Origin: Methanolobus vulcani
GTDB taxonomy: Archaea > Halobacteriota > Methanosarcinia > Methanosarcinales > Methanosarcinaceae
DNA: 64,000 nucleotides
Direction: 5' to 3'
NCBI RefSeq assembly: GCF_006546655.1
Contig: NZ_VIAQ01000019.1
Location: 124,001-188,000, forward strand
Shown: positions 1 to 64,000 of the stretch, one piece after another
How the letters are laid out: the number at the start of each line of letters is the position of its first letter
How positions within the stretch are numbered: position 1 is the first letter of the stretch
The notes under the pieces: model-generated
Seen by the model: the letters and a program-made list of their open reading frames with translations, nothing else
Told to the model about the DNA's origin: nothing
Database searches by the model: none
Made by a program: the position numbers and the translations under genes

Positions 1-1013
1 GATTCACCGGCATTTTTGAATGACCTGCAATCCCTGACAATTATACCCTTTTTCATAAGAGATTCTGAAACATCTTTTGCAATCAGAGGTGAAACATCCA
101 CAAGGATGAAATTTGCCTGTGAATCATAAACCTTGAAAGGTATATTCTCAGCCAGGAACTTGCGACCTTCCACAGTCATTGAGATGCTTTTCTTCAGATA
201 TTCCGAATCTGAAAGTGCTGCGACTCCAGCCATTACAGCAGGCAGACTTACATTGAAAGGAGTTGCAATCTTCATATACTGGGATTTGAGCCACTCAGGC
301 ATCAAACCATATCCAATTCTCAGACCTGCAAGCCCGAATGCTTTTGAGAAAGTCCTTCCAATTACAAGGTTATCGTATTCAAGAACCAGTTTTGAGAGAT
401 TACTGTCTGCAAACTCAACATATGCCTCGTCCACGAACACAAGTCCCTTTGTAGACTCAAGAAGAGAACGGACATACTCTTCTGAAGTGAGCATACCTGT
501 CGGGTTGTTAGGAGAACAGAGGAATACAACCTTTGTCCTGTCGGTAATTGCTTCTTTTATGGCAGCCATATTGAAGTTTAGCCCTTCACCGGGAGCTACA
601 TGAATAGCAGTTGCTCCATTTGCCCTTGCTGCAATCTCATAATAGGAGAATGTGGGAGTTGGAATTACAACCTCATCACCAGGTTCAATGAGCACACGCA
701 TCATGTTATCAAGTAAACCATCCATGCCTGGACCGGAAGCGCATATATTCTCTACCGGAAGACCTGTGTACTCAGAAATAGCTTCCACAAGCTCGGAAGC
801 ATCGGCTGAAGGATATATATTCACTTTTGATGCATACGATATGAGAGCTTCAACTGCTTTTGGTGACGGACCAAGAACATTCTCATTGGAACCCAGTTTT
901 ATGATTAACTTTGGGTCGATGCCATATTTCTTTGCAATCTCTTCAATGGACTTTCCCGGAACATATTCTGCAATGGAATTTACAACGTCCTTGATTAGCT
1001 CAGGCCTGCTCAA
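1..1013 (-). CDS. hisC: Histidinol-phosphate aminotransferase, 3' end cut by window edge
   Basis: PLP-dependent aminotransferase of histidine biosynthesis, converting imidazole-acetol phosphate plus glutamate to histidinol phosphate. The visible ~337 residues carry the class I/II fold signatures: an N-terminal LGSNEN segment, SPNNPTG, the FVDEAY aspartate region and the PLP-lysine motif [17 protein letters not shown]. About 20 C-terminal residues lie beyond base 1. No ATG fits the start; the frame opens with a TTG at 1013 giving M-S-R-P-E-L, which overlaps the end of argD by 14 bases, so translation is probably coupled. Order argD then hisC suggests one minus-strand transcript for two amino-acid transaminases. 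Identification is firm; the TTG start is inferred. Confidence 0.9.
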
Positions 1014-2175
1014 GTACGCCCACCACCCTGTCAATCTGCTCTTTAGTGATCACCAACGGAGGAGCGATACGCAGTACTGTTTCGGAGGTGCAGTTCAGAA
1101 GAACACCATTCTTACGTCCATAATCCACAAGGTCAGCGCACTTGCGATCGAACTGGACACCGATCATAAGACCCTTACCACGAACTTCAACAAATCCATC
1201 GGCGGAAATCTTACTTAGTTCACTGCGGAAGTACTCACCCATTTCCTTTGAGCGCTGGACGAGATTCTCTTCACGGATCACATCAATTGAAGCAAGTGCT
1301 GCAGCACATGCAAGTGGACCTCCTCCAAATGTTGCTGCGTGTTCACCCCGGTTGAAGGAGATACCTTCACGGGCAGCTATAGCACCCATTGGGAAACCGC
1401 CTCCTATAGCCTTGGCCATTGTCATGATATCAGGTTCAACACCAAAGTGTTCTTTGCAGAACCAGGCTCCTGTCCTTCCAAAACCAGTCTGGACCTCATC
1501 AAAGATAAGGAGAACTTCATTCTCATCACATATCTTGCGAACCTCTTTCAGATAGTCCTGTGAAGGAACATTTATGCCACCTTCTCCCTGTATTGGTTCA
1601 ACTATAACAGCCGCTGTGTTTGGTGTGATGGCATCGGCTATTGCCTGCGCATCATTGAAAGATACAAACTTTTCTTCCTGAACAAGAGGCTTGAATGGTG
1701 CACGGTACATATCCTTGTATGTAAGACTCAGCGCACCCATTGTACGTCCGTGGAAAGAGTGTTCCACTGCAATGAAATCTGTCTTTTTGGTTGTTGCCCT
1801 TGCAAGTTTCATTGCGGATTCCACTGCTTCTGTGCCTGAGTTACAGAAGAACACACGATCCATACCAGTCACATTGACAAGTTGCTCGGCAAGCTCTGCC
1901 TGTGGCTGCGTGTAGTATAGGTTGGAAACATGAATAAGTTTCTCAGCCTGCTCTTGTAGTGCTTCTGTAAGACGTGGGTGGCAATGGCCAATATTGTTCA
2001 CTGCAATTCCGGCAACACAGTCCACATATTCCCTGCCTTCGATATCGTAGACCAGAGAACCTTTCCCACTTTCAAGAACAATTGGCTGGCGGCCGTATGT
2101 CTGCATTACATATTTTGAGTCCTTCTCGAATATGGATTTAGACTCAGATGATGATGAAGTATAATCCTGTTGCAA
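1000..2175 (-). CDS. argD: Acetylornithine aminotransferase
   Basis: Class III PLP aminotransferase, 391 residues, normal length for ArgD. It should interconvert N-acetylglutamate semialdehyde and N-acetylornithine in arginine synthesis. Seen in the sequence: the phosphate-binding SGTEA loop (~113-117), FHGRTMG (~141-147), EPIQGEGG (~193-200), the catalytic aspartate in [13 protein letters not shown] (D226) and the Schiff-base lysine K255 in TMAKAIGGG. The C-terminus overlaps the hisC start by 14 bases. Related enzymes (LysN-type, succinylornithine or 4-aminobutyrate transaminases) share the motifs, and in archaea ArgD may also serve lysine synthesis, but length and context favour ArgD. Confidence 0.93.
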
Positions 2176-2296
2176 ATTAACACCTTTTCACTATAATTAT
2201 TAGAACCGTTTTTAAATCTGACTATCGTCACAAGAAAAAACAAATAGAAAAATAAATGTGAACATAGCCAGCTAACAGCCAGCCTAATGTCACTTC

Positions 2297-2638
2297 TCAA
2301 AGAATGCGTCTGTCAGGTACCTTTATCGCCACATATAGATGATAAAGGAAAACGAGCATTGATATCTGGAAAATAAGCAGCATGAAACCTTTAACGTTAT
2401 CATACTGTGTGCTTCCCGGCACTGAATTTATCGTTACGAGTATCTCTAAAAGATACAGTACAAACCCTACTGTCAGAAAGACAAAATACTTTTTCAGATT
2501 GTTAAATGATACATAAATTCGCGAGCGTATGACATCGGGATCTATCTTCACCAGGAGATAAGATGTCAATAGCGCCAGAATCACTATACAAAGACGTATT
2601 GCAAGATCCAGAAAATGGAACGTTGAACTTAGACTCAT
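2297..2638 (-). CDS. Small membrane protein, three predicted helices
   Basis: No family recognised. The ~113-residue product is strongly hydrophobic with three likely membrane helices (near residues 8-28, 46-66 and 82-104) and a short charged tail. An ATG at 2644 abuts the Shine-Dalgarno-like GAGGGG; the second ATG at 2638 has proper spacing of about six bases and is preferred. It begins about 40 bases downstream of the bactofilin-like gene on the same strand, so the two are probably cotranscribed; a membrane partner for a polymerising beta-helix protein is a reasonable inference only. Confidence 0.6.
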   Translation of the reverse strand: MSLSSTFHFLDLAIRLCIVILALLTSYLLVKIDPDVIRSRIYVSFNNLKKYFVFLTVGFVLYLLEILVTINSVPGSTQYDNVKGFMLLIFQISMLVFLYHLYVAIKVPDRRIL

Positions 2639-2681
2639 AGCCATCCCCTCATATTTTTTTGGTAACCCTATCTTGAATCAA

Positions 2682-3512
2682 TCAGACATCCAGTTGCATC
2701 AGTTCGTTGTCACTCAAAGCATCATCTTCCTCACGCTCAAAGATTATACCACCCGGTGCACGCATCACGCCATCTACGCGGGCACTTTCATGTATCTTTA
2801 TTGACTGCGAGTTAATCTCTCCCAGAATATGTGTTCCTGCAGCAACGTAAACATTGCCTCTGGAAATTATATTTCCGTGAATCACATTATCTGTTCCGAG
2901 TTTTACATCCTGAATGGTACGTATGCTTCCATAAAGTGTAGTCTCATTTGCCATATCAAGGGAAGTTGCACGTATATTCCCTACAAGTCTGCACTTGCTT
3001 CCGATAATCGCGTTTGAAGGAACCTTTATGGAGTCCATGGATATCTTGGAACCGTTTGGAATGATCATGGAATTAAGCCCAATGGACTCTTCATCATCCT
3101 CAAACAGATCCTCTAATGCCTTTTCAACTTCCTCGTCCTTTCCAAGCCTTAGAAGCTCGCTGATATAAAGGAAAAGATAAACTATGACCGGTACAGGATT
3201 TCTTACAACAATCCAGCCCTTGGCTTCAAAACCACCGTTGATCTTTACATCGTTACCAATATCGAGATCGCCTTTTACCACCAGTTTTCCGTCGATGGTT
3301 ACGAATTCTCCGATATAGGCATTCTGATCTGTTTTGACATTCCCGCCAATTTCTGACCAGATATCGATTCTTGCATCCCCGGTAGTAACCAGATCCCCTG
3401 TGAGGCTGACCCTTTCACCAAATATTGCTGAATTTGCAATGATACCGTACTTTATTTCAGAGTGATTGCCTGCAATAACATCCCCATCTATGACTATTGT
3501 ATGCTCTTCCAT
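2682..3512 (-). CDS. Bactofilin-like (polymer-forming) beta-helix protein with internal hydrophobic helix
   Basis: 276 residues built from short, regularly spaced hydrophobic/glycine repeats (for example IGGNVK, IGEFVTIDG, VKGDLDIG, IGSKCRLVGNI, LYGSI, IHGNI, ILGEI) characteristic of the right-handed beta-helix of bactofilins, the polymer-forming cytoskeletal family (DUF583). It is two beta-helix blocks, about residues 1-100 and 150-260, separated by a hydrophobic stretch near 105-120 (VPVIVYLFLY) and a very acidic linker (LEDLFEDDEES). That middle segment could dock the polymer on the membrane. The downstream gene encodes a small membrane protein. A shorter relative lies at 58938. Family assignment is by repeat pattern; a hexapeptide acyltransferase is less likely because no catalytic histidine context is seen. 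Confidence 0.75.
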   Translation of the reverse strand: MEEHTIVIDGDVIAGNHSEIKYGIIANSAIFGERVSLTGDLVTTGDARIDIWSEIGGNVKTDQNAYIGEFVTIDGKLVVKGDLDIGNDVKINGGFEAKGWIVVRNPVPVIVYLFLYISELLRLGKDEEVEKALEDLFEDDEESIGLNSMIIPNGSKISMDSIKVPSNAIIGSKCRLVGNIRATSLDMANETTLYGSIRTIQDVKLGTDNVIHGNIISRGNVYVAAGTHILGEINSQSIKIHESARVDGVMRAPGGIIFEREEDDALSDNELMQLDV

Positions 3513-3655
3513 CCTGGTATTGTCTGGAATTACAAATGTCTTAAATATCTCCTCTTCTATGCTTTCACTCTCCGGTCTCGGATATACTGTATCAAAGGCA
3601 CTACTATGACTTTATTTTCATCTATTTAATAGAGATAGATTTATAAATAGTTATT

Positions 3656-4129
3656 CTAAGATTGTGCTATCCCCCGCCTTACATCAACTGCAGGACCTCT
3701 GTCCATGCGAAGTGCTTCTGCAGGTGACAATAATAGTTGCCCTGTTGCAAGTATTTCGTCTTTTCCATCAACTATGATAACCTCGTCTCCTGCTCTTAGT
3801 TCCGGGTCAACCGCAACTACGTGTTTTGCAAAAGCAGTCTTTCCTTTTGATACAAATGGAACTGCATCATCACAAATTACAACTCTTGATGCAGGCTTTT
3901 CAAGACCCTGATGAAGAGCAGCAGCTCCATCTATACTGAGAGTGAGCATTCCATCCTTTGCACGAACTGTTGCCATGTGCTTTCCGTTGAACTGAACCTG
4001 TCTTACACGTTTTGTCCTGGAAAGCAGGAATGTGACACCATCAGGGAAAAGAATATCTCCACAACCCTTTCCGAACTGGATATCGGCCATTGTCCTGACT
4101 CTAATGAGATTTTTATCTGCATTGCTCAT
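3656..4129 (-). CDS. PUA-domain RNA-binding protein
   Basis: 157 residues. The C-terminal ~75 residues match the PUA fold (ASRVVICDDAVPFVSKGKT, then VDPELRAGDEVIIVD and ILATGQLLLS), the RNA-binding module of archaeosine tRNA transglycosylases and pseudouridine synthases. The N-terminal half, with a Cys-rich FGKGCGDILFPDG segment, resembles the pre-PUA domain that precedes PUA in archaeal TgtA. The protein therefore looks like the detached C-terminal module of archaeosine transglycosylase or a free-standing relative; no catalytic TGT domain is present. It is a single gene flanked by intergenic DNA, and the function is inferred as tRNA or rRNA binding. Confidence 0.75.
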   Translation of the reverse strand: MSNADKNLIRVRTMADIQFGKGCGDILFPDGVTFLLSRTKRVRQVQFNGKHMATVRAKDGMLTLSIDGAAALHQGLEKPASRVVICDDAVPFVSKGKTAFAKHVVAVDPELRAGDEVIIVDGKDEILATGQLLLSPAEALRMDRGPAVDVRRGIAQS

Positions 4130-4239
4130 AGTTGCTAAATAAAGTATAAGTTTTAAAATGATAGCGGTTAAATTGATATCAGATTATATCTTCTTTAAGG
4201 AAGTGAACCTTGTTTGCTATATAAATAATGTCAAACAGA

Positions 4240-4250
4240 TTTATATATAA
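4240..4250 (+). promoter_or_regulatory. TATA box for the candidate RNA at 4268
   Basis: The run TTTATATATAA is a near-consensus archaeal TATA box. Its centre is about 25 bases upstream of 4270, where the first perfect stem of the candidate RNA begins, the usual TATA-to-start distance. A second TATA-like run lies at 4217-4228. No open reading frame of any quality follows on this strand. Confidence 0.6.
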
Positions 4251-4267
4251 TAATGACCAATTATAAG

Positions 4268-4365
4268 TAGAGGAAACGGAAACTACTGCTTGTAACTGTA
4301 TTCAAGGTATAGTAACTGTAACCAAGCAAAACCATTCATCCCCTCAAACATGTCTCCGTTTCCTC
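4268..4365 (+). ncRNA. Candidate structured small RNA, about 100 nt
   Basis: The intergenic region 4130-4507 contains no credible ORF but shows nested pairing. P1: GAGGAAACGGA (4270-4280) with TCCGTTTCCTC (4355-4365), 11 perfect pairs. P2: TGCTTG (4287-4292) with CAAGCA (4323-4328). P3: ACTGTA (4295-4300) with TATAGT (4308-4313), closed by a 7-nt loop. A CU-rich single-stranded stretch (about 4329-4352) lies between P2 and the 3' strand of P1. A TATA box sits ~25 bases before P1 and a hairpin plus T-rich tail follows. No Rfam family was recognised (not a tRNA, and too small for RNase P or 7S RNA). Promoter, fold and terminator together support an independent transcription unit; expression is unproven. 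Confidence 0.6.
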
Positions 4366-4366
4366 G

Positions 4367-4395
4367 TTGCTCAATTGAAGAGCAAGACTTCTTTT
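4367..4395 (+). terminator. Hairpin and T-rich tail after the candidate RNA
   Basis: TTGCTC (4367-4372) pairs with GAGCAA (4380-4385) around a 7-base loop and is followed by a pyrimidine-rich, T-rich tail (to about 4395). It begins two bases after the last base of P1, as expected for the 3' end of a short RNA gene. Confidence 0.5.
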
Positions 4396-4507
4396 ATGTT
4401 ATTTAGCTAACTAGTGTAAACTCTGTGTATCTGTGTACTAAAGATAATTTTAAAATTAGAAGTTATTCTGAGAAAACTAAAAAAGAAAAATTAAGCCAAA
4501 GGTCAGT

Positions 4508-5974
4508 TTAACCTTTGACAACTCCCATTGGAAGTACACGTGCAACTTTTGTAGCAATACCAAGGTTGTGTACGACATCCACGACATCACTGCTGGATTT
4601 GTAGACCTCTGGTGCTTCCTCGGCTATGAGTGATGGCTGGGTTGCTCTTACAATGATTCCCTCTGACTTCAGCTCATTCTGGATATCTTCACCACGCAGT
4701 TCTTTCTTAGCCCTGCTTCGGCTCATAACCCTTCCGGCACCATGACAGGCACTGCCGAAGGTCAGTTCCATTGCAGCAGGACAGCCTTTTAGCACATAGG
4801 ATGCTGTACCCATACTTCCAGGTATAATGACCGGTTGACCTATATCCTTGTAAGCTTCCGGAACTTCAGGATGACCTGCAGGGAATGCTCGTGTGGCACC
4901 TTTCCTGTGGACATAGACTTCTTTTTCCTCGCCATCGATCATGTGTTTCTCAAGCTTTGCAACATTGTGAGCAACATCATACACAAGATCAAGTCCCAGG
5001 TCACCGTGCTGAGACTTGAAGAACTCATCAAAAACCTCACGTGCCCAGTGCATTATCATCTGGCGGTTTACCCATGCATAATTTGCAGCACATATCATTG
5101 CTTTGAAATAATCCTGGGCTTCCTCTGAACTTGCAGGAGCACATGCCAGTTGTTTGTCAGGCAAAGGAATCTTGTATTTCCTGGAAGCCTGTGTGAGCTT
5201 CTGAAGATGGTCAGTACATATCTGGTGACCTGCACCACGTGAACCGCAGTGGATCATAAAAGTGATCTGTCCTTCCCTAAGACCAAAAGCCTTTGCAGCT
5301 TCCTCGTCATAGACCTTATCCACATACTGCACTTCTAGGAAATGATTTCCGCTTCCAAGAGTTCCTATCTGTGGACGACCTCTTTTACGGGCTTTCACAC
5401 TAACCTTTGAAGGATCAGCACCTGGCATCATCCCATTGCTCTCGCAATGACTGAGATCTCCTTGCATACCATAGCCATTCTTTACAGCCCAGTTCACTCC
5501 GTGGACGAATACATCATCCAGTTCCTCATCGTTAAGCCTCATGCGACTCTTGGAACCTACACCGGAAGGAATAGCCTCGAACAGTGCATCAAGAAGTTCA
5601 GGTAGCCTTGGACGAACATCATCCTCCATGAGATTGGAACGTATAAAACGGACTCCGCAGTTGATGTCAAAACCTACACCACCCGGGCTTATCACACCTT
5701 CATCCTTATCGAAAGCTGCAACTCCACCAATGGAGAAGCCATAACCTAAATGTGCATCCGGCATTGCCATGGAGTATTTCTGGATTCCCGGCAGAGATGC
5801 CACGTTTGCAACCTGATCGATGGTTTCAGGTTCCAGAATTTCAAGGAGAGGGGTTGATACGAAAATCCTTCCCGGAACATTCATCCCTGGTTTGTAATTG
5901 TCGGGCACCTCCCATATATTATCATTTACTTTGGTGAGAATATCTAAAATTGATGTTTCATTTTCATCTGACAT
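4508..5974 (-). CDS. rtcB: tRNA-splicing/RNA ligase RtcB
   Basis: RtcB joins 2',3'-cyclic-phosphate (or 3'-phosphate) and 5'-OH RNA ends using GTP and Mn(II), chiefly to ligate tRNA exons after intron cleavage in archaea. The ~488-residue protein has the metal/guanylate-binding signatures: [49 protein letters not shown] and the terminal [10 protein letters not shown] motif carrying the guanylated histidine. No intein interrupts the gene. An in-frame ATG at 6007 exists, but homologues begin near the ATG at 5974 (M-S-D-E-N-E), preceded by AGAGGAAAT. Archease, its activator, is encoded just upstream on the same strand. Confidence 0.95.
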
Positions 5975-6098
5975 GTTATTTCCTCTTGTCTTTCTTCCTT
6001 CAAGCATCTATAATGGAGATTATGTGCTCTAATAGTATGAATATATTGATAATAAGAAATTGATTGACCCAATGGCTGGAAATAGGTAAACTGAAAAT

Positions 6099-6542
6099 TC
6101 ACGTATCCACTGTTGCCTGGATCATCCAGCCATCATCTGATTTCTCGATCCTCATGTCGTTATAAGTGGCAGCCTTTACTTCGGTATCAAAAACATGAAC
6201 GGAAAGATCAATGGTTTCTCCATAGAGAGTGGCTTTAAGGGAGCATTCTTCATCGCCAACGGTTATTTTGTTGACTTCCACCCGACCAAACACCATTTCA
6301 TCTACTTCAAATACGAAAAGTATCTCGGAAAGCCAGTCAAAGAGCAGGCTGTCAAGGTCAAAGGATGTCAGTTCAACAGTTACTGACAGGCTGTTGTTAA
6401 CAGAAGAGGTTTCCACCATTACGTTAAGCATGGCAAGGGCTGCATTCTCAAATGCCTGCTCAAGGCTTTTCCCGTAAGCCCGAAACCTTACATCAGCAGT
6501 GTGTTCCAGATACTCGTAGTCGAGACCCATCTCAGATGACAT
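6099..6542 (-). CDS. Archease, RtcB activator
   Basis: 147 residues, typical archease size. Archease accelerates RtcB guanylation and multiple turnover. Visible hallmarks are the N-terminal EHTADVRFRAYG motif (metal-binding aspartate and histidine), the LFDWLSEILFVFE helix and the C-terminal EVKAATYNDMRIE block followed by a terminal aspartate. It lies about 120 bases upstream of rtcB on the same strand, the conserved archease-ligase arrangement, and is probably cotranscribed with it. Confidence 0.93.
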   Translation of the reverse strand: MSSEMGLDYEYLEHTADVRFRAYGKSLEQAFENAALAMLNVMVETSSVNNSLSVTVELTSFDLDSLLFDWLSEILFVFEVDEMVFGRVEVNKITVGDEECSLKATLYGETIDLSVHVFDTEVKAATYNDMRIEKSDDGWMIQATVDT

Positions 6543-6619
6543 GAACCTTAATTGGTCTTGAGATAATTAAATTAGCCCCTTGGTTCCGAGAGTCTACTGT
6601 TATATTGGTATAGCGGAAA

Positions 6620-7231
6620 TTATTCCAATTGTTTCCAGATGTGAGCTATGCGCTGGAAAGCTGTAATGTGGCTTCCAACTCCGATTATAAGAATCATCCA
6701 GCCAAGGGATGAGAATCCAAGGACTTCAGCCTGATAGAAGTAGTAGATAACTGAAGACAACATAATAAGGACTAACCTATCCGCCCTGCCTATGATACCG
6801 CCGTAATAGCGCCCGAGATTCAGTGCCTGTGCCTGTGTACCAAGGTAACTTGTAAGGAGGACACCGACAATGGTTATGACACCTATTTGCCATTCCACAT
6901 AGCCTCCGAAGAAGATACCGCAGATGATAAATACATCTGAATAGCGGTCTATTACATGGTCAAGGAAATCGCCTCTTGCACTTGATACATTGAGATGACG
7001 CGCCACAAGACCGTCCATTGCATCTAAAAAGGAGTTAAATGCGACCAATAAACCCGCTACGAGCACAAGAAGAGGATCAAAGGCTGACCGGTAGTATAGT
7101 ATGCCTGAAAGTGCCGCAAACAGGAGTGATATCAGTGAGATCGTATTTGGGGAAACACCCATCTTTGCAATCGTAACGGCCATTGGCTCCAGTATTTTTG
7201 ATGCTGCAGGTCTTAGAGCATTGAATGTCAT
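6620..7231 (-). CDS. Archaetidylinositol-phosphate synthase (CDP-alcohol phosphatidyltransferase)
   Basis: 203-residue integral membrane enzyme with about five to six helices. It carries the complete CDP-alcohol phosphatidyltransferase motif D-x2-D-G-x2-A-R-x8-G-x3-D-x3-D with D70, D73, G74, A77, R78, G87, D91 and D95 all in register. In euryarchaea this subfamily joins CDP-archaeol to inositol-1-phosphate to form archaetidylinositol phosphate, a membrane lipid precursor. Other headgroup substrates (glycerol phosphate, serine) cannot be excluded by motif alone. It is separated from archease by ~75 bases and may belong to the same minus-strand run. Confidence 0.85.
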   Translation of the reverse strand: MTFNALRPAASKILEPMAVTIAKMGVSPNTISLISLLFAALSGILYYRSAFDPLLVLVAGLLVAFNSFLDAMDGLVARHLNVSSARGDFLDHVIDRYSDVFIICGIFFGGYVEWQIGVITIVGVLLTSYLGTQAQALNLGRYYGGIIGRADRLVLIMLSSVIYYFYQAEVLGFSSLGWMILIIGVGSHITAFQRIAHIWKQLE

Positions 7232-7336
7232 GGATATTGTACCAAATGAGCATTTTTATGATTTAACGTTTTCTGGAAATTATAGCATTTCAGGATATTT
7301 TCAGGCTGATTATCATGCTAATTATCAGGTAAAGTT

Positions 7337-7897
7337 TCATGTTCTGGTGTTTTTGGCAAGGTCATACCAGTATTTGATCTTGCATGAATGCTCAACCTGT
7401 GTGGTGAGTACATAGGCTTCATCCAGTACTTTTCCTATGGCAAATGTGCCATGACTGTAAATAATAGCGGTTTTGTTATTCGCAAGGGCTGAGGCAAGAT
7501 TATCTGCAAGTTCATCTGATCCGATGCCGCCTTTTACAATTGGAACTTCTCCCAGGAAGTATTGCCCCTCGCTGTCGGCAGGCGTGATACTGTCAGCTTC
7601 TGCCAGTAAGGAGAGTGTCACAGCAAACGGGCAATGTGCATGAACAATGGCAAGGGCAGGAGTTTTACTATAGATGGCACGGTGAACTATTGTCTCGGAT
7701 GAGGCGATCATGTCAAGAGGTGATGAACCGTCGATGCGAACCTCTACTACATTGCTCTCTGTTATCTCATCCAGAGCGCAACCGCTGCGTGTGATGAGCA
7801 TCCGGTTGCCAATCCTCACACTGATATTACCAAAGTGGGATTCTACCAGTCCGTTCTCCACAAGTTTTTTTCCAATCCTTGAAATTTCACGCCACAT
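7337..7897 (-). CDS. Class II aldolase (fuculose-1-phosphate aldolase type)
   Basis: 186 residues with the class II aldolase/adducin fold. Zinc ligands are visible as the HAHCP pair in the middle and a downstream histidine in YSHGTFAIG; the N-terminal FGNISVR and RSGCALDEI blocks are the usual substrate-phosphate elements. In methanogens the homologue makes lactaldehyde from fuculose-1-phosphate for lactate and coenzyme F420 synthesis, which is the likely role. Ribulose-5-phosphate epimerase-like or methylthioribulose phosphate dehydratase activity is possible on motif grounds. Confidence 0.8.
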   Translation of the reverse strand: MWREISRIGKKLVENGLVESHFGNISVRIGNRMLITRSGCALDEITESNVVEVRIDGSSPLDMIASSETIVHRAIYSKTPALAIVHAHCPFAVTLSLLAEADSITPADSEGQYFLGEVPIVKGGIGSDELADNLASALANNKTAIIYSHGTFAIGKVLDEAYVLTTQVEHSCKIKYWYDLAKNTRT

Positions 7898-7995
7898 AGG
7901 ATATCTCCGGGTAGTCCGCTACCATAAAACTTATCTGCTATTATGATATGTAAGGGATTGCTTTCCATAAATAGATGTGGAATGCGTCATCAAAT

Positions 7996-8072
7996 GCCTC
8001 AGTGGCTCAGCCCGGCAGAGCGAGTGATTTGTAATCACTAGGTCGCGTGTTCAAATCACGCCTGAGGCTCCA
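7996..8072 (+). tRNA. tRNA-Thr (anticodon TGT)
   Basis: Full cloverleaf on the plus strand: acceptor GCCTCAG/CTGAGGC, D arm GCTC..GAGC, anticodon stem AGTGA/TCACT with loop TTTGTAA (anticodon TGT, threonine), T arm GCGTG-TTCAAAT-CACGC, discriminator T at 8069 and an encoded CCA (8070-8072). No intron. U73 fits archaeal tRNA-Thr. Its last 15 bases recur at 14867-14881 as part of a longer duplication. Confidence 0.96.
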
Positions 8073-8168
8073 TACTTATTTTCAACTATTCAAAACTCAT
8101 TACAGATATGTTTTGATTCACCTGGATGATGAAGGGTTTATTAGAGTTATTGCATATCGAAATTAACA
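8058..8168. repeat. Direct repeat copy 1: tRNA-Thr tail plus downstream region
   Basis: This 111-base segment contains the last 15 bases of tRNA-Thr, the intergenic spacer, and the last codons of the minus-strand kinase at 8163. It aligns without gaps to 14867-14977 (constant offset 6809) with about 12 mismatches counted by eye; the first 15 bases are identical, and similarity continues more weakly into the kinase coding region. Confidence 0.85.
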
Positions 8169-11100
8169 GTTTCCCGAATCAATCGGTATTGTAAAAGTGA
8201 AATTACTACCTTTCCTCACTTCACTTTCAACATGTATATGACCACCGTGCATCTCTACCAGTTTCTTAACCAGAGCCAGGCCAAGGCCGGTACCTTCATA
8301 CCTTCTGGTGCTCGATCCGTCTATCTGAACAAATGGTTCAAAGATTTCCTCAAACCTTTCTTTTACTATACCTATGCCCGTGTCATATACCGAGACCAGA
8401 AGAGCATCGTTGCTACCTTTTACCTCTATCTTTACCGAACCTCCGCTGTCTGTGAACTTAATGGCATTCTCTATAAGGTTATACAGGATTTCTTTGAGTT
8501 TCTGGCGATCCACAGCAACAACACCGAAATCTCGGTCTATAATAGTATTGATTGTAATTTTTTTCTTTTCCGCTTTTGCAGAAAGGATATTATGGATTTC
8601 CGGGAATAACTCCTGTATATTAACACGCCGAATGTCGAGTGAATCCAGACTTCCACGTTCTACATTTACAAAGTCGAGTAATTTGTTGACTATATTATGA
8701 AGCCTATGTCCACTCTCGTTAATGTTGCACAGGTACCTCTTCTGGGGTTCGCTGAGTTTTTCAGTATCTTCGAGCAGCACATCCGAAAAACCTATCACCG
8801 ACGCCAGGGGTGTCCTGAGTTCATGGGTAATGTTGTTTAACATTTCATCCATCATGCGGTTGGAGTTGTCTGCAGCAAGTTTAGCATACAAAAGAGCTTT
8901 TTCTGCTTTCACTCTAGGACTGATGTTGACCAGTGTCCCTATAAAGTGATGTGGTTTGCCACTATAAGTGTTAATAAAGTATTTCCCCTTGGCAGAAACC
9001 CATATCCATTCTCTGGATTTGTGTTTCACTCTGAAATCGATGCTGATCATTTTATCAAGGGTATTTCTGTTGCTTTCAATGGCTTTGAAAACAAGCTTCT
9101 TGTCGTCTGGATGAACTATAGATAATAACAAATCTTCAAGATTTTCAGGCAAATCTTCGGGTTCGTATCCTATCATTGCGTATGCAGTGAGATTCGCATA
9201 TAATCTGCCGCTTTTCAAGTCAAGATCCCAGAAACCGAACTCTGAAGCTTCCATCGCAAGGGACAGCTTTTCCTCACTTTCCCTAAGTGCTTCCCCGGCC
9301 ATCTTAATTTCTGTAATATCCCTTCCATTTATAACTATACCGTCTACCTCACCTTTTTTATTGATATAAGGGAAATAAGTGATATCAGCAAAACATTTGC
9401 CTGTTTTTGGGAAATCAAACCACTTCTGGTACTTTACGGTTTCACCTTTTAAGCACCTGTCATACAGATCCCTGATTTGGTTATTAAACAGATCATCCCC
9501 CCAGAATTCTGCTGCCGCATGCCCAACCAGTTCCTCCTCCTCTTTTCCAGAGACCCGCCCATAGGTGTCATTGACAATACTGTACCTATAATTTGTATCT
9601 ATAAGGGAGATAAGATCAGGAGTCGAAGAAACGATTTGTTTGTATCTTTTCATTTCTTCCTCGGCTTGCTTTCGCTCGGTAATATCCCTGCACACACAAA
9701 AATGCATTTTCTGCCCGTTAACAACAGATACGTTTACACTGATTTCAACATCAAAAAAACTACCATCTTTGCGACGGTGAGACGTCTCAAAACGATAGGA
9801 ACTTTTATGACGATGATCGACATACTTTTTCTGCGTTTCTTCCTGTGTCCATTGGGTGGCCCAATCCCAAACGTGTAGTTGCAGGACTTCCTCCAAGGAA
9901 TAACCAAGCATATCCGCAAATTTGCGGTTTGCTTCAAGTACCTCACCATTCCAGGTAACAACAACTATTCCATCGTTGGACTGCTCAAAAAAGATTTTTC
10001 GCCGTTTCGTCTCTTCAGCCAGTTTCTCTTCCGCCTGCCTGCGCTCGGTAATATCAGTGAAAGCTCCCGCCATCAGGAGTGGTTTTCCATCCCTGCTCCA
10101 CTGAACAACCTTTCCATGATCCAGTACCCATACCCATCCTCCTTTCTTGTGCCGCAAGCGCAACTCGCATTCATAGTATTCCAATTCCCCTGCAAAGTGC
10201 CTTTCCAAGGCCTTTTCTGTCTTTTTCTTATCTTGTGGATGGATGAGGTCTGCCCAAGTCTGGTAATTTACCGGAGCTAGCTCTTCAAGTGTGTACCCTG
10301 TTATCTGTGCCCACCGGTCATTAAATACAGCCTCACCGGTTTGCACATTCCATTCCCATGTTCCGGCATTCGTGCCTTCAATAATGTTCTTTAAACGCTT
10401 ACGATCGACAACTTCCAACACGACATCCATCAGCAGGGTTATCTGAAGTATATCATCTTCACTATACTCCGATTCTTTGTTGGCCACCCCGACAACGGCA
10501 ACTATCTTATCGTTCCTGAATACGGGGATGGTCATGTACCTGCCAAGTTCGACATGTCCTTCAGGGAACCCTTTTCTCAATGGGTGATGGACATTGAAGT
10601 CATTAAGGATAACTGGTTTACGCTGGCGGACCGCTTCTCCCCAGAACCCAGCTTTCTCAAGCTTGCAAATGGTATGCGAATCGGTGATGGCACATTCCTC
10701 CATGACACCCCCGGACCATGAGTTCAGGCTGAATTCCTTTTTTTCCTCGTCATAATAATAGATATAGCCAATTTTGCTTCCGGTAAGCTTGATGGATTCG
10801 GCAAGTGCGGTATCCAGGAATTCGCGAACCGTATTGAATTTTCGTCGCAGTATGTCGACAAGACTTTCCAGACGCTCCTCTCTTTGCTTAAGTTTCTCTT
10901 CTGCCTGCTTACGTTTGGTGATATCCCTTATGAAAACAAAAAATCCCGGACCTGCTTTTTCAGAGTATGTCGAACTGACCTCAACATCCAGTATCCTGCC
11001 TTCTTTTGTGCGAAGTTTGGTCTCGAAACGGTCCATTCCGTTCTCCTTTATTTTAAGGAGGCGGGTTGCTGTCTGTTCAGGGGACTCGTTTACTTCTACA

Positions 11101-11993
11101 TCATTTAGCCTCATGCCAAGCAGTTCCTTACGTGTATAACCGAGGAGGCTGCAGTACGTCTCGTTCACCTCAAGATACCTGCCATTCATATCCAGATGGC
11201 TATAGCCGTCCATGGAAGTCTCGATAGTAGTCCTGTATAGTTCCTCACTTTGGCGAAGTTTCTCCTCAGCTATCCTTTGATCGGTTATATCCTCTCCCAC
11301 ACTGGCAACACCTGATATTCGGCCATTTTCATCCTTAAAGACGGCATTATTCCAGGCAATAATTTTTCTGTTTCCGTCTTTTGTGACAATCGCGTTCTCA
11401 TTGTATGATGGGATATCTTCAGTTTCAACTATCTTGAAGAAGATATTTTTTATCTCATGAACAATCTCCGCAGGCAGGAAAAGTTCAAACCAATCTTTAT
11501 TCAGAACCTCTTCTTTTTTCCATCCGGTCAGGCCGAGTAAAAAATCATTACAAAAAACAATGTTTCCTTTCGTATCCAATATCAGGCCCACAAGCTGAAT
11601 ATTTTCGAGAATGGCGTTAAAACATTTTCCAGATTCGCACAGATTTTTTCCTATTTTTTTTGGTTCGGTGACATCAGTAACGATACCCCTCACTCTTAAA
11701 GGAACATTATTTTCATCACAGGTAATCTCCGAGTGTTCACGTATCCGGCGAATGCTCCCGTCGGGTCTTAAAATGCGATACTCTGCTGATGCTTCCCCTT
11801 CCAGTTCTCTTTTTTTTGCCGCAGCCTGTACAATATTTACGTCATCAGGGTGGACATATTGGTACCAAAGACCATTTTTGTTTACAAGCTCTCGCGAATC
11901 CAGGTCGAATATATCCTCAAATGAAGGGCTGACATGAAGTATCTTAAGATCAGGATATGTTACAGACCAAACCACCACACCCCATAATTCCAA
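8163..11993 (-). CDS. Soluble multi-PAS/GAF sensor histidine kinase 1
   Basis: 1276 residues with no membrane helix, so a cytoplasmic sensor. Domains in order: three PAS (~1-115, 120-240, 245-365), a GAF (~380-540), four more PAS (~545-660, 665-785, 790-910, 915-1035), then HisKA with the phospho-acceptor histidine in THELRTP (~1050-1115) and HATPase_c with N box NLIENAIKF, DTGIGI and GTGLGLALVKK (~1155-1270). Signal unknown. The ORF can begin at a TTG at 11993; the frame stays open upstream to 12074 without ATG or GTG, so the true start is unclear. CheW and a chemoreceptor lie directly upstream on the same strand. No response regulator is nearby. Confidence 0.9.
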   Translation of the reverse strand: MELWGVVVWSVTYPDLKILHVSPSFEDIFDLDSRELVNKNGLWYQYVHPDDVNIVQAAAKKRELEGEASAEYRILRPDGSIRRIREHSEITCDENNVPLRVRGIVTDVTEPKKIGKNLCESGKCFNAILENIQLVGLILDTKGNIVFCNDFLLGLTGWKKEEVLNKDWFELFLPAEIVHEIKNIFFKIVETEDIPSYNENAIVTKDGNRKIIAWNNAVFKDENGRISGVASVGEDITDQRIAEEKLRQSEELYRTTIETSMDGYSHLDMNGRYLEVNETYCSLLGYTRKELLGMRLNDVEVNESPEQTATRLLKIKENGMDRFETKLRTKEGRILDVEVSSTYSEKAGPGFFVFIRDITKRKQAEEKLKQREERLESLVDILRRKFNTVREFLDTALAESIKLTGSKIGYIYYYDEEKKEFSLNSWSGGVMEECAITDSHTICKLEKAGFWGEAVRQRKPVILNDFNVHHPLRKGFPEGHVELGRYMTIPVFRNDKIVAVVGVANKESEYSEDDILQITLLMDVVLEVVDRKRLKNIIEGTNAGTWEWNVQTGEAVFNDRWAQITGYTLEELAPVNYQTWADLIHPQDKKKTEKALERHFAGELEYYECELRLRHKKGGWVWVLDHGKVVQWSRDGKPLLMAGAFTDITERRQAEEKLAEETKRRKIFFEQSNDGIVVVTWNGEVLEANRKFADMLGYSLEEVLQLHVWDWATQWTQEETQKKYVDHRHKSSYRFETSHRRKDGSFFDVEISVNVSVVNGQKMHFCVCRDITERKQAEEEMKRYKQIVSSTPDLISLIDTNYRYSIVNDTYGRVSGKEEEELVGHAAAEFWGDDLFNNQIRDLYDRCLKGETVKYQKWFDFPKTGKCFADITYFPYINKKGEVDGIVINGRDITEIKMAGEALRESEEKLSLAMEASEFGFWDLDLKSGRLYANLTAYAMIGYEPEDLPENLEDLLLSIVHPDDKKLVFKAIESNRNTLDKMISIDFRVKHKSREWIWVSAKGKYFINTYSGKPHHFIGTLVNISPRVKAEKALLYAKLAADNSNRMMDEMLNNITHELRTPLASVIGFSDVLLEDTEKLSEPQKRYLCNINESGHRLHNIVNKLLDFVNVERGSLDSLDIRRVNIQELFPEIHNILSAKAEKKKITINTIIDRDFGVVAVDRQKLKEILYNLIENAIKFTDSGGSVKIEVKGSNDALLVSVYDTGIGIVKERFEEIFEPFVQIDGSSTRRYEGTGLGLALVKKLVEMHGGHIHVESEVRKGSNFTFTIPIDSGNC

Positions 11994-12113
11994 GATATGG
12001 TCTAAATGTTCCCCTCTATCATCCGAGTCTTCTGCATAAATTTTATTTTCAGACAGCAGATCACCACCAATGCATTATAATTAAAATCCCGATATTTATC
12101 CTCTGAAATAAAA

Positions 12114-12629
12114 TTATGCAGGAACATATCCTGCATTTTCCAACCGGCCGATTTGCACTTTTTGCTCATCGGTGAATATCTTATCGATATCAAGCAATAT
12201 GAGTAAACGCTCATCGATCTTACCTACGCCTTGGATATATCTCCCGGTGATCTGGGAAACTATAACTTCAGGTGCGGATTCAATGTTCTCACTTGATATC
12301 CTCAATACCTCGCTAACTGCGTCAACAATCATTCCTGCAACCAGCTCCCCTATTTCTACAACTACTATACGCGAATCAGTACTCATTTTTTCATGAGCAA
12401 GGCCGAACTTTGCCGAAAGGTCGATTATGGGGATTATGCTGCTGCGCAGGTTTATGATGCCTTTCACATAAACCGGTGCATGGGGAATTTTAGTGATGTC
12501 AGGTATACGAATGATTTCTTTGACCTTAGATATCTCAATGCCGAACTCTTCATTGTAAAGCTGGCATATGACCAACTGGAGCAGCTCTATAGAAGAGCTG
12601 CCGTCTTTATTCAAAACAGATTTTGTCAT
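12114..12629 (-). CDS. cheW: CheW-type chemotaxis coupling protein
   Basis: 171-residue single CheW domain, the scaffold that links chemoreceptors to the kinase CheA. The core is recognisable from QLVICQLYNEEFGIEISKV through the PVYVKGIINLRSSIIPIIDL block and the MIVDAVSEVLRI segment. It begins 17 bases after the chemoreceptor gene ends, so the pair is an operon. No CheA, CheB, CheR or CheY is in the window; the partner kinase must be elsewhere, or the neighbouring PAS kinase might be coupled instead (speculation). Confidence 0.9.
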   Translation of the reverse strand: MTKSVLNKDGSSSIELLQLVICQLYNEEFGIEISKVKEIIRIPDITKIPHAPVYVKGIINLRSSIIPIIDLSAKFGLAHEKMSTDSRIVVVEIGELVAGMIVDAVSEVLRISSENIESAPEVIVSQITGRYIQGVGKIDERLLILLDIDKIFTDEQKVQIGRLENAGYVPA

Positions 12630-12646
12630 AAGAATACCTCACAGCA

Positions 12647-14440
12647 TCAGACAAATCTTACCTTTGAATGGTTTGGAGATCCTTCATTCATATTTACAGA
12701 TACCGACATCTCCCTTTTATCGGCACGGCCTGATTTCCCGGCAGCAGCATCACTTTCGGAATCTAACCGGAACTTCGACACTATGGACTGCATATTAGCC
12801 GCTACATCCGCAAGTTCTTGTGCTGATGTTGAAAGTTGATGCATGGAAGCGGACTGTTCCTGAACAGAAGCGGAAGCCTCCTGTGTCCCTGCTGCGGATT
12901 CTTCCGCAACGGCAGATACCTCTTCAATGGAGGACGTGATCTCTTCAATTGATGCGGACTGCTCTTCTGCAGCCGCAGCAATCTCCTGTACCATCTTAAC
13001 AATGATATCTCCTGCTTCCACAACTTCTTCGATCGCACTAACCGACTTCTCGAGAGAAACTGCCCCCATGTCCACTTCCTCCATACCTATCTTCATAGAG
13101 GAAACTGCATTATGGGTTCCATCCTGCATCTCATGGATGAGCTGCGCTATCTCCTTGGCTGCATTACCAGAATCCTCAGCCAGTTTTCTCACTTCGTCAG
13201 CTACTACGGCAAACCCGCGTCCATGCTCACCTGCCCTCGCAGCCTCAATGGCTGCATTAAGAGCAAGCAGATTGGTCTGGTCAGCGATGTTTGTAATGAG
13301 GCTGACAATCTCCCCGATCTGCTTGGATTTGCCATCAAGCTCTTTGATGACGTTTGAAGAGTCGCCCGCTGCAGACTTGATGCTGTCCATCTTTAACAGG
13401 AGGTCCCGGGACATCTCACCAAGGCCATGTATGAGATTGTTGGATTCTACAGCATTTTGCGCAGCCTTCTCTGAATTACCAGCCACTTCCTGGACAGAGT
13501 GGGTCATATCGATCATCGACCTTGAAACCTCTTCGGTCTTGGTGGACTGCATCTGTGTGCCTTTTGATATCTCGTTTACAGTGCTGGCTATTTGTTCGGA
13601 GGTAGCTGTCATTTCCTCACTGGATGCGGACATTTCCTGTGCAGTGGAGGCAATCATTTCAGCGTTCTTGTTCACAAGAGTGACCATATCATTCAGGGAC
13701 AACCTGCAATCTTCCACACCTTCTGTGAGTTGTCTGAAGTCTCCGACCCCATGAACTTTTACATTTCTTGTCAGGTCATTGGACGAGATCGAATCGAGGA
13801 CTTCTGATAAATCGTCGATTACACTCTGAAGCTCGTCCCCTAACTCATCAAGAGTGTCACTTAGTTGCCTGAAGTCTCCCTTGGTATGTATCGTTACTCT
13901 CGCATTCAGGTTGCCTTTAGCATAGGCATTAATTACCCTTGCAGCTTCGTTCACAGGACCTACAACTGCATCTAAGCAATTGTCGACCCCCTCAACAATC
14001 TTAAGATATGCACCCTGATGTTTAGAAACATCAGCACGAGTACCAAGCTGACCATTAACTCCTGCCTGAGCCAGAATATTTGCATCGGCAACGAGGTTAT
14101 TGATTGCTTCAATACAGGTATTGAGGTTGTTCTTGATATTATTGAAGTCACCTTTGTACTCATCAGTAATTTTTTCAGGAATATCACCTTTGGAGATCCT
14201 GTCAACGTATTCTGCAGAAACAATTAATGGCCCAACCACTGCGTTAAGAAGTTCATTAACGCCTTCTAATATTTCCCTGTCAGTTCCTTCGTATGATTCA
14301 ACTCTGGCACGGGCATCAAGTTTTCCCTCAACTACTGCCTCGACAAGTGCGAGTATCTCTTTTACGGCAGTTGAATTATCTTTTGAAGTATCAAGAGAAT
14401 CTTCAAATTTATGTTTTTTACCTAGCAAGTATTCCATCAT
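12647..14440 (-). CDS. Soluble methyl-accepting chemotaxis protein with tandem HAMP-like modules
   Basis: About 597 residues. No membrane segment. The N-terminal ~250 residues hold repeated HAMP-like units (three to four segments with L-x-A-R/x-G-D or V-G-P-x patterns such as AVVGP twice, and GDFRQL twice). The C-terminal half is a long coiled-coil MCP signalling domain with the conserved hairpin tip ([34 protein letters not shown]). Upstream ATGs at 14467 exist, but the ATG at 14440 follows a better ribosome-binding context (CTAGGGATATAC). It heads an operon with cheW. Input is probably cytoplasmic, perhaps through another protein. Confidence 0.88.
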
Positions 14441-14866
14441 GTATATCCCTAGCCTAATATTAATCAAATTTTTGTAAATAACTATTATTTGCTATACGTA
14501 TCAGTTTGCAAATATTTCTGACATTATGAATAAATATTTAAATTTTAGCAAGTTATTCACAACTGTGCATGAAGTCACACATACTATATAAATATAATTA
14601 TGTAAAAAATAATAATTGAAATGACGTATTGTAGCACGTGCCATATGTGCTAAGCATAACTGTACATAAAAATTTATAAAACAATGATATCTATAGGAGT
14701 TAATCCAATTAGCTCCAAAACTCTCCCATTCTAATTAGACAAGTCACCCTCAATAAATGATTCAAAATGAATTCCTCTTTGTAACCCATTTTGTACTTCT
14801 ATAAGTACAAGCAACTGATACAATACAAAACTCAATAGAGATCAGCTTTAACACGAGGTTGATAGT
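14441..14866. other. Intergenic region upstream of the chemoreceptor
   Basis: AT-rich and without a credible ORF. It holds TATA-like runs (for example ACTATATAAATATAA near 14583-14597) and a small palindrome TGTACTTCTATAAGTACA. Promoter elements for the minus-strand chemoreceptor operon are expected at the low-coordinate end. Nothing else was recognised before the repeat that starts at 14867. Confidence 0.5.
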
Positions 14867-14977
14867 ACGCCTGAGGCTCCATTCTTATTTTCGACTATTC
14901 AAAACTCATTACAGATGTGTTTTGATTCGCCTAGATGAGGGAGGATTAATCAGAGTTCTTGCATATAGAAATTAACA
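14867..14977. repeat. Direct repeat copy 2: orphan tRNA-Thr tail plus kinase tail
   Basis: Starts with the last 15 bases of tRNA-Thr including CCA, here without the rest of the tRNA, then the same spacer and the end of a kinase gene as at 8058-8168. No gaps, about 12 differences in 111 bases. Reads as a remnant of a segmental duplication or an integration scar. Confidence 0.85.
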
Positions 14978-17900
14978 GCTTCCCGAATCAATCGGTATTG
15001 TAAAAGTGAATGAACTTCCCTTGTCAGGTTCACTTTCAACATGTATCTGCCCTGAATGCATCTCCACGTAATATTTAACAATAGCAAGCCCAAGTCCTAT
15101 TCCTCCGTGAGTACGGCTTGTAGATGAACTGGCTTGCTTAAAAGGTTCAAAAATAGTTTTTTGTTTTTCCAGAGGAATTCCAATACCATTATCGGATACA
15201 GATATCTGGATATTTCCGTTGATTATTTTAGAATCAAACCACACTTTCCCATTTTTAGGTGTAAATTTGATCGCGTTGCTAAGAAGATTGAACATGATCT
15301 GTTTGATTTTCATTCTGTCGACATTTATTTCCAGCTTATCGAATTCACTGTTGGTTTCAAGAACAATATGCTTATCGGCAACCAGAGGTTCCGTTAGTAC
15401 TGTAATCTCATCCATTATTTCTTTGATATCTGTTATTTCAGGTGCATATTCCATATTGCCAGATTCAATTTTTGAAATATCAAGGATGTCATTGATAAGT
15501 TCTAACAAATGATTGCCACTTCTCTGTATATTACAAATATAATGCATTTGTTTTTCATTCAGATCACCAAATACTTTTTCATTCAATATCTGGGAAAAAC
15601 CAATAACAGAATTAAGTGGTGTGCGAAGTTCATGGCTCATGTTCGCAATAAATTCCGATTTGATCTGATTTGATTCCTCAGCCAGGGCTTTAGCTTGAAG
15701 AAGGAGCAGTTCTGCCTGTTTACGTTCGGTTATGTCTCTGCACACGCAAAAAACCAGTTTCTGACCGTTAAGGATTATGCCATTAGAGCTAACTTCGACA
15801 TCAACGAAGCTCCCATCCTTACGACGTTGAAGTACTTCAAATATAACCCCGGATTCATCAGTGTTTTTTATATATTCAATTAGTCGCTTAGGTGAATATC
15901 TATTGTCCCAATCCCATACGTGCAATTGGAGTAACTCACTCATAGAATAACCCAGCATATCAGCATATTTCTGGTTAGCTTCAATAACCTCACCTTTATC
16001 ATTGAGAACTACTATTCCATCATTGGACTGCTCTATAAGGATACGTCTTCTGTTAGTTTCTTCTGCAAACCTGGCTTCAGTCCTTTTTTTCTCAGTGATA
16101 TCAGCATGAGTTCCATACATGAGAAGGGGTTTTCCCGCGTCATCCCATTCTATTACTTTACCACGAGCATGTATCCACACCCACTCTCCATTCTTATGCC
16201 TCATACGTACTTCATGATCATAGATTTCCAGTTCGCCCGTAAAGTGTTTTTGAAGAAGTACATTCATTTCGTTCTTATCTTCAGGGTGAACCAATTTATT
16301 CCATGTATGGATATCAAGAGGAAGCAGTTCGTTGAGTGTATAACCTACTATCTCTGCCCAACGTTCATTAAATGAAGTTATACCCGTCTGAATATTCCAT
16401 TCCCATGTCCCGACATTCGTACCTTCGATGATATTAGCCAGACGTTTGTGTTCTTCTAAGATGGACTTTTCTGCTTGTTTTCTTTCAGAAATATCTCTAC
16501 CAATACCCAGAATCCCCATGACTTTTCCACTGGAATCATACATTGGAGTTTTGATGGTTTCCAGATATTCTTGATGTCCATCAGCAGCATAGGTGACCAT
16601 TTCTTCATTGATAGTAAGCTTACCTGTTTCTAAAGTTTCAAAATCCTTCTGCCTGAACAGATCTGCAACTTCCTTATCAACAAAATCATAATCTGTTTTT
16701 CCAATGATATCTGCTATATCTGCATTCAATAATTGTTCTAATTTATGATTGCATGTGATGAATACACCATTAATGTCTTTGACCCATAGAAGATCAGGAA
16801 TAGTATCTATAATCGTTTGCAGTTGTTTCTCACTATTTTTTAGTGTCATTTCTGCATTTTTACGTTCAGTGATATCCTGAATCATACCAATGACCACATT
16901 CCTGTCAGCAAAATATTCTCCAGCGGAATGGATATCACGAATTTCGCCATCACTTACTCGCCGAATCTTAAATTCAACATCGTAACGGATGCCTTTTGTA
17001 ATCAGATCAATCATTGAATCAGATAGCATTTGATGGTATTCGGGTAACGCTAAATTTCGTATATATTCATTAGTATATTCTTTATCATCTTCAATTCCAT
17101 AGATTTTTCTTGCTTCTTCGGATGCATCGACTATGTGAGAAGTTAAGTCGATTTCCCAGCTTCCGACATTTCCGACACTTTGTGCAGTACGCAGTTGTAT
17201 GTCTTTCCTTAGCAATTCAATTTCAGCCAGTTTGCTTTCAGTTATGTCTGTTAAGAACAATGTAAGCCCAATAACATTTCCATCATCATCCTCAAGCGGG
17301 CTATACACATTCTCATACCATCTTCTGTTGAGTGAGGAATCACCATATTCTTCAATAACAGTGAAAGCTTCCCCTGCAAGTACCCTATCAAAATTAGCTT
17401 TTGCCTTTTCCATATCTGCAGGATTTTTGATGTAATCAAGCATGCTAACACCAATCTCGATCCTGGAACCCCAGATATGTTCCATTGTCATCTGATGATT
17501 TTTATTAAAAGTAATGTACCTGTAATCTTTATCAAGAGCAAATATAACAACATCTTTTGGACTTTCTATTACTTCCTGCAACAGTTTGGATGCATGTTTG
17601 TATTGCTGCTTTGCTTGTTTCAATGATTCTGCAGTTCTATTTATTTCAGTAATGTCTCTGCAAATACAATATGCCAGGTTCTGTCCACATATCGTAGCAT
17701 TGGTACTGGTTACCTCAACGTCATATGAACTACCATCCTTACGGCGGTGCTTTGTCTTAAAATAGCCATGCTGGTCAGTAGTTCTGATTGCTTCGGATAA
17801 CTTCTCACGGGTAAATGATTCATCCCAATCCCATATATGAAGTTGAAGTAATTCATTCATGGGGTAGCCAAGCATATCTGCATATTTCTGGTTTGCCTCA

Positions 17901-19180
17901 ACGATCTTTCCATTCTGATCGATAACAACAATTCCATCATTTAATTGTTCAAAGAATATACGTCTTCTAATAGCTTCTTCTTTAATTTTTTCTTCAGCCG
18001 TCATTCTTTCGGAAACATCTCTGCCAATCCCCAGCACACCTATAAGTTTTCCATTTGAATCATACATAGGACTTTTAATAGTTTCCAGATATTCTTCATG
18101 GCCGTCATCAGCATAGGTAACTGATTCCTCATTCACCAAAGGCTTGCCAGCTTCTAATGTTTCGATATCTTTTTGTCTGAAAAAATCTGCAAGTTCTTTG
18201 GCAACAAAATCATAATCTGTCTTTCCAATAATATCTTCTTGCTTAGCACCAACTAATCGCTCGAACTTAGGGTTGCATCCGAGGAATGTACCATGGACAT
18301 CTTTAATCCATATGCAATCTGGAATAGTATTCACCAGTGTACGTAGCTGTCCTACAGTATTCCTTAGAACAGCTTCTGCTTCTTTACGTTCAGTGATATC
18401 TTGAATAATAGCGGCAAAACAATCATCTTCAATTTTACATGCGTTCACAGAATAATGTTTATTTTGCTGTGGATTGAATGTTTCAAAACTTGCAGGTATT
18501 CCAGTGAGAACAACGTTTCCGTATGTTTCAATTAAGGATGTTTCTTTTACATATGGATGAATTTCAGTAATAAGTTTGCCAATAACATCGGTTATTTTCA
18601 GTCCAGTATATTTCTCAAAAGCTGGATTTGCTTCCAAATAGATGCAGTCTATTGGTTTTCCATCATCATTAAAAATCATTTTATGGAGGACTACTCCACT
18701 GATGGCATTCTTTATTATTTGATCGTTTTTACTTGTGATATATCTTAAATCCCTATCATTAGCTTCATCTTCAAGAAGAACTTCTTCACATTCATTTACC
18801 TTTGATATATCATTGACCATTAAGCAAAGAAGAGTTCTTTCTTCAGTGGTTATTGGAATTAAACAAATATCAACATCGTGGATTTCATTATTTTGCAGTT
18901 TTTGTTTAGAGATGAAATGATTTTGAATCCCCTTCTCTGCTTTAGATAACTCTACTTTTATTTTTTGTTCAGACATCATATCGATTTGAGTTATTTTCAT
19001 TTGTCTGAAATCTTCAGATGAACAGCCATAAAAATAGGAAGCAGCATTATTAGCATAGATAATATCCAGGCTATCAGGATCAATAATTAGCATAACAGCT
19101 TTATCGTTATTGAATAGGCACGAGTATTCCGTCTCTATTTTCTCCTGAATGCGCTTTAAAGATCTGGAATTATCTTTCAT
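14972..19180 (-). CDS. Soluble multi-PAS sensor histidine kinase 2
   Basis: 1402 residues, no membrane helix, no GAF. About nine PAS domains precede the kinase core (approximately 20-130, 155-265, 275-395, 400-520, 530-660, 660-780, 790-905, 910-1030, 1035-1150). Two pairs are near copies: the GKTDYDF type (third and seventh) and the DGIVVxxxKGEVxEANQKYADMLGY type (fourth and ninth). HisKA carries MSHELRTPLNSVIGFSQ; HATPase_c carries NLLSNAIKF, DNGIGIP and GGIGLGLAIVKYYVEMH. The C-terminal residues match kinases 1 and 3 (FTFTIPIDS). Start is the ATG at 19180 after AGAGGATAT. Target regulator unknown. Confidence 0.9.
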   Translation of the reverse strand: MKDNSRSLKRIQEKIETEYSCLFNNDKAVMLIIDPDSLDIIYANNAASYFYGCSSEDFRQMKITQIDMMSEQKIKVELSKAEKGIQNHFISKQKLQNNEIHDVDICLIPITTEERTLLCLMVNDISKVNECEEVLLEDEANDRDLRYITSKNDQIIKNAISGVVLHKMIFNDDGKPIDCIYLEANPAFEKYTGLKITDVIGKLITEIHPYVKETSLIETYGNVVLTGIPASFETFNPQQNKHYSVNACKIEDDCFAAIIQDITERKEAEAVLRNTVGQLRTLVNTIPDCIWIKDVHGTFLGCNPKFERLVGAKQEDIIGKTDYDFVAKELADFFRQKDIETLEAGKPLVNEESVTYADDGHEEYLETIKSPMYDSNGKLIGVLGIGRDVSERMTAEEKIKEEAIRRRIFFEQLNDGIVVIDQNGKIVEANQKYADMLGYPMNELLQLHIWDWDESFTREKLSEAIRTTDQHGYFKTKHRRKDGSSYDVEVTSTNATICGQNLAYCICRDITEINRTAESLKQAKQQYKHASKLLQEVIESPKDVVIFALDKDYRYITFNKNHQMTMEHIWGSRIEIGVSMLDYIKNPADMEKAKANFDRVLAGEAFTVIEEYGDSSLNRRWYENVYSPLEDDDGNVIGLTLFLTDITESKLAEIELLRKDIQLRTAQSVGNVGSWEIDLTSHIVDASEEARKIYGIEDDKEYTNEYIRNLALPEYHQMLSDSMIDLITKGIRYDVEFKIRRVSDGEIRDIHSAGEYFADRNVVIGMIQDITERKNAEMTLKNSEKQLQTIIDTIPDLLWVKDINGVFITCNHKLEQLLNADIADIIGKTDYDFVDKEVADLFRQKDFETLETGKLTINEEMVTYAADGHQEYLETIKTPMYDSSGKVMGILGIGRDISERKQAEKSILEEHKRLANIIEGTNVGTWEWNIQTGITSFNERWAEIVGYTLNELLPLDIHTWNKLVHPEDKNEMNVLLQKHFTGELEIYDHEVRMRHKNGEWVWIHARGKVIEWDDAGKPLLMYGTHADITEKKRTEARFAEETNRRRILIEQSNDGIVVLNDKGEVIEANQKYADMLGYSMSELLQLHVWDWDNRYSPKRLIEYIKNTDESGVIFEVLQRRKDGSFVDVEVSSNGIILNGQKLVFCVCRDITERKQAELLLLQAKALAEESNQIKSEFIANMSHELRTPLNSVIGFSQILNEKVFGDLNEKQMHYICNIQRSGNHLLELINDILDISKIESGNMEYAPEITDIKEIMDEITVLTEPLVADKHIVLETNSEFDKLEINVDRMKIKQIMFNLLSNAIKFTPKNGKVWFDSKIINGNIQISVSDNGIGIPLEKQKTIFEPFKQASSSTSRTHGGIGLGLAIVKYYVEMHSGQIHVESEPDKGSSFTFTIPIDSGSC

Positions 19181-19539
19181 ATATCCTCTTTGATTACTTT
19201 TTTGAAAAAAAGTAGTTATTATTTATATATAAGTAAAATATCAACCGTGCTGCATTATATTATGTTAATGTGTAATTATTGCACATAATATATAATAGAT
19301 GTCATATTAATTATTTTTAATATCCCCTGAATATTGTTTTTAGAGAGTCATAATGACTTTTCCTGCCATCCATGCTATACATATCTCGAATTGCACTTCA
19401 TCCGGATTGCATATTTTGACAGGAGTTGAATTATTTGCCTTGCCAGAATACACCAAGTTATGTGATGTAGATGCATTGTAAGGAATAGAAATGTCTATAT
19501 AAAGGTCAAGTTTTGATTAAATTTATGATGGAAAATAGA
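19181..19539. other. Intergenic region between two kinase genes
   Basis: AT-rich spacer with no credible ORF. The run TTTATATATAAG at about 19220-19231 lies near the start of kinase 2 and is a likely TATA element for it on the minus strand. No repeat or RNA structure stood out. Confidence 0.5.
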
Positions 19540-22500
19540 TTAATTTATTCTTGAATCAATCGGTATTGTAAAAGTAAAAGTGCTTCCTTTTCCAACTTCA
19601 CTTTCAACATAGATTTCTCCTGAATGCATCTCTATGTAATATTTCGCAATAGAAAGTCCGAGTCCTGTTCCACCGTGAATGCGGTTTGCAAAGGAACTAA
19701 CCTGCTTGAACGGATCAAATATAGCTTGCTGCTTGTCCAAGGGAATACCAATACCGTTATCGCATACAGATATCTGAATACCTTTGTCCAGGATTTTAGA
19801 ATTAAACCAAACTTTGCCATTTTCAGGTGTGAATTTAACTGCATTGCTAAGAAGATTATATAGAATTTGTTTAAGCTTAAGCTTATCAGCATCAACTTCT
19901 AGCTCTTCAAAGTCCTTATTAACTTCAAAATCAATGTTTTTCGCTTTGATCAGAGGCTCCATTAATGATGTGATCTCATTGATCACTTCCTGTAAATAAA
20001 TTGTTTCGGGTGTAAATTCCATATTACCTGATTCAATTTTTGAAATATCGAGTATATCATTGATCAATTCCAGCAGATGTTCCCCACTTTTCAGTATATT
20101 ACAGACATAACCCATTTGTTTTTCATTCAGCTCTCCGAACATTCTGTCTGTTAGTACCTGGGAGAATCCAATTACCGAATTGAGTGGCGTACGCAGTTCA
20201 TGACTCATGTTTGCAATGAATTCCGATTTTGTTAGGTTTGACTCTTCAGCCAGTGCTTTAGCTTGAAGAAGAGCTAATTCAGCCTGTTTACGTTCAGTAA
20301 TATCCCTGCACACGCAAAAAATCAGATTCTGACCGTTAAAAATAGTCCCATTTGAGCTGACTTCAACATCAATAAAGCTCCCATCCTTACGACGTTGGCT
20401 TGTTTCAAATCTAACTCCGGATTCATCAGTATTTTTTAATAATTCAATTACTTCCTCATGTGAATATCTATTGTCCCAATCCCACACGTGTAATTGGAGG
20501 AACTCATTCATAGAATAGCCCAACATATCAGCATATTTCTGGTTAGCTTCAATTACTTCCCCTTTATCATTGAGAACTACTATTCCATCATTGGACTGCT
20601 CTATAAGAATACGTCTTCTTGCAGTTTCTTCTGCAACCCTGGCTTCAGTCCTTTTTCTCTCCGTGATGTCCTGTATAGTACCAATAACTACATTTCTTTC
20701 TGCAAAGTATTCTGCTGCAGCACTAATGAAGCGAATCTCCCCTTCTTTTGAGCTGGGGATTTCAAATTGAATATTATAAGCTTCTTTTCTTTCAATAAGG
20801 GCATTCATTGCGTTGTCCATTATTGGACGATATTTTGACAATGGGATTTTTTGTATTCTTTTTATTGTAAGCTCCTCATCTACTCCTACTCCGTATATGT
20901 TTCTTGCTTCCTCTGAAGCATTAACGATTCCAGAATTGAGATTGAACTCCCAGCTTCCAATATGTCCTACTTTTTGAGCTGTACGCAGTTGCATTTCTTT
21001 CCTTCGTAATTCCATTTCTGCCCGTTTACGTTCAGTTATATCCCTGCATACACAAAAAACAAGTTTCTGGCCGTCAATGATTGCTCCGTTCGAACTAACT
21101 TCAACTTCCAGTAAAGTTCCATCTTTACGACGGTGTAGTGTCTCGAACATGCAACCAGATTCATCAGTATTCTTTATCACTTCAATTAGTTCTTCGGGTG
21201 TCCATTGATTGTCCCAGTCCCATATGTGTAACTGGAGCACCTCATCCATAGAATAGCCCAGAATATCAGCATATTTCTGGTTAGCCTCAACAACCTCACC
21301 TTTGTCATTAACAACAACAATTCCATCATTGGATTGTTCAAAGAGGACACGTTTCCTGATAGTTTCTTCTGTCATCCTTTCTTCAGCTTTTTTTCGCTCA
21401 GTTATGTCTATGATTGCCGCCATAACTCTTTCAATACCATTGATGATTACAGGACTCAATCGGACATGCTGCCAAAAAGGCTCTCCGGTCATCTTTCTGT
21501 TGAACCATTCAAATTCCTGTGTTCCTTCATCTGCAGCTTTATGTATCCATCTCAGTGCATCTTTATAGGAATATTGAGGGAGTGACCATAATTCATTTGT
21601 TTTTAGCTGCTCAAGCGAAGAAAAACCATACATTTCACAGGTTTTAGGATTTGCATCAATGATCTCACCGCTATCCCTGTCATGTATTATTATCGAAATC
21701 GGTGCTTCTGTAAAAAGCGCCCTATATTGTTCTTCCCTGTCAAGAATAGTTTTTTCTGCCAGTTTGCGTTCAGAAATATCGTGATAATTCACAAGGAATC
21801 CATTTATTGAAGGCTCATCAAAAAGGTTTATACCTATAAATTCCGCCCATTTGTAGTTCCCATCTTTGCAACGGTACCTTGCTTCTATTTTAGTGGTAGC
21901 TTTTGGTTTAGTAGATATCTCATAGAGTGCTTCCTGTGTCTTTGCAATATCATCCGGGTGCATCAGTTCCCATGCAAAGTTACCAACCAGTTCCTCAGGT
22001 TTCCACCCAAACCATTTTTCTACATTTGGACTTTTGTACCTGTTAACCCCGCTTTTATCAACAATAGCAATAACGTCGGAAATGTTAGCTACCATTGCAC
22101 TGAGCTTTTCTTCACCTTCTTTTAGTGCTTTTTCAGAACGTACTCTACTAGTAATATCTCTGGTAGTACCCTGTATAATCAGAGGTTTTCCATTATCATC
22201 AGTGATCACTTTACATATTATCTCGACAGGAACACTATATCCTTTTTTATGGAGTAGCTCTACCTGAAACATGATGCCTTCTGATTTATCAGGTTTTCCC
22301 ATTTCCAATTGCATGAGGTCCATCATTTTCCTAAAATTACCTTCGTCACAGTGATCACTGAGTTTTGACCCAATCCATTCCTCGGGAGTAAATCCCATAA
22401 TCCTAGTTACTGCCGAATTAATGTATGAAAATACCAAGTCAAGTTCCAAAATCCAGATGCTATCTAGAGTATTATCAGCAAGGAAACGGTATTTTTCTTC

Positions 22501-23460
22501 ACTTTCATTGAGCGCATTTTCTGATTCTTTCAGCTCAGTCATATCCCTATATTCAACAGCCCTCACATTTCGTCCTTTATACGGTACGTTCCTTACTTGT
22601 ACGAAAATGGAATATTCAGTTCCATCTTTTTTAAGTCCTGTGGATTCATAAGATAATTCCTGCCATGTTCGCATATGAATTGTTGCTTCATCTCTGCACC
22701 TTTCGGAAAGGAGGAGCAGTCCATCCATCCCTATCAGTTCGTCAAGTGAATATCCTGTCATTTTAGAAAGACCTAAATTACAGTCAATTATAATGCCATC
22801 TCTATGCAGGAAAAGCCCACCTAAGGGTGCATCTGTCAGTGATTTATATCTTTCTTCACTTTCCTTCAGTTCATTTTCAGCTTTTCTATGGGAAATGCAT
22901 TCTCCAATCCCATCAGCAATCATTGTGAGGAGGTTGATATCCTCTTCATCCCATCTACGTGCTTTAACACAATCATCAAATCCAATAAAGCCCCAGAACT
23001 GCTGACCTGCAAAAATGGGAATCAGCAGTATTGAAAGAATCCCCTGTTCGCCAAGTATCGTTCTTTCAGGTTCATCCAGTTCTTCTACCAAATGCGCAAA
23101 GTAGTTTCTTGTACTTAATATGGATAATAGAGTAGGACTCCCTTCACTATAGGGCAGATGTTGAAGGTCCGGGTTGTCAATTTGTGCATCGATTCCTTCT
23201 GAGACAACTTCATATACCTGAGACATACAGAGACCATTATCAGGGTCATTTTCATTTTCAAAAATATACAATCTGCTAACATCTACAACCTGATGTATTG
23301 TGTCAAGTATTCTGGGTAAAATGTTGTCCAGACTGTTTTGTTCAAGTAAAATGCGCATGCATTTGACTGTTATAAGCTCATAGTCCAGTCTTTGTTTGAG
23401 TTTATTTTCTGTATCAAGAGTGTCAACATTGCCCGTTTTATTCATCTTGATGGACTCCAT
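19540..23460 (-). CDS. Soluble GAF/multi-PAS sensor histidine kinase 3
   Basis: 1306 residues. An N-terminal GAF (~50-195, with an LxYSEGSP segment and a terminal ISHRKAENELKESEE linker) is followed by about seven PAS domains (~200-320, 325-445, 450-570, 575-695, 700-820, 825-945, 950-1065), HisKA (MSHELRTPLNSVIGFSQV) and HATPase_c (NLLSNAVKF, DNGIGIP, GTGLGLSIAKYYIEMH). The last PAS is nearly identical, even in DNA, to the last PAS of kinase 2. No membrane segments. Start ATG at 23460 (M-E-S-I-K-M); a second ATG lies 15 bases on. Signal and output partner are unknown. Confidence 0.9.
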   Translation of the reverse strand: MESIKMNKTGNVDTLDTENKLKQRLDYELITVKCMRILLEQNSLDNILPRILDTIHQVVDVSRLYIFENENDPDNGLCMSQVYEVVSEGIDAQIDNPDLQHLPYSEGSPTLLSILSTRNYFAHLVEELDEPERTILGEQGILSILLIPIFAGQQFWGFIGFDDCVKARRWDEEDINLLTMIADGIGECISHRKAENELKESEERYKSLTDAPLGGLFLHRDGIIIDCNLGLSKMTGYSLDELIGMDGLLLLSERCRDEATIHMRTWQELSYESTGLKKDGTEYSIFVQVRNVPYKGRNVRAVEYRDMTELKESENALNESEEKYRFLADNTLDSIWILELDLVFSYINSAVTRIMGFTPEEWIGSKLSDHCDEGNFRKMMDLMQLEMGKPDKSEGIMFQVELLHKKGYSVPVEIICKVITDDNGKPLIIQGTTRDITSRVRSEKALKEGEEKLSAMVANISDVIAIVDKSGVNRYKSPNVEKWFGWKPEELVGNFAWELMHPDDIAKTQEALYEISTKPKATTKIEARYRCKDGNYKWAEFIGINLFDEPSINGFLVNYHDISERKLAEKTILDREEQYRALFTEAPISIIIHDRDSGEIIDANPKTCEMYGFSSLEQLKTNELWSLPQYSYKDALRWIHKAADEGTQEFEWFNRKMTGEPFWQHVRLSPVIINGIERVMAAIIDITERKKAEERMTEETIRKRVLFEQSNDGIVVVNDKGEVVEANQKYADILGYSMDEVLQLHIWDWDNQWTPEELIEVIKNTDESGCMFETLHRRKDGTLLEVEVSSNGAIIDGQKLVFCVCRDITERKRAEMELRRKEMQLRTAQKVGHIGSWEFNLNSGIVNASEEARNIYGVGVDEELTIKRIQKIPLSKYRPIMDNAMNALIERKEAYNIQFEIPSSKEGEIRFISAAAEYFAERNVVIGTIQDITERKRTEARVAEETARRRILIEQSNDGIVVLNDKGEVIEANQKYADMLGYSMNEFLQLHVWDWDNRYSHEEVIELLKNTDESGVRFETSQRRKDGSFIDVEVSSNGTIFNGQNLIFCVCRDITERKQAELALLQAKALAEESNLTKSEFIANMSHELRTPLNSVIGFSQVLTDRMFGELNEKQMGYVCNILKSGEHLLELINDILDISKIESGNMEFTPETIYLQEVINEITSLMEPLIKAKNIDFEVNKDFEELEVDADKLKLKQILYNLLSNAVKFTPENGKVWFNSKILDKGIQISVCDNGIGIPLDKQQAIFDPFKQVSSFANRIHGGTGLGLSIAKYYIEMHSGEIYVESEVGKGSTFTFTIPIDSRIN

Positions 23461-23758
23461 TGTCTCATTTTTAAGTCCCTATATATTAGATCACAATCAA
23501 AAGATTAACAATATATAAGTAAACACAACAACCGCCGATTTTATATGATGTCTAATATACATATCCAGTTCATATTTATAAATGTTTAGTTTATAGAATA
23601 TTTCCATGCAGGCTCCTGCATAAATTTATGATTGCTTATTAGAAATTTTTAATATGAGCATTTCAGTATCAACCTGATAAAATATTAGTTAAAACTATTT
23701 CACAAACCAGGTTCTCAAAAACATAAAATAATAAAAGTGTTAATTAAGTGACAGGTGC
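23461..23758. other. Divergent intergenic region
   Basis: 298 bases separating minus-strand kinase 3 from plus-strand small genes. It is AT-rich with several TATA-like runs (for example AACAATATATAAG at ~23507-23519) suited to the kinase promoter. No ORF or structured element recognised. Confidence 0.45.
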
Positions 23759-23947
23759 ATGTCATTGGATGCTAAAGAGATCATTCTGGTAATTGTAGTT
23801 ATTATAGCTGCTTTTGCCTTAGTAAAAGCCATTCTTAATTTCATGGGAGCTTTTTTCCATCTGGCATTCAGTTTTGTGTATCTTCTTGTTGTGTTCGCTG
23901 TGATTGTTCTGGGGATTATGGTTGTGGTGAAGTTGTTGTTTAAATGA
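23759..23947 (+). CDS. Small two-helix membrane protein
   Basis: 62 residues, almost wholly hydrophobic: one helix near residues 8-30, a second near 36-60, ending K-L-L-F-K. Unknown family. The ATG follows AGGTG very closely. A longer minus-strand ORF covers the same bases, but its product is low-complexity and Thr/Asn-rich with no ribosome site, so the plus-strand reading is preferred. No operon partner is evident, though another mini-gene begins ~65 bases downstream. Confidence 0.55.
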   Translation: MSLDAKEIILVIVVIIAAFALVKAILNFMGAFFHLAFSFVYLLVVFAVIVLGIMVVVKLLFK

Positions 23948-24011
23948 TGCTGTGAACTCAAAACATATAAAAATGTAAATTTTTTATATTCAATAATACT
24001 AATTTCACTTG

Positions 24012-24158
24012 GTGGTTGTAATCTCAATTTTATGTAAACTGGGTCTTCATAAATGGAGAAAAGCTGGAAGTTTTTCTAATTTTTCATCAAATGTACGTGA
24101 TCAACGTTATGAATGTGCAAGATGTGGAAAAAGAAAGACAAAAGTAGAAGCAAAATAG
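24012..24158 (+). CDS. Zinc-ribbon mini-protein, non-ATG start
   Basis: An open frame of about 48 codons encodes a peptide with C-K-L-G-L-H-K-W near its start and C-A-R-C-G-K-R-K near its end, the pattern of short methanogen zinc-ribbon proteins (Cys/His pair plus CxxC). No in-frame ATG exists; candidates are GTG at 24012, TTG at 24009, or an ATH codon (ATC 24021, ATT 24027) downstream of GGTGG at 24011-24015. The stop is TAG at 24156-24158. It is either a real gene with an unusual start or a decayed one; the conserved ends favour a recent functional state. Confidence 0.5.
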   Translation: MVVISILCKLGLHKWRKAGSFSNFSSNVRDQRYECARCGKRKTKVEAK

Positions 24159-24279
24159 TTCAATGCGATTTATATCCACAAATTTCCAAATGCAGAGACT
24201 GTTATGAAGAAAAGCACTATATACTACTGACCATATAATTTTACATAACTCATTATCTAACGTGGGAGGAGGGAGTAAA

Positions 24280-24702
24280 ATGAGTGACGTCATTAATTTT
24301 CGTCTGGATATGACAAGAGAGGAACTAAAAACAGAGCAGGAAGTCTCCGGGGATATAGACGAATTTAGTATCGAAAATATCAAACCTATTACGAGTCTGC
24401 CGGGGGAACCTCTGGAAGAAGCTCGTTTTGTCGAGCCGGTAACAGCTCTTGTTGGTGCAACTGTCCTTTACCTTGCAAAACGTATGATCGATCATTGGTT
24501 TAAAGAGAAGGAGCAGGGTGTTATGATGGACTTGAGGGAAGTACCACCACTCATATCACGAATTGCCGGCATACCAATGGGTTTTCTTGTAATCATTGAT
24601 AAAGACGGCCAGGCTACAACCCACAAAGTAGACTATGATAAAGGCGATGATGAGGCATTGAAATCCATGATGTCCATACTAAACCTGGCATTGGGTCAAT
24701 AA
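24280..24702 (+). CDS. Unknown protein, first gene of a two-gene unit with a metallopeptidase-like protein
   Basis: 140 residues, family not recognised. An acidic N-terminal half (about residues 1-55) is followed by a helix (ALVGATVLYLAKRMIDHWF) and a compact C-terminal alpha/beta segment (FLVIIDKDGQATTHKVDYD). It could be a small adaptor domain. Start is the ATG at 24280, behind the strong GGGAGGAGGGAG; an ATG at 24262 lies upstream of that site and is rejected. Seventeen bases separate its stop from the next gene, which has the HExxH motif, and GGGGGGAT in that gap serves the partner, so the two are cotranscribed. The association resembles bacterial conflict-system adaptor/effector pairs (inference). 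Confidence 0.65.
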   Translation: MSDVINFRLDMTREELKTEQEVSGDIDEFSIENIKPITSLPGEPLEEARFVEPVTALVGATVLYLAKRMIDHWFKEKEQGVMMDLREVPPLISRIAGIPMGFLVIIDKDGQATTHKVDYDKGDDEALKSMMSILNLALGQ

Positions 24703-24719
24703 GGGGGGATCTAAGCTCA

Positions 24720-25952
24720 ATGAGCAATAATTTTGAGTACCTGAATGGAGCCATTAATATTTCAGCACCATTGCCGGATATTTTGCAGGAAAAAGGGTTA
24801 GACGCATTCTATGAAAACCCCAATAATGCAAAGTGGGGAGATGTTCTCTGCCGTGTGCTCTATCATGAATCCATTCATTTCTGGCAATTTCTTGCCTCTG
24901 GCTATATAGCCAATCTGATCAGTGAGGAATGGAAACGCCTGGATCATTTTGAACAAATGAACGAGATAATCCCTAAAAGTGATTTTTTAAAGAACTTTAG
25001 CCAGCGTCCTGAAGACATCCCATTTTCGCCTTATGAGCTTACCGAATGCTGGGCCAGGTATTGGGATGTTCATACTCGCAGTCCTGCACGAATAATACAG
25101 GAAGAAGGAATTGAAATTGGCGAAGCTAAAACCTATAATAATAGACTGGCTGGCAATTATTCATGGATAGAATATGACACAATAATGCAACAGGGTGAAG
25201 ATTCTCACCTCTATGCTCAGCCCTACAGATGGCTGTTGGAAAAAGCTTCCGGCAATAGTTATCTTATCGCACTTCTGTTTCCAGTAATAACCCACGCATC
25301 ATTTGGCAGCCCTGACCCGGTTAGTGTTTTCACATCTTGTTTTGAACGTGCAACAGAGGAAGATATAATAAAGGAGATAATGGAACATCGCTCAGGTAAT
25401 ATTAATTTTGACTGGATCAATAGCTGGACATTCGCCTGGGACAAAATTGTGTTACCAACACTTGAAGAGAAAAACTTACCTGGTTTTACAAGCGGTTTTG
25501 ATGTAATTCAAAGAGGAACATTGGGAACTCATCCAATTTACCGCGAATATCTTGAAAAAGCACAGGTTTTATGGAAATTTGTGAAACTGGCAAATATGTT
25601 TGATACTTCTGGCGAAGATCAAAATGATATATCTGATTATTCCATGGACGAAATCGAAAACCATGCAATTAAAGAAATGGCTGCAAACAACCCCTGGATC
25701 ATTTTTGCTCTGCCGGGTCAGCCACACTACCGGAATTTATTAGGTCACTACCTATCGCCTCCGATTATAAGCTTCAAGAATATCACATATTCAACTAATA
25801 AAGCCACTAGCATGTGGGAATCAAAAGACAAAATGGATGAAACACATGAAACTTTTGAATCGAAAGCAAATGAACTGGAAATTAGAATCAGGCGATTTCG
25901 TGCAGCAGAAAAAGCTCAGTCTCTGGGACTGCCACTCAATGCATTTGAATAA
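24720..25952 (+). CDS. HExxH metallopeptidase-like protein of unknown family
   Basis: 410 residues, soluble. A zincin-type motif is seen at residues 49-53 (H-E-S-I-H, in YHESIHFWQ), and an E109 in ELTECWARYWD about 56 residues later could be the third zinc ligand, as in gluzincins. The rest is helical and rich in Trp, with a Ser/Asp-rich C-terminal third. No signal peptide, so it acts in the cytosol. Possible roles are a protease effector or a non-peptidase zinc protein. It follows the 140-residue partner by 17 bases. No ATPase or nuclease that would complete a known defence system is adjacent. Fold and activity are inferred from the motif only. Confidence 0.6.
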   Translation: MSNNFEYLNGAINISAPLPDILQEKGLDAFYENPNNAKWGDVLCRVLYHESIHFWQFLASGYIANLISEEWKRLDHFEQMNEIIPKSDFLKNFSQRPEDIPFSPYELTECWARYWDVHTRSPARIIQEEGIEIGEAKTYNNRLAGNYSWIEYDTIMQQGEDSHLYAQPYRWLLEKASGNSYLIALLFPVITHASFGSPDPVSVFTSCFERATEEDIIKEIMEHRSGNINFDWINSWTFAWDKIVLPTLEEKNLPGFTSGFDVIQRGTLGTHPIYREYLEKAQVLWKFVKLANMFDTSGEDQNDISDYSMDEIENHAIKEMAANNPWIIFALPGQPHYRNLLGHYLSPPIISFKNITYSTNKATSMWESKDKMDETHETFESKANELEIRIRRFRAAEKAQSLGLPLNAFE

Positions 25953-25971
25953 TTGACTCTAAATAACAATC

Positions 25972-26313
25972 ATGTCCATCAAAGAAATAGGCTGCTGCGG
26001 TGCATACTGCAAAACCTGTAAACCATTTTACACCGGAACCTGCAAGGGATGCAAAATCGGCTATGACACCGGTGATAGAGACATCAGCAAAGCCAGATGC
26101 AAAATAAAAATCTGCTGCATTGTGAAAGGATATGATAGCTGTGCCGATTGTCCTGAAATTGAGACATGCCCTGCAATTATGGAGTTCTACGGTAAAAATG
26201 GGTACAAATACGGGAAATATCAGCAGGCAACTGAGTTTATAAGGGAATACGGATATGAAGAGTTTTTGAAGATTGCGAATAACTGGACGAATGCTTATGG
26301 TAAATACAAGTAG
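25972..26313 (+). CDS. DUF3795-type cysteine-rich protein
   Basis: 113 residues. The N-terminal half is packed with cysteines: CCGAYCKTC, CKGCK, CKIKICC, CADC, CPAI, as in the DUF3795 family, which probably binds zinc or an iron-sulfur cluster. The C-terminal half is helical (EFIREYGYEEFLKIANNW). Function unknown. It starts 19 bases after the metallopeptidase-like gene and its last codons overlap the start of the nucleotidyltransferase gene, so all may share one transcript. Confidence 0.8.
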   Translation: MSIKEIGCCGAYCKTCKPFYTGTCKGCKIGYDTGDRDISKARCKIKICCIVKGYDSCADCPEIETCPAIMEFYGKNGYKYGKYQQATEFIREYGYEEFLKIANNWTNAYGKYK

Positions 26314-26605
26314 TATTGAAATTGATATGTACATAGAGCAACTTCATAAGTTGTTGCCGGAACTGAAAAAAAGATTCAACGTTCATTCTCTTGCAGTATT
26401 CGGTTCTTATGTCAGAAATGACCAAAACAAAAAAAGTGACATCGACTTGCTTGTAGAGTACAGTGATATGCCCGGATTGCTTGGTTTTATTGAACTTGAG
26501 GATTATCTTTCTGAAACATTGGGAATTAAAGTTGGTCTTGTGCTCAAACCTGTCCTGAAACAAAAAGTTGGAAAAGATATATTGAATGAGATAATACCAA
26601 TATAA
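26291..26605 (+). CDS. MNT-type minimal nucleotidyltransferase
   Basis: About 105 residues with the pol-beta superfamily core: GSYVRND followed by KSDIDLLVEY, where the D-x-D pair binds metal. Proteins of this size are the MntA half of HEPN-MNT (type VII) toxin-antitoxin pairs, in which the MNT enzyme adenylylates the HEPN toxin. No HEPN gene is adjacent on either side. The start lies inside the end of the DUF3795 gene (ATG 26291 or 26297); a further upstream ATG at 26273 is less likely. It is either an orphan antitoxin or a partner for another neighbour. Confidence 0.85.
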   Translation: MLMVNTSSIEIDMYIEQLHKLLPELKKRFNVHSLAVFGSYVRNDQNKKSDIDLLVEYSDMPGLLGFIELEDYLSETLGIKVGLVLKPVLKQKVGKDILNEIIPI

Positions 26606-26691
26606 TACCACATCTGCAGCCCCAGACTATCGGCTCATTTGTAAATTCAATCTACAAACAAACTTATATGGTCTCAAACTCTCACACCACC

Positions 26692-26895
26692 ATGAATCCC
26701 GGAAGCTCACGAAAAAACATCAAAATCGGACTTGCTGTTGGAATTGTCCTCAAGCAGGATCAGAAAAGCGGCAAGATAACCAGAGGTGTTGTCAAAAGAA
26801 TCCTGACAAAATCTTCATCTCATCCACACGGAATAAAAGTTCAACTGGAAGATGGTAGTGTTGGACGAGTTAAAGAGATTCATTCCAGTGAATAG
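26692..26895 (+). CDS. YwbE family protein
   Basis: 67 residues from the ATG at 26692 (M-N-P-G-S-S-R-K-N); the ATG at 26668 is unlikely. The sequence is the YwbE (DUF2196) fold: IKIGLAVGIVLKQDQ, then SGKITRGVVKRILTKSSSHPHGIKVQLEDGSVGRVKEI. Basic and beta-rich, probably nucleic-acid binding, function undetermined. Stands alone, with a TATA-like run (ACTTATATGG) about 30 bases before the start. Confidence 0.85.
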   Translation: MNPGSSRKNIKIGLAVGIVLKQDQKSGKITRGVVKRILTKSSSHPHGIKVQLEDGSVGRVKEIHSSE

Positions 26896-26985
26896 ATTAC
26901 TTAGTTTCTTAGAGTTTCATTCTTAATCATCGTTCTTAGTATAACATGCAAACATTTTATTGCAGCTTGTACACTTTGAACTTGA

Positions 26986-27150
26986 TTTTATGCTGCACCA
27001 AAGTCACCCGGTTTACCGGAAGTGATTGAAACAGATACAATGCTTTATCCCAATGGTATACCTGCAAGAATATGGGAACCACATGCCGGACATAACACTT
27101 TTTTTAACTTCATGCCTGCATTTCTCCCTAGCTTAGCTTACGGAAAGTGA
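26986..27150 (+). pseudogene. C-terminal remnant of a hydrolase-like gene
   Basis: A 54-codon open frame with no usable start before an internal ATG, bounded by a TGA at 26983. Its translation carries ETDTMLYPNGIPARIW and EPHAGHNTFF before a TGA at 27148, resembling the C-terminal end of alpha/beta-hydrolase or esterase-type proteins around the catalytic histidine (HAGH). The upstream part of a gene is absent. Rest of 26896-27253 holds nothing recognisable. Assignment is tentative. Confidence 0.4.
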
Positions 27151-27253
27151 TAGGATAAAAAAACAAGGATTGAAAAAAGTTGTGTTGACAGATACGATAA
27201 TCAAATAGATGAAAACAGTATCTGTCTGAAATATACTGAATTATACGAAATAA

Positions 27254-27442
27254 TTAGTATCTTTTTGGTCTGTGATTCTGGAAACATTCCCTGCAATATA
27301 CAGGTCTGTCACCGGATGGCTTGAAAGGAACTTCAGTCTCCTGTTTGCAGTCAGCACATATTGCCTTGTGCATTTCTCTTGGACCGTTGTTTGACCTAAA
27401 GCCGCCGCCTCTACTGTTTCCGCCTCTGTTATTGAATGCCAT
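27254..27442 (-). CDS. RG-rich CxxC-x17-CxxC zinc-finger protein
   Basis: 62 residues. The N-terminal ~20 residues are Gly/Arg/Asn-rich (RGG-like), typical of RNA-binding tails. The C-terminal domain has CADC and CREC separated by exactly 17 residues around VPFKPSGDRPVY, the archaeal CxxC-x17-CxxC zinc-finger family. Often suspected to be an RNA-associated or cold/stress protein. Single gene; AGGAGAAATATAAA precedes the ATG. Confidence 0.88.
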   Translation of the reverse strand: MAFNNRGGNSRGGGFRSNNGPREMHKAICADCKQETEVPFKPSGDRPVYCRECFQNHRPKRY

Positions 27443-27717
27443 TTTATATTTCTCCTAAATTTTTATATAGTTCGCACAGCAGAACCGATACTGAGAATTA
27501 TTGTATGAACAGGTAATATCTGTTAAAACCAAATCGCTCATTCCGATACGGCTACTTCTTACTGTCAGCAATTGTTAAAAGAAGCACGCAAAAATAGAGT
27601 AACCCTTTATACATCGTTGAGCAATCGAACTATTCCTTTCAACCACCCTATTGTATAAATAACCGGTGCTCTCAATTTAGACAGTGACAAATCAATTTTA
27701 CCGATTACAGAAATGCT

Positions 27718-28584
27718 TTACTGCACCTCAAGCAAATTCATAATCCCATGACAATTACAGGTTGTAGCAATAAAGAAAACACGATCTTTAATTGTACATG
27801 AATCCCTTTTTTCAGAAACTGACTTCACATGTTCCATCAAAGAGAGCATATATTCTTTAAAATCAACTCCTCTGATCCCACCAATTCCAGGCTTCATCTG
27901 GCAACTTTCAAAAACCCAGCCCTTGTAGATGGGTAGTAGCTTTCTGGCATAAGCCGTTATTGTTTCAGGTTTTTCCCTCTTGAAATTATAACAATACTCA
28001 GCAGGCCCCATGCAGTTATCAGGACATATTTCTCCCATCTTAGCGTACGAGAGCATGATTGCCCCGTCCTTTGGAGAATTAAACACCACAATATTTTCAG
28101 GCAAAAGGGAGAGTATGCCGTTAAAATATGCCGTCATTTTCTCATCGTTGTCAGCAATTTGAACGGCTGAAATGAGATTTCCGGATGAAAATGAACCCAA
28201 CATATCGATTGCCATATTCACAACAGCATGAGTTGGCACAGCAGGAATTATGAATTCCGGGATTCCGGCTTCAAGAATCTCAGGTACATTACGAACATCC
28301 ATACAATGGAAATAAACATTGTCGGATTTGCTTTTTGACTTGTGGAAATACTTTATTAGATTGAGAAGTTCTTCACGGCCAACAGTCACTGAACTGTTAG
28401 AGGCATTAGATGATTTATCTACATCAATGATCACTACAAAAGAGAAAGACTTCTCCCTGGCATATCTGGCAAAGTCACTTCCTATTTTTCCACCACCCAG
28501 CACAAGGTAATAGCCTTCTATGACAGGGAGTGAACTAAACTCTGTGATCTTCTTGTCCAGTGAGGGAACGAGTTCTGAATTCAC
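27718..28584 (-). CDS. Conserved Rossmann-like protein with Cys cluster
   Basis: 288 residues, family name not recognised. The N-terminus has a dinucleotide-binding-like VLGGGKIGSDFARYA followed by an acidic strand end (VVIIDVD), so a Rossmann fold is likely. The C-terminal half contains CPDNCMGPAEYC, GIGGIRG and TTCNCHG, cysteines placed as if for metal or an iron-sulfur cluster. Possible redox or cofactor-binding role, probably restricted to methanogens (inference). Stands alone on the minus strand with ~430 bases of empty DNA upstream. Confidence 0.6.
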   Translation of the reverse strand: MNSELVPSLDKKITEFSSLPVIEGYYLVLGGGKIGSDFARYAREKSFSFVVIIDVDKSSNASNSSVTVGREELLNLIKYFHKSKSKSDNVYFHCMDVRNVPEILEAGIPEFIIPAVPTHAVVNMAIDMLGSFSSGNLISAVQIADNDEKMTAYFNGILSLLPENIVVFNSPKDGAIMLSYAKMGEICPDNCMGPAEYCYNFKREKPETITAYARKLLPIYKGWVFESCQMKPGIGGIRGVDFKEYMLSLMEHVKSVSEKRDSCTIKDRVFFIATTCNCHGIMNLLEVQ

Positions 28585-29019
28585 AATAAGAGTAGGAAAA
28601 GACAGTATATAAGTGAAGCTATTTGTTGCCCAGTGGAATTCCTGTTTATATGAGTGAAAAAAAACTTTGCTCTATTTAAATTCCACAAAAAAAATTTGAA
28701 AATCTAAAACAAAGTAACCATCCGCCGAAGGCGGCACATTCCTATGCTGCTATAAAGAATATAATTCAAAAGAATAGTGCATGCGAAGAAAGTATTCCAG
28801 AGTTACGAAGATCGTTTTTTCCTTCTTGTTGAAAAACGCCGGCTTCGCCGGGCCCTTTGGGTTACTCAAGTTATTCATGACCCACCAGAAATCATATTGA
28901 CATGACAAAACCAACCTGCTTACCCTAAAATATTGATAGCAGGATTTTTACAGAGCCGTATGTGGGATAAGTCAAAAAATCATTAATATAACGCACAACA
29001 TAATTCATGTAGGGATATT
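28585..29019. other. Gene-free region with two GC-rich triloop hairpins
   Basis: No credible ORF. Two compact GC-rich inverted repeats stand out against AT-rich DNA: CCGCC-GAA-GGCGG at 28722-28734 and CCGGC-TTC-GCCGG at 28839-28851, the second followed by GGCCC..GGG. They could be terminator hairpins or members of a dispersed short repeat family; no other copy was found in the window. Confidence 0.5.
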
Positions 29020-29832
29020 ATGAGTGGGAACATATCAAGCGATAAAATGCCTGTACTCTTTATTGGACATGGATCTCCAATGAACATCATTCTTGACAAC
29101 AGCTACACACAGAGCCTTGCGAAACTCGGGAAAGAACTTCCAAAACCAAAAGCGATTATGATTGTTTCGGCTCATTGGATGACCGATGGAACTTTTGTTA
29201 CCTGTAATGAAAAGCCGAAGACGATCTATGATTTCTATGGTTTCCCAAGCAAATTATATGAGATTGATTACCCAGCTCCGGGAGCTCCTTTTGAAGCTAA
29301 ACTTGCATGCGAAACCGTAAGAAAAGCACCGGTTGAGTGCAGTAACCAGTGGGGACTGGACCACGCATCATGGGCAGTCCTTAAACATATGTATCCTGAA
29401 GCTGATATTCCTGTGTTTGAGATGAGTATTGATTATTCTTTCAATGAGTGGCACCCGAAAATGATGCAATATCACTATGATCTTGCATCAGAACTTAAAG
29501 AACTTCGAAATCAGGGTGTGCTTATTATTGGCAGCGGTAACATCGTCCATAATCTGGGTCTTATTGATTTCCAGAATGTAGATGCAGAACCCTATGACTG
29601 GGCGGTTGAACTTGATGAGAAGGTCAAGGATAATCTCCTATCAGGTAACCACAGGGATCTTATTGAATACCTGAACATGGGTGAAGTAGCCAAACTTGGT
29701 GTTCCCACTCTGGATCACTACTTGCCGATGATATATACAATCGCATTACAGGAAGAAGATGACACTCTTGAGTTTACTCATGAAGGATTCCAGCATGCAT
29801 CTGTTTCAATGAGATGCTTTAAGATTGGATAA
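29020..29832 (+). CDS. Extradiol ring-cleavage dioxygenase-like protein (DODA/YgiD family)
   Basis: 270 residues of the class III extradiol/LigB fold. Zinc or iron ligand context is seen in FIGHGSPMN near the N-terminus, SAHWMTDG, and GSGNIVHNLG in the second half; DHASWAVLKHMYP is also family-typical. Bacterial YgiD and plant DODA cleave DOPA-like catechols, but the physiological substrate in archaea is unknown. Start ATG follows AGGGATATT. The next gene is convergent on the minus strand. Confidence 0.87.
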   Translation: MSGNISSDKMPVLFIGHGSPMNIILDNSYTQSLAKLGKELPKPKAIMIVSAHWMTDGTFVTCNEKPKTIYDFYGFPSKLYEIDYPAPGAPFEAKLACETVRKAPVECSNQWGLDHASWAVLKHMYPEADIPVFEMSIDYSFNEWHPKMMQYHYDLASELKELRNQGVLIIGSGNIVHNLGLIDFQNVDAEPYDWAVELDEKVKDNLLSGNHRDLIEYLNMGEVAKLGVPTLDHYLPMIYTIALQEEDDTLEFTHEGFQHASVSMRCFKIG

Positions 29833-29891
29833 AAAGTTCAGCCGGAAATGGCTGATAATAAAAGGAGAATCTCAAACAAGATTTAGCCAGG

Positions 29892-30362
29892 TTATTTTAC
29901 ACGGTTGCCGTATATAGCCTGCAAATGTCCCTTCGGATCAAAATCAGTTTTGTACTTAAATTTCCCGGAATCTGCCTTGATGATGGTTTCCCAGCTTGTC
30001 TGAGTTATGCCATCGTCATCTGTACTGGTCTTTTTATTGACCTTGACAGAACTGATAGTTGAATTTGGAATTGCAAAATTTGCTTTATCCTCTGCCAGAG
30101 CTGTCTGTGCACTCATGTTAACATATCTTTCTGCGTATTTGTTCGCACCGGAGATCTGAGCACCCCACTGGCCAAAGAAGCCTTTTCCTTCAGCTTTTGC
30201 CTGTGCACGAGAGTCTTTTATAACCTGATTCAGCATTGCACGTGTGACCTTAGCCATGATGGTAGTATCTGGCGTTGCGATCAAAGTGAACATATCATAT
30301 GACATACCCAGCATCTTACTTTTTTTCATGTTCGGAACAATTCCGATTATTTCATCATCCAT
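29892..30362 (-). CDS. Unknown soluble protein, 156 residues
   Basis: Not recognised. The protein has a mid-region helix (VTRAMLNQVIKDSRAQAKAEGKG), aromatic/Gly-rich FFGQWGAQISG and a beta-rich C-terminal half ending in YKTDFDPKGHLQAIYGNRVK, which could be a pleckstrin-like barrel. Start at the ATG 30362 (M-D-D-E-I-I), because the strong site AAGGAGGG lies directly before it and not before the upstream ATG at 30380. Monocistronic with an AT-rich promoter region of ~220 bases upstream. Confidence 0.65.
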   Translation of the reverse strand: MDDEIIGIVPNMKKSKMLGMSYDMFTLIATPDTTIMAKVTRAMLNQVIKDSRAQAKAEGKGFFGQWGAQISGANKYAERYVNMSAQTALAEDKANFAIPNSTISSVKVNKKTSTDDDGITQTSWETIIKADSGKFKYKTDFDPKGHLQAIYGNRVK

Positions 30363-30601
30363 TTTAACCCTCCTTGACATCTATTGAATTGAGACCACTT
30401 TTGTACCTTAGTATTACAACCATAGATGATAATAAAAAATAGTATAACGTAATAAATATATAAAGATTGTCTTTTGTCATTCTGTTAAATCAAATAGTAA
30501 AACAAGATTCATGTGGCATTCATAGAATACTACAAAAGAATTATTATGCTTAGACAAATAAACGGATGAAACCAAGCTGAAAGGAAACATGTGACCAGTA
30601 G

Positions 30602-31429
30602 ATGACAGAGAATCAAAAAAACACAAAGTTGAGCAGTGAAAAGATGCCTGAATCTCTTGTTAAGATGAAGAATATAGTTGTCAGAAAAAATGACAGACTA
30701 ATCCTTGATTCCTTATGTTTCAACATTAAGAAAGGTGAAAATATCGCACTCATCGGACCGAATGGTTCCGGCAAGTCATCTATCATTAAAACAATTATCG
30801 GAGACTACCGCCCAATTGCAGATACTGAAGGCATGGTTTTCAGGATTATGGAAAAAGACAGGTGGGTAATCTCTGACCTGAAAAATCTCATGGGAATTGT
30901 ATCAGGAGAGCTTCAACTTGACTATACTAGAGACATATCAGTTGTAGAAGTGGTCCTTTCCGGTTTTTTCAGCAGCATTGGCATCTATCCTAACATGAAA
31001 ATCGAACCTTACATGCTGCAAAGGACAGCAGATATTATTGATTTCCTTGAGATCAGACATCTTGCAAGCAAGAACATATCCCACCTTTCAACCGGTGAAG
31101 CAAGGAGAGTTCTCATCGGAAGGGCACTTGTCCACGACCCCATGATACTTGTTCTGGATGAGCCAACAAACAGCCTTGACCTGAAAAGCAAGCATGTGTT
31201 CAGGGAAACTGTGAGCAAAATCGCAGCTGCCGGAAAGAGCATTATCCTTGTAACCCACGACCTTGAGGATATTGTTCCTGAAATCAACCGTGCGGTCCTT
31301 CTGAAGGACGGCAGAATCTTTGCAGACGGAGATATTAAGGATATTCTTACTGCTGAGAAACTGACGGAGTTATTTGGCATTCCGGTCGAGGTTGGTAAGG
31401 ATAAGGGATATTATCATGCATGGTGTTGA
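30602..31429 (+). CDS. ABC transporter-type ATPase
   Basis: 275 residues, one nucleotide-binding domain: Walker A GPNGSGKS, signature LSTGEARRVLIGRAL, Walker B ILVLDEPTN, and switch histidine in VTHDLEDI. The Q-loop region and the SxGEARR signature resemble YlmA/ModF-like stand-alone ATPases rather than typical importers; no permease is adjacent. Possible role in molybdate/iron uptake or in a non-transport process. The ATG at 30602 could be replaced by one at 30644. A degraded copy of the last ~20 codons lies 1.3 kb downstream. Confidence 0.85.
   Translation: MTENQKNTKLSSEKMPESLVKMKNIVVRKNDRLILDSLCFNIKKGENIALIGPNGSGKSSIIKTIIGDYRPIADTEGMVFRIMEKDRWVISDLKNLMGIVSGELQLDYTRDISVVEVVLSGFFSSIGIYPNMKIEPYMLQRTADIIDFLEIRHLASKNISHLSTGEARRVLIGRALVHDPMILVLDEPTNSLDLKSKHVFRETVSKIAAAGKSIILVTHDLEDIVPEINRAVLLKDGRIFADGDIKDILTAEKLTELFGIPVEVGKDKGYYHAWC
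31366..31429. repeat. Direct repeat copy A: intact ABC gene tail
   Basis: The last 64 bases of the ABC ATPase gene. They align without gaps to 32661-32724 (offset 1295) with about eight differences by eye, five of them at third or otherwise conservative codon positions. Confidence 0.8.
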
Positions 31430-31587
31430 AAAAAAACCTTTATTCTTTTTGTTAATTTGGAAAATTGTTACAATCTAAAAATTTATTCAAAACTTACTTT
31501 TGAAATAAAACATATTACGACATACTATTATTTTATAAGTGCATATATTTATATGCAAAGTTATGCATGTTTACATATAGTGATGCT

Positions 31588-32547
31588 ATGAAAGCTCCAA
31601 CCATTCCTTTAGTTATCCTTTGTGCACTCATTACAGTATCAATTGCCGGATGTTTTGATATGGACCATAGTGATTCTTCAACAACGAAGAATGCAGACTC
31701 AATATTCGAGACTGTAGACTATGATATCTCTACAGATAGCCAGTACTTCTGGCTTGAAGAAAATTATGAAGTTGTTACCCCTGACCCGGCACTATTCAAG
31801 AAGTATGCAGATAGTGGCACTTTCACACTTGAACTAATAAATAGGAGTTTAGAATTAGAGCTTACGGAAGTGGCTATTCCCGAAGGAGCCAGAAAGGTAT
31901 CCTTAAACAACGGACCGGACATATATTTCGACGGACAGGACCCACAAGAAGTATTCATATTCGAAGGAAAGGTTGTTAATAACACAGAGAGCTCAGCATG
32001 GTTTTCAGGATCGGAATCCATGGGTTATTTGGGTGGAGAAATTATCAACGGTAATGAAGAATATCACATAAAGGGCACTAGTAATGGAGAAGTATACAAT
32101 GGAAAATTTATTGAGATTATCTATTTATCCCAGTATCAATCAGGTAATTTGAACTTAACAGTTGTGCCGGAAAAGACGAAAGTAAAAGATAACGAAACCT
32201 TTGATATACATCTTACATTGACAAATACAGGAAACAATACCCTGAATGTATGGAAACTCTGTGAGCAGATAAGTTATGATCTATACTTCAGATCAGTTGA
32301 ATCCGATAATTATGTGCATTATTCTTGTGGTGTGTTGGAAAGAGTTCCAATGACCAATGAAGAAACCGAAGAACTAAAACCGGGAGAATCAATTAATACC
32401 ACATTCAATTCCAAATGTTGGGAACTAGAACCTGGAGAATACACCCTCTACGGCGTTTATCGGACACTGAAGAATGAAATGGTATCAAAGCCTTACTGGT
32501 TCGGAGAAATTAAATCTGAAGAAATCAAGATTCTAGTCGATGATTAG
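31588..32547 (+). CDS. Lipoprotein with C-terminal Ig-like (BsuPI-type) domain
   Basis: 319 residues from the ATG at 31588 (M-K-A-P-T-I), which gives a clean signal peptide with a lipobox (ITVSIAGC, cysteine near residue 22) followed by an Asp/Ser/Thr-rich spacer; the ORF extends 7 codons further upstream. The protein is therefore anchored outside the cytoplasmic membrane. The C-terminal third (LTNTGNNTLNVW, then LKPGESINTTF and LEPGEYTLYGVY) has the beta-sandwich pattern of BsuPI/intracellular proteinase-inhibitor-like domains. Function unknown. It is bracketed by an intact and a degraded ABC-gene tail, so the region has been rearranged. Confidence 0.7.
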   Translation: MKAPTIPLVILCALITVSIAGCFDMDHSDSSTTKNADSIFETVDYDISTDSQYFWLEENYEVVTPDPALFKKYADSGTFTLELINRSLELELTEVAIPEGARKVSLNNGPDIYFDGQDPQEVFIFEGKVVNNTESSAWFSGSESMGYLGGEIINGNEEYHIKGTSNGEVYNGKFIEIIYLSQYQSGNLNLTVVPEKTKVKDNETFDIHLTLTNTGNNTLNVWKLCEQISYDLYFRSVESDNYVHYSCGVLERVPMTNEETEELKPGESINTTFNSKCWELEPGEYTLYGVYRTLKNEMVSKPYWFGEIKSEEIKILVDD

Positions 32548-32653
32548 GATGCATTCACATGTATCCTGAAAAACTTCTTTTCCGAGAAAGCCGTTAACTA
32601 CCGCAACATAGGAATCTATTTTAATCTCATAATTGAGCCCCATATACCGAAAA

Positions 32654-32724
32654 GGACAATGGAGTTATTTTGTATTCCGATCGAGGTTGGTAAGGATAAA
32701 GGTTATTATCATGCATGATGCTAA
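32654..32724 (+). pseudogene. Degraded second copy of ABC ATPase tail
   Basis: Reading frame ending MELFCIPIEVGKDKGYYHA then TGA, almost identical in protein to the last 20 residues of the ABC ATPase at 30602. Bases 32661-32724 are the repeat itself. No upstream ATPase domain remains: between 32548 and 32650 only ~100 bases of unrecognisable sequence occur. It suggests an ancestral duplication of the ABC gene with loss of nearly all of one copy. Confidence 0.75.
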
Positions 32725-32738
32725 ATTAAAGATACACA

Positions 32739-33260
32739 ATGATCAATGAAACAGTAAATCTTGTAAAACCAACACTAGCAATGAAAGATTCGTATCTGGA
32801 TTTTGCCATTGAATGGAAAAAAAGCAATGAAGAAATCATTCCATCTCCTGCAAGACTACTGGATAGAAGTTACGAAAAATGGTTAACTGAGATTTACAAA
32901 CTCGAAAGAAAAGAAACATGCTCTGAAGACTTGGTACCGGCATCTACTCATTTTTTAGTTAAAGATGAACGCATATTAGGTGCAATAAATATCAGACATG
33001 AACTTAACGATTACCTGTTTAATTATGGAGGGCATATAGGATATGGTGTCCGGCCTTCCGAACGTGGTAAAGGTTATGCTACTTATATGCTTAAAAAGGC
33101 ACTTTCTATTTTAAAGGATATTGGAGTTTCAAAAGTGCTTCTAACTTGCGATAAGAAGAATGTAGCTTCTGCAAAAACTATCCTTAAATGCGATGGAAGA
33201 CTGGAAAATGAAGTTAACGAAGGTGAAAAAGTAGTACAAAGATACTGGTTTTCACTTTGA
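32739..33260 (+). CDS. GNAT family N-acetyltransferase
   Basis: 173 residues with the acetyl-CoA-binding motif VRPSERGKGYATYMLKKAL and preceding strand IGYGVR; the end fits the GNAT fold (VLLTCDKKNVASAKTI). N-terminal helices supply the substrate site. Substrate not predictable. Start ATG at 32739. No ribosome site of note, possibly leaderless or low expression. Confidence 0.85.
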   Translation: MINETVNLVKPTLAMKDSYLDFAIEWKKSNEEIIPSPARLLDRSYEKWLTEIYKLERKETCSEDLVPASTHFLVKDERILGAINIRHELNDYLFNYGGHIGYGVRPSERGKGYATYMLKKALSILKDIGVSKVLLTCDKKNVASAKTILKCDGRLENEVNEGEKVVQRYWFSL

Positions 33261-33373
33261 TAGTAAAGTATACAAATCCCCTTTTAGTATATGCATTCAA
33301 ATATAATTGGCTCATATTCTAGCCCAAAAATGAGATTACACTAACATATTACAACTTTTACACGGATGATACC

Positions 33374-34633
33374 ATGAGGGAATTTATCGACCAGCTCAGG
33401 AAGAACGGGAAACTCGTAGAGGTTACAGAGCCTGTTTCAAAGGTGTTCGAAGCACCGCGTATTGCAAAGAAAACACCCGGACCGGTGCTGTTCCATGATA
33501 TTGACGGCAACAAAGCCATCATGAACGTACTTGGTTCAAGGGATGAACTTGCAACAATGTTCGGTGTGGACAAGGATAAAATCATCAAGAAACTCTCTGA
33601 AGTATCACCAGATGGTGAGGTTGTTATTGTAAAAAACTCACCAACCATGGAAGTCATCGAGGATGAAGTTGACCTTACAAAACTCCCCATAATGACACAC
33701 TTCGAGAAGGATGCAGGGCCATACCTTACAGCCGGAGTTGTTGTAACAGAATATGAAGGTGTCATGAACGCAGCTATCCACAGACTTCTTGTAGTCGATA
33801 AAACCAGACTTGCAGCACGTCTTGTAGCTCCAAGACACAGCTATGTTATGCACAAGAAAGCATCCGACAAGGGAGAAAAATTACCTGTAGCAATTGTTCT
33901 TGGTGCAGACCCCACAGTTACTTTCGCATCGACCACACGTGTACCGGCAGGAAAGGAATTCAACTATGCTGCAGCACTTCGTGGAAAGCCAGTGGAACTT
34001 TTCGAATGCTCAAACGGAATCAAAGTCCCTCATGCAGAAATTGTACTTGAAGGTTACATTGACCCTGTTGAAAGAGTCGATGAAGGGCCATTCGTGGACA
34101 TCACAGGAACCTACGACCTTGTGAGAAAAGAACCAGTCATACATATCACAAGAATATTGCACCGCAAAGACCCTATCTACCACGGAATCCTCCCGGCAGG
34201 TCCTGAACACCTGCTCATGATGGGAGTTCCATACGAACCAAGGATATTCAATGCTGTAAGCGAGGTCACAACCGTCAAGAACGTGGTGCTCACAGAAGGC
34301 GGATGCTGTTACCTGCATGCTGTTGTGCAGATAGAGAAACAGACAGAAGGTGACGGAAAGAACGCCATCATGGCAGCCTTTGCAGCCCACACAAGCCTGA
34401 AGCATGTGGTTGTAGTTGATGATGACATCGACATCTTTGACCTACATGATGTTGAATTTGCCATTGCCACCAGAGTGAAAGGTGACATGGACGTTATGAT
34501 AATACCAAATGTGAGAGGAAGTTCACTTGATCCACGTGGTGCACCTGACGGAACCACAACTAAAATGGGAATTGATGCAACCAAGGTTCTGAAAGAAGCA
34601 CAGAACTTTGAACGTGCAAAGATGCCAGAGTAA
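33374..34633 (+). CDS. UbiD-family decarboxylase, likely anhydromevalonate phosphate decarboxylase
   Basis: 419 residues of UbiD-type, prenylated-FMN-dependent decarboxylase. Family blocks seen: HDIDGNKAIMN at the N-terminus, FEKDAGPYLTAGVVV, EGPFVDITGTYD, the HITRILHRKDPIYHGILP segment and a C-terminal PRGAPDGTTTKMG. In methanogens the gene lying just before the two-subunit aconitase X makes isopentenyl phosphate from trans-anhydromevalonate 5-phosphate, the archaeal branch of the mevalonate pathway. Here it is followed at 29 bases by those two genes, supporting this role over ubiquinone-type decarboxylation, which archaea lack. Confidence 0.87.
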   Translation: MREFIDQLRKNGKLVEVTEPVSKVFEAPRIAKKTPGPVLFHDIDGNKAIMNVLGSRDELATMFGVDKDKIIKKLSEVSPDGEVVIVKNSPTMEVIEDEVDLTKLPIMTHFEKDAGPYLTAGVVVTEYEGVMNAAIHRLLVVDKTRLAARLVAPRHSYVMHKKASDKGEKLPVAIVLGADPTVTFASTTRVPAGKEFNYAAALRGKPVELFECSNGIKVPHAEIVLEGYIDPVERVDEGPFVDITGTYDLVRKEPVIHITRILHRKDPIYHGILPAGPEHLLMMGVPYEPRIFNAVSEVTTVKNVVLTEGGCCYLHAVVQIEKQTEGDGKNAIMAAFAAHTSLKHVVVVDDDIDIFDLHDVEFAIATRVKGDMDVMIIPNVRGSSLDPRGAPDGTTTKMGIDATKVLKEAQNFERAKMPE

Positions 34634-34662
34634 GATTGAAAATAACAACATGGTGAAAAAGA

Positions 34663-35847
34663 ATGTATCTTACACCTGAAGAAGAAAAAACACTTGATGG
34701 TGAATATGGTCGTAGCCTCCAGAAAGCCATCGAAATACTGGTTGCACTTGGAGACATCTACGGTGCTGACAAACTAATTCCTGTAAAAAGTGCACAGATA
34801 GCCGGAGTATCTTATAAGACAATTGGAGATGCAGGTCTTGAGTGGATATCAGATCTTGAAGGAAAAGTGAAGATCCCCTCAATACTCAATCCTGCCGGTA
34901 TGGACATAGTTCGCTGGGATGAAATGGGAATTGATCCTGTTTTTGCAAAGAAGCAGCAGGAAATCATCGAAGCTTATGCAAAACTAGGTATCCAGACAAA
35001 GTGCACATGCACACCATATTACCTTGAAGGATTCAACGTCACACTTGACGATCACATTGCATGGAGTGAGTCTTCAGCAGTATCATATGCTAATTCAGTT
35101 ATTGGTGCAAGGACAAACCGTGAAGGAGGTCCATCAGCACTCTCCGCAGCACTTGTAGGCAAGACCGCAAACTACGGATACCACCTTGATGAAATGAGAG
35201 AACCTGTGGTAGCAGTGGAAGTTGATTGCGAACTTTCAGGCTCTGACTTTGGTGCTCTTGGTTACGTTGTAGGCAAAACTGTCGGAAGCAGGGTGCCAAT
35301 ATTCTACACGAAGAACGAACCTTCAAAGAACGAGATGAAAGCCCTCGGTGCAGCCCTTGCAGCATCCGGCGCTGTGGCACTATATCATATAGAAGGCGTC
35401 ACACCTGAGGCAGTCAGGAACAAATTTACAAGGCCTGATGAAGTCATCCCTGTCGAAAGAACACAGATAGACGAGGTCTATGAAGCTAATAAGGATATAC
35501 AGTCCAGCGAAATCATCACCGTTGGATGTCCACACTGTTCTGTTGAGGAACTGGAAGAGATTGCAGGACTTGTTGAAGGGAAGAAACTACAAAAGGAGAT
35601 GTGGGTATGCACTGCAAGGGAAGTCGCTGAAAGGCATCCTGACCTTGTGCAGAGAATTGAGAAAAGCGGTGCAAAGGTTGTCTGTGACACATGCATGGTA
35701 GTCTCACCTGCCACGAACAAGTATGCTTCTATAACAGTAAATTCCGGTAAGGCTCTTGCCTATGTTCCAAGCATGTGCAAAGTAGCTGCAAAATATGCGA
35801 GCATTGAGGACTGCATTAAAGAGGCAGGTGTTGTTGATGAAAATTAA
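34663..35847 (+). CDS. Phosphomevalonate dehydratase, large subunit (aconitase X catalytic domain)
   Basis: 394 residues of aconitase X. The protein dehydrates mevalonate 5-phosphate to trans-anhydromevalonate 5-phosphate using a [4Fe-4S] cluster. Cysteines placed for the cluster are seen in TKCTCTPYY, VGCPHCS and CDTCMVVSP. The conserved SESSAVSYANSVIGARTNREGGPSAL block marks the family. The stop overlaps the start of the small subunit gene by 11 bases, as is common for obligate heterodimers. Confidence 0.9.
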   Translation: MYLTPEEEKTLDGEYGRSLQKAIEILVALGDIYGADKLIPVKSAQIAGVSYKTIGDAGLEWISDLEGKVKIPSILNPAGMDIVRWDEMGIDPVFAKKQQEIIEAYAKLGIQTKCTCTPYYLEGFNVTLDDHIAWSESSAVSYANSVIGARTNREGGPSALSAALVGKTANYGYHLDEMREPVVAVEVDCELSGSDFGALGYVVGKTVGSRVPIFYTKNEPSKNEMKALGAALAASGAVALYHIEGVTPEAVRNKFTRPDEVIPVERTQIDEVYEANKDIQSSEIITVGCPHCSVEELEEIAGLVEGKKLQKEMWVCTAREVAERHPDLVQRIEKSGAKVVCDTCMVVSPATNKYASITVNSGKALAYVPSMCKVAAKYASIEDCIKEAGVVDEN

Positions 35848-36241
35848 ATGCAGGACAATTTCCAGAGGCGTTGCAGAAGGAGAAGTTCTCCTTACAAATG
35901 ATGCGATCTCATTCCTTGGAAATGTTGACCCGGAAACCGGAGAAATAGTCGAGCCACAGCACGAACTTTACGGACAGTCAATTGCCGGAAAGGTCCTTGT
36001 TTTTCCTCATGGAAAAGGTTCTACTGTTGGCTCTTACGTAATCTACCAGCTTTTCAAGAATGGTGTAGCTCCTGCTGCAATGATAAATCTAGAATCTGAA
36101 CCAATCGTAGCTGTAGGAGCTATAATATCTGAAGTGCCTCTTGTTGACAGGCTCGAAAATGACCCTTATGAAATTCTGAAAAATGGTGACAGGGTTATTG
36201 TAAACAGTACCGAAGCTTTTGTTGAGTTAAAAGATGAATAA
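35837..36241 (+). CDS. Phosphomevalonate dehydratase, small subunit (aconitase X swivel domain)
   Basis: 134 residues from the ATG at 35837 (M-K-I-K-C-R); the longer ORF with N-terminal extension lies in the large-subunit gene. Signature of the swivelling domain: GVAEGEVLLT, FLGNVDPETGEIV, KGSTVGSYVIYQLFKNG and the EPIVAVGAIISEVPLVD segment. It pairs with the large subunit to form the dehydratase. Third gene of the mevalonate-branch operon; the following radical SAM gene starts 21 bases after it. Confidence 0.9.
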   Translation: MKIKCRTISRGVAEGEVLLTNDAISFLGNVDPETGEIVEPQHELYGQSIAGKVLVFPHGKGSTVGSYVIYQLFKNGVAPAAMINLESEPIVAVGAIISEVPLVDRLENDPYEILKNGDRVIVNSTEAFVELKDE

Positions 36242-36261
36242 TTAAGGTTTAGAGATAATTC

Positions 36262-37368
36262 ATGGATGTCTGTTTTCGCTGGAACAAGAAGAACACATAC
36301 AGTCTTGCTGCACTGGCACCTCTTGTACCAGATGCTTTGAAGGTCAAAAAGCCTCACGATGGAGTAATGATATACAGCTTCGCCACCAGGCAAAAAGATT
36401 CCATCTTTAAAGAAGTAAAAAAAGCAGACACCGAATCTATATTCATAGCAGGCGGTCCTCATCCTTCAGGTGCGCCGGATGAAACACTGGATTTTTTTGA
36501 TTACGTGGTTATCGGTGAAGGTGAAGAGACTTTACCTGAACTTGTTAATGCAATCAAATCAGGGAGGGATGTTTCCACAGTAAAAGGAATTGCTTACAGG
36601 GATGATTCCGGAAAAACTGTAATCACAGAGAAAAGAGAGCCTGTTGACCTTGACAAATATCCATGTTTTAACCCTGATATTGTAATGTCACCACTTGAGA
36701 TCAGCAGGGGTTGTCCTTTCAGGTGCAGGTACTGCCAGACTCCGCGTCTTTTTGGAAATAAAATGAGACATCGAAGTATAGATTCTATCGTTAAATATGC
36801 AAAATATTACCGCGACCTGAGATTCACATCTTCAAACTCAATGGCATACGGTAGTGATGGAATTCATCCACGTTTTGACAAGGTTGAAAAACTCCTATCG
36901 GCACTAAAAGATACTGGAGCAAGGGATATTTTCTTCGGGACTTTTCCGTCTGAGGTTCGACCTGAATTTGTTACCGATGAATCACTGGAACTAATCACAA
37001 AGTACTGTACTAACTCTAAGGTAAGCCTTGGAGCACAATCAGGAAGTGACCGGATCCTGAGAGAAATACTCAGAGGACACACTGTTGATGATGTTGTCCA
37101 TAGCCTTGAACTCTGTTTTGACCATGGGATAACACCTATTGTGGATTTTATGGTTGGTTTCCCCGATGAAACTGAAGAAGAACAGGATATGAGCCTTGAG
37201 CTTATCCAGTGGATTTGCAAAAAAGGAGGGAATGTGCATTCGCATTACCTTACACCACTACCGGGAACACCTTTTGCTGATGTGAAAACATCACCTGTAA
37301 GTAAGCGCTACAAAAAAGTGATGGGGAAACTGGCACTTACAGGCAAGGCAACCGGCACGTGGGAATAA
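36262..37368 (+). CDS. B12-binding/radical SAM protein (MJ1487 type)
   Basis: 368 residues. N-terminal ~110 residues resemble a cobalamin-binding Rossmann domain (MIYSFATRQ, IAGGPHPSGAP, VIGEGEETLPEL); the radical SAM core has the CxxxCxxC motif in SRGCPFRCRYCQTP, followed by GAQSGSDRILREI and a C-terminal DFMVGFPDETEEE segment. Belongs to the archaeal MJ1487 class of B12/radical SAM proteins, substrate unknown; likely a methyltransferase or a modification enzyme. It may belong to the operon of the preceding mevalonate genes. Confidence 0.85.
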   Translation: MDVCFRWNKKNTYSLAALAPLVPDALKVKKPHDGVMIYSFATRQKDSIFKEVKKADTESIFIAGGPHPSGAPDETLDFFDYVVIGEGEETLPELVNAIKSGRDVSTVKGIAYRDDSGKTVITEKREPVDLDKYPCFNPDIVMSPLEISRGCPFRCRYCQTPRLFGNKMRHRSIDSIVKYAKYYRDLRFTSSNSMAYGSDGIHPRFDKVEKLLSALKDTGARDIFFGTFPSEVRPEFVTDESLELITKYCTNSKVSLGAQSGSDRILREILRGHTVDDVVHSLELCFDHGITPIVDFMVGFPDETEEEQDMSLELIQWICKKGGNVHSHYLTPLPGTPFADVKTSPVSKRYKKVMGKLALTGKATGTWE

Positions 37369-37377
37369 TACTATAAT

Positions 37378-38094
37378 TCATTTTAATTCTGGTCTTTTGA
37401 ACTTGTGCTCTACGAATTCACTATTATAGTAGACAAATACTGTAATTTCCGCACCTTTGTTGAACTTACGCATTTCCCTATCGTACACACCCTGTACGTG
37501 TTTCAGTTTATTCTTGCTGAAGTGTTGTTCTGCTTTTTTGAAGAACTCTATTAGCTGGGAAAGATAACCGGTTTCGTATGATTTAATCTGGTCTGCAATC
37601 TCACTGGCTTCTTCATTAATAATCTCTGTGTGATAGCAACCGTGCTGGTTAAGGCCGCTTATCTGCCTCCAGTCTACATTGCCATCCTCATCTGGTTCAC
37701 GGTGAAGCATGTAAGGATAAAGACTGCAAATTGTGGGGCGCTGGTCATAGATTTTGCATCGGTTTTCTTCATTGAGGAAAATGCATGAACCATCTTTTTT
37801 TGCTTTTAGTGCATAGCCGGATACGTAGAAACGACCTTGCCGGTCACAAAGTTCAAAGTATGGTGCAGGTTCCATGCAGTCTGAATCAATCTGTTTCATC
37901 CTGATGGCATCTTCGTTCAGAAGAAAAACATGGTCATTGAACTGCCTTGTACAGCAGCGGGCACAGAAATCACATTCAAAGCCAACTTCCTGTATAATAG
38001 ATATGAGCTCTTCATTGGGATAATCTTGTACACCCTGAAGCTCGTCTTTTACTGCTTCCAGCTGTTTCTCAATTGCCGGGATTATTTTGATCAA
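37378..38094 (-). CDS. YkgJ-type cysteine cluster protein
   Basis: 238 residues with the zinc/iron cysteine cluster of the YkgJ family: FECDFCARCCTRQ near residues 35-48, and CKIYDQRPTICSLYPY about 80 residues later. The C-terminal part is helical and basic. A metalloprotein of unknown role, found widely in methanogens. The stop is 10 bases from the convergent radical SAM gene. Confidence 0.87.
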   Translation of the reverse strand: MIKIIPAIEKQLEAVKDELQGVQDYPNEELISIIQEVGFECDFCARCCTRQFNDHVFLLNEDAIRMKQIDSDCMEPAPYFELCDRQGRFYVSGYALKAKKDGSCIFLNEENRCKIYDQRPTICSLYPYMLHREPDEDGNVDWRQISGLNQHGCYHTEIINEEASEIADQIKSYETGYLSQLIEFFKKAEQHFSKNKLKHVQGVYDREMRKFNKGAEITVFVYYNSEFVEHKFKRPELK

Positions 38095-38292
38095 CTCCTG
38101 CTAATATGGATGCATAATCTCTGCTGTCTACAAGTAATTTTGCCCTTGCGTTCCCGCAAGCTTTAATACTAAGCATTACGTCTAGAAGTAAACTCAACGA
38201 CTAGAACTATATATCTAGGTTAAACATAAAATAACTTAAAATTAACATTAATTTACAAATAATTTTAAATAATAATTCAAGAGGATTTTATC

Positions 38293-38466
38293 ATGGGTAA
38301 AACAGGCAGCATTGAATGGTCAAAAGTAAAGGGACGCAAAGGAAGAACAATCAAAGTACCAAAGTGCAGGGAAGGAAAAGCTCATCCAGGACCAGCACAG
38401 AGATACATGTCATCCGGTGCAAAGAGGAGATTCCTCAGCAGATCACCAAAATCAATTGTAAGGTGA
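38293..38466 (+). CDS. Small basic conserved protein (DUF5350 type)
   Basis: 57 residues: begins [11 protein letters not shown] and ends [12 protein letters not shown], Lys/Arg/Pro-rich throughout ([31 protein letters not shown]). Short, basic, matches a methanogen-wide family of unknown function, possibly ribosome- or nucleic-acid-bound. AGAGGA stands 8 bases before the ATG, and a TATA-like ACTATATATCT lies at about 38206-38216. A T-rich tract after the stop probably terminates it. It is in a different frame from the longer ORF often reported here. Confidence 0.85.
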
Positions 38467-38577
38467 GTTTTCTCACTTACATCAATCTTTTTTTCTTTTA
38501 TCTATTATTTCGATATCTTTTTTTCAATTGTGAGTAGCTTACTCTTTCTTCGTGAAGAACTCAACCAACCCGATATG

Positions 38578-38586
38578 CTTATATAG
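38578..38586 (+). promoter_or_regulatory. TATA box of the thermosome gene
   Basis: CTTATATAG, a canonical archaeal TATA core about 75 bases before the ATG at 38659, leaving an untranslated leader of ~50 bases. AGGAGG precedes the ATG by about nine bases. Confidence 0.6.
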
Positions 38587-38658
38587 AACTACAAACATTA
38601 AAAAACGACTTGAGAATAAATGTCATTCTAATTTCATAACATAGGAGGATAGACAATT

Positions 38659-40311
38659 ATGGCAGGACAGATGGCAGGACAGCCAATTTTCATATTAAGA
38701 GAAGGAAGCCAGAGAACCAGAGGCAGAGAAGCACAGAGCAACAACATCATGGCTGCTAAAGCAGTCGCTGAAGCTGTAAGAACAACACTTGGTCCAAAAG
38801 GAATGGACAAGATGCTTGTAGACAGTCTCGGAGATGTAGTTATCACAAACGATGGTGCAACCATCCTTAAAGAGATGGACATCGAGCACCCTGCAGCAAA
38901 GATGATCGTTGAAGTTTCCAAGACACAGGACGATGAAGTCGGTGACGGAACAACAACAGCTGCTGTAATTGCCGGTGAACTCCTCAAGAAGGCAGAAGAA
39001 CTTATCGAGCAGGATGTACACCCAACAATCATCGCATCCGGTTACAGAATGGCTTCAGAGAAAGCAGGCGAGATCATCAAGACACTCGCAAAATCAGTTA
39101 CCAGAGAGAACAGGGACATTCTCATCAACATCTCCGGAACAGCAATGACCGGAAAGGGTGCAGAAGCAACAAAGGAAGTCCTTGCAAACGTCACAGTTGA
39201 CGCTATCACAAGCATTGCCGATGAAGACAACAATGTTGACATGGACAATATCAAGGTAGAGAAGAAGGCTGGTGCACGTATCGAGGAAACCGAGCTCATA
39301 AAGGGCATGATCATCGACAAAGAGCGTGTACACACCAACATGCCAAAGAAGGTCGAGAACGCAAAGATCGCACTCATCAACACAGCAATCGAACTCAAAG
39401 ACACAGAAGTCGATGCTGAGATCTCAATCACATCACCTGAAATGCTCCAGTCATTCCTTGACCAGGAAGAAAAGATGATCAAGGACCTTGTTGACAAGGT
39501 AACCGGCAGCGGTGCAAATGTCGTATTCTGCCAGAAGGGAATCGATGATATGGCACAGCACTACCTTGCAAAGGCAGGCGTATTCGCAATCAGACGTGTA
39601 AAGAAGAGCGACATGCAGAAGCTTGCAAGAGCAACTGGTGGAAAGCTGGTCACAAATGTCGATGAGATCACAGAAGCTGACATGGGTAAGGCAGACCTTG
39701 TAGAAGAGAAGAAGATTGGCGGCGACCCAATGACCTTCGTAACAGGCTGTGACAATCCAAAGGCAGTTTCAATCCTCCTCCGTGGTGGAACTGAGCACGT
39801 TATCGACAACATCGAGAGAGCACTCAACGATTCCCTCAGAGTAGTCGGCGTAGCAATCGAAGACGAGAAACTTGTAGCTGGCGGCGGATCACCTGAAGTA
39901 GAAGTCGCACTCAGACTCCAGGAATACGCAGCAACACTCAGCGGCAGAGAGCAGCTTGCAGTCAAGGCATTCGCAGAGGCTCTTGAAGTAATTCCAAGAA
40001 CCCTTGCAGAGAACGCAGGTCTTGACCCAATAGACATGCTCATGGAGCTCCGTGCACACCACGAGAAGGGTGTAAAGACAGCAGGTCTCAACGTCTACGA
40101 AGGAAAGGTAATCGATATGTGGGAAGCTGGAGTCGTAGAGCCACTCAGAGTAAAGACCCAGGCGATCAACGCAGCAGCAGAATCCGCAGTAATGATCCTC
40201 AGGATCGATGACATAATCGCATCCAGACAGGGAGCACCTGGACCATCCGCAGAAGACATGGTTCCAAACCTCCCACCAGGAATGGGCGGTATGCCAGGCA
40301 TGGATATGTAA
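38659..40311 (+). CDS. thsA: Thermosome (group II chaperonin) subunit
   Basis: 550 residues, the full-length group II chaperonin subunit. ATP-binding [12 protein letters not shown] and catalytic [32 protein letters not shown] and the flexible GGMPGMDM tail (typical GGM repeats) are all visible. Folds cytosolic proteins in an eight- or nine-membered ring. Strong SD AGGAGG and codon usage rich in preferred codons suggest high expression. Alpha/beta subunit status cannot be fixed from one gene. Confidence 0.96.
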
Positions 40312-40346
40312 ATATCCTGAAAAAAAGATTTATAAATCTAAACTTA

Positions 40347-40388
40347 TTTGCGCAGGTTCGCTTGAATTCTGCGCAAAACCGCTTTTTT
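40347..40388 (+). terminator. Thermosome terminator hairpin
   Basis: TTTGCGCAG (40347-40355) pairs perfectly with CTGCGCAAA (40369-40377), a 9-bp stem, followed by ACCGCTTTTTT. It lies ~36 bases after the thermosome stop and may also serve the convergent cdc6 gene. Confidence 0.75.
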
Positions 40389-40416
40389 GAATTATTATTA
40401 ATAACTGAAAAATAAA

Positions 40417-41529
40417 TTACTCAAGACATTTGAGTATATCTTCCGAATCATAAACAGGTGCAACATACCTGGTTCTTCCACGCATACCCTTGCCTGAAAA
40501 ATCAGCATCAATAAGCCTGGAGATGTGCATTTTTTCGATTAGCTCATAAAAACGAGTGTAACCAAGACCAGTTATCTCATGGAATGATTTGTAAAGCTCA
40601 CCTGTTGGAAGACTGCTATCCTTTGCTATCAGACCTAGTAATATCTTCTCATGGTCAGAAAGTGATTTGATATTGCGACACAGATGCAGGAGTCTTGAAG
40701 CTTCATAGGCTTTGTCAACATCTTCAACAGAAACAGTGCGGCTTGCCCTTCTTTCCGCATTAAGACCTGAACGTTTCAAAAGATCGATACCAATTCTCAG
40801 GTCTCCTGTCCTGTCCACATAAGTAACAACTTTATCGAGCGCTTCATCGGATACAACATCCTGGAAAAAAGCATGTTTCACACGATTGGATATGATATCA
40901 GCAATCTCGGCTATTTCATATCTTGGGAATGCAATTTCTTCTGGCAGAAATACAGAACCCACACGTGGATCAAAACTGTAAGGAATACCAACATCACTGA
41001 TAATGGCTATTACAGAAATCCTTGCTCCGGGATACTGCTCATGTGCCCTTAAAAGTGAGTACATAACCTCATCTGCATGTCCTTCCGGGAAAAGGTAATT
41101 GATATCGTCAAGAGCTACAACAAGTGTCTTGTTTGAATCCAGCAGGTACTTAATAACTTTCTCAAAAAGTCTCCTGAATGATATTCCAGATGAAGGTGGC
41201 GTGATGTGAACCAGTTGTTCATATATTCTGGAAACAACCGCAAACCTGGTAGAGTCAATCTGACAGTTTACTTTCACAAAAGCAACATCATCAGTATATT
41301 CTTTAACCTCGTTGAAGACTTTCATTACAGCAGTTGTCTTTCCTGTGCCGGGAGGACCTTTTACAAGACAATTAACAGGCCGCATTCCTCTTAACGCAGG
41401 TTTGAGACTAAAACGAAGAGCCTGCATCTGGGAATCCCTGTGTACGAAATATTCCGGCAGGTAATCAAATTCAAGTACCTCCCCGTTGCTGAAAATAGTT
41501 TCATCCCACAAAAGCATGTCTTTGCTCAA
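40417..41529 (-). CDS. cdc6: Orc1/Cdc6 replication initiator
   Basis: 370 residues with AAA+ ATPase features: Walker A GPPGTGKTT, Walker B LVVALDDIN, an R-finger/sensor region, then a winged-helix C-terminus (HEITGLGYTRFYELIEKM). It binds origins and loads MCM helicase. The sequence is closer to the second, divergent Orc1/Cdc6 type of methanosarcinas (inference). No ORB repeat was recognised in the ~240-base upstream gap, so this gene does not mark an origin by itself. Confidence 0.9.
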   Translation of the reverse strand: MSKDMLLWDETIFSNGEVLEFDYLPEYFVHRDSQMQALRFSLKPALRGMRPVNCLVKGPPGTGKTTAVMKVFNEVKEYTDDVAFVKVNCQIDSTRFAVVSRIYEQLVHITPPSSGISFRRLFEKVIKYLLDSNKTLVVALDDINYLFPEGHADEVMYSLLRAHEQYPGARISVIAIISDVGIPYSFDPRVGSVFLPEEIAFPRYEIAEIADIISNRVKHAFFQDVVSDEALDKVVTYVDRTGDLRIGIDLLKRSGLNAERRASRTVSVEDVDKAYEASRLLHLCRNIKSLSDHEKILLGLIAKDSSLPTGELYKSFHEITGLGYTRFYELIEKMHISRLIDADFSGKGMRGRTRYVAPVYDSEDILKCLE

Positions 41530-41771
41530 TTGAACTCCCCTCTTGCCAGATAATTAATCATCATTACTCATAACCATTGTTAATTGCCATTATTACCAGC
41601 TATTGTCATCTGCCATTTTTAATAATAAGATAATCTGATGTGTTTCAGAATTCACTTTGCAAGACTAATATAATTATTTGCGCATAATAACTTTTTGCTT
41701 TTGTCCGGCATAAATCAGATACGGCAATGAATTATCAGGATATAACACAGTATTAATAAATATATAATGCT

Positions 41772-42950
41772 TCATACCAGTGCAGTGATATCTGAAACGG
41801 TTTTCACAAGTGATTCAAGTTCATCTTCTGTATTGTACAGTCCAAATGATGCCCTCACAGTACCATTGACACCAAGACTGGAAACTCCGGGCATTGCACA
41901 GTGGTAACCACTTCTGACGCATATACCTTTGGTCTGGTCAAGTATCATTGCAACATCATGTGCATTCATACCAATGACATTGAATGGAACGACTCCTGCA
42001 CGTTTTTCTGGACCATATACTTCCACGCCTTCGATATCTGCAAGACGTGAAGCTGCATCTCTGGCAAGCTCAAACTCATGTTTTTCTATGGAATCCACAC
42101 CCAGTTCTGCGACATATTCTACTGCACGACCAAGACCTATTACACTTGGGATATTAGGAGTTCCTGCCTCAAATTTTGCAGGACTTGGCTCCATCTTGAA
42201 AGTTTCCTTTGTAACAGAATTAACCATTCCACCACCAAGGAACAATGGTTGGATCTCATCCGGGTCTTTGATATATAGAACACCTGTCCCCTGCGGACCA
42301 AGCAAACCCTTATGTCCCGGGCAGACAAAGAAATCAGGATCAAGAGATTTCATATCAATTGACATGTTTCCTGCGGATTGTGAACAATCCACAAGTATCA
42401 TAACACCTGCCTGTTTTGCTATTTTAGTTATCTTTCCAACGTCCTGTATAGAACCGAATACATTAGAAACATGATTCACAGCTATAAGTCGGGTGTTGTC
42501 TTTGATAGCGTTGCGAATATCTTCAGGATCGACAACGCCAGTGATATCAACGTCAACAACAGTTACTTCAACACCTATTTCCTTCAGGCGAACCCATGGA
42601 AGCAGATTGGAATGATGCTCAACAAGTGTTACGATTACATGGTCCCCTTTTTTCCATGGGAACCCTCTGGAAACAATATTGAGACTTTCCGTAGCATTCT
42701 TTGTAAATATCGTTTTTTCAGCATCAATATTAAAGAAGGATGCCACTGATTCCCTTGCATCCTCATAATGATTGGTTGTTTCCCGGGCAAGCCTATGAGC
42801 CCCACGGCCATGGTTTGCAGCATATTTGAAAAAATAGTCCTGCATTGCATAAACAGCCTGAACTGGAGTCTGGGTAGTGGCTGCATTATCAAGATAGATA
42901 ACTTCTTTTAATACGGGAAAATCTTCCCTGACACTGAGAACATCATACAT
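41772..42950 (-). CDS. sufS: Cysteine desulfurase, SufS type
   Basis: 393 residues from the ATG at 42950 (M-Y-D-V-L-S-V-R-E); a longer N-terminal ORF extension overlaps the upstream small gene and is rejected. PLP enzyme that takes sulfur from cysteine for iron-sulfur or thiolation chemistry. PLP lysine in CPGHKGLLGPQGTG, and catalytic cysteine in RSGYHCAMP (SufS-type loop). Upstream, 40 bases away, is a 46-codon gene in the same direction. Confidence 0.92.
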   Translation of the reverse strand: MYDVLSVREDFPVLKEVIYLDNAATTQTPVQAVYAMQDYFFKYAANHGRGAHRLARETTNHYEDARESVASFFNIDAEKTIFTKNATESLNIVSRGFPWKKGDHVIVTLVEHHSNLLPWVRLKEIGVEVTVVDVDITGVVDPEDIRNAIKDNTRLIAVNHVSNVFGSIQDVGKITKIAKQAGVMILVDCSQSAGNMSIDMKSLDPDFFVCPGHKGLLGPQGTGVLYIKDPDEIQPLFLGGGMVNSVTKETFKMEPSPAKFEAGTPNIPSVIGLGRAVEYVAELGVDSIEKHEFELARDAASRLADIEGVEVYGPEKRAGVVPFNVIGMNAHDVAMILDQTKGICVRSGYHCAMPGVSSLGVNGTVRASFGLYNTEDELESLVKTVSDITALV

Positions 42951-42990
42951 AGGGAGCACTATGCAGAGAAAATAAAAATAGTTTTGCAGG

Positions 42991-43131
42991 CTATTTTGCC
43001 TGCACACCGCCTACCATGAAGCGATAAAGCTCCATATCCTCAGCGGAGAGTTTGTCTTTTGATATTCCAGCAACCACTGCATGGCAGTCTCTGGATACAT
43101 CTGTTTTTCTGTATTTCTTCGTGTCTCTCAT
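42991..43131 (-). CDS. 46-residue protein upstream of sufS
   Basis: Unreported short frame: starts ATG 43131, ends TAG 42991, preceded by the perfect site GGAGGTAAAAT, and begins M-R-D-T-K-K-Y-R-K. The middle DVSRDCHAVVAGIS has a single cysteine, the end LSAEDMELYRFMVGG is helical. A TATA-like TATATATAA lies about 55 bases upstream. The gene lies 40 bases before sufS, on the same strand, so it is probably cotranscribed; the single cysteine allows a sulfur-carrier or regulator idea (speculative). No family recognised. Confidence 0.7.
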   Translation of the reverse strand: MRDTKKYRKTDVSRDCHAVVAGISKDKLSAEDMELYRFMVGGVQAK

Positions 43132-43433
43132 ATTTTACCTCCGGTCTCTCTTTTTAAGTTGTTTGCCAGGATTCGGCATACTGCTAAATTATATATACAT
43201 CCTAACAATATTTATTTACACATTGCGTGCTAAATACTATAGTTGTCCCACATAATATAAATACCTTCTGGTTATGAATTTTAAGATGAGGATTTAAGAA
43301 AAGAAGAGTAGTTGCAAATAAAAATGAAACAACGAATGGATTAGTAAATAAAAGCACTCACATCTTATTTTATTGATCAGTATTACTACACACCACCCTG
43401 AGCAATGTTATCTTGTCGTAAAAGATATAATAT
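43132..43433. other. Divergent promoter region (small gene and YcaO gene)
   Basis: About 300 bases without credible ORF. Minus-strand TATA-like TATATATAATTT near 43182-43193 serves the small gene; on the plus strand AAGATATAATATA (43423-43434) is the TATA box of the YcaO gene, and another TATA-like run CATAATATAAATACC at ~43251-43265 may drive a longer leader. No RNA structure could be supported. Confidence 0.5.
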
Positions 43434-43454
43434 ATGCAGAGACTCTCGCTAATC

Positions 43455-44732
43455 ATGCCAGAAATAAACATTGACAGGTCACTAAAATTCATAGATGGTA
43501 CCCAACGGGTGCTTGATGAAAACAGCACCCTTGAAAAAACAAAAGATAATCTTAAAAGCATAGGGGTTACCAGAATAGCCAGTATTACTGATCTAGACAG
43601 GCTTGGCATACCTGTTTTTTCCTCGATAAGACCAAGTGCGGCAGATGGTGCTATCTCTGTTTATTCCGGGAAAGGAAACACAGAGACCCAGGCAAGAATC
43701 TCATCCATGATGGAAGGTTTTGAGCGCTGTCTTGCTGAGAGAAGTGGTATGAATGAGAACGTAGAAGACGATATTAAATCCATTCACGTGATCGAGAGTT
43801 ATAGTAACCTCACCATTGAAAATAATGTAGTAGACCCTCAATCCCTGCTAATAGCCGAAAGCTATGGCCCTAAAGCACTGATCGAATGGATACAGGGATG
43901 GGACCTTTTAAAAAATGAAGAGATATTTGTGCCTGCTAATTCAGTGTATCACCCTTATGATGCACCCGGAAGAACATTAAAACTCTTCAGAAGTAATACC
44001 AACGGACTTGCTTCAGGAAATTCCATTGAAGAAGCAATATTCCACGGATTGCTCGAAGTTATTGAAAGAGATGCGCTCAGCATTGCAGAATTTAACAGGA
44101 ACCCGGGAAAAGAAATAATCCTGACAGAAGAAGACGGAGAGAATTATGAGATTCTCCGCAAGTTCATAGATAACGAAGTTGATATTAAGCTCTGGGCTTT
44201 ACCCCATGACACCGAAATTACAACAGTGGTTGCTACCACAGATGATGCCAGGCTAAAGGATGCTGCACTGCTTGTAATGGGTGCAGGTGCACACCTCAAA
44301 CCAGAAATCGCAGTAAGAAGAGCACTCACTGAAGCTGCACAGTCAAGAGTTGTGCAGATACACGGTGCCCGTGAAGACACTGAACGTGAAAAGTTTGTCA
44401 GGGAAATAGGATATGACAGGATAAAACGCATGAATAAATACTGGTACGAGGATGGAGAGAAAATCTCCATATCTGAGATGAAGGACCTGTCAAATACCAC
44501 ACCTGCTGAAAGTATTGATGTGATTATCGAGCAGCTCAAAAAAGTAACAGATTCTGCAGTTGTCGTGGACCTTTCACGTGAAAGTGTAGCTGTTCCGGTT
44601 ATAAGAGTGGTCATTCCAACCTTTGAAATGTACACCCTTGACAGAGAACGTGTTGGAAAAAGGGCAAAATCCGGTCCCAGAAAGAAAATGGCCCCACAGG
44701 ATAGACCCTGGAGAAAAGGACGTCGAAAATGA
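43455..44732 (+). CDS. ycaO: YcaO-domain thioamidation enzyme (methanogenesis marker 1)
   Basis: 425 residues with the YcaO fold: GKGNTETQARISSMMEGFERCLAERSG and, later, NGLASGNSIEEAIFHGLLEVIERDALS, the conserved ATP-binding glutamates. In methanogens YcaO with TfuA installs the thioglycine of methyl-coenzyme M reductase McrA. The ATG at 43455 (M-P-E-I-N-I-D-R) is chosen over 43434: the TATA element AAGATATAATATA predicts a transcript starting around 43453, so the message would be leaderless at 43455. It overlaps tfuA by 4 bases (ATGA). Confidence 0.9.
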   Translation: MPEINIDRSLKFIDGTQRVLDENSTLEKTKDNLKSIGVTRIASITDLDRLGIPVFSSIRPSAADGAISVYSGKGNTETQARISSMMEGFERCLAERSGMNENVEDDIKSIHVIESYSNLTIENNVVDPQSLLIAESYGPKALIEWIQGWDLLKNEEIFVPANSVYHPYDAPGRTLKLFRSNTNGLASGNSIEEAIFHGLLEVIERDALSIAEFNRNPGKEIILTEEDGENYEILRKFIDNEVDIKLWALPHDTEITTVVATTDDARLKDAALLVMGAGAHLKPEIAVRRALTEAAQSRVVQIHGAREDTEREKFVREIGYDRIKRMNKYWYEDGEKISISEMKDLSNTTPAESIDVIIEQLKKVTDSAVVVDLSRESVAVPVIRVVIPTFEMYTLDRERVGKRAKSGPRKKMAPQDRPWRKGRRK

Positions 44733-45391
44733 GTGCTAAATCTGAAGTCCTTGTTTTTGTTGGCACAAGTATCAGCCACGAAGATGCATCAACGATCCTT
44801 GATGCCACATACTGGCCACCGATATCCAGAGGAGATATTGGTAAAGCAGCCAGTAAAGGATACAAAATTATAGGCATAATAGACGGCATCTTTTTTAGCA
44901 GGGCGGCCGCAGCCCACAAAGAAATAATAAATGTAATCAAAGAGGGAGTTACCGTTATCGGTGGCTGCAGCATGGGAGCTCTCAGGGCATCTGAACTTGA
45001 TGTTCACGGAATGGAGGGTGTTGGCAAAATTTACGAGTGGTACAGGGACGGAGTGATCGAGGATGATGACGAAGTTGCTGTTGCTACAAACCCTGATACT
45101 TTTGAACCGGTTTCAAGCCCCATGGTCAATATACGTGAAACATTAAAAGCCGCAAACACGGCAGGCATCATTGACGATGAGCAGTGCAGGCTTATAACCC
45201 GGTTTGCAAAGAATACACATTACACCGAAAGAAGCTATTTTGGAATCTCACGAACAGCAGAAAAAGAAGGAATAATATCAAAAGAAAAGGCTGAAAGCCT
45301 CCTTCAGTTCTGCAAAGAAAATGAACGTGACATCAAAAGAGAAGATGCCATTCTTGTTCTTGAAAAGATAAAAGAGATCATTTCAGAATGA
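44729..45391 (+). CDS. tfuA: TfuA-related protein, thioamidation partner
   Basis: 220 residues, TfuA-like: starts with the strand VFVGTSISHEDA and has GDIGKAASKGYKIIGIIDGIF, then GGCSMGALRASELDVHGMEGVGKIYEWY, typical of the family that supports YcaO by supplying or transferring sulfur. Start codon overlaps the YcaO stop (ATGA). Both form one transcription unit; in Methanosarcina acetivorans the pair is needed for thioamidation of McrA. Confidence 0.92.
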   Translation: MSAKSEVLVFVGTSISHEDASTILDATYWPPISRGDIGKAASKGYKIIGIIDGIFFSRAAAAHKEIINVIKEGVTVIGGCSMGALRASELDVHGMEGVGKIYEWYRDGVIEDDDEVAVATNPDTFEPVSSPMVNIRETLKAANTAGIIDDEQCRLITRFAKNTHYTERSYFGISRTAEKEGIISKEKAESLLQFCKENERDIKREDAILVLEKIKEIISE

Positions 45392-45399
45392 TCATACTT

Positions 45400-46215
45400 T
45401 TATGATGCTATTTTTGGTTTAAGACCATCATACAGGAAATGGAGTATATAGACAGTCGACATGGCTAGGATTATCGTTGCACCGGAAGGTGCATCGAAAA
45501 CATATGACAGATAGAGTCCTGCCAAACTGAAAAATACTCCAAAGATGATAGCAAGGTACATCATTTTTCCAAGATTATTGGTATAATGCCTGCTGAGTGA
45601 TGCTGGCATTGTCAGAAGTGCGATAATCAGGATAATACCGACAACTTTGATCAGGAGTACTATTGTGAGTGCAATAAGACAAAGCAGAAGCAGATAAAGT
45701 TTCTCTGCTGAGAGTCCTGAAACCTTTGTGAATTCCTCATCAAAACAAAGTGCCATGAACTGTTTGTAATAGGCATAGACAACAAATATGATTACAGCAT
45801 CAAGCCCCAGCATGAGATATATATCTGACATAGGGACTGTCAGGATATTACCAAAAAGATATGTCATAAGATCCGGAGCATAACCCGGAGTCCAGTAAAT
45901 AAGAATGATACCAATAGCCATTCCAAGAGACCACAGAATTCCTATTGCAGTATCTTCAGCCACTTTTGTACGTTTGCTTACAAGGCCCATTATAATTGCA
46001 GACAGGAGACTGAAAGGAATCAGGCCAAATAAAGGATTGATACCAAGATAATAACCTATACCAATTCCACCAAATGATGCGTGAGTGATACCACCACTGA
46101 TGAATACAATTTTTTTCACAACAACATAGACACCGATTATACCACATGCGATACTGGCAAGAATCGCGGCCAGAATTGCATTCCTCATGAAGTCATACTG
46201 GAGTAGTTCAAGCAT
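45400..46215 (-). CDS. znuB: Zinc/manganese ABC transporter permease (ZnuB type)
   Basis: 271 residues and about eight to nine membrane helices, ABC-3 permease family (GCGI.. GVYVVVKKIVFISGGITHASFGGIGIGY motif at the N-terminus). Works with ZnuC and ZnuA for uptake of Zn or Mn. It begins 12 bases after ZnuC stops in the same direction. Confidence 0.9.
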   Translation of the reverse strand: MLELLQYDFMRNAILAAILASIACGIIGVYVVVKKIVFISGGITHASFGGIGIGYYLGINPLFGLIPFSLLSAIIMGLVSKRTKVAEDTAIGILWSLGMAIGIILIYWTPGYAPDLMTYLFGNILTVPMSDIYLMLGLDAVIIFVVYAYYKQFMALCFDEEFTKVSGLSAEKLYLLLLCLIALTIVLLIKVVGIILIIALLTMPASLSRHYTNNLGKMMYLAIIFGVFFSLAGLYLSYVFDAPSGATIILAMSTVYILHFLYDGLKPKIAS

Positions 46216-46227
46216 ACCGTTTTCACC

Positions 46228-46977
46228 TCAGTGCTCTTTCAGTACCCTGTGTGGTACACCGTGTGCAATTAATTCTACCGGACACTGATATGATACTTCC
46301 AGATCATGCGAACTTATTTCCTTATCATCGTGATAATGGAACTTCCTGTTCAGGCAGCCGATCTTATCCACATAGACTGAGACTGCACTTAGATCATGAG
46401 TAACCATTACAATGGCAATCTCTGATTTCAGCTTATTGAGAAGTTCATAGAACTCCTTCTGCATTCTGGAATCAATTCCAGTAGACGGCTCATCCAGTAG
46501 TAACAATTTAGGTTTATTAACAAGGGAACGGGCAATGAAAACCCTTTGTTTTTGGCCACCTGAGAGCTCACCGATCTGCCGGTCCTTTAAATCAAGCATA
46601 CCTACAGTCTTAAGCGCCTCAGTAGCTGCATTGCGGTCATCATCATTATATCGCTGTAAAGGACGTTTAGTATTCAGACGACCCATCAGGACCACATCCC
46701 ATACAGTTACGGGAAAATCAAGATTAGATGAATGATATTGAGGAACATAGCCCACATACCTTCTGGTTTTTGCAGGCATGCCACCCAATAAACTAACTGA
46801 ACCTTTATCAGGTTTGATCAATCCAAGGATGACTTTTAGCAGAGTACTTTTGCCCCCGCCATTGGGACCGATAATAGCCAGGAAATCTTTATCCTTTACT
46901 ACCAGGTTCACTGACTCAAGAACCCTGACACCATCATAACTTACCCATATATCCTTAAGATCGATCACATTTTCCAT
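46228..46977 (-). CDS. znuC: Zinc/manganese ABC transporter ATPase (ZnuC type)
   Basis: 249 residues: Walker A GPNGGGKST, signature LSGGQKQRVFIARSL, Walker B LLLLDEPSTGID, switch histidine VTHDLSAV. N-terminal YVPQYHSSNLDFPVTVWDVV marks the metal-uptake subfamily. Lies between the binding protein and the permease; the start touches the binding-protein stop codon. Confidence 0.92.
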   Translation of the reverse strand: MENVIDLKDIWVSYDGVRVLESVNLVVKDKDFLAIIGPNGGGKSTLLKVILGLIKPDKGSVSLLGGMPAKTRRYVGYVPQYHSSNLDFPVTVWDVVLMGRLNTKRPLQRYNDDDRNAATEALKTVGMLDLKDRQIGELSGGQKQRVFIARSLVNKPKLLLLDEPSTGIDSRMQKEFYELLNKLKSEIAIVMVTHDLSAVSVYVDKIGCLNRKFHYHDDKEISSHDLEVSYQCPVELIAHGVPHRVLKEH

Positions 46978-47913
46978 TTAAGCCAGTCCTTTTTCAAACG
47001 CTTCTGCTACCTTTGCAAGATTATCTATATAATCCTTTGCCAGCGGATCGACCTCTACTACCTCTCCGCCAATTTCATCTGCTATAGCTTCTGCACTGAC
47101 AGTACTAAAACCTGACTGCACAAAAATAACCTTAATACCTTCCTCATTTGCTTCATCGATGATGTTCTGCATATCCTGAACACTTGGTTCCTTGCCTTCG
47201 ATCTCAACAGCCACCTGTGTTATTCCATAGTGGTTGGCAAAATACCCCCATGCAGGATGATAAACCATAAAGCTGCCACCCTCTTTACCTTCAAGAGTGT
47301 TCTGTATCTGCTCATCAAGTTCATTAAGCTCTGCAAGATATGCATTCTTGTTCTCAAGATATGTTTCCTGATTGTCAGGATCAACACTTACCAGTCCCTG
47401 ATAAATATTCTCGACCATTATTTCCACATTATCCGGTGAAGTCCATATATGCGGATCAAGACCACTTTCTTCCTCATGGTCCTCTTCATCAGTTTCTTCT
47501 TCACCTTCATGCACATGGGCCTCCATTTCGATGAGAGTGATACCTTCTGAACAATCTATAATCTGCATATCAGGATTCAAGTCTTCAAGCTTATCCATCA
47601 TAGTATCTTCTACTGTGATACCGGAACCAACCATCGCATACATTTTTGCTTTACTGAGAGCAGTAAGCTGGCTGGGCGTTGGTTCATAAGAGTGCGGATC
47701 GGCACCTGGAGGAACCATCACTACCACTTCTACATTATCACCTGCGATCTTTTCAACAAACTCCTGTTGAGGGAGAATACTGACACCTACAATTATAGAA
47801 TTATCATTAGAATCAGATGTTGTTTCGGAAGAGCTTTGTTCATCCACACATCCGGAAATCAGAACAACTCCTAACAGAAGGAGTGTAATTAATGCCATAG
47901 TTAGTTTCTTCAT
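46978..47913 (-). CDS. znuA: Zinc/manganese-binding lipoprotein (ZnuA type)
   Basis: 311 residues. Signal peptide with lipobox (LGVVLISGC, cysteine at residue 22), then the cluster A-I metal binding fold: GADPHSYEPTPSQ, a His/Glu/Asp-rich loop near residues 130-155 (HVHEGEE..DHEEE) that delivers metal, SGLDPHIWTSP, and YHPAWGYFANHYG. The His-rich loop favours zinc. First gene of the operon; the operator at 47953-47989 lies 40 bases upstream. Confidence 0.92.
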   Translation of the reverse strand: MKKLTMALITLLLLGVVLISGCVDEQSSSETTSDSNDNSIIVGVSILPQQEFVEKIAGDNVEVVVMVPPGADPHSYEPTPSQLTALSKAKMYAMVGSGITVEDTMMDKLEDLNPDMQIIDCSEGITLIEMEAHVHEGEEETDEEDHEEESGLDPHIWTSPDNVEIMVENIYQGLVSVDPDNQETYLENKNAYLAELNELDEQIQNTLEGKEGGSFMVYHPAWGYFANHYGITQVAVEIEGKEPSVQDMQNIIDEANEEGIKVIFVQSGFSTVSAEAIADEIGGEVVEVDPLAKDYIDNLAKVAEAFEKGLA

Positions 47914-47952
47914 TTAAATACCTCATTTATTGATATTACGTAAACCAATGCC

Positions 47953-47989
47953 TTTGGTGTAGGTCCAACCTTTTTGGACATACACCAAA
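47953..47989 (-). promoter_or_regulatory. Palindromic operator upstream of znuABC
   Basis: TTTGGTGTAGGTCC (47953-47966) and GGACATACACCAAA (47976-47989) form 14-bp inverted arms with a single mismatch around a 9-base spacer. It sits between the DtxR-like regulator gene and the znuA start, 40 bases from the znuA ATG. The placement suggests metal-responsive repression of the uptake operon, probably by that regulator. Confidence 0.65.
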
Positions 47990-48040
47990 CATTAGATTAA
48001 TTCACCATATTATAATATACAACGATTTTACGAAAAAGAA

Positions 48041-48463
48041 TCAATGCAAATTACACGAAGAATGTTTGATTTTTCCGCAAACGCTTACAGTAGGATGACC
48101 CATTGAACCACAAATTGTATCGATAGCTTCCTTTGAAACGAATGCTTCAAAACGTGATACTTCGGCACAGGCACCCTCTGACGAAAGACCATAATGACTT
48201 AGCATCAGACTCAGGATATTATGCCTGTTCACAAAGAATTCTGCAAATTCCCGGCCCTTTTCCGTAAGACGCACACCACGATAAGGAACATGATCCACAT
48301 AACCTGACTCAGCCAGGTCATTTATTGTCTTTGTGGACGTAGAAGGATCGACATTCAGTTCCGTGGAAATATCAGTAGTCTTTACCAGATCACCTTTCTT
48401 CAAAAGGAATTTAAGATATTGCACTTTTTTTGGAGATAGCTCCAGACCTGTAATTTCCTGCAT
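48041..48463 (-). CDS. DtxR/MntR-like metal-dependent regulator
   Basis: 140 residues from the ATG at 48463 (M-Q-E-I-T-G-L); the upstream ATG at 48538 would add an unlikely 25-residue tail. Winged helix (LKTTDIS..LNVDPSTSTKTINDLAESGYVDHVPYRGVRLTEKG) plus a second domain (FFVNRHNILSLMLSHYGL) match DtxR-type repressors. The C-terminal tail is unusually rich in cysteine and histidine (CGSMGHPTVSVCGKIKHSSCNLH). A TATA-like run ~25 bases before the ATG suggests a leaderless message. Adjacent znuABC is the natural target. Confidence 0.8.
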   Translation of the reverse strand: MQEITGLELSPKKVQYLKFLLKKGDLVKTTDISTELNVDPSTSTKTINDLAESGYVDHVPYRGVRLTEKGREFAEFFVNRHNILSLMLSHYGLSSEGACAEVSRFEAFVSKEAIDTICGSMGHPTVSVCGKIKHSSCNLH

Positions 48464-48741
48464 GCTAACCCATAATATAGAAGAGATATATATGTTTTTT
48501 GAATTTTGGTCAAAAATGTGGGGTATTTTTGTATTCATACCAAAAATAAGAGTGTTGGAAGAAGTGAATAAAAATAGAATAATGAGCCTAAATACACCTT
48601 TTTCACTACATCATTTTAAAAAGCCAATGATGCTACAACGGACAGGACAAGTTAAAAGTAGGAGAATTCAGCAAGAGATTAAACTCACATACCCCCTAAA
48701 TAGCGACATTCCAGAAAGAAGTTACTGTCTGGCTATTAGCT

Positions 48742-48927
48742 TCAACTAAAAGGCATGCTTTTGTAAGTGAACAATTCCCTTACCATATAAATAAAGTCCA
48801 TTATCTCATCCAGTGAGATAAGTAGCAATACAATGATAAGTAGAGCTATTATCAACTCCGAATAATCAGGAAGGGATTGCATCAGATGGGCATAGGAGCC
48901 CATAGTTCCATGCGTAGACTGGGCCAT
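48742..48927 (-). CDS. Small membrane protein, one helix
   Basis: 61 residues: polar N-terminus (MAQSTHGTMGSYAH), one strong membrane helix (ELIIALLIIVLLLISL), and a short amphipathic end. AGGTGA precedes the ATG by 5 bases. No family recognised. 48539-48741 downstream of it contains no other credible gene. Confidence 0.6.
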   Translation of the reverse strand: MAQSTHGTMGSYAHLMQSLPDYSELIIALLIIVLLLISLDEIMDFIYMVRELFTYKSMPFS

Positions 48928-49078
48928 ATTTTCACCTAAATAAATCTTTGATGAGATAGAATAAAAATATATCGTTGATTTGTCACGGATTTTTATGATA
49001 ATAATTACCTGACTATAAATCGAACAGTTGCACTAAATAACAAAAATCCAAGAAAAACACGAATTGTAAGTAATCGTT

Positions 49079-49978
49079 TTATTTCAAAAAGGGGATCATA
49101 TCTGTTTTTTGTCCCACAGACAGGAGATTAACAACTGCATTCCAGACTGACCTGATACCTTCTGAGAATTCCCCGTTTGAATATTCCACCACAGATCTTC
49201 CAGCCACCATAGATTCAATGACAACATTATCATATGGAAGCAGTCCTAAAACAGGAATATCATTGTTTTTACAATATTCAGCGATAGAAGCTGAAAGCCT
49301 GTCGTTGATATCGCATTTGTTTATACATACTGCAACAGGTATTCTGAAATGCCTTGCCACCTGCACAACTCTTTCAAGGTCGTGTACGCCGGATTTTGTA
49401 GGTTCCGTTACCACAAGCACCTGATCAGTACCAGTGATGGCAGCTATGACAGCACAGCCCGTTCCGGGTGGACCATCGACTATAATTAAATCCTTACCGC
49501 TTTGTTCTGCGAGCTCTGAAGCGCGGCGGCGTACATCAGAGACAAGTTTTCCGCTGGCTTCTTCACCAACCCCGAGCTTGGCATGTACAAGCGGACCTAA
49601 TCTTGTATTAGAACAGTAGTACTCACCGGCCTTCTTTGCGATCATGCGGACAGCATCTTCAGGGCAGACATGTTCGCACACACCGCAGCCTTCGCACTTG
49701 TATGTGTCAACCACATTGTCAGAGCATATTGCATCAAACCTGCAGGAAGAAACACAAATTCCGCAATCTGTACACAATTCCTTATCAATGCTGGCAACAT
49801 CCAGACCATAGAAATCCTGAGTCTCAGAGATTTCAGGTTGTAATATCAAATGCATGTCAGCGGCGTCAACATCACAATCTGCGATTACTGCATTTTTTGC
49901 AAGTGCAGCAAATGAAGAGGTAAAAGTTGTCTTGCCAGTACCACCTTTTCCGCTAATAACCGTTAACTGCTTCACCAT
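49079..49978 (-). CDS. MinD-type P-loop ATPase with inserted ferredoxin domain (second copy)
   Basis: 299 residues from the ATG at 49978 (M-V-K-Q-L-T-V), which overlaps the stop of the preceding gene in TAATG. Deviant Walker A SGKGGTGKTT, then two CxxCxxCxxxC clusters (CTDCGICVSSC and CEGCGVCEHVC) for [4Fe-4S] binding, and the MinD/ParA switch region DGPPGTGC. Found paired with a homologue and NifX-like genes in archaea and anaerobic bacteria; likely handles metal-cluster assembly or insertion. Confidence 0.88.
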   Translation of the reverse strand: MVKQLTVISGKGGTGKTTFTSSFAALAKNAVIADCDVDAADMHLILQPEISETQDFYGLDVASIDKELCTDCGICVSSCRFDAICSDNVVDTYKCEGCGVCEHVCPEDAVRMIAKKAGEYYCSNTRLGPLVHAKLGVGEEASGKLVSDVRRRASELAEQSGKDLIIVDGPPGTGCAVIAAITGTDQVLVVTEPTKSGVHDLERVVQVARHFRIPVAVCINKCDINDRLSASIAEYCKNNDIPVLGLLPYDNVVIESMVAGRSVVEYSNGEFSEGIRSVWNAVVNLLSVGQKTDMIPFLK

Positions 49979-50856
49979 TAGATACTCATCTCCGAACAAG
50001 ATTCACCTGAGGAGGTATTTGATGACATAGAACATATCTCACGATACAGTGCCCTGAAATTTTTTTCCCACTGTGGCATACGCTGCACAAAAGGAATTCC
50101 TTCTGAATAGAGAACTGCCATTTCCCTGTCATATGGAATTTTCATCAGGATTGGAATATCCTCTGAATTACAATATTCCTCTACACGATCATCCCCTGAG
50201 CCATGGCGATTGATAATTACACCAAAAGGAACTTCCAGTTGCCTTACAACTTCCACGGCAAGGATAAGGTCGTTGAGTCCAAAAGGCGTAGGCTCGGTTA
50301 CAAGCACACAGTAATCCATATCACTCACGGTTGCTATTACAGGACATGCAGTCCCCGGAGGAGAGTCGACGACAGCAACCCGGTTTTCATTTATGTGTGC
50401 CTGCAACTGCCTGATAACAGGAGTAGCCATAGGTTCACCAATTGCAAGAGTTCCCTGGAAAAGACTTATTCCAGAACCCAGATCTACTCCTTTTTCAATT
50501 ATCCCGATTGGCCTTTTGATCTCAGAGATAGCATTTTCAGGACACACTATCTGACATCCTCCGCAACCGTGGCAAAGTTTTGGAAAGATCATGACACGTT
50601 GAGGAAGTTTTGCTATTGCATTGTAACGGCAGAATTCTGCGCAGCTTCCACAGAGACTGCACTTTTCAGCATCAATTTCAGGAACGGAGATTGTGACATC
50701 TTCCTGTTTTTCAAGATCAACGCCTAAAAAAAGATTGCAATTCGGCTCTTCGACATCACAGTCAAAAAGCTGGGCATTGCCAATCGCAAGGGCAAAGTTC
50801 ACAGCAACTGTAGTCTTCCCTGTACCACCTTTGCCGCTTGCGATAGCTATTTTCAT
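49978..50856 (-). CDS. MinD-type P-loop ATPase with inserted ferredoxin domain (first copy)
   Basis: 292 residues with ASGKGGTGKTT at the N-terminus, two cysteine clusters (CSLCGSCAEFC and CHGCGGCQIVC), and DSPPGTAC. Its stop overlaps the second ATPase's start. The tandem pair probably forms a heterodimer. Same operon as the NifX-like genes upstream. Confidence 0.88.
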   Translation of the reverse strand: MKIAIASGKGGTGKTTVAVNFALAIGNAQLFDCDVEEPNCNLFLGVDLEKQEDVTISVPEIDAEKCSLCGSCAEFCRYNAIAKLPQRVMIFPKLCHGCGGCQIVCPENAISEIKRPIGIIEKGVDLGSGISLFQGTLAIGEPMATPVIRQLQAHINENRVAVVDSPPGTACPVIATVSDMDYCVLVTEPTPFGLNDLILAVEVVRQLEVPFGVIINRHGSGDDRVEEYCNSEDIPILMKIPYDREMAVLYSEGIPFVQRMPQWEKNFRALYREICSMSSNTSSGESCSEMSI

Positions 50857-50877
50857 TACTTTACTCCAAAAATAATA

Positions 50878-51264
50878 TTAATGGCAGTGCTCATGGTCGC
50901 CGTCATGACCGTGACCTGCACAGGAATTGTCCCTGGTTGCCTTTGAAAGCTTGTTTGCGTCCCATGCAGCAACAGCATCCTGAATAGTACCTGTTGCACC
51001 AATAAATACAGCGATGCCATACTGCTCAAACATATCTACAGCCTTCTTTCCAAGACCACCACAGAGCATTATGTCCACATTTTCTTTTGCCATGATCTCA
51101 GGTGGAAGTCCTGTGCCACCATTGTGCTCGCTTGTGTTTGAGATTACTGAAGCTTCCTTTGTCTCTGTGTCATACAATGTGTAGTAAGGTACTTTTCCAA
51201 AGTGCTGACCGACTGTGTCTTCCATTCCGTTTTGTCCCATTGAAGGTATACATAATTTCATCAT
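50878..51264 (-). CDS. NifX/NafY-like dinitrogenase cofactor domain protein with His-rich tail
   Basis: 128 residues. Fold of the Fe-Mo cofactor-binding domain (IPSMGQNGMEDTVGQHFGKVPYYTLYD, then GGTGLPPEIMAKENVDIMLCGGLG and FIGATGTIQDAV) plus a C-terminal metal-binding tail G-H-G-H-D-G-D-H-E-H-C-H. No nitrogenase genes are nearby, so it probably carries another Fe or Ni/Zn species for the ATPase pair, which starts 22 bases downstream. Confidence 0.85.
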   Translation of the reverse strand: MMKLCIPSMGQNGMEDTVGQHFGKVPYYTLYDTETKEASVISNTSEHNGGTGLPPEIMAKENVDIMLCGGLGKKAVDMFEQYGIAVFIGATGTIQDAVAAWDANKLSKATRDNSCAGHGHDGDHEHCH

Positions 51265-51314
51265 TCACACCTCTGATATGATAATAGTAAATTTTAAAAT
51301 ACAAATTTTCGGAC

Positions 51315-51677
51315 CTATCTTCTGGATTTACCAGGAGAATTTGGTGCGGCGATACTCTCCAGTGATCCTGAGTTGTAAGCTTCAATTGCTTCTTTCACAG
51401 AACCCCCGGAGAATATTTTCATTTCAATGCCTTCAGATTCCAGCAATGAGAATGCGTTCGGACCTACACTACCTGTTATCAGTACGTTTATTCCTTTACC
51501 GATAACTTGCTGGGCTGCCTGAACACCTGCACCCCCTGATGCAGAGCCCTGATTATTACCGATGGATTCAAAATCCATAGTCCCAGAGTCTACTACCAGA
51601 AAGTTATTGCATCTGCCAAAATGAGGATCAACAGTGGCATTCAGATCAGAACCTTTTGTTGTAACACATATTTTCAT
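51315..51677 (-). CDS. NifX/NafY-like cofactor domain protein
   Basis: 120 residues from the ATG at 51677 (M-K-I-C-V-T-T-K-G), with CAGGAGTT upstream. Core: DPHFGRCNNFLVVD, then a VIGKGINVLITGSVGPNAFSLL block and a Gly/Ser-rich end. Leads the four-gene operon (two NifX-like, two MinD-like). Possible role: scaffold for metal clusters. Confidence 0.85.
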   Translation of the reverse strand: MKICVTTKGSDLNATVDPHFGRCNNFLVVDSGTMDFESIGNNQGSASGGAGVQAAQQVIGKGINVLITGSVGPNAFSLLESEGIEMKIFSGGSVKEAIEAYNSGSLESIAAPNSPGKSRR

Positions 51678-51892
51678 TGATGAACTCCTGAAAACAAATA
51701 AATGATCAATACACACATAAGAGATAAAATATAAAAGCTTTATGGGTAGCCCTTATATATTTACTCACAAATGAGCGAAAAAATGAGAGAAATACCAGAA
51801 AAGAATGTAGAAAAAAGAATGTAAAAGGAAGTAGATTAAAAACACCATATAACCACCCCATATATATACAAATAAAGCTAACATGGCACTGA

Positions 51893-52693
51893 ATGTTAAC
51901 AGTTTTTGAGGCAATAGTGCTTGGAATCGTTCAGGGACTGGCTGAGTGGCTACCCATCAGCAGTGAGGGTATGACCACACTTGTTATGTTAAACTTTTTT
52001 GATAAAACTCTTGCAGACGCACTTCCCATAGCAATATGGTTACACACAGGAACATTACTTTCAGCAGTTGTGTTTTTCAGGAAGGATATCAAAGAGATAG
52101 TCACAGATATTCCGCAATATGTTAAAAGCAGGGATATGCAGGAGAAAAAAGACAGCCTGATAACATTCTTATTAATTGCAACTGCAATAACCGGCATTAT
52201 CGGACTCCCATTAATTCTCTTTGCAACTGAGATGAACAACTTTTCCGGAAGGCTGGCAACTGCAATCATCGGTGGATTGCTAATATTTACAGGCCTCCTT
52301 CAGATATCTGCCTCAAAGAAAACAGTCCACAGGGAAAAAGCCGGAATCAAGGATTCAATAATTGTTGGCACTACACAAGGATTTGCAGCCCTGCCTGGAG
52401 TAAGCAGGTCAGGAATTACAGTTTCCACATTGCTTTTGAGAAACATCGAACCGGCACAGGCATTGAGACTTAGTTTCATTATGAGCATACCGGCAGTTAT
52501 GGCTGCAGACGTTGGAATGGGAGCCATGGGGCTGTTGGATGTCAGTGCAAATTCAATACTGGCACTTATCTGTGCATTCCTTTCGGGTATACTGACCATT
52601 GACCTTTTCATAAAAGCAGCAAGAAAGATAGATTTCTCTAAATTCTGCATTGCCCTTGGTATTCTCAGCATCCTGGCATATTTTGTCGGATGA
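51893..52693 (+). CDS. uppP: Undecaprenyl-diphosphatase (UppP/BacA type)
   Basis: 266 residues, about eight membrane helices with both UppP signatures: LGIVQGLAEWLPISSEGMTTL near the N-terminus and GTTQGFAALPGVSRSGITVS in the middle (catalytic glutamate/arginine). In archaea it probably recycles polyprenyl (dolichyl) diphosphate for glycan synthesis. Divergent from the NifX-like operon; upstream gap 215 bases. Confidence 0.9.
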   Translation: MLTVFEAIVLGIVQGLAEWLPISSEGMTTLVMLNFFDKTLADALPIAIWLHTGTLLSAVVFFRKDIKEIVTDIPQYVKSRDMQEKKDSLITFLLIATAITGIIGLPLILFATEMNNFSGRLATAIIGGLLIFTGLLQISASKKTVHREKAGIKDSIIVGTTQGFAALPGVSRSGITVSTLLLRNIEPAQALRLSFIMSIPAVMAADVGMGAMGLLDVSANSILALICAFLSGILTIDLFIKAARKIDFSKFCIALGILSILAYFVG

Positions 52694-52787
52694 TACAGCC
52701 ACAGACCTAATTTCGCACAAAAGAGAGTAAATATATAAACATGTTGGGTAACATATAAATAAAACATCATTTATTGAGTTCATAACA

Positions 52788-53093
52788 ATGACTTGCAGAG
52801 GAAGACCCAAAGCACCCAGAAGAATAGAATGTTCCCCGGATGTATTATATTTTAAACCACGCGGGGTGCCGTTAAAGGAACTTGAAACCGTAGCTCTTGC
52901 TATTGAAGAGTTGGAAGCCCTGCGCCTTGCAGATCTTGAAGGACTACAACAGGAAGAAGCAGCTATCAGCATGGGCATTTCAAGGAGAGCTTTCTGGCAG
53001 GATCTTCAGAACGCAAGGAGAAAAGTGGCTTTGGCACTTATTGAGGGCAAGGCCATTGAAATTACAGGCAATGATTCCCTAGACACGGAATAA
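52788..53093 (+). CDS. DUF134 (UPF0251) DNA-binding protein
   Basis: 101 residues: [26 protein letters not shown] at the start, then [56 protein letters not shown], the helix-turn-helix of the DUF134 family. These proteins accompany Fe-Mo cofactor-domain and MinD/Mrp genes, consistent with a regulatory role here. Mrp follows 59 bases downstream. Confidence 0.88.
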
Positions 53094-53152
53094 TTGCCAG
53101 ATAGTTATTTGTTGTCCACATAATATCGTATTAAAATCATAAAGGAGATCAC

Positions 53153-53986
53153 ATGACACAGAATATCCAGAGTACAGAGGATCTTTTAAAGAAGCCTGAA
53201 GTGTCAAAGCTTGTCAGGAACATGAGAGCCATTAACAAGAAAATAATGGTCATGAGCGGCAAAGGCGGAGTAGGAAAAAGTACTGTTGCTGCAAACCTGG
53301 CTGCCAGGCTTGCTGAACGCGGAAACAAGGTCGGACTTCTTGACGCAGACATACACGGACCAAGCATCCCAAAGATGTTCGGTATTGAGGATACAAGACC
53401 TGAAGTTGATGAGAACGGCATCGTCCCGATCAGCGTTACAGAAAACCTTGTCGTAATGTCTGTGGCACTTCTTCTTGAGGATAAGGATGCACCTGTCATA
53501 TGGAGAGGGCCTGCAAAGATGGCAGCTATCAAACAGTTCCTTGAGGACGTATCATGGGGAAAACTCGACTACCTTATCGTTGACCTGCCACCAGGAACCG
53601 GTGACGAGCCACTAAGCATCGCACAGCTCATCGAAAAGATGGAAGGTGCAGTTGTTGTAACAACACCACAGGATGTTGCCCTTATCAGTGTCAGGAAATC
53701 CATCAAATTCGCTGAGATCCTGAAAGTCCCTGTAATCGGCATCGTAGAGAACATGGCAGGAATTATCTGCCCACACTGCGATAAAAAGATAGACATCTTC
53801 AGCAGAGGTGGAGTTGAGAAGGCAGCAGCCGATTTCAATGTGCCTATTCTTGGTGAACTCCCAATGGACCCTAAGATCGCAGAGATCGAGGACAGCGGAA
53901 AAGTCCACACCGATATCAACGAAGAAATACCCTGGGGCAAGGAATTCGCCGCTATCGTTGATTCTGTCGAGAATCTCAAGAAATAA
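53153..53986 (+). CDS. mrp: Mrp/NBP35-type iron-sulfur cluster carrier ATPase
   Basis: 277 residues with deviant Walker A (MSGKGGVGKST), ADIHGPSIPKMFG, DLPPGTGDEPLS and a CxxC pair (IICPHCDKK) that binds a bridging cluster in the dimer. Delivers [4Fe-4S] clusters to apoproteins. Good SD AAAGGAGATC. Terminated by a T-rich tail near 54005. Confidence 0.93.
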   Translation: MTQNIQSTEDLLKKPEVSKLVRNMRAINKKIMVMSGKGGVGKSTVAANLAARLAERGNKVGLLDADIHGPSIPKMFGIEDTRPEVDENGIVPISVTENLVVMSVALLLEDKDAPVIWRGPAKMAAIKQFLEDVSWGKLDYLIVDLPPGTGDEPLSIAQLIEKMEGAVVVTTPQDVALISVRKSIKFAEILKVPVIGIVENMAGIICPHCDKKIDIFSRGGVEKAAADFNVPILGELPMDPKIAEIEDSGKVHTDINEEIPWGKEFAAIVDSVENLKK

Positions 53987-54092
53987 ATTTACTGGAAGAT
54001 TTATTCTTCCACTGATTCTTTTTTTATTTGGTAATTGATCCTAATATTGACATTTCATTCAATATTTATACTAAAAGCACAGACTCTTCTCT

Positions 54093-55907
54093 ATGGGAAC
54101 GGGGAGCCATGGGAATATTGACAGGCTTGATTTCATAAACCCAACAGAACTGGTAGAAGATGTCCTGCTGGACAGAAGCTGGCTGCTAAAAGAAAACTCA
54201 AACACGCGCCTGAGTCCGTCTGTTGTAGACCTGCACATTGCATCCCAGATTAAGAAACAATACGCTCTGGAGAAACTCTATTCAAAGGAAAGTGCCCAAG
54301 CACACAGAGAAGGACTCATCCACATTCATGACCTGCAGAATCCTTTCAAACCGTATTGTAACGGAATCGATGCAAGGATATTCCTGAAGGACGGACTGAG
54401 ATTCCCGGACACCACCAGCCTTCCTGCAAAGCGTTTCCAGTCTGCGCTCTACCACTCAATGTCCTTTATGCTTCACTCACAGCAATTCTTTGCCGGAGCA
54501 CAGGCAATAGACATGCTGAACTGGATGCTTGCACCGCATCTACATTACGATAATATCACGGAAGAACAGCTCAGGCAAATGATACAGGGATTCATGTTCC
54601 AGATGAACCAGTCTAACCGCCCCGGAGCCCAGAGTGCATTCACAAACATTGGACTGAGAATAACATGTCCACCACTCATTGCTGAACAGAAAGTAATTTT
54701 CGATGGAAAGAAACTAGATGATACATATTCCTCATTCGAGGAAGAAGCAAGAACAATCTATAGAGCATTTATGGAGGTTGCCGCAGAAGGTGACGGCCAG
54801 GGATTACCATTCACGTTCCCATTGCTTACAACTGCAATAACCAAAGACCTTGATTTAGATGATCCTCTCTGGAAACTTACAATGCAGGCAACAGCCTCAA
54901 CCGGAGCACCTTATTTCCTGAATCTGAAAGCAGATTACCTTTCTGATGAAACAGTACATGCAATGTGCTGCCGGCTCTTTGCAAAACATACAGGAGGAAT
55001 ATGGAGTGCCGGAGGAATGGGCAACGGTTCCAATAAAGTCGTTTCAATAAACCTTCCCGGTGTTGCCCTCAGAGCTAAAGATCATAATGACTTTTTCTCA
55101 GAGCTTGACAGAGCTCTGGAAATCAGCAGACAGGCACTTGTTGAAGGTAATGAGATAATCAAAAAATCCCTTTACGAATGGAAAATACTGCCATGGCTTC
55201 TGAAATCAACTGATGATGGAATGCCATATTACGAATTTGAGAAAAGACATCTGACATTTGGTGTCGTTGGACTGAATGAGTGTCTTATGAATCGTACCAG
55301 AGAGGGAATTCTGGAGAAAAAGAAAGAAGGCATCGAAATAATTCGCTACATTGCAGACAGGATACGGGAATTTGCTATTGATGACAACATCGAGTACACT
55401 TTAGAACAAACACCCGCAGAAAGTACAGCCCATCGTTTTGCGTTACTGGATAAAGAGCAGTATGGAAAAAAGGCAAACGTACAGGGAACCGATGAGGTTC
55501 CATATTACACCAATTCTACTCATGTACCTTACAAAACTGAGACTTCACTTGTCAATCGTATAGCAACGGAAGCAGAATTTCATCCATATTTTACAGGTGG
55601 TACTATCTGCCATATATGGATGGGAGAAAGTTTCCCTGACCCAGGAGGACTTTCAGATTTTATTGACAGGCTAACACAGACAGAACTTGCATACTTCTGT
55701 TTCTCACCGGATTTCTCGATATGCGAAAATGGACACAACTCCAGAGGAATTCAGGAAAAATGCCCACATTGCCAGGCAGAGATTGTTGACCATATATCCA
55801 GAGTCACCGGTTACTATGGTCATGTGAATAACTGGAATCCCGGAAAGGTCATGGAATATAAAGAACGCCGCAGATACAGGATGCATTGCAAGCAGAAAGA
55901 TAAATAA
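54093..55907 (+). CDS. nrdD: Class III (anaerobic) ribonucleoside-triphosphate reductase
   Basis: 604 residues. NrdD features: an N-terminal EGLIHIHDL block, the LNWMLAPHLHY and MNQSNRPGAQSAFTNIGL segments, catalytic cysteine context GGMGNGSNKVVSINLPG, a zinc site FSICENGHNSRG..CPHC near residue 550, and the glycyl radical loop NNWNPGKVMEYKERRRY at the end. The usual N-terminal ATP-cone is absent. No NrdG activase is adjacent; it must be elsewhere in the genome. Confidence 0.92.
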   Translation: MGTGSHGNIDRLDFINPTELVEDVLLDRSWLLKENSNTRLSPSVVDLHIASQIKKQYALEKLYSKESAQAHREGLIHIHDLQNPFKPYCNGIDARIFLKDGLRFPDTTSLPAKRFQSALYHSMSFMLHSQQFFAGAQAIDMLNWMLAPHLHYDNITEEQLRQMIQGFMFQMNQSNRPGAQSAFTNIGLRITCPPLIAEQKVIFDGKKLDDTYSSFEEEARTIYRAFMEVAAEGDGQGLPFTFPLLTTAITKDLDLDDPLWKLTMQATASTGAPYFLNLKADYLSDETVHAMCCRLFAKHTGGIWSAGGMGNGSNKVVSINLPGVALRAKDHNDFFSELDRALEISRQALVEGNEIIKKSLYEWKILPWLLKSTDDGMPYYEFEKRHLTFGVVGLNECLMNRTREGILEKKKEGIEIIRYIADRIREFAIDDNIEYTLEQTPAESTAHRFALLDKEQYGKKANVQGTDEVPYYTNSTHVPYKTETSLVNRIATEAEFHPYFTGGTICHIWMGESFPDPGGLSDFIDRLTQTELAYFCFSPDFSICENGHNSRGIQEKCPHCQAEIVDHISRVTGYYGHVNNWNPGKVMEYKERRRYRMHCKQKDK

Positions 55908-55930
55908 ATCCGCAGACCGTCTGAAATATT

Positions 55931-56635
55931 ATGATTTTTAAGAGTGCAGCATCGTTCAAATGGCTTTATTCCCGGGAAATTACGAAAGTAAAAGACCTTG
56001 CACGTGTTGTACAGGCAAGTTATCTCTGGAACGAGGAAAATAATTTCAAGGAGAAGCTTGTCGCCCTGCGTACAGGAGATTCATGGAATAATAACCTGAG
56101 AGATACTTCACGTGCTGCATCCGTTCTTGCAATGACAGGAAATGTATTTTCTGAAACTGGAAAATGGATTCTTGAAAAGCAAAATGATGGTTCCTGGAAT
56201 GAAGATGTCTATGACAGCACATACGCTCTTGCAGCACTTGCGGACCTTGGGTTCTTTAACCCTGAAGGATGCAGATGGCTTATTGATAATTACGGGGAGA
56301 AATGGGAACATCCCGGAACAACAGCCCTGATAATCACAGCCCTGATCAAACAGGGAAAACTCGGAAACACGGACGAGTATGAAGAATTCATTGAAGAGAA
56401 AGCCAGATGGATAATCTCACGAAAAGAACAGAACAATTCATGGAAAACACCTGCAACCAGCAACCTTGTTATCCAGTCACTGATGCTTGCAGGCCATAAG
56501 GATGAAGTCAGTGAATCAATGAAATGGATTCTTGACCAGATGAATGATAAAGGTTCGTGGGGAAAAGATGGCGGAGACGTCAATACGACTTCCCTGTCAC
56601 TAATCACACTACATGAATACATGAACAGCCAGTAA
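55931..56635 (+). CDS. Squalene cyclase-like alpha-toroid repeat protein
   Basis: 234 residues with repeated QW-type motifs: WILEKQNDGSWNEDVYDSTYALAALADLG, WKTPATSNLVIQSLMLAG, WILDQMNDKGSWGKDGGDVNTTSLSLITL, the alpha6 prenyltransferase/squalene-oxidase repeat barrel. Too short for a full cyclase (usual ~600 residues) and no DxDD catalytic acid motif seen, so perhaps a binding protein. It starts 24 bases after nrdD and converges with kinase 4. Confidence 0.75.
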   Translation: MIFKSAASFKWLYSREITKVKDLARVVQASYLWNEENNFKEKLVALRTGDSWNNNLRDTSRAASVLAMTGNVFSETGKWILEKQNDGSWNEDVYDSTYALAALADLGFFNPEGCRWLIDNYGEKWEHPGTTALIITALIKQGKLGNTDEYEEFIEEKARWIISRKEQNNSWKTPATSNLVIQSLMLAGHKDEVSESMKWILDQMNDKGSWGKDGGDVNTTSLSLITLHEYMNSQ

Positions 56636-58633
56636 TCACTTGGCCGGGAGAAGTACATGGATCGTGGTGCCTGAGCCTTCCTTGCTCTCTGCCCATATTG
56701 AACCGTTGTGAGCTTCTATGATCTTTTTACATATATACAGACCAAGACCATTGCCACCGTATTTACGAGTTGATGAACCGTCAACCTGATAGAATCTGTT
56801 GAAGATATTAGGCAGATTCTCTTCGGAAACACCTATTCCTTCGTCAGCTATCATGACGTGTATCGTGTTATCACCCTGAAGTACACCTGTTATTGTGATC
56901 TTACCGCCATCATGCATGAACTTGATGGAATTATCGATGAGATTTATAAAAACTTCCTCCAGATAATTCAGGTCGCCCTTTATCAATGGAATGTCAGATG
57001 AGACGGACTTTTCCACAAAATGCTTCTTACGTTTAATCTCAGAATCCCGATTATATAATGCAGAATCAATGACTTCCGATATCCTCAGAGGTAAAAATGT
57101 GTATTCTACACTGCCACCCTCGGTAATACTAACATATAATAAAGAATCGATCAGTCTTCTGAGTCTTTCGGAACTGAACATCATCTTTTCAACTGCATCT
57201 TTCTGCTTCTGGCTCAGTTCCCCAAGAGCACCTTCATACATCAACTCGCTGTAACCCTTGATTGGTATAAGTGGAGTCTTTAACTCATGACGGAGATTGG
57301 AAATAAACTCATCCTTCATGCGATCAAGAGATTTTAATTCCTCATTTGCCTTTGCAAGATCTTCGGCATAATGATTCAGTTCCCTTTCCGCTGCCTTGCG
57401 CTCAGTGAAATCTTCAACAACGCAAACACCACCCATGAATTTTCCTTCCTCGGATACCACCGGACTGAACTCTGCTTTGATGGGGATTACCTTATCAGAG
57501 AAGGGTGATTTGAAGTCATCTTCATATTTTGCAGGAATACCTGCAAGAACCTGCTTTATCGCTCTTTTCATACTATGATCGTTACTGAAAGACTCTATCA
57601 GATTGAATCCTATGACCTGAGAGATAACCTGGCCTTCAGGAACACCCAGGATACTAACAAGGATATCATTACACTGAGTGATCACTCCATTCTCATCAAA
57701 GTGGAAAATACCAAGAGGTGATTTCTCGAACATCATGCGATATTTGTTCTTTGCAATGCTTGTGAGTCTCTCTTTCATTTTCCTCTGTGAAATATCGTTA
57801 ATGATAGCTCCGTGGAAAATATCGCCTTTATACCTGGTAGTTGTAATAGCCATTTCTATAGGGAATTCCGTATCATCCTTGCGCAAGCCAGTAACTTCAA
57901 TAATATTGCCAACAACAGGAGATTTGCCAATGGAAATAATTTCTTCCCAGCCTTCATGCGCTTTACGGTAGCGTTTTGGCATAATCGTAGTAATGTTCTC
58001 CCCTATAATTTCATCTCTTGTGAAACCAAAAAGTGTGGTTGCCTTGTGATTCCAGAATGTGATATTCCCGCGATAATCAGAAAAAACAAGAGCATAAGGA
58101 ATTGAATCAAGGTGTTTGAATAATTTTTCAATATCCCTTAACATTTCATTTTCAAAATCATTTTTATTCTGGATATTTGCACATGAAAGAAGGACTGCTT
58201 TTTTAGAAGAACCACGGTCAGTTAAAAGACTGGTGTTGATAAGAAAAGTTGATATTGAGCCGCCTGAATCTTTGAACTGAAGCTCAGTAGAAGATGATAA
58301 GTTTGCTTCATCTGAATTTTCCTGAAAAAAAGATGAGATGAAAGATGTTGCATAGTCCGTTTCTTCTTCGGGAACACAAAGTTGGATGAAATCTTCATTT
58401 GGTGTGCCGTTTCCAAAGCCGAAGTGTTTCTGTGCCTTTTTGTTGGCCATGAGAATGCAGTTGTCCTCATCAACTATCAGTATAAACTGATCGAGCATAT
58501 CATAGAATACCTGTGAATTCCCAATATCCGAAAAGGAGATTTCACTTACTAATAAAGGCAATGATTCCTCTATGTCGGATGAGTGACTATTGTTGTCATT
58601 CTCAAAATCAAGCATTTCTTTGTTCACGACCAT
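56636..58633 (-). CDS. PAS-domain sensor histidine kinase 4
   Basis: About 665 residues from the ATG at 58633 (M-V-V-N-K-E-M), preceded by AAGGTGTATGG; an ATG at 58660 lies upstream of that site. Three PAS domains (about 40-165, 180-295, 300-420), a coiled linker, HisKA with NLRHELKTPLIPIKGYSEL, and HATPase_c with NLIDNSIKF, DEGIGVS and GGNGLGLYICKK. No membrane helix. Not closely similar to kinases 1-3. No response regulator adjacent. Confidence 0.9.
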   Translation of the reverse strand: MVVNKEMLDFENDNNSHSSDIEESLPLLVSEISFSDIGNSQVFYDMLDQFILIVDEDNCILMANKKAQKHFGFGNGTPNEDFIQLCVPEEETDYATSFISSFFQENSDEANLSSSTELQFKDSGGSISTFLINTSLLTDRGSSKKAVLLSCANIQNKNDFENEMLRDIEKLFKHLDSIPYALVFSDYRGNITFWNHKATTLFGFTRDEIIGENITTIMPKRYRKAHEGWEEIISIGKSPVVGNIIEVTGLRKDDTEFPIEMAITTTRYKGDIFHGAIINDISQRKMKERLTSIAKNKYRMMFEKSPLGIFHFDENGVITQCNDILVSILGVPEGQVISQVIGFNLIESFSNDHSMKRAIKQVLAGIPAKYEDDFKSPFSDKVIPIKAEFSPVVSEEGKFMGGVCVVEDFTERKAAERELNHYAEDLAKANEELKSLDRMKDEFISNLRHELKTPLIPIKGYSELMYEGALGELSQKQKDAVEKMMFSSERLRRLIDSLLYVSITEGGSVEYTFLPLRISEVIDSALYNRDSEIKRKKHFVEKSVSSDIPLIKGDLNYLEEVFINLIDNSIKFMHDGGKITITGVLQGDNTIHVMIADEGIGVSEENLPNIFNRFYQVDGSSTRKYGGNGLGLYICKKIIEAHNGSIWAESKEGSGTTIHVLLPAK

Positions 58634-58937
58634 CCATACACCTTTGTATCCGACAAACAAACTGTGAAAACTTCATTAACATATCTTAGATACCAACTAA
58701 TTATATTGGGAGTATAATATATAATAGTTAGTGTTTGTTAATTATAGTATATAAACTGTAATAAAATATAGGAACTTGCCATACACATATTTGAATCTAC
58801 AAACGCCTTATTATTGCCATCCCATTTCGAGCAAAATTAAATGATAAGATAGAATCCAGAAATAGGCAAAATGAACTGTATTCAGAGTAGCATTTATAAT
58901 CAAAAAAAAACTATTGAAGTACACATGGTGACCTTAG

Positions 58938-59369
58938 ATGAGTGAAAATCCAATAAAATATCATGAGGACTCTAACACTTACATTACCCGAAAAAACAGC
59001 TATTTTGAAAAGGAAATCAATATAGACGGGAACCTCATAGTCGGGCAAGGTTCCAATTTCTGGAAAGACATAAATGTTAAAGGAGTACTGGAACTTGGAA
59101 AAGGTACTTTTGTAAAAGGCAATGTCAGAGCAGATGAAGCTATTATAGGTGCCAGATCTGAGATTAATGGAGACGTTGAAGTTGCTGGCGATCTTAAGAT
59201 ATTTGACTCTGTAAAAATAGAGGGATCAGCAATTGCCGGAGATGATATGCACGTACGTCCCGGATCGAAAATTGGCTTTGCAAAAGCCAGCAGCATAATG
59301 GAACTCGTTGGTAAAGTCAGCATTAAAGAGATAGAGTCCGGAACAAAAGTAATTGTGCGTTCGGAATGA
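58938..59369 (+). CDS. Short bactofilin-like beta-helix protein
   Basis: 143 residues built of about ten short strands with Gly/Asn turns (IDGNLIVGQGSNFWKDINVKG, LELGKGTFVKGNV, IGARSEINGDVEVAGDLKIFDSVKIEGSAIAG). It lacks the hydrophobic insert of the 2682 protein and is about half as long, so only one beta-helix block. GGTGACC lies 6 bases before the ATG. Confidence 0.75.
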   Translation: MSENPIKYHEDSNTYITRKNSYFEKEINIDGNLIVGQGSNFWKDINVKGVLELGKGTFVKGNVRADEAIIGARSEINGDVEVAGDLKIFDSVKIEGSAIAGDDMHVRPGSKIGFAKASSIMELVGKVSIKEIESGTKVIVRSE

Positions 59370-59377
59370 ACGCTTAA

Positions 59378-60136
59378 TCAATGACCCTGTTCTTTTAATA
59401 GAGATTTCAATATATGGTCACGAAGCTGATTTGCTTCGGGGCTTGTCCTGTCCCTGGGTCTTGGAAGGTCAACATTGATTATTTCCTTGATCTTTCCAGG
59501 ACGGGCACTCATCATCACAATTTTATCTGCAAGGAAAACTGCTTCGTCAACACTGTGTGTTACAAAAAGAATCGTAATATTCTTTTTTTGCCAAATATCA
59601 AGCAATTCCTGCTGGAGTATGTTACGTGTCTGGGCATCCAGCGCACCAAAAGGTTCGTCCATTAAAAGCACTGCAGGTTCGTTTGCAAGTGCTCTTGCAA
59701 TAGCAACCCTCTGTTTCATACCACCTGAAAGCTCATATGGATAACTATCCCTGAATTGCTGAAGGCCAACAAGCTCAAGGTATTTTTCTCCTTTAACGAT
59801 AGCATCCTTCTTTTTTTCGCCACTCATCTGAGGACCGAATATGACGTTATCAATAACCGTTTTCCACGGGAAAAGTGAGTATTCCTGAAAAACCATACCC
59901 CTATCGGGGCCTGGCGAATCAATCTTGGTGCCATCCAGATAAACTTCACCGCTATCTGGTTTATCAAGACCTGAGATTATCCTCAAAAGTGTAGTCTTAC
60001 CACATCCGGACGGACCGATAAAACAGACAAAATCCTTGTCATCAACTTCAAGGCTTACATTATCCAGCGCCAGTGTTGTTTTATCTTCATCCTTTGTGAA
60101 CTTGCGTGAAACATTTGTTACTTTAACACTGCCCAT
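59378..60136 (-). CDS. ssuB: ABC transporter ATPase of the SsuB/TauB type
   Basis: 252 residues: Walker A GPSGCGKTT, signature LSGGMKQRVAIARAL, Walker B LLMDEPFGALDAQT, VTHSVDEAV. Nitrate/sulfonate/taurine-type importer ATPase. Last of the three minus-strand transporter genes. Overlaps none; the permease stop is adjacent. Confidence 0.9.
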   Translation of the reverse strand: MGSVKVTNVSRKFTKDEDKTTLALDNVSLEVDDKDFVCFIGPSGCGKTTLLRIISGLDKPDSGEVYLDGTKIDSPGPDRGMVFQEYSLFPWKTVIDNVIFGPQMSGEKKKDAIVKGEKYLELVGLQQFRDSYPYELSGGMKQRVAIARALANEPAVLLMDEPFGALDAQTRNILQQELLDIWQKKNITILFVTHSVDEAVFLADKIVMMSARPGKIKEIINVDLPRPRDRTSPEANQLRDHILKSLLKEQGH

Positions 60137-60965
60137 TCAGATCACCACACCTTTGCGCCATTTAAGAAGCTTGCCGTCAATGTAATATCTCAGCAGCCGG
60201 TCAATGAGAAGTCCAAGGAAACCAAGGATCAGCATATACACAAGCACAAATTCCATTCTGTGAAGATCATAAAAATGCCACATCTGATAACCAAGGCCGT
60301 TTCTGCTAACTCCAAACATCTCAGCAGCAACAAGACACATCCATCCAACACCCATTGCTATCCTTATACCTGCAGCAATAGAAGGAAGAGCTGAAGGAAG
60401 AGCTACATAACGTATGAGTTCAAAATTGGTGTTACAACCCAGTACTTTTGCCGCTTCCACATACACTTTTGATACACTTTTAAAACCTGTAAAAGTATTG
60501 ATCATTATAGGGAAAACTGCACCGATGAATATCAGAAAACCTGCTGCAAATGGATTCAGACCTATCCATATGATCGCAAAAGGAATCCATGCAAGCGGGG
60601 GGAATAGGACGTATTATTTCTATAATAGGGTCCACGATACGGTCAATTGTACGGAACCACCCCATAATCATACCTATAGGAATCCCGATAATAAGAGCTG
60701 CAATAAGACCTATACTAAAATGCATCATACTGTAAAGGAAATCAACCACCAACATCGGAAGTTGCAATTTCGCACCCATTATAGCCAGACTTGAATCCCT
60801 GGATAGAATCTCAACCAATGCACCGGCCACATCCGTAAAACTTGGCAGATAGAACTTGTTTCCTACAACATAAACTGATATTATCTGCCAGAGAACTATT
60901 GTAGAAAATATAGATATGATTTCTACGCTTTTCTCTTTTAGTATCTGGATGTGTGTTTTTACCAT
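60137..60965 (-). pseudogene. ssuC: SsuC-type permease split by a one-base insertion in a G6 tract
   Basis: Two overlapping minus-strand frames together encode one BPD-transporter permease of about 275 residues: the first (60965 down to ~60600) starts after GGAGGATAC and reads through IIEIIRPIPP, then turns to nonsense (ACMDSF..); the second frame continues correctly with AWIPFAIIWIG.. if one C (plus-strand G) is removed at 60597-60602, a run of six G. All else, including the family EAA-type loop (EAAKVLGCNTNFELIRYVALP), is intact, so the break is recent, a sequencing error, or a reversible slip. Confidence 0.85.
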
Positions 60966-61051
60966 GTATCCTCCGATAGTTAGAGATAATTAGACTCCGA
61001 ACAGAGATAGAAATGTCTACTTATTATATAAGTTAGTATCAAAAAAAAAGA

Positions 61052-62080
61052 TTATTGATCCAGAGCCTCATAGAAGCTCAGATCAAATATATCGTCCTGC
61101 GTGAGAGGCTCACTTATGTATCCAAGTTCATACTGAACCTGTGCATAGTCCACTGTTGAGTTGACTATGAGGCTTGGATCTGATATCCATGAACCATCCC
61201 AATCTGTAAGTGATTTGTTTACCAGTTCAAGACCCAGGTCTGGATAAGCATCAGCATAAATCTGTGCTGCTTCACCAAGGTTCTCTGAGTTATATTCAGT
61301 TGCACGAACATGGGTTTCAACTATCTGCTGTACAATGTCCGGGTGCTCTCTTATGAGATCTCCGCTTACAGCAACCACACAGCATGCATGATTCTGAAGC
61401 ATTTCTCCTGAAGATACAACTGATCTGCCAGTGCCTTCACTCTCGATAATTGTTGGTGCTGGATGAGGAAGGAATACTGCATCTACCTCACCTGCTGTAA
61501 GAGAGGTTATTGCAGGTCCAGAGCCCATTCCTTTGATTTCCACATCATTATCAGGGTCGATTCCATTCTCTTTCAGCCAGTTCCTTAACAGAGTATCCTG
61601 AATGGTTCCTGCAGGGAAAGTTGCTATGGTAAGTCCTCTGAGGCTTTCCGGACCCTCATAAGAAAGATCGGTTTTGAGTACAAGGTCTGAACCCTGAATT
61701 TGAACAGCAGCTACAATCTTTGCATCAAGACCATTTGCAAGAGCAGCGATAACAGGAGCTGCACCAACATATGCCACATCGATCTCATCTGCAAGCATAG
61801 CCTGCATCTCAGGTGCGCCTGTGGCAAATTCCTTGTCATCGATAGATACTATTCCATAAGGTTCAAGGTCTTCAAGCCACCAGCCTTTTTCCCTGGCAGT
61901 CATATATGCAATCTGATGTGTACTTGGCTGATAACCAAAAGTTAATTCAGTAATGGCATCTGCCTGCTCTTCTTCCTGATCAGCAGTGTCCTCTGTGCAT
62001 CCTGATACGAATACAGCAAGGACAAGTGCAATCACAAGAAATAAAGTAGAAGCTAATTTAATTGTCTTTGTGTGATTCAC
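61052..62080 (-). CDS. ssuA: ABC transporter substrate-binding lipoprotein (SsuA/NrtA type)
   Basis: 342 residues. GTG start at 62080 after AGGTGGTAAT; signal peptide and lipobox (VFVSGC, cysteine near residue 28). Periplasmic-type binding fold of NMT1/SsuA family (FGYQPSTHQIAYMTAREKGWW, FATGAPEMQAMLADEIDVAYVGAAP, HPAPTIIESEG). Substrate (sulfonate, nitrate or similar) unknown. It precedes the damaged permease and the ATPase; the regulator gene starts divergently ~150 bases away. Confidence 0.88.
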   Translation of the reverse strand: MNHTKTIKLASTLFLVIALVLAVFVSGCTEDTADQEEEQADAITELTFGYQPSTHQIAYMTAREKGWWLEDLEPYGIVSIDDKEFATGAPEMQAMLADEIDVAYVGAAPVIAALANGLDAKIVAAVQIQGSDLVLKTDLSYEGPESLRGLTIATFPAGTIQDTLLRNWLKENGIDPDNDVEIKGMGSGPAITSLTAGEVDAVFLPHPAPTIIESEGTGRSVVSSGEMLQNHACCVVAVSGDLIREHPDIVQQIVETHVRATEYNSENLGEAAQIYADAYPDLGLELVNKSLTDWDGSWISDPSLIVNSTVDYAQVQYELGYISEPLTQDDIFDLSFYEALDQ

Positions 62081-62229
62081 ATTACCACCTATAATAATGT
62101 TAGATAATTTGTTTGCATGAGCCTATATATTATATATATTTCTACAATCCGCAAGATATATACCCTAATGAGGATAATGATGAGATTATATTTGCCCAAC
62201 TGGGCAGCTGATATGCAGGGGGATAAAGA

Positions 62230-62751
62230 ATAAGCACTGTAGATAAGATAATAGATGCTGTTTTTGAATCTGATGACGATTTTAGGAGAATCCTTTCTAC
62301 TACTATAAAAGAAGACTTGAATTTGAATATGGCGGAATTCGCTGAGCAAGCTGGCGTTCCTGCCAGTACACTCTATAAAATCATGTCAGGAAAAAGAGAA
62401 CCTAATGTCAAGACATTGAGACAAATTATCAAAACAGTAAAAAGACTGGAAGGTTCGGAAAAGGGAGAATTCATTGCGGTAATCGCTGCAAGACCGGTAC
62501 TTGACAACATAAGTGAAACTAAAAGAAAAATATGCGGAAACCTTTGCACTATTAGAGAGTATTCTGCGACTTCCATGGAAGAAGCTATTATTGCAGCTGT
62601 GCGTGCCGAAAGAGATGGAGCAAAAGCCCTTGTATGTGCACCTATAGTAAGCCCTACAGTAGAAAAAATACTGAGGATACCTGTTGCAACCATTATGCCA
62701 AAGAACAGTCTCTTTGATGCTATCGAACTTGTAGCTAAGAAAATTAGCTAA
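62230..62751 (+). CDS. HTH regulator with PrpR-like C-terminal domain, no ordinary start codon
   Basis: About 173 residues if counted from an ATA at 62230. An N-terminal helix block (VDKIIDAVFESDDDFRRIL) and a Cro-type HTH (NMAEFAEQAGVPASTLYKIMSGKREP) are followed by a Rossmann-like sensor domain (AERDGAKALVCAPIVSPTVEKI..PVATIMPKNSLFDAIEL) reminiscent of PrpR_N. The open frame has no ATG, GTG or TTG before residue 30 (TTG at 62317 or ATG at 62329 would cut the HTH). AGGGGGAT lies about six bases before ATA 62230. Either ATA starts translation, the gene is mutated, or the shorter form is used. Likely regulates the divergent transporter. Confidence 0.65.
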   Translation: MSTVDKIIDAVFESDDDFRRILSTTIKEDLNLNMAEFAEQAGVPASTLYKIMSGKREPNVKTLRQIIKTVKRLEGSEKGEFIAVIAARPVLDNISETKRKICGNLCTIREYSATSMEEAIIAAVRAERDGAKALVCAPIVSPTVEKILRIPVATIMPKNSLFDAIELVAKKIS

Positions 62752-62807
62752 CTCAGAGCATAACAAGATTTAAAACTAAAAATAAAAAAGGTAAAAAGAG
62801 TTATCGG

Positions 62808-64000
62808 TTATTTCCCGATCAACTCTTTAACTGCTTCTATTGCTTCAGCAGCCTTTGCCTGTGCTATTTCTACTGTCCATCCACCTGCTGTGAACAAATA
62901 TGCGGCTCCACCTACAGCTGCAAGACCAATTGCTCCAAGTACATACCAGATAGTACCGGATTTCTCAAAAACCTCATAGGTTGTTGTAAGATCTCCCACC
63001 TGAACCTCATAGGTGCCAGGTTCTTCTTCTTCGTGAGTGAACTCAACAGTTGTAGAATCACCAATGGAAAGTGTTATTGTCTGAGAATCTACAACTACGT
63101 CATTTACAGCAAGTGTAACATTGTAGGAACCTTCGGCAGTACCTGTGTTAGTAACATCAGCAGTGATTGTTGCTTCCTGTCCCTGTTTTATCTCTTCGGG
63201 GAGTATTTCCAGGTTGCTGAAGTCGAATTCTGCAGCCAGTTCATTTACTTTGAAATCAATCTCTGCATCATTCATGCCAGACTTTGTAGCCCCAATTGTG
63301 TGAGTTCCTGCTTCAGTTGAAGTATAAGTGACACTTCCATCACTATCAGTAGTACCTATTGAACTACCATCAAATGTCACTGATGCACCTGATATAGCAT
63401 CGCCACCTATTGAAGCCAAGACATAGATCGTCATTGATGAACCCTCGTACACATCATCTGGAGATACTTCAATGCTCATGGCACGGGTCTCATCATCCTC
63501 GTCGATGACCTCGATGTCCTCTGAACCTGTTGTATAACCTGACTTTACAGCAGTTATTTCAAATTCTCCTGCCTCTGAAGGTGAATATTCATAAGTACCG
63601 TCATCATCTGTGGTTCCAAGAGTTGTACCATCCAGTTTAATGGTTGCATCGGCAATGGTTGCACCACGTGCAGTTACAGTTATCGTAACGTCATCTCCCA
63701 TGGCAACTGTAGAATCACTAAGCTCAATATTTAAAGTGTAGGATGTTGAACTTGTTTCTTCAACGTAGGGATAATACCTGAGTGTACTTGAATCTGCAAC
63801 CATTATTCCTACTTCACCCATCAGTGTGATATCCTTGTCTTTGCTAAGAGAGATAGAATCCTCGTTCTCCATTACAATTGAAGTGTCACTGAAACTTGTA
63901 ATTTCCATTTCATCGTAACTATCTCCATCTTCAAGTTCAAGATAGTCATCAGATATCTGGAATATACCCTCTATGAAAACAGCATTGGATTCTCTACCAG
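62808..64000 (-). CDS. S-layer protein, C-terminal part, truncated by window end
   Basis: The frame is open from the window end to a TAA at 62808. It begins inside an S-layer duplication domain tail (REGRESNAVF-type, YLELEDGDSYDEMEITSF, LRYYPYV), continues with two carboxypeptidase-like or Ig-like units (DGTYEYSPSEAGEFEITAVKSGY and DGSVTYTSTEAGTHTIGATKSGM), then a CARDB-like block (ITADVTNTGTAEGSYNVTL), and ends with a membrane helix (WYVLGAIGLAAVGGAAYLF) and a basic/helical tail. A major surface protein exported by an N-terminal signal beyond the window. Start lies outside; protein numbering unknown. Confidence 0.85.
   Translation of the reverse strand, partial: GRESNAVFIEGIFQISDDYLELEDGDSYDEMEITSFSDTSIVMENEDSISLSKDKDITLMGEVGIMVADSSTLRYYPYVEETSSTSYTLNIELSDSTVAMGDDVTITVTARGATIADATIKLDGTTLGTTDDDGTYEYSPSEAGEFEITAVKSGYTTGSEDIEVIDEDDETRAMSIEVSPDDVYEGSSMTIYVLASIGGDAISGASVTFDGSSIGTTDSDGSVTYTSTEAGTHTIGATKSGMNDAEIDFKVNELAAEFDFSNLEILPEEIKQGQEATITADVTNTGTAEGSYNVTLAVNDVVVDSQTITLSIGDSTTVEFTHEEEEPGTYEVQVGDLTTTYEVFEKSGTIWYVLGAIGLAAVGGAAYLFTAGGWTVEIAQAKAAEAIEAVKELIGK

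Follow-up and report, generated by a model that had tools for sequence, protein, structure and literature searches.

To our knowledge, few archaeal small RNAs (sRNAs) have a known target. Trans-encoded sRNAs of bacteria that act on transcription factor leaders expose a C/U-rich seed against a G-rich leader near the Shine-Dalgarno (SD) sequence and have more than one target. The closest characterized RNA to the one described here, sRNA162 of Methanosarcina mazei, is 191 nt long, contains three stem-loops and a 39-nt linker that is variable, is encoded between MM2441 and MM2442, and was found only in Methanosarcina by BLAST (PMC3510493). Through its single-stranded region, it pairs close to the ribosome-binding site of a transcription factor mRNA, for which translational repression was proposed (PMC3510493). 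In Methanolobus psychrophilus R15, 195 intergenic noncoding start sites were mapped by dRNA-seq, some of them cold induced (PMC5378194).

Here, we analyzed a 64,000-nt stretch of the Methanolobus vulcani genome (the window), in which the gap between a PUA domain gene and rtcB is predicted to encode an RNA. With a probability of roughly 0.78, we read it as a trans-encoded base-pairing sRNA with its own promoter that most likely lowers translation of two mRNAs. Like sRNA162, it is of the archaeal trans-encoded type, with an unpaired region directed against a regulator mRNA (a pairing predicted here). Unlike sRNA162, it is ~100 to 125 nt long, carries an invariant pairing segment, lies at the PUA/rtcB locus, and has tandem leader hairpins as predicted targets; going by the published description, these differences in length, fold, and synteny set it apart from the sRNA162 family. 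With the bacterial sRNAs it shares the seed type and, by prediction, the multiple targets, and it differs from them by its tandem hairpin sites and its archaeal promoter. The R15 sRNAs come from the same genus; the main text of that study gives no sequence or target for the PUA/rtcB locus (PMC5378194), and the RNA may be among the 195 mapped start sites as an unannotated one. Whereas sRNA162 is reported from Methanosarcina only, the RNA, its sites, and their joint changes span many cultured genera (RNA and target sites occur in Methanolobus, Methanococcoides, Methanohalophilus, Methanosalsum, and Methanomethylovorans), so that both the predicted pairing and the compensatory variants found in nature are directly testable.

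A first-pass annotation of the window had pointed to a 378-base gap between the PUA gene and rtcB, and this gap indeed extends from 4130 to 4507, bounded by the start of the PUA gene (4129, minus strand) and the stop of rtcB (4508, minus strand). The divergent neighbor (3656 to 4129, minus strand) encodes a TGT_C2 and PUA domain protein (Pfam PF14810 and PF01472), and the convergent neighbor (4508 to 6007, minus strand) is an ORF whose name, rtcB, follows that annotation. All features of the small RNA gene lie on the plus strand. Its TATA box (TTTATATATA, 4240 to 4249) is adjoined on the 5' side by a putative BRE-side motif (GTCAAACAGA, 4230 to 4239), which reads TCGAACA in many relatives in the alignment of homologues. 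A TATA-like element recurs at matching spacing, 30 to 33 nt 5' of the first base of stem P1 in 52 of 52 homologues and 30 to 31 nt in 51 of them. Promoter spacing and the covariance model match described below predict a transcript from 4269 to 4395, which would start at ~4268 to 4271 and end at ~4388 to 4395 in a T-rich tract.

Stem P1 joins GAGGAAACGGA (4270 to 4280) to TCCGTTTCCTC (4355 to 4365) by perfect pairing. In the predicted fold, it is accompanied by stem P2 (UGCUUG, 4287 to 4292, pairing with CAAGCA, 4323 to 4328) and by the inner hairpin P3 (4295 to 4313, arms 4295 to 4302 and 4306 to 4313). The stretch between P2 and P1 (4329 to 4351) is unpaired in this fold and contains the single-stranded segment AAACCAUUCAUCCCCUCA (4329 to 4346), predicted to pair with the targets. 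A terminator-like 3' hairpin (4367 to 4385, arms 4367 to 4372 and 4380 to 4385) is followed by the T-rich tract CTTCTTTT (4386 to 4395), the putative termination site. The predicted folding energy, −32.4 kcal/mol, was lower than that of 200 of 200 dinucleotide shuffles (z = −2.9). Hence, the TATA box, the exact 11-bp stem, the inner stems, the C/U-rich unpaired stretch, and the T-rich 3' hairpin reported by the first-pass annotation were all recovered, and the C/U-rich stretch coincides with the predicted target-pairing region. A small ORF inside the RNA (ATG at 4350) was rejected because it lacks conservation among homologues. A second conserved TATA-like element (4218 to 4227), ~22 nt 5' of the TATA box, may serve the divergent PUA gene as its promoter.

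DNA searches revealed the small RNA in 27 of 27 Methanolobus genomes and, elsewhere in the family, in at least seven genera; it was not found in genera taken as Methanosarcina. A covariance model built from 25 homologues and run on 150 genomes of the order returned a single strong match per genome in 50 genomes of the family (E values of 2e-7 or better), with the M. vulcani match at C16:128269-128366, equivalent to 4269 to 4366 of the window (E = 7.6e-21). At all 39 loci checked, including two truncated on one side, the RNA sits between the PUA gene and rtcB. Among 32 distinct homologues, 97.2% of the cells of P1 and P2 are paired, a value that none of 500 shuffles reached and that is biased upward by derivation of the stems from the same sequence family. 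Much less subject to this bias are two-sided changes, which were found at six pairs of P1 and P2 (reached by 0 of 500 shuffles; at most three with a slid partner). About 98% of the P2 cells are paired in the same 32 homologues, and 5 of the 11 pairs of P1 show two-sided compensatory changes, so that the stem formed by 4270 to 4280 and 4355 to 4365 displays the covariation within the Methanosarcinaceae that had been named as a check on the candidate.

Across genera, conservation is seen in P1, P2, and the C/U-rich segment, and the most invariant part of the RNA, the block AAACCAUUCAUCCCCUC, lies within the unpaired region. P3 is conserved within close relatives only and is replaced or deleted in other genera (absent in L032 and L165); the 3' hairpin shows only partial conservation, among close relatives, and a T-rich tract usually still follows. 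Stem covariation, the fixed TATA distance, synteny, and the lack of an Rfam match all support the earlier proposal of a candidate small RNA without a known family. By these sequence comparisons, the small RNA gene in the gap is genuine and conserved, with a length of about 100 to 125 nt. Just 5' of the P2 3' arm, the motif ACUGUAA (4314 to 4322) is near invariant across genera and is unexplained by target pairing. This motif and the conserved stems would suit a structural or protein-binding RNA devoid of any base-pairing function, a reading we regard as extremely unlikely given that an invariant single-stranded 17-mer shows complementarity to two conserved leaders as well as trans-covariation (see below).

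The first-pass annotation had seen no resemblance to tRNA, 7S RNA, RNase P RNA, or snoRNA, as borne out by tRNA, Rfam, and C/D box searches. Rfam covariance models yielded no family even at E < 5, except for one spurious plastid match, and neither 7S/SRP RNA, RNase P RNA, nor any other Rfam family at gathering score; the tRNA search found no tRNA at the small RNA locus. Archaeal C/D and H/ACA guide RNAs are likewise small and stable; the Methanolobus RNA differs in that 4261 to 4400 contains no C box (RUGAUGA) or D box (CUGA) and in that it has no Rfam match, including H/ACA models (H/ACA RNAs were searched by Rfam models only). Its promoter lies away from its predicted target, and an exposed segment is complementary to a leader across species, as in trans-encoded sRNAs. 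On the basis of its sequence, the RNA is previously uncatalogued and a new family among trans-encoded base-pairing sRNAs.

The complement of AAACCAUUCAUCCCCUC forms one or two hairpins with the loop UCUGAGGGGAU in the 5' untranslated region (5'UTR) of a winged-helix gene, ~87 kb from the small RNA gene on the same contig. With 0 or 1 mismatch, the M. vulcani genome holds only three noncoding copies, namely the RNA gene and two tandem target sites outside the window (C16:41156-41170 and C16:41192-41206); the single further match falls inside a coding region. At up to one mismatch, the pattern is also present in 49 of 60 relatives, against one match in total for the reversed control, and no random 120-nt window shares more than 10 nt with the complement. 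The leader has a TATA box ~107 nt before its first site and an SD sequence at about −11. Since the sites are thus ~100 nt downstream of the TATA box and upstream of the SD, they belong to the mRNA. Equivalent leader sites were found upstream of the winged-helix orthologue throughout the family.

The pairing hairpins are located at about −70 and −35, and pairing is predicted to extend over 14 to 20 nt. Predicted RNA-site duplexes reach about −31 kcal/mol in M. vulcani, and the best duplex ranges from −28 to −38 kcal/mol in 50 of 50 genomes with both RNA and target. At least one site has 13 or 14 of 14 positions paired in 49 of these 50, the exception (G024) having insertions in its sites. Mismatches at site 1 comprise one A·C in Methanolobus and two in Methanomethylovorans. 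Across relatives, the hairpin arms vary while the loop stays constant. An upstream ORF at the second site was rejected, as its distance and frame relative to the main start vary.

The target protein (~190 to 330 amino acids) has an N-terminal beta-rich domain and a C-terminal winged helix, often separated by a long P/Q-rich linker. The latter resembles RosR/PadR, Fur, and MecI/BlaI DNA-binding domains. A Foldseek search returned generic winged helices only, all at E > 0.001, and the model had a pTM of 0.42; for this reason, we claim only the fold class. No solved relatives were found by sequence, an NCBIfam search gave nothing significant, and no Methanosarcina record occurs among the relatives of the gene, the nearest named ones being from M. 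vulcani and M. bombayensis. The neighbors of the gene in Methanolobus and Methanococcoides are uvrB and a divergent AAA-ATPase gene (names from sequence inspection), the latter of which looks like a proteasome-activating nucleotidase.

RNA and leader have also changed in step. In Methanosalsum natronophilum (G119), with CCGTTCATCCCCTCAGA in the RNA and TCTGAGGGGATGAACGG at the second site, G-C has replaced an A-U pair through changes in both; the 5' arm of the target hairpin has also changed, to CCGT, and pairing with the RNA extends over 17 bp. An ANME-2-type family (f3) combines the element CCATCCATCCCC with the site GATGGATGG, where A-U became G-C at a different position, and its variants CCGTCC and CTATCC (one genus) keep pairing through G-U. 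Only two independent cases of strict double change are known here; because the RNA core is near invariant within the family, trans-variation is mostly one-sided (G-U or A·C). The RNA and the winged-helix gene occur together in 50 family genomes and are both absent from 20 listed ones; these genomes do not count as 70 independent observations, as a single loss or two may account for the joint absence. Because complementarity between RNA and mRNA is combined with change in step across species, the small RNA very probably regulates the winged-helix gene by base pairing.

The same shared sequence could instead be a DNA operator at which the winged-helix protein represses the RNA gene along with its own, with complementarity of the transcripts being incidental. 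Such a reading would fit a target gene that encodes a winged-helix protein, and autoregulation is common. However, the sites lie ~100 nt downstream of the TATA box, within the leader, as hairpins with changing arms; the copy in the RNA has no dyad and differs at its edge (CUCAAA, not CUCAGA, in most); the sequence occurs at only two loci per genome; and the P1 and P2 stems of the RNA covary. We therefore consider an operator very improbable and regulation by RNA pairing the better account.

A second likely target, predicted from complementarity, is the mRNA of a coiled-coil protein (G000:C1:56372-57247), whose leader carries GAUGAGGGacUGAAUGGaUUUGC directly 5' of the SD sequence GAGG. The block GAGGG..GAAUGG.UUUGC, directly 5' of the SD, is the best conserved part of this leader in 26 Methanolobus genomes, and its most variable base or bases fall in the predicted bulge. 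Complementary blocks are also present in three further genera (G029, Methanosalsum, in which GGGAUGAAUGGUUUGC pairs over 16 bp, and Methanohalophilus), so that the predicted pairing reaches the ribosome-binding site in four genera; in Methanococcoides, the block is degenerate. The protein itself is conserved (L417 to L446; MNTENRDFVIERLER..., with a C-terminal EYI(I/V)AE motif) and is absent from genera taken as Methanosarcina. The ftsZ start GAGGGGAUGAAUG also matches the RNA and was rejected as a target, since Methanosarcina-like genomes without the RNA share a nearly identical SD, which explains the match without the RNA.

With two tandem sites per winged-helix mRNA and a second conserved target, the winged-helix leader might act mainly as a sponge that titrates the RNA away from its real targets among other mRNAs, such as that of the coiled-coil gene. 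We judge this quite improbable, because, within the family, presence and absence of the RNA coincide exactly with those of the winged-helix gene, and because the winged-helix sites covary with the RNA.

In the proposed mechanism, the small RNA would be transcribed from its own promoter and fold into the closing stem P1 and the inner stem P2, exposing the C/U-rich segment between P2 and P1. In vivo, this segment would pair with the winged-helix leader hairpins at about −70 and −35 and with the coiled-coil 5'UTR directly beside the SD, and the duplexes would most likely hinder ribosome binding and lower translation of both mRNAs. In the winged-helix mRNA, the nearer duplex would extend to about −20, and predictions of SD accessibility show no consistent change; a switch based on SD sequestration was rejected, as site occupancy neither hides nor frees the SD consistently in predicted folds. 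Pairing might also activate, if the RNA opened the leader hairpins or blocked a repressor or decoy at the GAGGGGAU loops, so that the regulator would be made only with the RNA. Tight conservation of the leader loops even without a known RNA partner, and the raised SD accessibility predicted upon site occupancy in some genomes, would agree with activation. We nevertheless regard it as rather unlikely, since the predicted change is inconsistent across genomes and the coiled-coil duplex abuts the SD, which favors occlusion. With repression as the preferred reading, the small RNA is a candidate regulator for the conserved, uncharacterized winged-helix gene and for the coiled-coil gene.

Related elements were observed in other lineages and loci. 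Outside the RNA-bearing family, the winged-helix gene of other ANME-2, Methanoperedens-like, and Mnemosynella genomes is likewise preceded by leader hairpins with a GAGGGGA loop (L259 to L275, L234 to L241, and L347 to L361). No partner RNA was found in these genomes with the GAGGGGAU hairpin; 12-mer matches in f2 and f5 (Methanoperedens-like) were mostly coding, and one candidate, in G040 (L281), was rejected for lack of conservation. As the hairpin is present in families without a detected partner RNA, it may have a second, RNA-independent role, and GAGGGGAU leader hairpins are possible ribosome-standby or kissing sites.

In f3, the pairing segment is found not beside rtcB but immediately before ribD-like and ribH-like riboflavin genes (L040 to L043, L099, L100, L155, L156, L158, L159, L301, and L363 to L366), is enclosed by a stem of the GGAATTCGGGA/TCCCGAATTCC type, and is preceded by a TATA-like box. 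It is tempting, if doubtful, to imagine a lineage-wide circuit in which one RNA reads tandem GAGGGGAU loops and coordinates the winged-helix regulator with the coiled-coil protein, the pairing segment having moved in ANME-2-type relatives into the ribD/ribH leaders, which would then act in trans on the regulator. Methanolobus contains a second small-RNA-like element (G000:C2:61655-61739, L147; relatives L148 to L154), in which a stem GGGTCTGA/TCAGACCC (GGGCCTGA/TCAGGCCC in L154) encloses TGTACATCCCCTCAAACAAG; the core CATCCCCTCAAAC is common to this element and the small RNA adjoining rtcB.

Elsewhere in the window, a tRNA gene is present at 7996 to 8069 (Rfam RF00005). Directly upstream of rtcB, on the same strand, lies an archease-like ORF (6099 to 6542, named by sequence inspection only); archease beside rtcB is the arrangement expected for an RNA-ligase pair.

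Follow-up and report, generated by a model that had tools for sequence, protein, structure and literature searches.

A singleton frameshift in the permease gene of an ABC importer of Methanolobus

In one Methanolobus genome the permease gene of an ABC importer is interrupted at a run of six identical bases, GGGGGG on the plus strand and C6 on the coding strand of the gene. Is this interruption a sequencing artefact, a fresh mutation, or one state of an on/off switch for the uptake system? All three options were offered in the original prediction. Artefact and fresh mutation both survive the analysis presented here; the switch fares badly, since the Methanolobus relatives lack such a run. The assembly totals 2.92 Mb in 20 contigs and is 99.99% complete; the window, which is the whole stretch of DNA analysed (64 kb), is part of its contig C16.

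The broken permease and its operon

The break falls mid-gene, at codon 122 of a read-through protein of 275 residues, and beyond the run the native permease sequence continues in the other frame down to 60137 (Table 1). When the read-through protein was used as a query against 27 Methanolobus genomes, this genome returned two adjacent matches in different frames (residues 1–129 and 121–275). The ORF map and this search bear out the claim that an SsuC-type permease is split at the run with the correct protein resuming in the other frame, and the ORFs of the ATPase and the binding protein, with their Pfam matches, agree with the claim that both are undamaged. As far as the assembled sequence goes, the frame break is genuine, and it is the sole multi-frame case among 181 orthologues shared with the relative G023 on contig C16.

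Table 1. Features of the importer locus (positions in the window)
Feature	Position	Strand	Evidence or comment
G6 run	60597–60602	+	Site of frame break, codons 122–123 of first permease frame
Disrupted ABC-importer permease gene (BPD_transp_1; taurine/nitrate/sulfonate group)	60137–60965	-	PF00528, 3.2e-24 with read-through protein
First open frame, 161 aa (residues 1–122 native permease; last 39 foreign, no match to relatives)	60480–60965	-	Alone, no Pfam match
Second listed open frame, 122 aa, internal ATG 60505; C-terminal part	60137–60505	-	Partial Pfam match
Intact importer ATPase	59378–60136	-	PF00005, 2.2e-33
Intact substrate-binding protein (NMT1_2 / SsuA-like, GTG start)	61052–62080	-	PF13379, 9.7e-33; SsuA_fam 159.5 bits, cut-off 163.5
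Divergent HTH protein, conserved operon neighbour	62317–62751	+	PF01381, 4e-08; gene order
Conserved convergent neighbour ORF, 143 aa, outside importer	58938–59369	+	No NCBIfam match

The name SsuC is a superfamily label only. At that level it stands, since the read-through permease passes the PF00528 gathering score (86.1 bits against 26.4). As an equivalogue name it fails: the permease scores below the NCBIfam cut-offs for SaoP (165.7 bits, cut-off 295), TauC (136.4, 342), NtrB (130.9, 209.05) and SsuC itself (100, 347). The binding protein is weakly similar to solved structures, among them a putative exported protein (3qsl, 2.6e-08), a taurine binder (6ssy, 4.2e-08) and proteins of the nitrate/bicarbonate type.

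Binding protein, permease and ATPase are found in that order on one strand at 97 of 104 loci (24 from Methanolobus and 80 from a wider set, duplicates included). At 65 of the 104 the trio is preceded by the HTH gene, on the other strand, a count that scores loci cut by contig ends or with short flanks as having no HTH gene. The HTH protein may regulate the importer operon; its listed start is TTG, and the true start may lie upstream. In the six nearest genomes it is more conserved than the binding protein (92–98% against 82–92%, over the parts held). Identity of the ATPase to the five nearest genomes is 95.6–96.4%. An Rfam search of 56000–64000 found nothing at gathering score, and no riboswitch. 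A plasmid search matched 60 records, and among the matches listed (5) the ATPase part alone was matched. Cover for the broken permease by a paralogue was rejected: a search of the genome found, besides the two halves, only two adjacent permease-like frames of 23–33% identity (C1:212391 and C1:213026), which we take to be osmoprotectant-type permeases.

The consequences for the protein should be severe. The EAA loop couples the permease to the ATPase, and the 161-aa product ends before the EAA-like loop, which by its motif we place in the second frame at about residues 170–190. The truncated product presumably lacks the membrane segments that follow as well as the loop for coupling to the ATPase, and an importer with a broken permease should be non-working. 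No purine-rich ribosome site was seen by eye ahead of the internal ATG at 60505; the leader there is pyrimidine-rich, which makes reinitiation unlikely.

As a run, the G6 is unremarkable. GGGGGG occurs three times in the window and is thus rarer than the 12.2 occurrences expected from shuffles, and genome-wide there are 76 distinct G/C runs of at least 6, of which 44 are inside long open frames. Another of the three, at 24703–24708, lies directly ahead of the listed ATG of ORF 24720–25952; the third, at 9497–9502 (minus strand), is within an intact PAS/kinase-like ORF (8163–11993).

The site in relatives and the age of the break

A comparison of strains had been suggested alongside the original prediction. 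It was made here with other species, none of the genomes being of the same species, and it found the frame whole in 24 of the 26 other Methanolobus genomes and no broken homologue. In those 24 the read-through protein search returns one open frame with no stops; the other two, which are 93% and 70% complete, yielded no permease gene. Among the nearest named relatives, permease identity is 95% for Methanolobus vulcani, 89% for M. bombayensis and 81% for M. profundi. In two Methanolobus genomes (G007 and G017) the N-terminal half of the permease is longer by about 36 codons, the same span taking 933 nt there and 825 nt otherwise.

Inspection by eye of the 24 Methanolobus orthologues found Pro-Pro at the site, with third bases that vary. 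Codon 122 is CCC only here and is CCT, CCA or CCG in all 24 relatives, and a C run longer than 4 was seen in none of them. The permease is present in Methanosarcina and Methanohalophilus contigs as well, and a wider scan took in the best 80 of 95 relatives, 14 of the 80 being genomes of the first Methanolobus set. Over codons 120–125 of these 80 loci the longest C run is 2 in 26, 3 in 41, 4 in 5, 5 in 6 and 7 in 2. Since the gene is in frame where the run is C5 or C7, the run is tolerated there without a break. None of the 80 loci has a broken permease, in a scan whose need for a good match may favour whole genes. Full-length homologues thus span the break and none is itself broken, and neither the 24 orthologues nor the best 80 of 95 wider loci gave any sign of a lineage that keeps the C run as a switch.

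How old is the break? We estimated dN/dS by the Nei-Gojobori method for the permease against five sisters and the outgroup G001. Against the sisters the values are 0.047–0.057, compared with 0.027–0.054 between sisters; against the outgroup the value here is 0.076, compared with 0.049–0.061 for the sisters; and 3' of the break it is 0.018–0.034 here, compared with 0.005–0.028. These values reach or barely exceed the range of the sisters, a difference too small to establish that constraint is relaxed. Private residue changes number 4 here and 2, 1, 6, 4 and 5 in the sisters. An old pseudogene was accordingly rejected, neither dN/dS nor private changes showing decay. With no clear loss of constraint and dN/dS far from neutral, any break must be recent, and the reading frame has served until recently, or still does.

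Frame breaks elsewhere in the assembly

Could the assembly be generally prone to frame errors? Of 181 orthologues shared with G023 on C16 (163 kb), 177 are covered in full by a single frame and 3 in part, and only the permease is split. The comparison with G025 (179 orthologues) flagged the permease and an artefact in a 5' leader, and 2 orthologues were covered in part. Queries in the reverse direction flagged the permease, one leader-like case and one shadow case, and a sister-against-sister comparison gave no flags in one direction and two in the other, which were once more the leader-like case and the shadow case. A class II aldolase flag was rejected as a gene break because by eye the change sits in the 5' leader, and the flag at C16_209866 because it is an antisense shadow ORF, presumably overlying the mtrF–mtrG junction. 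On C14, 285 G023 orthologues (259 kb) and 284 G024 orthologues gave five flags, three of which proved on inspection to be shadow ORFs or junctions and not gene breaks. The other two (T23_102123 and T24_132530) were dismissed by position alone, lying within the first 12–53 residues; so, at the same place in the listed ORF, were C16_245201 and six rows with C14 as query. The count of breaks leaves out T24_86018, a flag close to the 3' end when G024 was compared with G023, and the cases of partial coverage (three G023, two G025). On this basis, with some flags dismissed by position alone, the permease is the only credible frame break among 466 G023 orthologues on C16 and C14.

Homopolymers tell a similar story. 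The single-frame alignments on C16 and C14 (166 kb and 272 kb) contain 376 A/T runs (288 of 6, 78 of 7 and 10 of at least 8) and nine G/C runs of 6; runs within such alignments are unbroken by construction, and the point is the scarcity of breaks. For these two contigs, orthologue frames and intact homopolymer runs led us to reject a generally bad assembly. The evidence of the two contigs argues against an assembly that is generally homopolymer-prone and is still compatible with a local error.

Four G/C runs of at least 6 have a break-like pattern (the permease, C16:15934, C4:67518 and C15:278582), 28 runs classed as "other" lying outside this examination. The G6 at C16:15934 was rejected as a gene break, as it belongs to two overlapping genes, which we take to be cas3 and cas6. 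At C4:67518 the pattern looks, by eye, like the natural end of a gene. At the G9 of C15:278582 (L206:1501–1509) the open frame of a prophage gene appears to change; the downstream frame matches tail completion/Neck1 (phrog_5), and the neighbours are head-tail adaptor, tail terminator and major tail genes. This G9 may break the prophage gene, and a further G run with an apparent change of frame could reflect trouble in calling G-run length, or slippage.

Elsewhere, the gene of a multi-PAS protein has a G11 (C10:179–189; L060:179–189) a few bases ahead of its ATG, and a change in the length of that run could alter the translation start. Copies of a transposase element with a frame of about 390 codons are present in two relatives (L225 and L227–L231 in G020; L232, L233 and L235–L240 in G022), and the sole copy scanned, L239, matches DDE_Tnp_1. 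Their leaders carry back-to-back mononucleotide runs, C8–C16 then A in G020 and T then G9–G12 in G022, whose lengths differ between copies within one genome. A slippage-tuned transposase is possible.

Explanations of the break and the importer's cargo

The locus is a singleton frameshift of a known, ordinary kind. Three things are plain observations: the assembly has a frame break, the relatives examined lack it, and the other operon genes are intact. The explanation that we favour, at slightly better than even chances, is a frameshift allele in which the C run of the permease recently gained one base by slippage, with no regulatory role. A lineage-specific synonymous change of codon 122 to CCC would have created the C run first, and replication slippage would then have lengthened it by one base. 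Slippage of this sort is on record: in mutation accumulation lines homopolymers are described as an ordinary source of one-base indels, most clearly without mismatch repair, and in mismatch-repair-deficient Vibrio lines single-base indels rise with homopolymer length (PMC5854121).

The same picture would be produced by a wrong base call. A sequencing or assembly error, in which the run is called one base too long and the gene of the living organism is intact, is a substantial possibility that we rate at somewhat under even chances. A singleton break at a homopolymer in a 20-contig draft is what such an error would give; purifying selection acts on both permease halves, the importer trio is kept at 97 of the 104 loci, and the apparent frame change at the C15 G9 run is a second case. 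The dN/dS, at the high edge of the sister range, also counts among the points against mutation. In the GeneTack survey of frame transitions in 1106 genomes, singletons are described as recent indels or errors, and for BLAST-validated singletons a sequencing error is expected in preference to a true indel (PMC3711429). The permease is like the singletons of that account in being confined to one genome, with full-length homologues spanning the break and none broken, and no feature found here sets it apart from those that the survey's account of singletons describes. Against an error stand the 88 A/T runs of at least 7 inside single-frame alignments on two contigs, unbroken by construction as they are, and the lack of another credible break among the 466 orthologues, some flags having been dismissed by position.

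Is the permease, and with it the importer, switched on and off by slippage in the run, as at a phase-variable contingency locus? This is highly improbable. The homopolymer is inside a gene whose frame is kept on both sides and whose partners are intact, and G/C runs of at least 8 occur in 23 of 27 Methanolobus genomes. As in the homopolymer phase variation surveyed in PMC2831843, a one-base change in run length shifts the reading frame; unlike the cases that the survey describes, the run here is short, mid-gene, unconserved and known from one assembled sequence. At six bases the run is short, and long open frames contain 44 of the 76 runs of its class in the genome. Moreover, 14 of the 20 runs of at least 8 from three relatives lie in transposase leaders (6 of 7 in G020, 8 of 9 in G022 and 0 of 4 in G021), and a G8 in G022 (L234), in a gene read as an ABC ATPase, is in frame. 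The break is far from the gene start. C runs longer than 4 are absent from the 24 genus orthologues, the 8 of the best 80 of 95 wider loci with C5–C7 (C5 in 6, C7 in 2) are all in frame, and broken (off) alleles recur in none of the 24 or the 80 (14 genomes shared).

Least probable of all is recoding, in which slippage on the C run, by ribosomes or by RNA polymerase, would still yield full-length permease: +1 frameshift errors have been measured at CCC-C proline sites in E. coli (PMC8643618), making a trace of full-length permease by +1 slippage possible, and both halves are under purifying selection, but the site is unconserved in the same relatives, no ribosome-binding-like element was seen by eye upstream, and the 73 nt 3' of the break have no unusual structure when folded without pseudoknots (z -0.34; 71 of 200 shuffles fold as well). 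With no conserved site and no stimulatory structure, programmed frameshifting was rejected. A combined reading, with the C run acting as a slippage switch or as a low-efficiency recoding site that leaves coenzyme M/sulfonate uptake off in part of the population while biosynthesis is kept, is very doubtful; were switching or recoding real, the cofactor importer of an archaeon would contain a contingency locus.

What would a cell lose with the importer? Coenzyme M starvation of Methanosarcina acetivorans changes a set of genes that includes ssuA and ssuC, named there as subunits of a transporter specific for coenzyme M, and the authors read the change as increased transport (PMC12068725). Methanohalophilus RSK is annotated with SsuABC (PMC6491703). 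The operon in the window shares with these methanogen SsuABC systems, as described in the two papers, the order binding protein, permease, ATPase; it differs in its broken permease, and its likeness to the M. acetivorans genes comes through the name and through the operon in Methanosarcina contigs. By analogy, it may be the same importer as the coenzyme M transporter of M. acetivorans. A literature search on the coenzyme M transporter as an ABC transporter in Methanosarcina returned no paper. Two markers of coenzyme M biosynthesis score above cut-off in this genome, cysteate synthase (588.8 bits) and MMP16/ComF (527.4 bits), so that the organism probably makes its own coenzyme M. Uptake could therefore be dispensable and be lost in culture, and if coenzyme M is the importer's cargo, loss of the permease could be tolerated under the recent-mutation explanation.

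The case matters mainly for annotation, which should mark the gene as frameshifted and leave the cause undecided; the gene gives no ground for inferring a phase-variable transporter. Should the allele prove real, the isolate would be a naturally occurring null mutant for an importer that is widespread in methanogens and may bring in coenzyme M, and could be used to test what that importer does.
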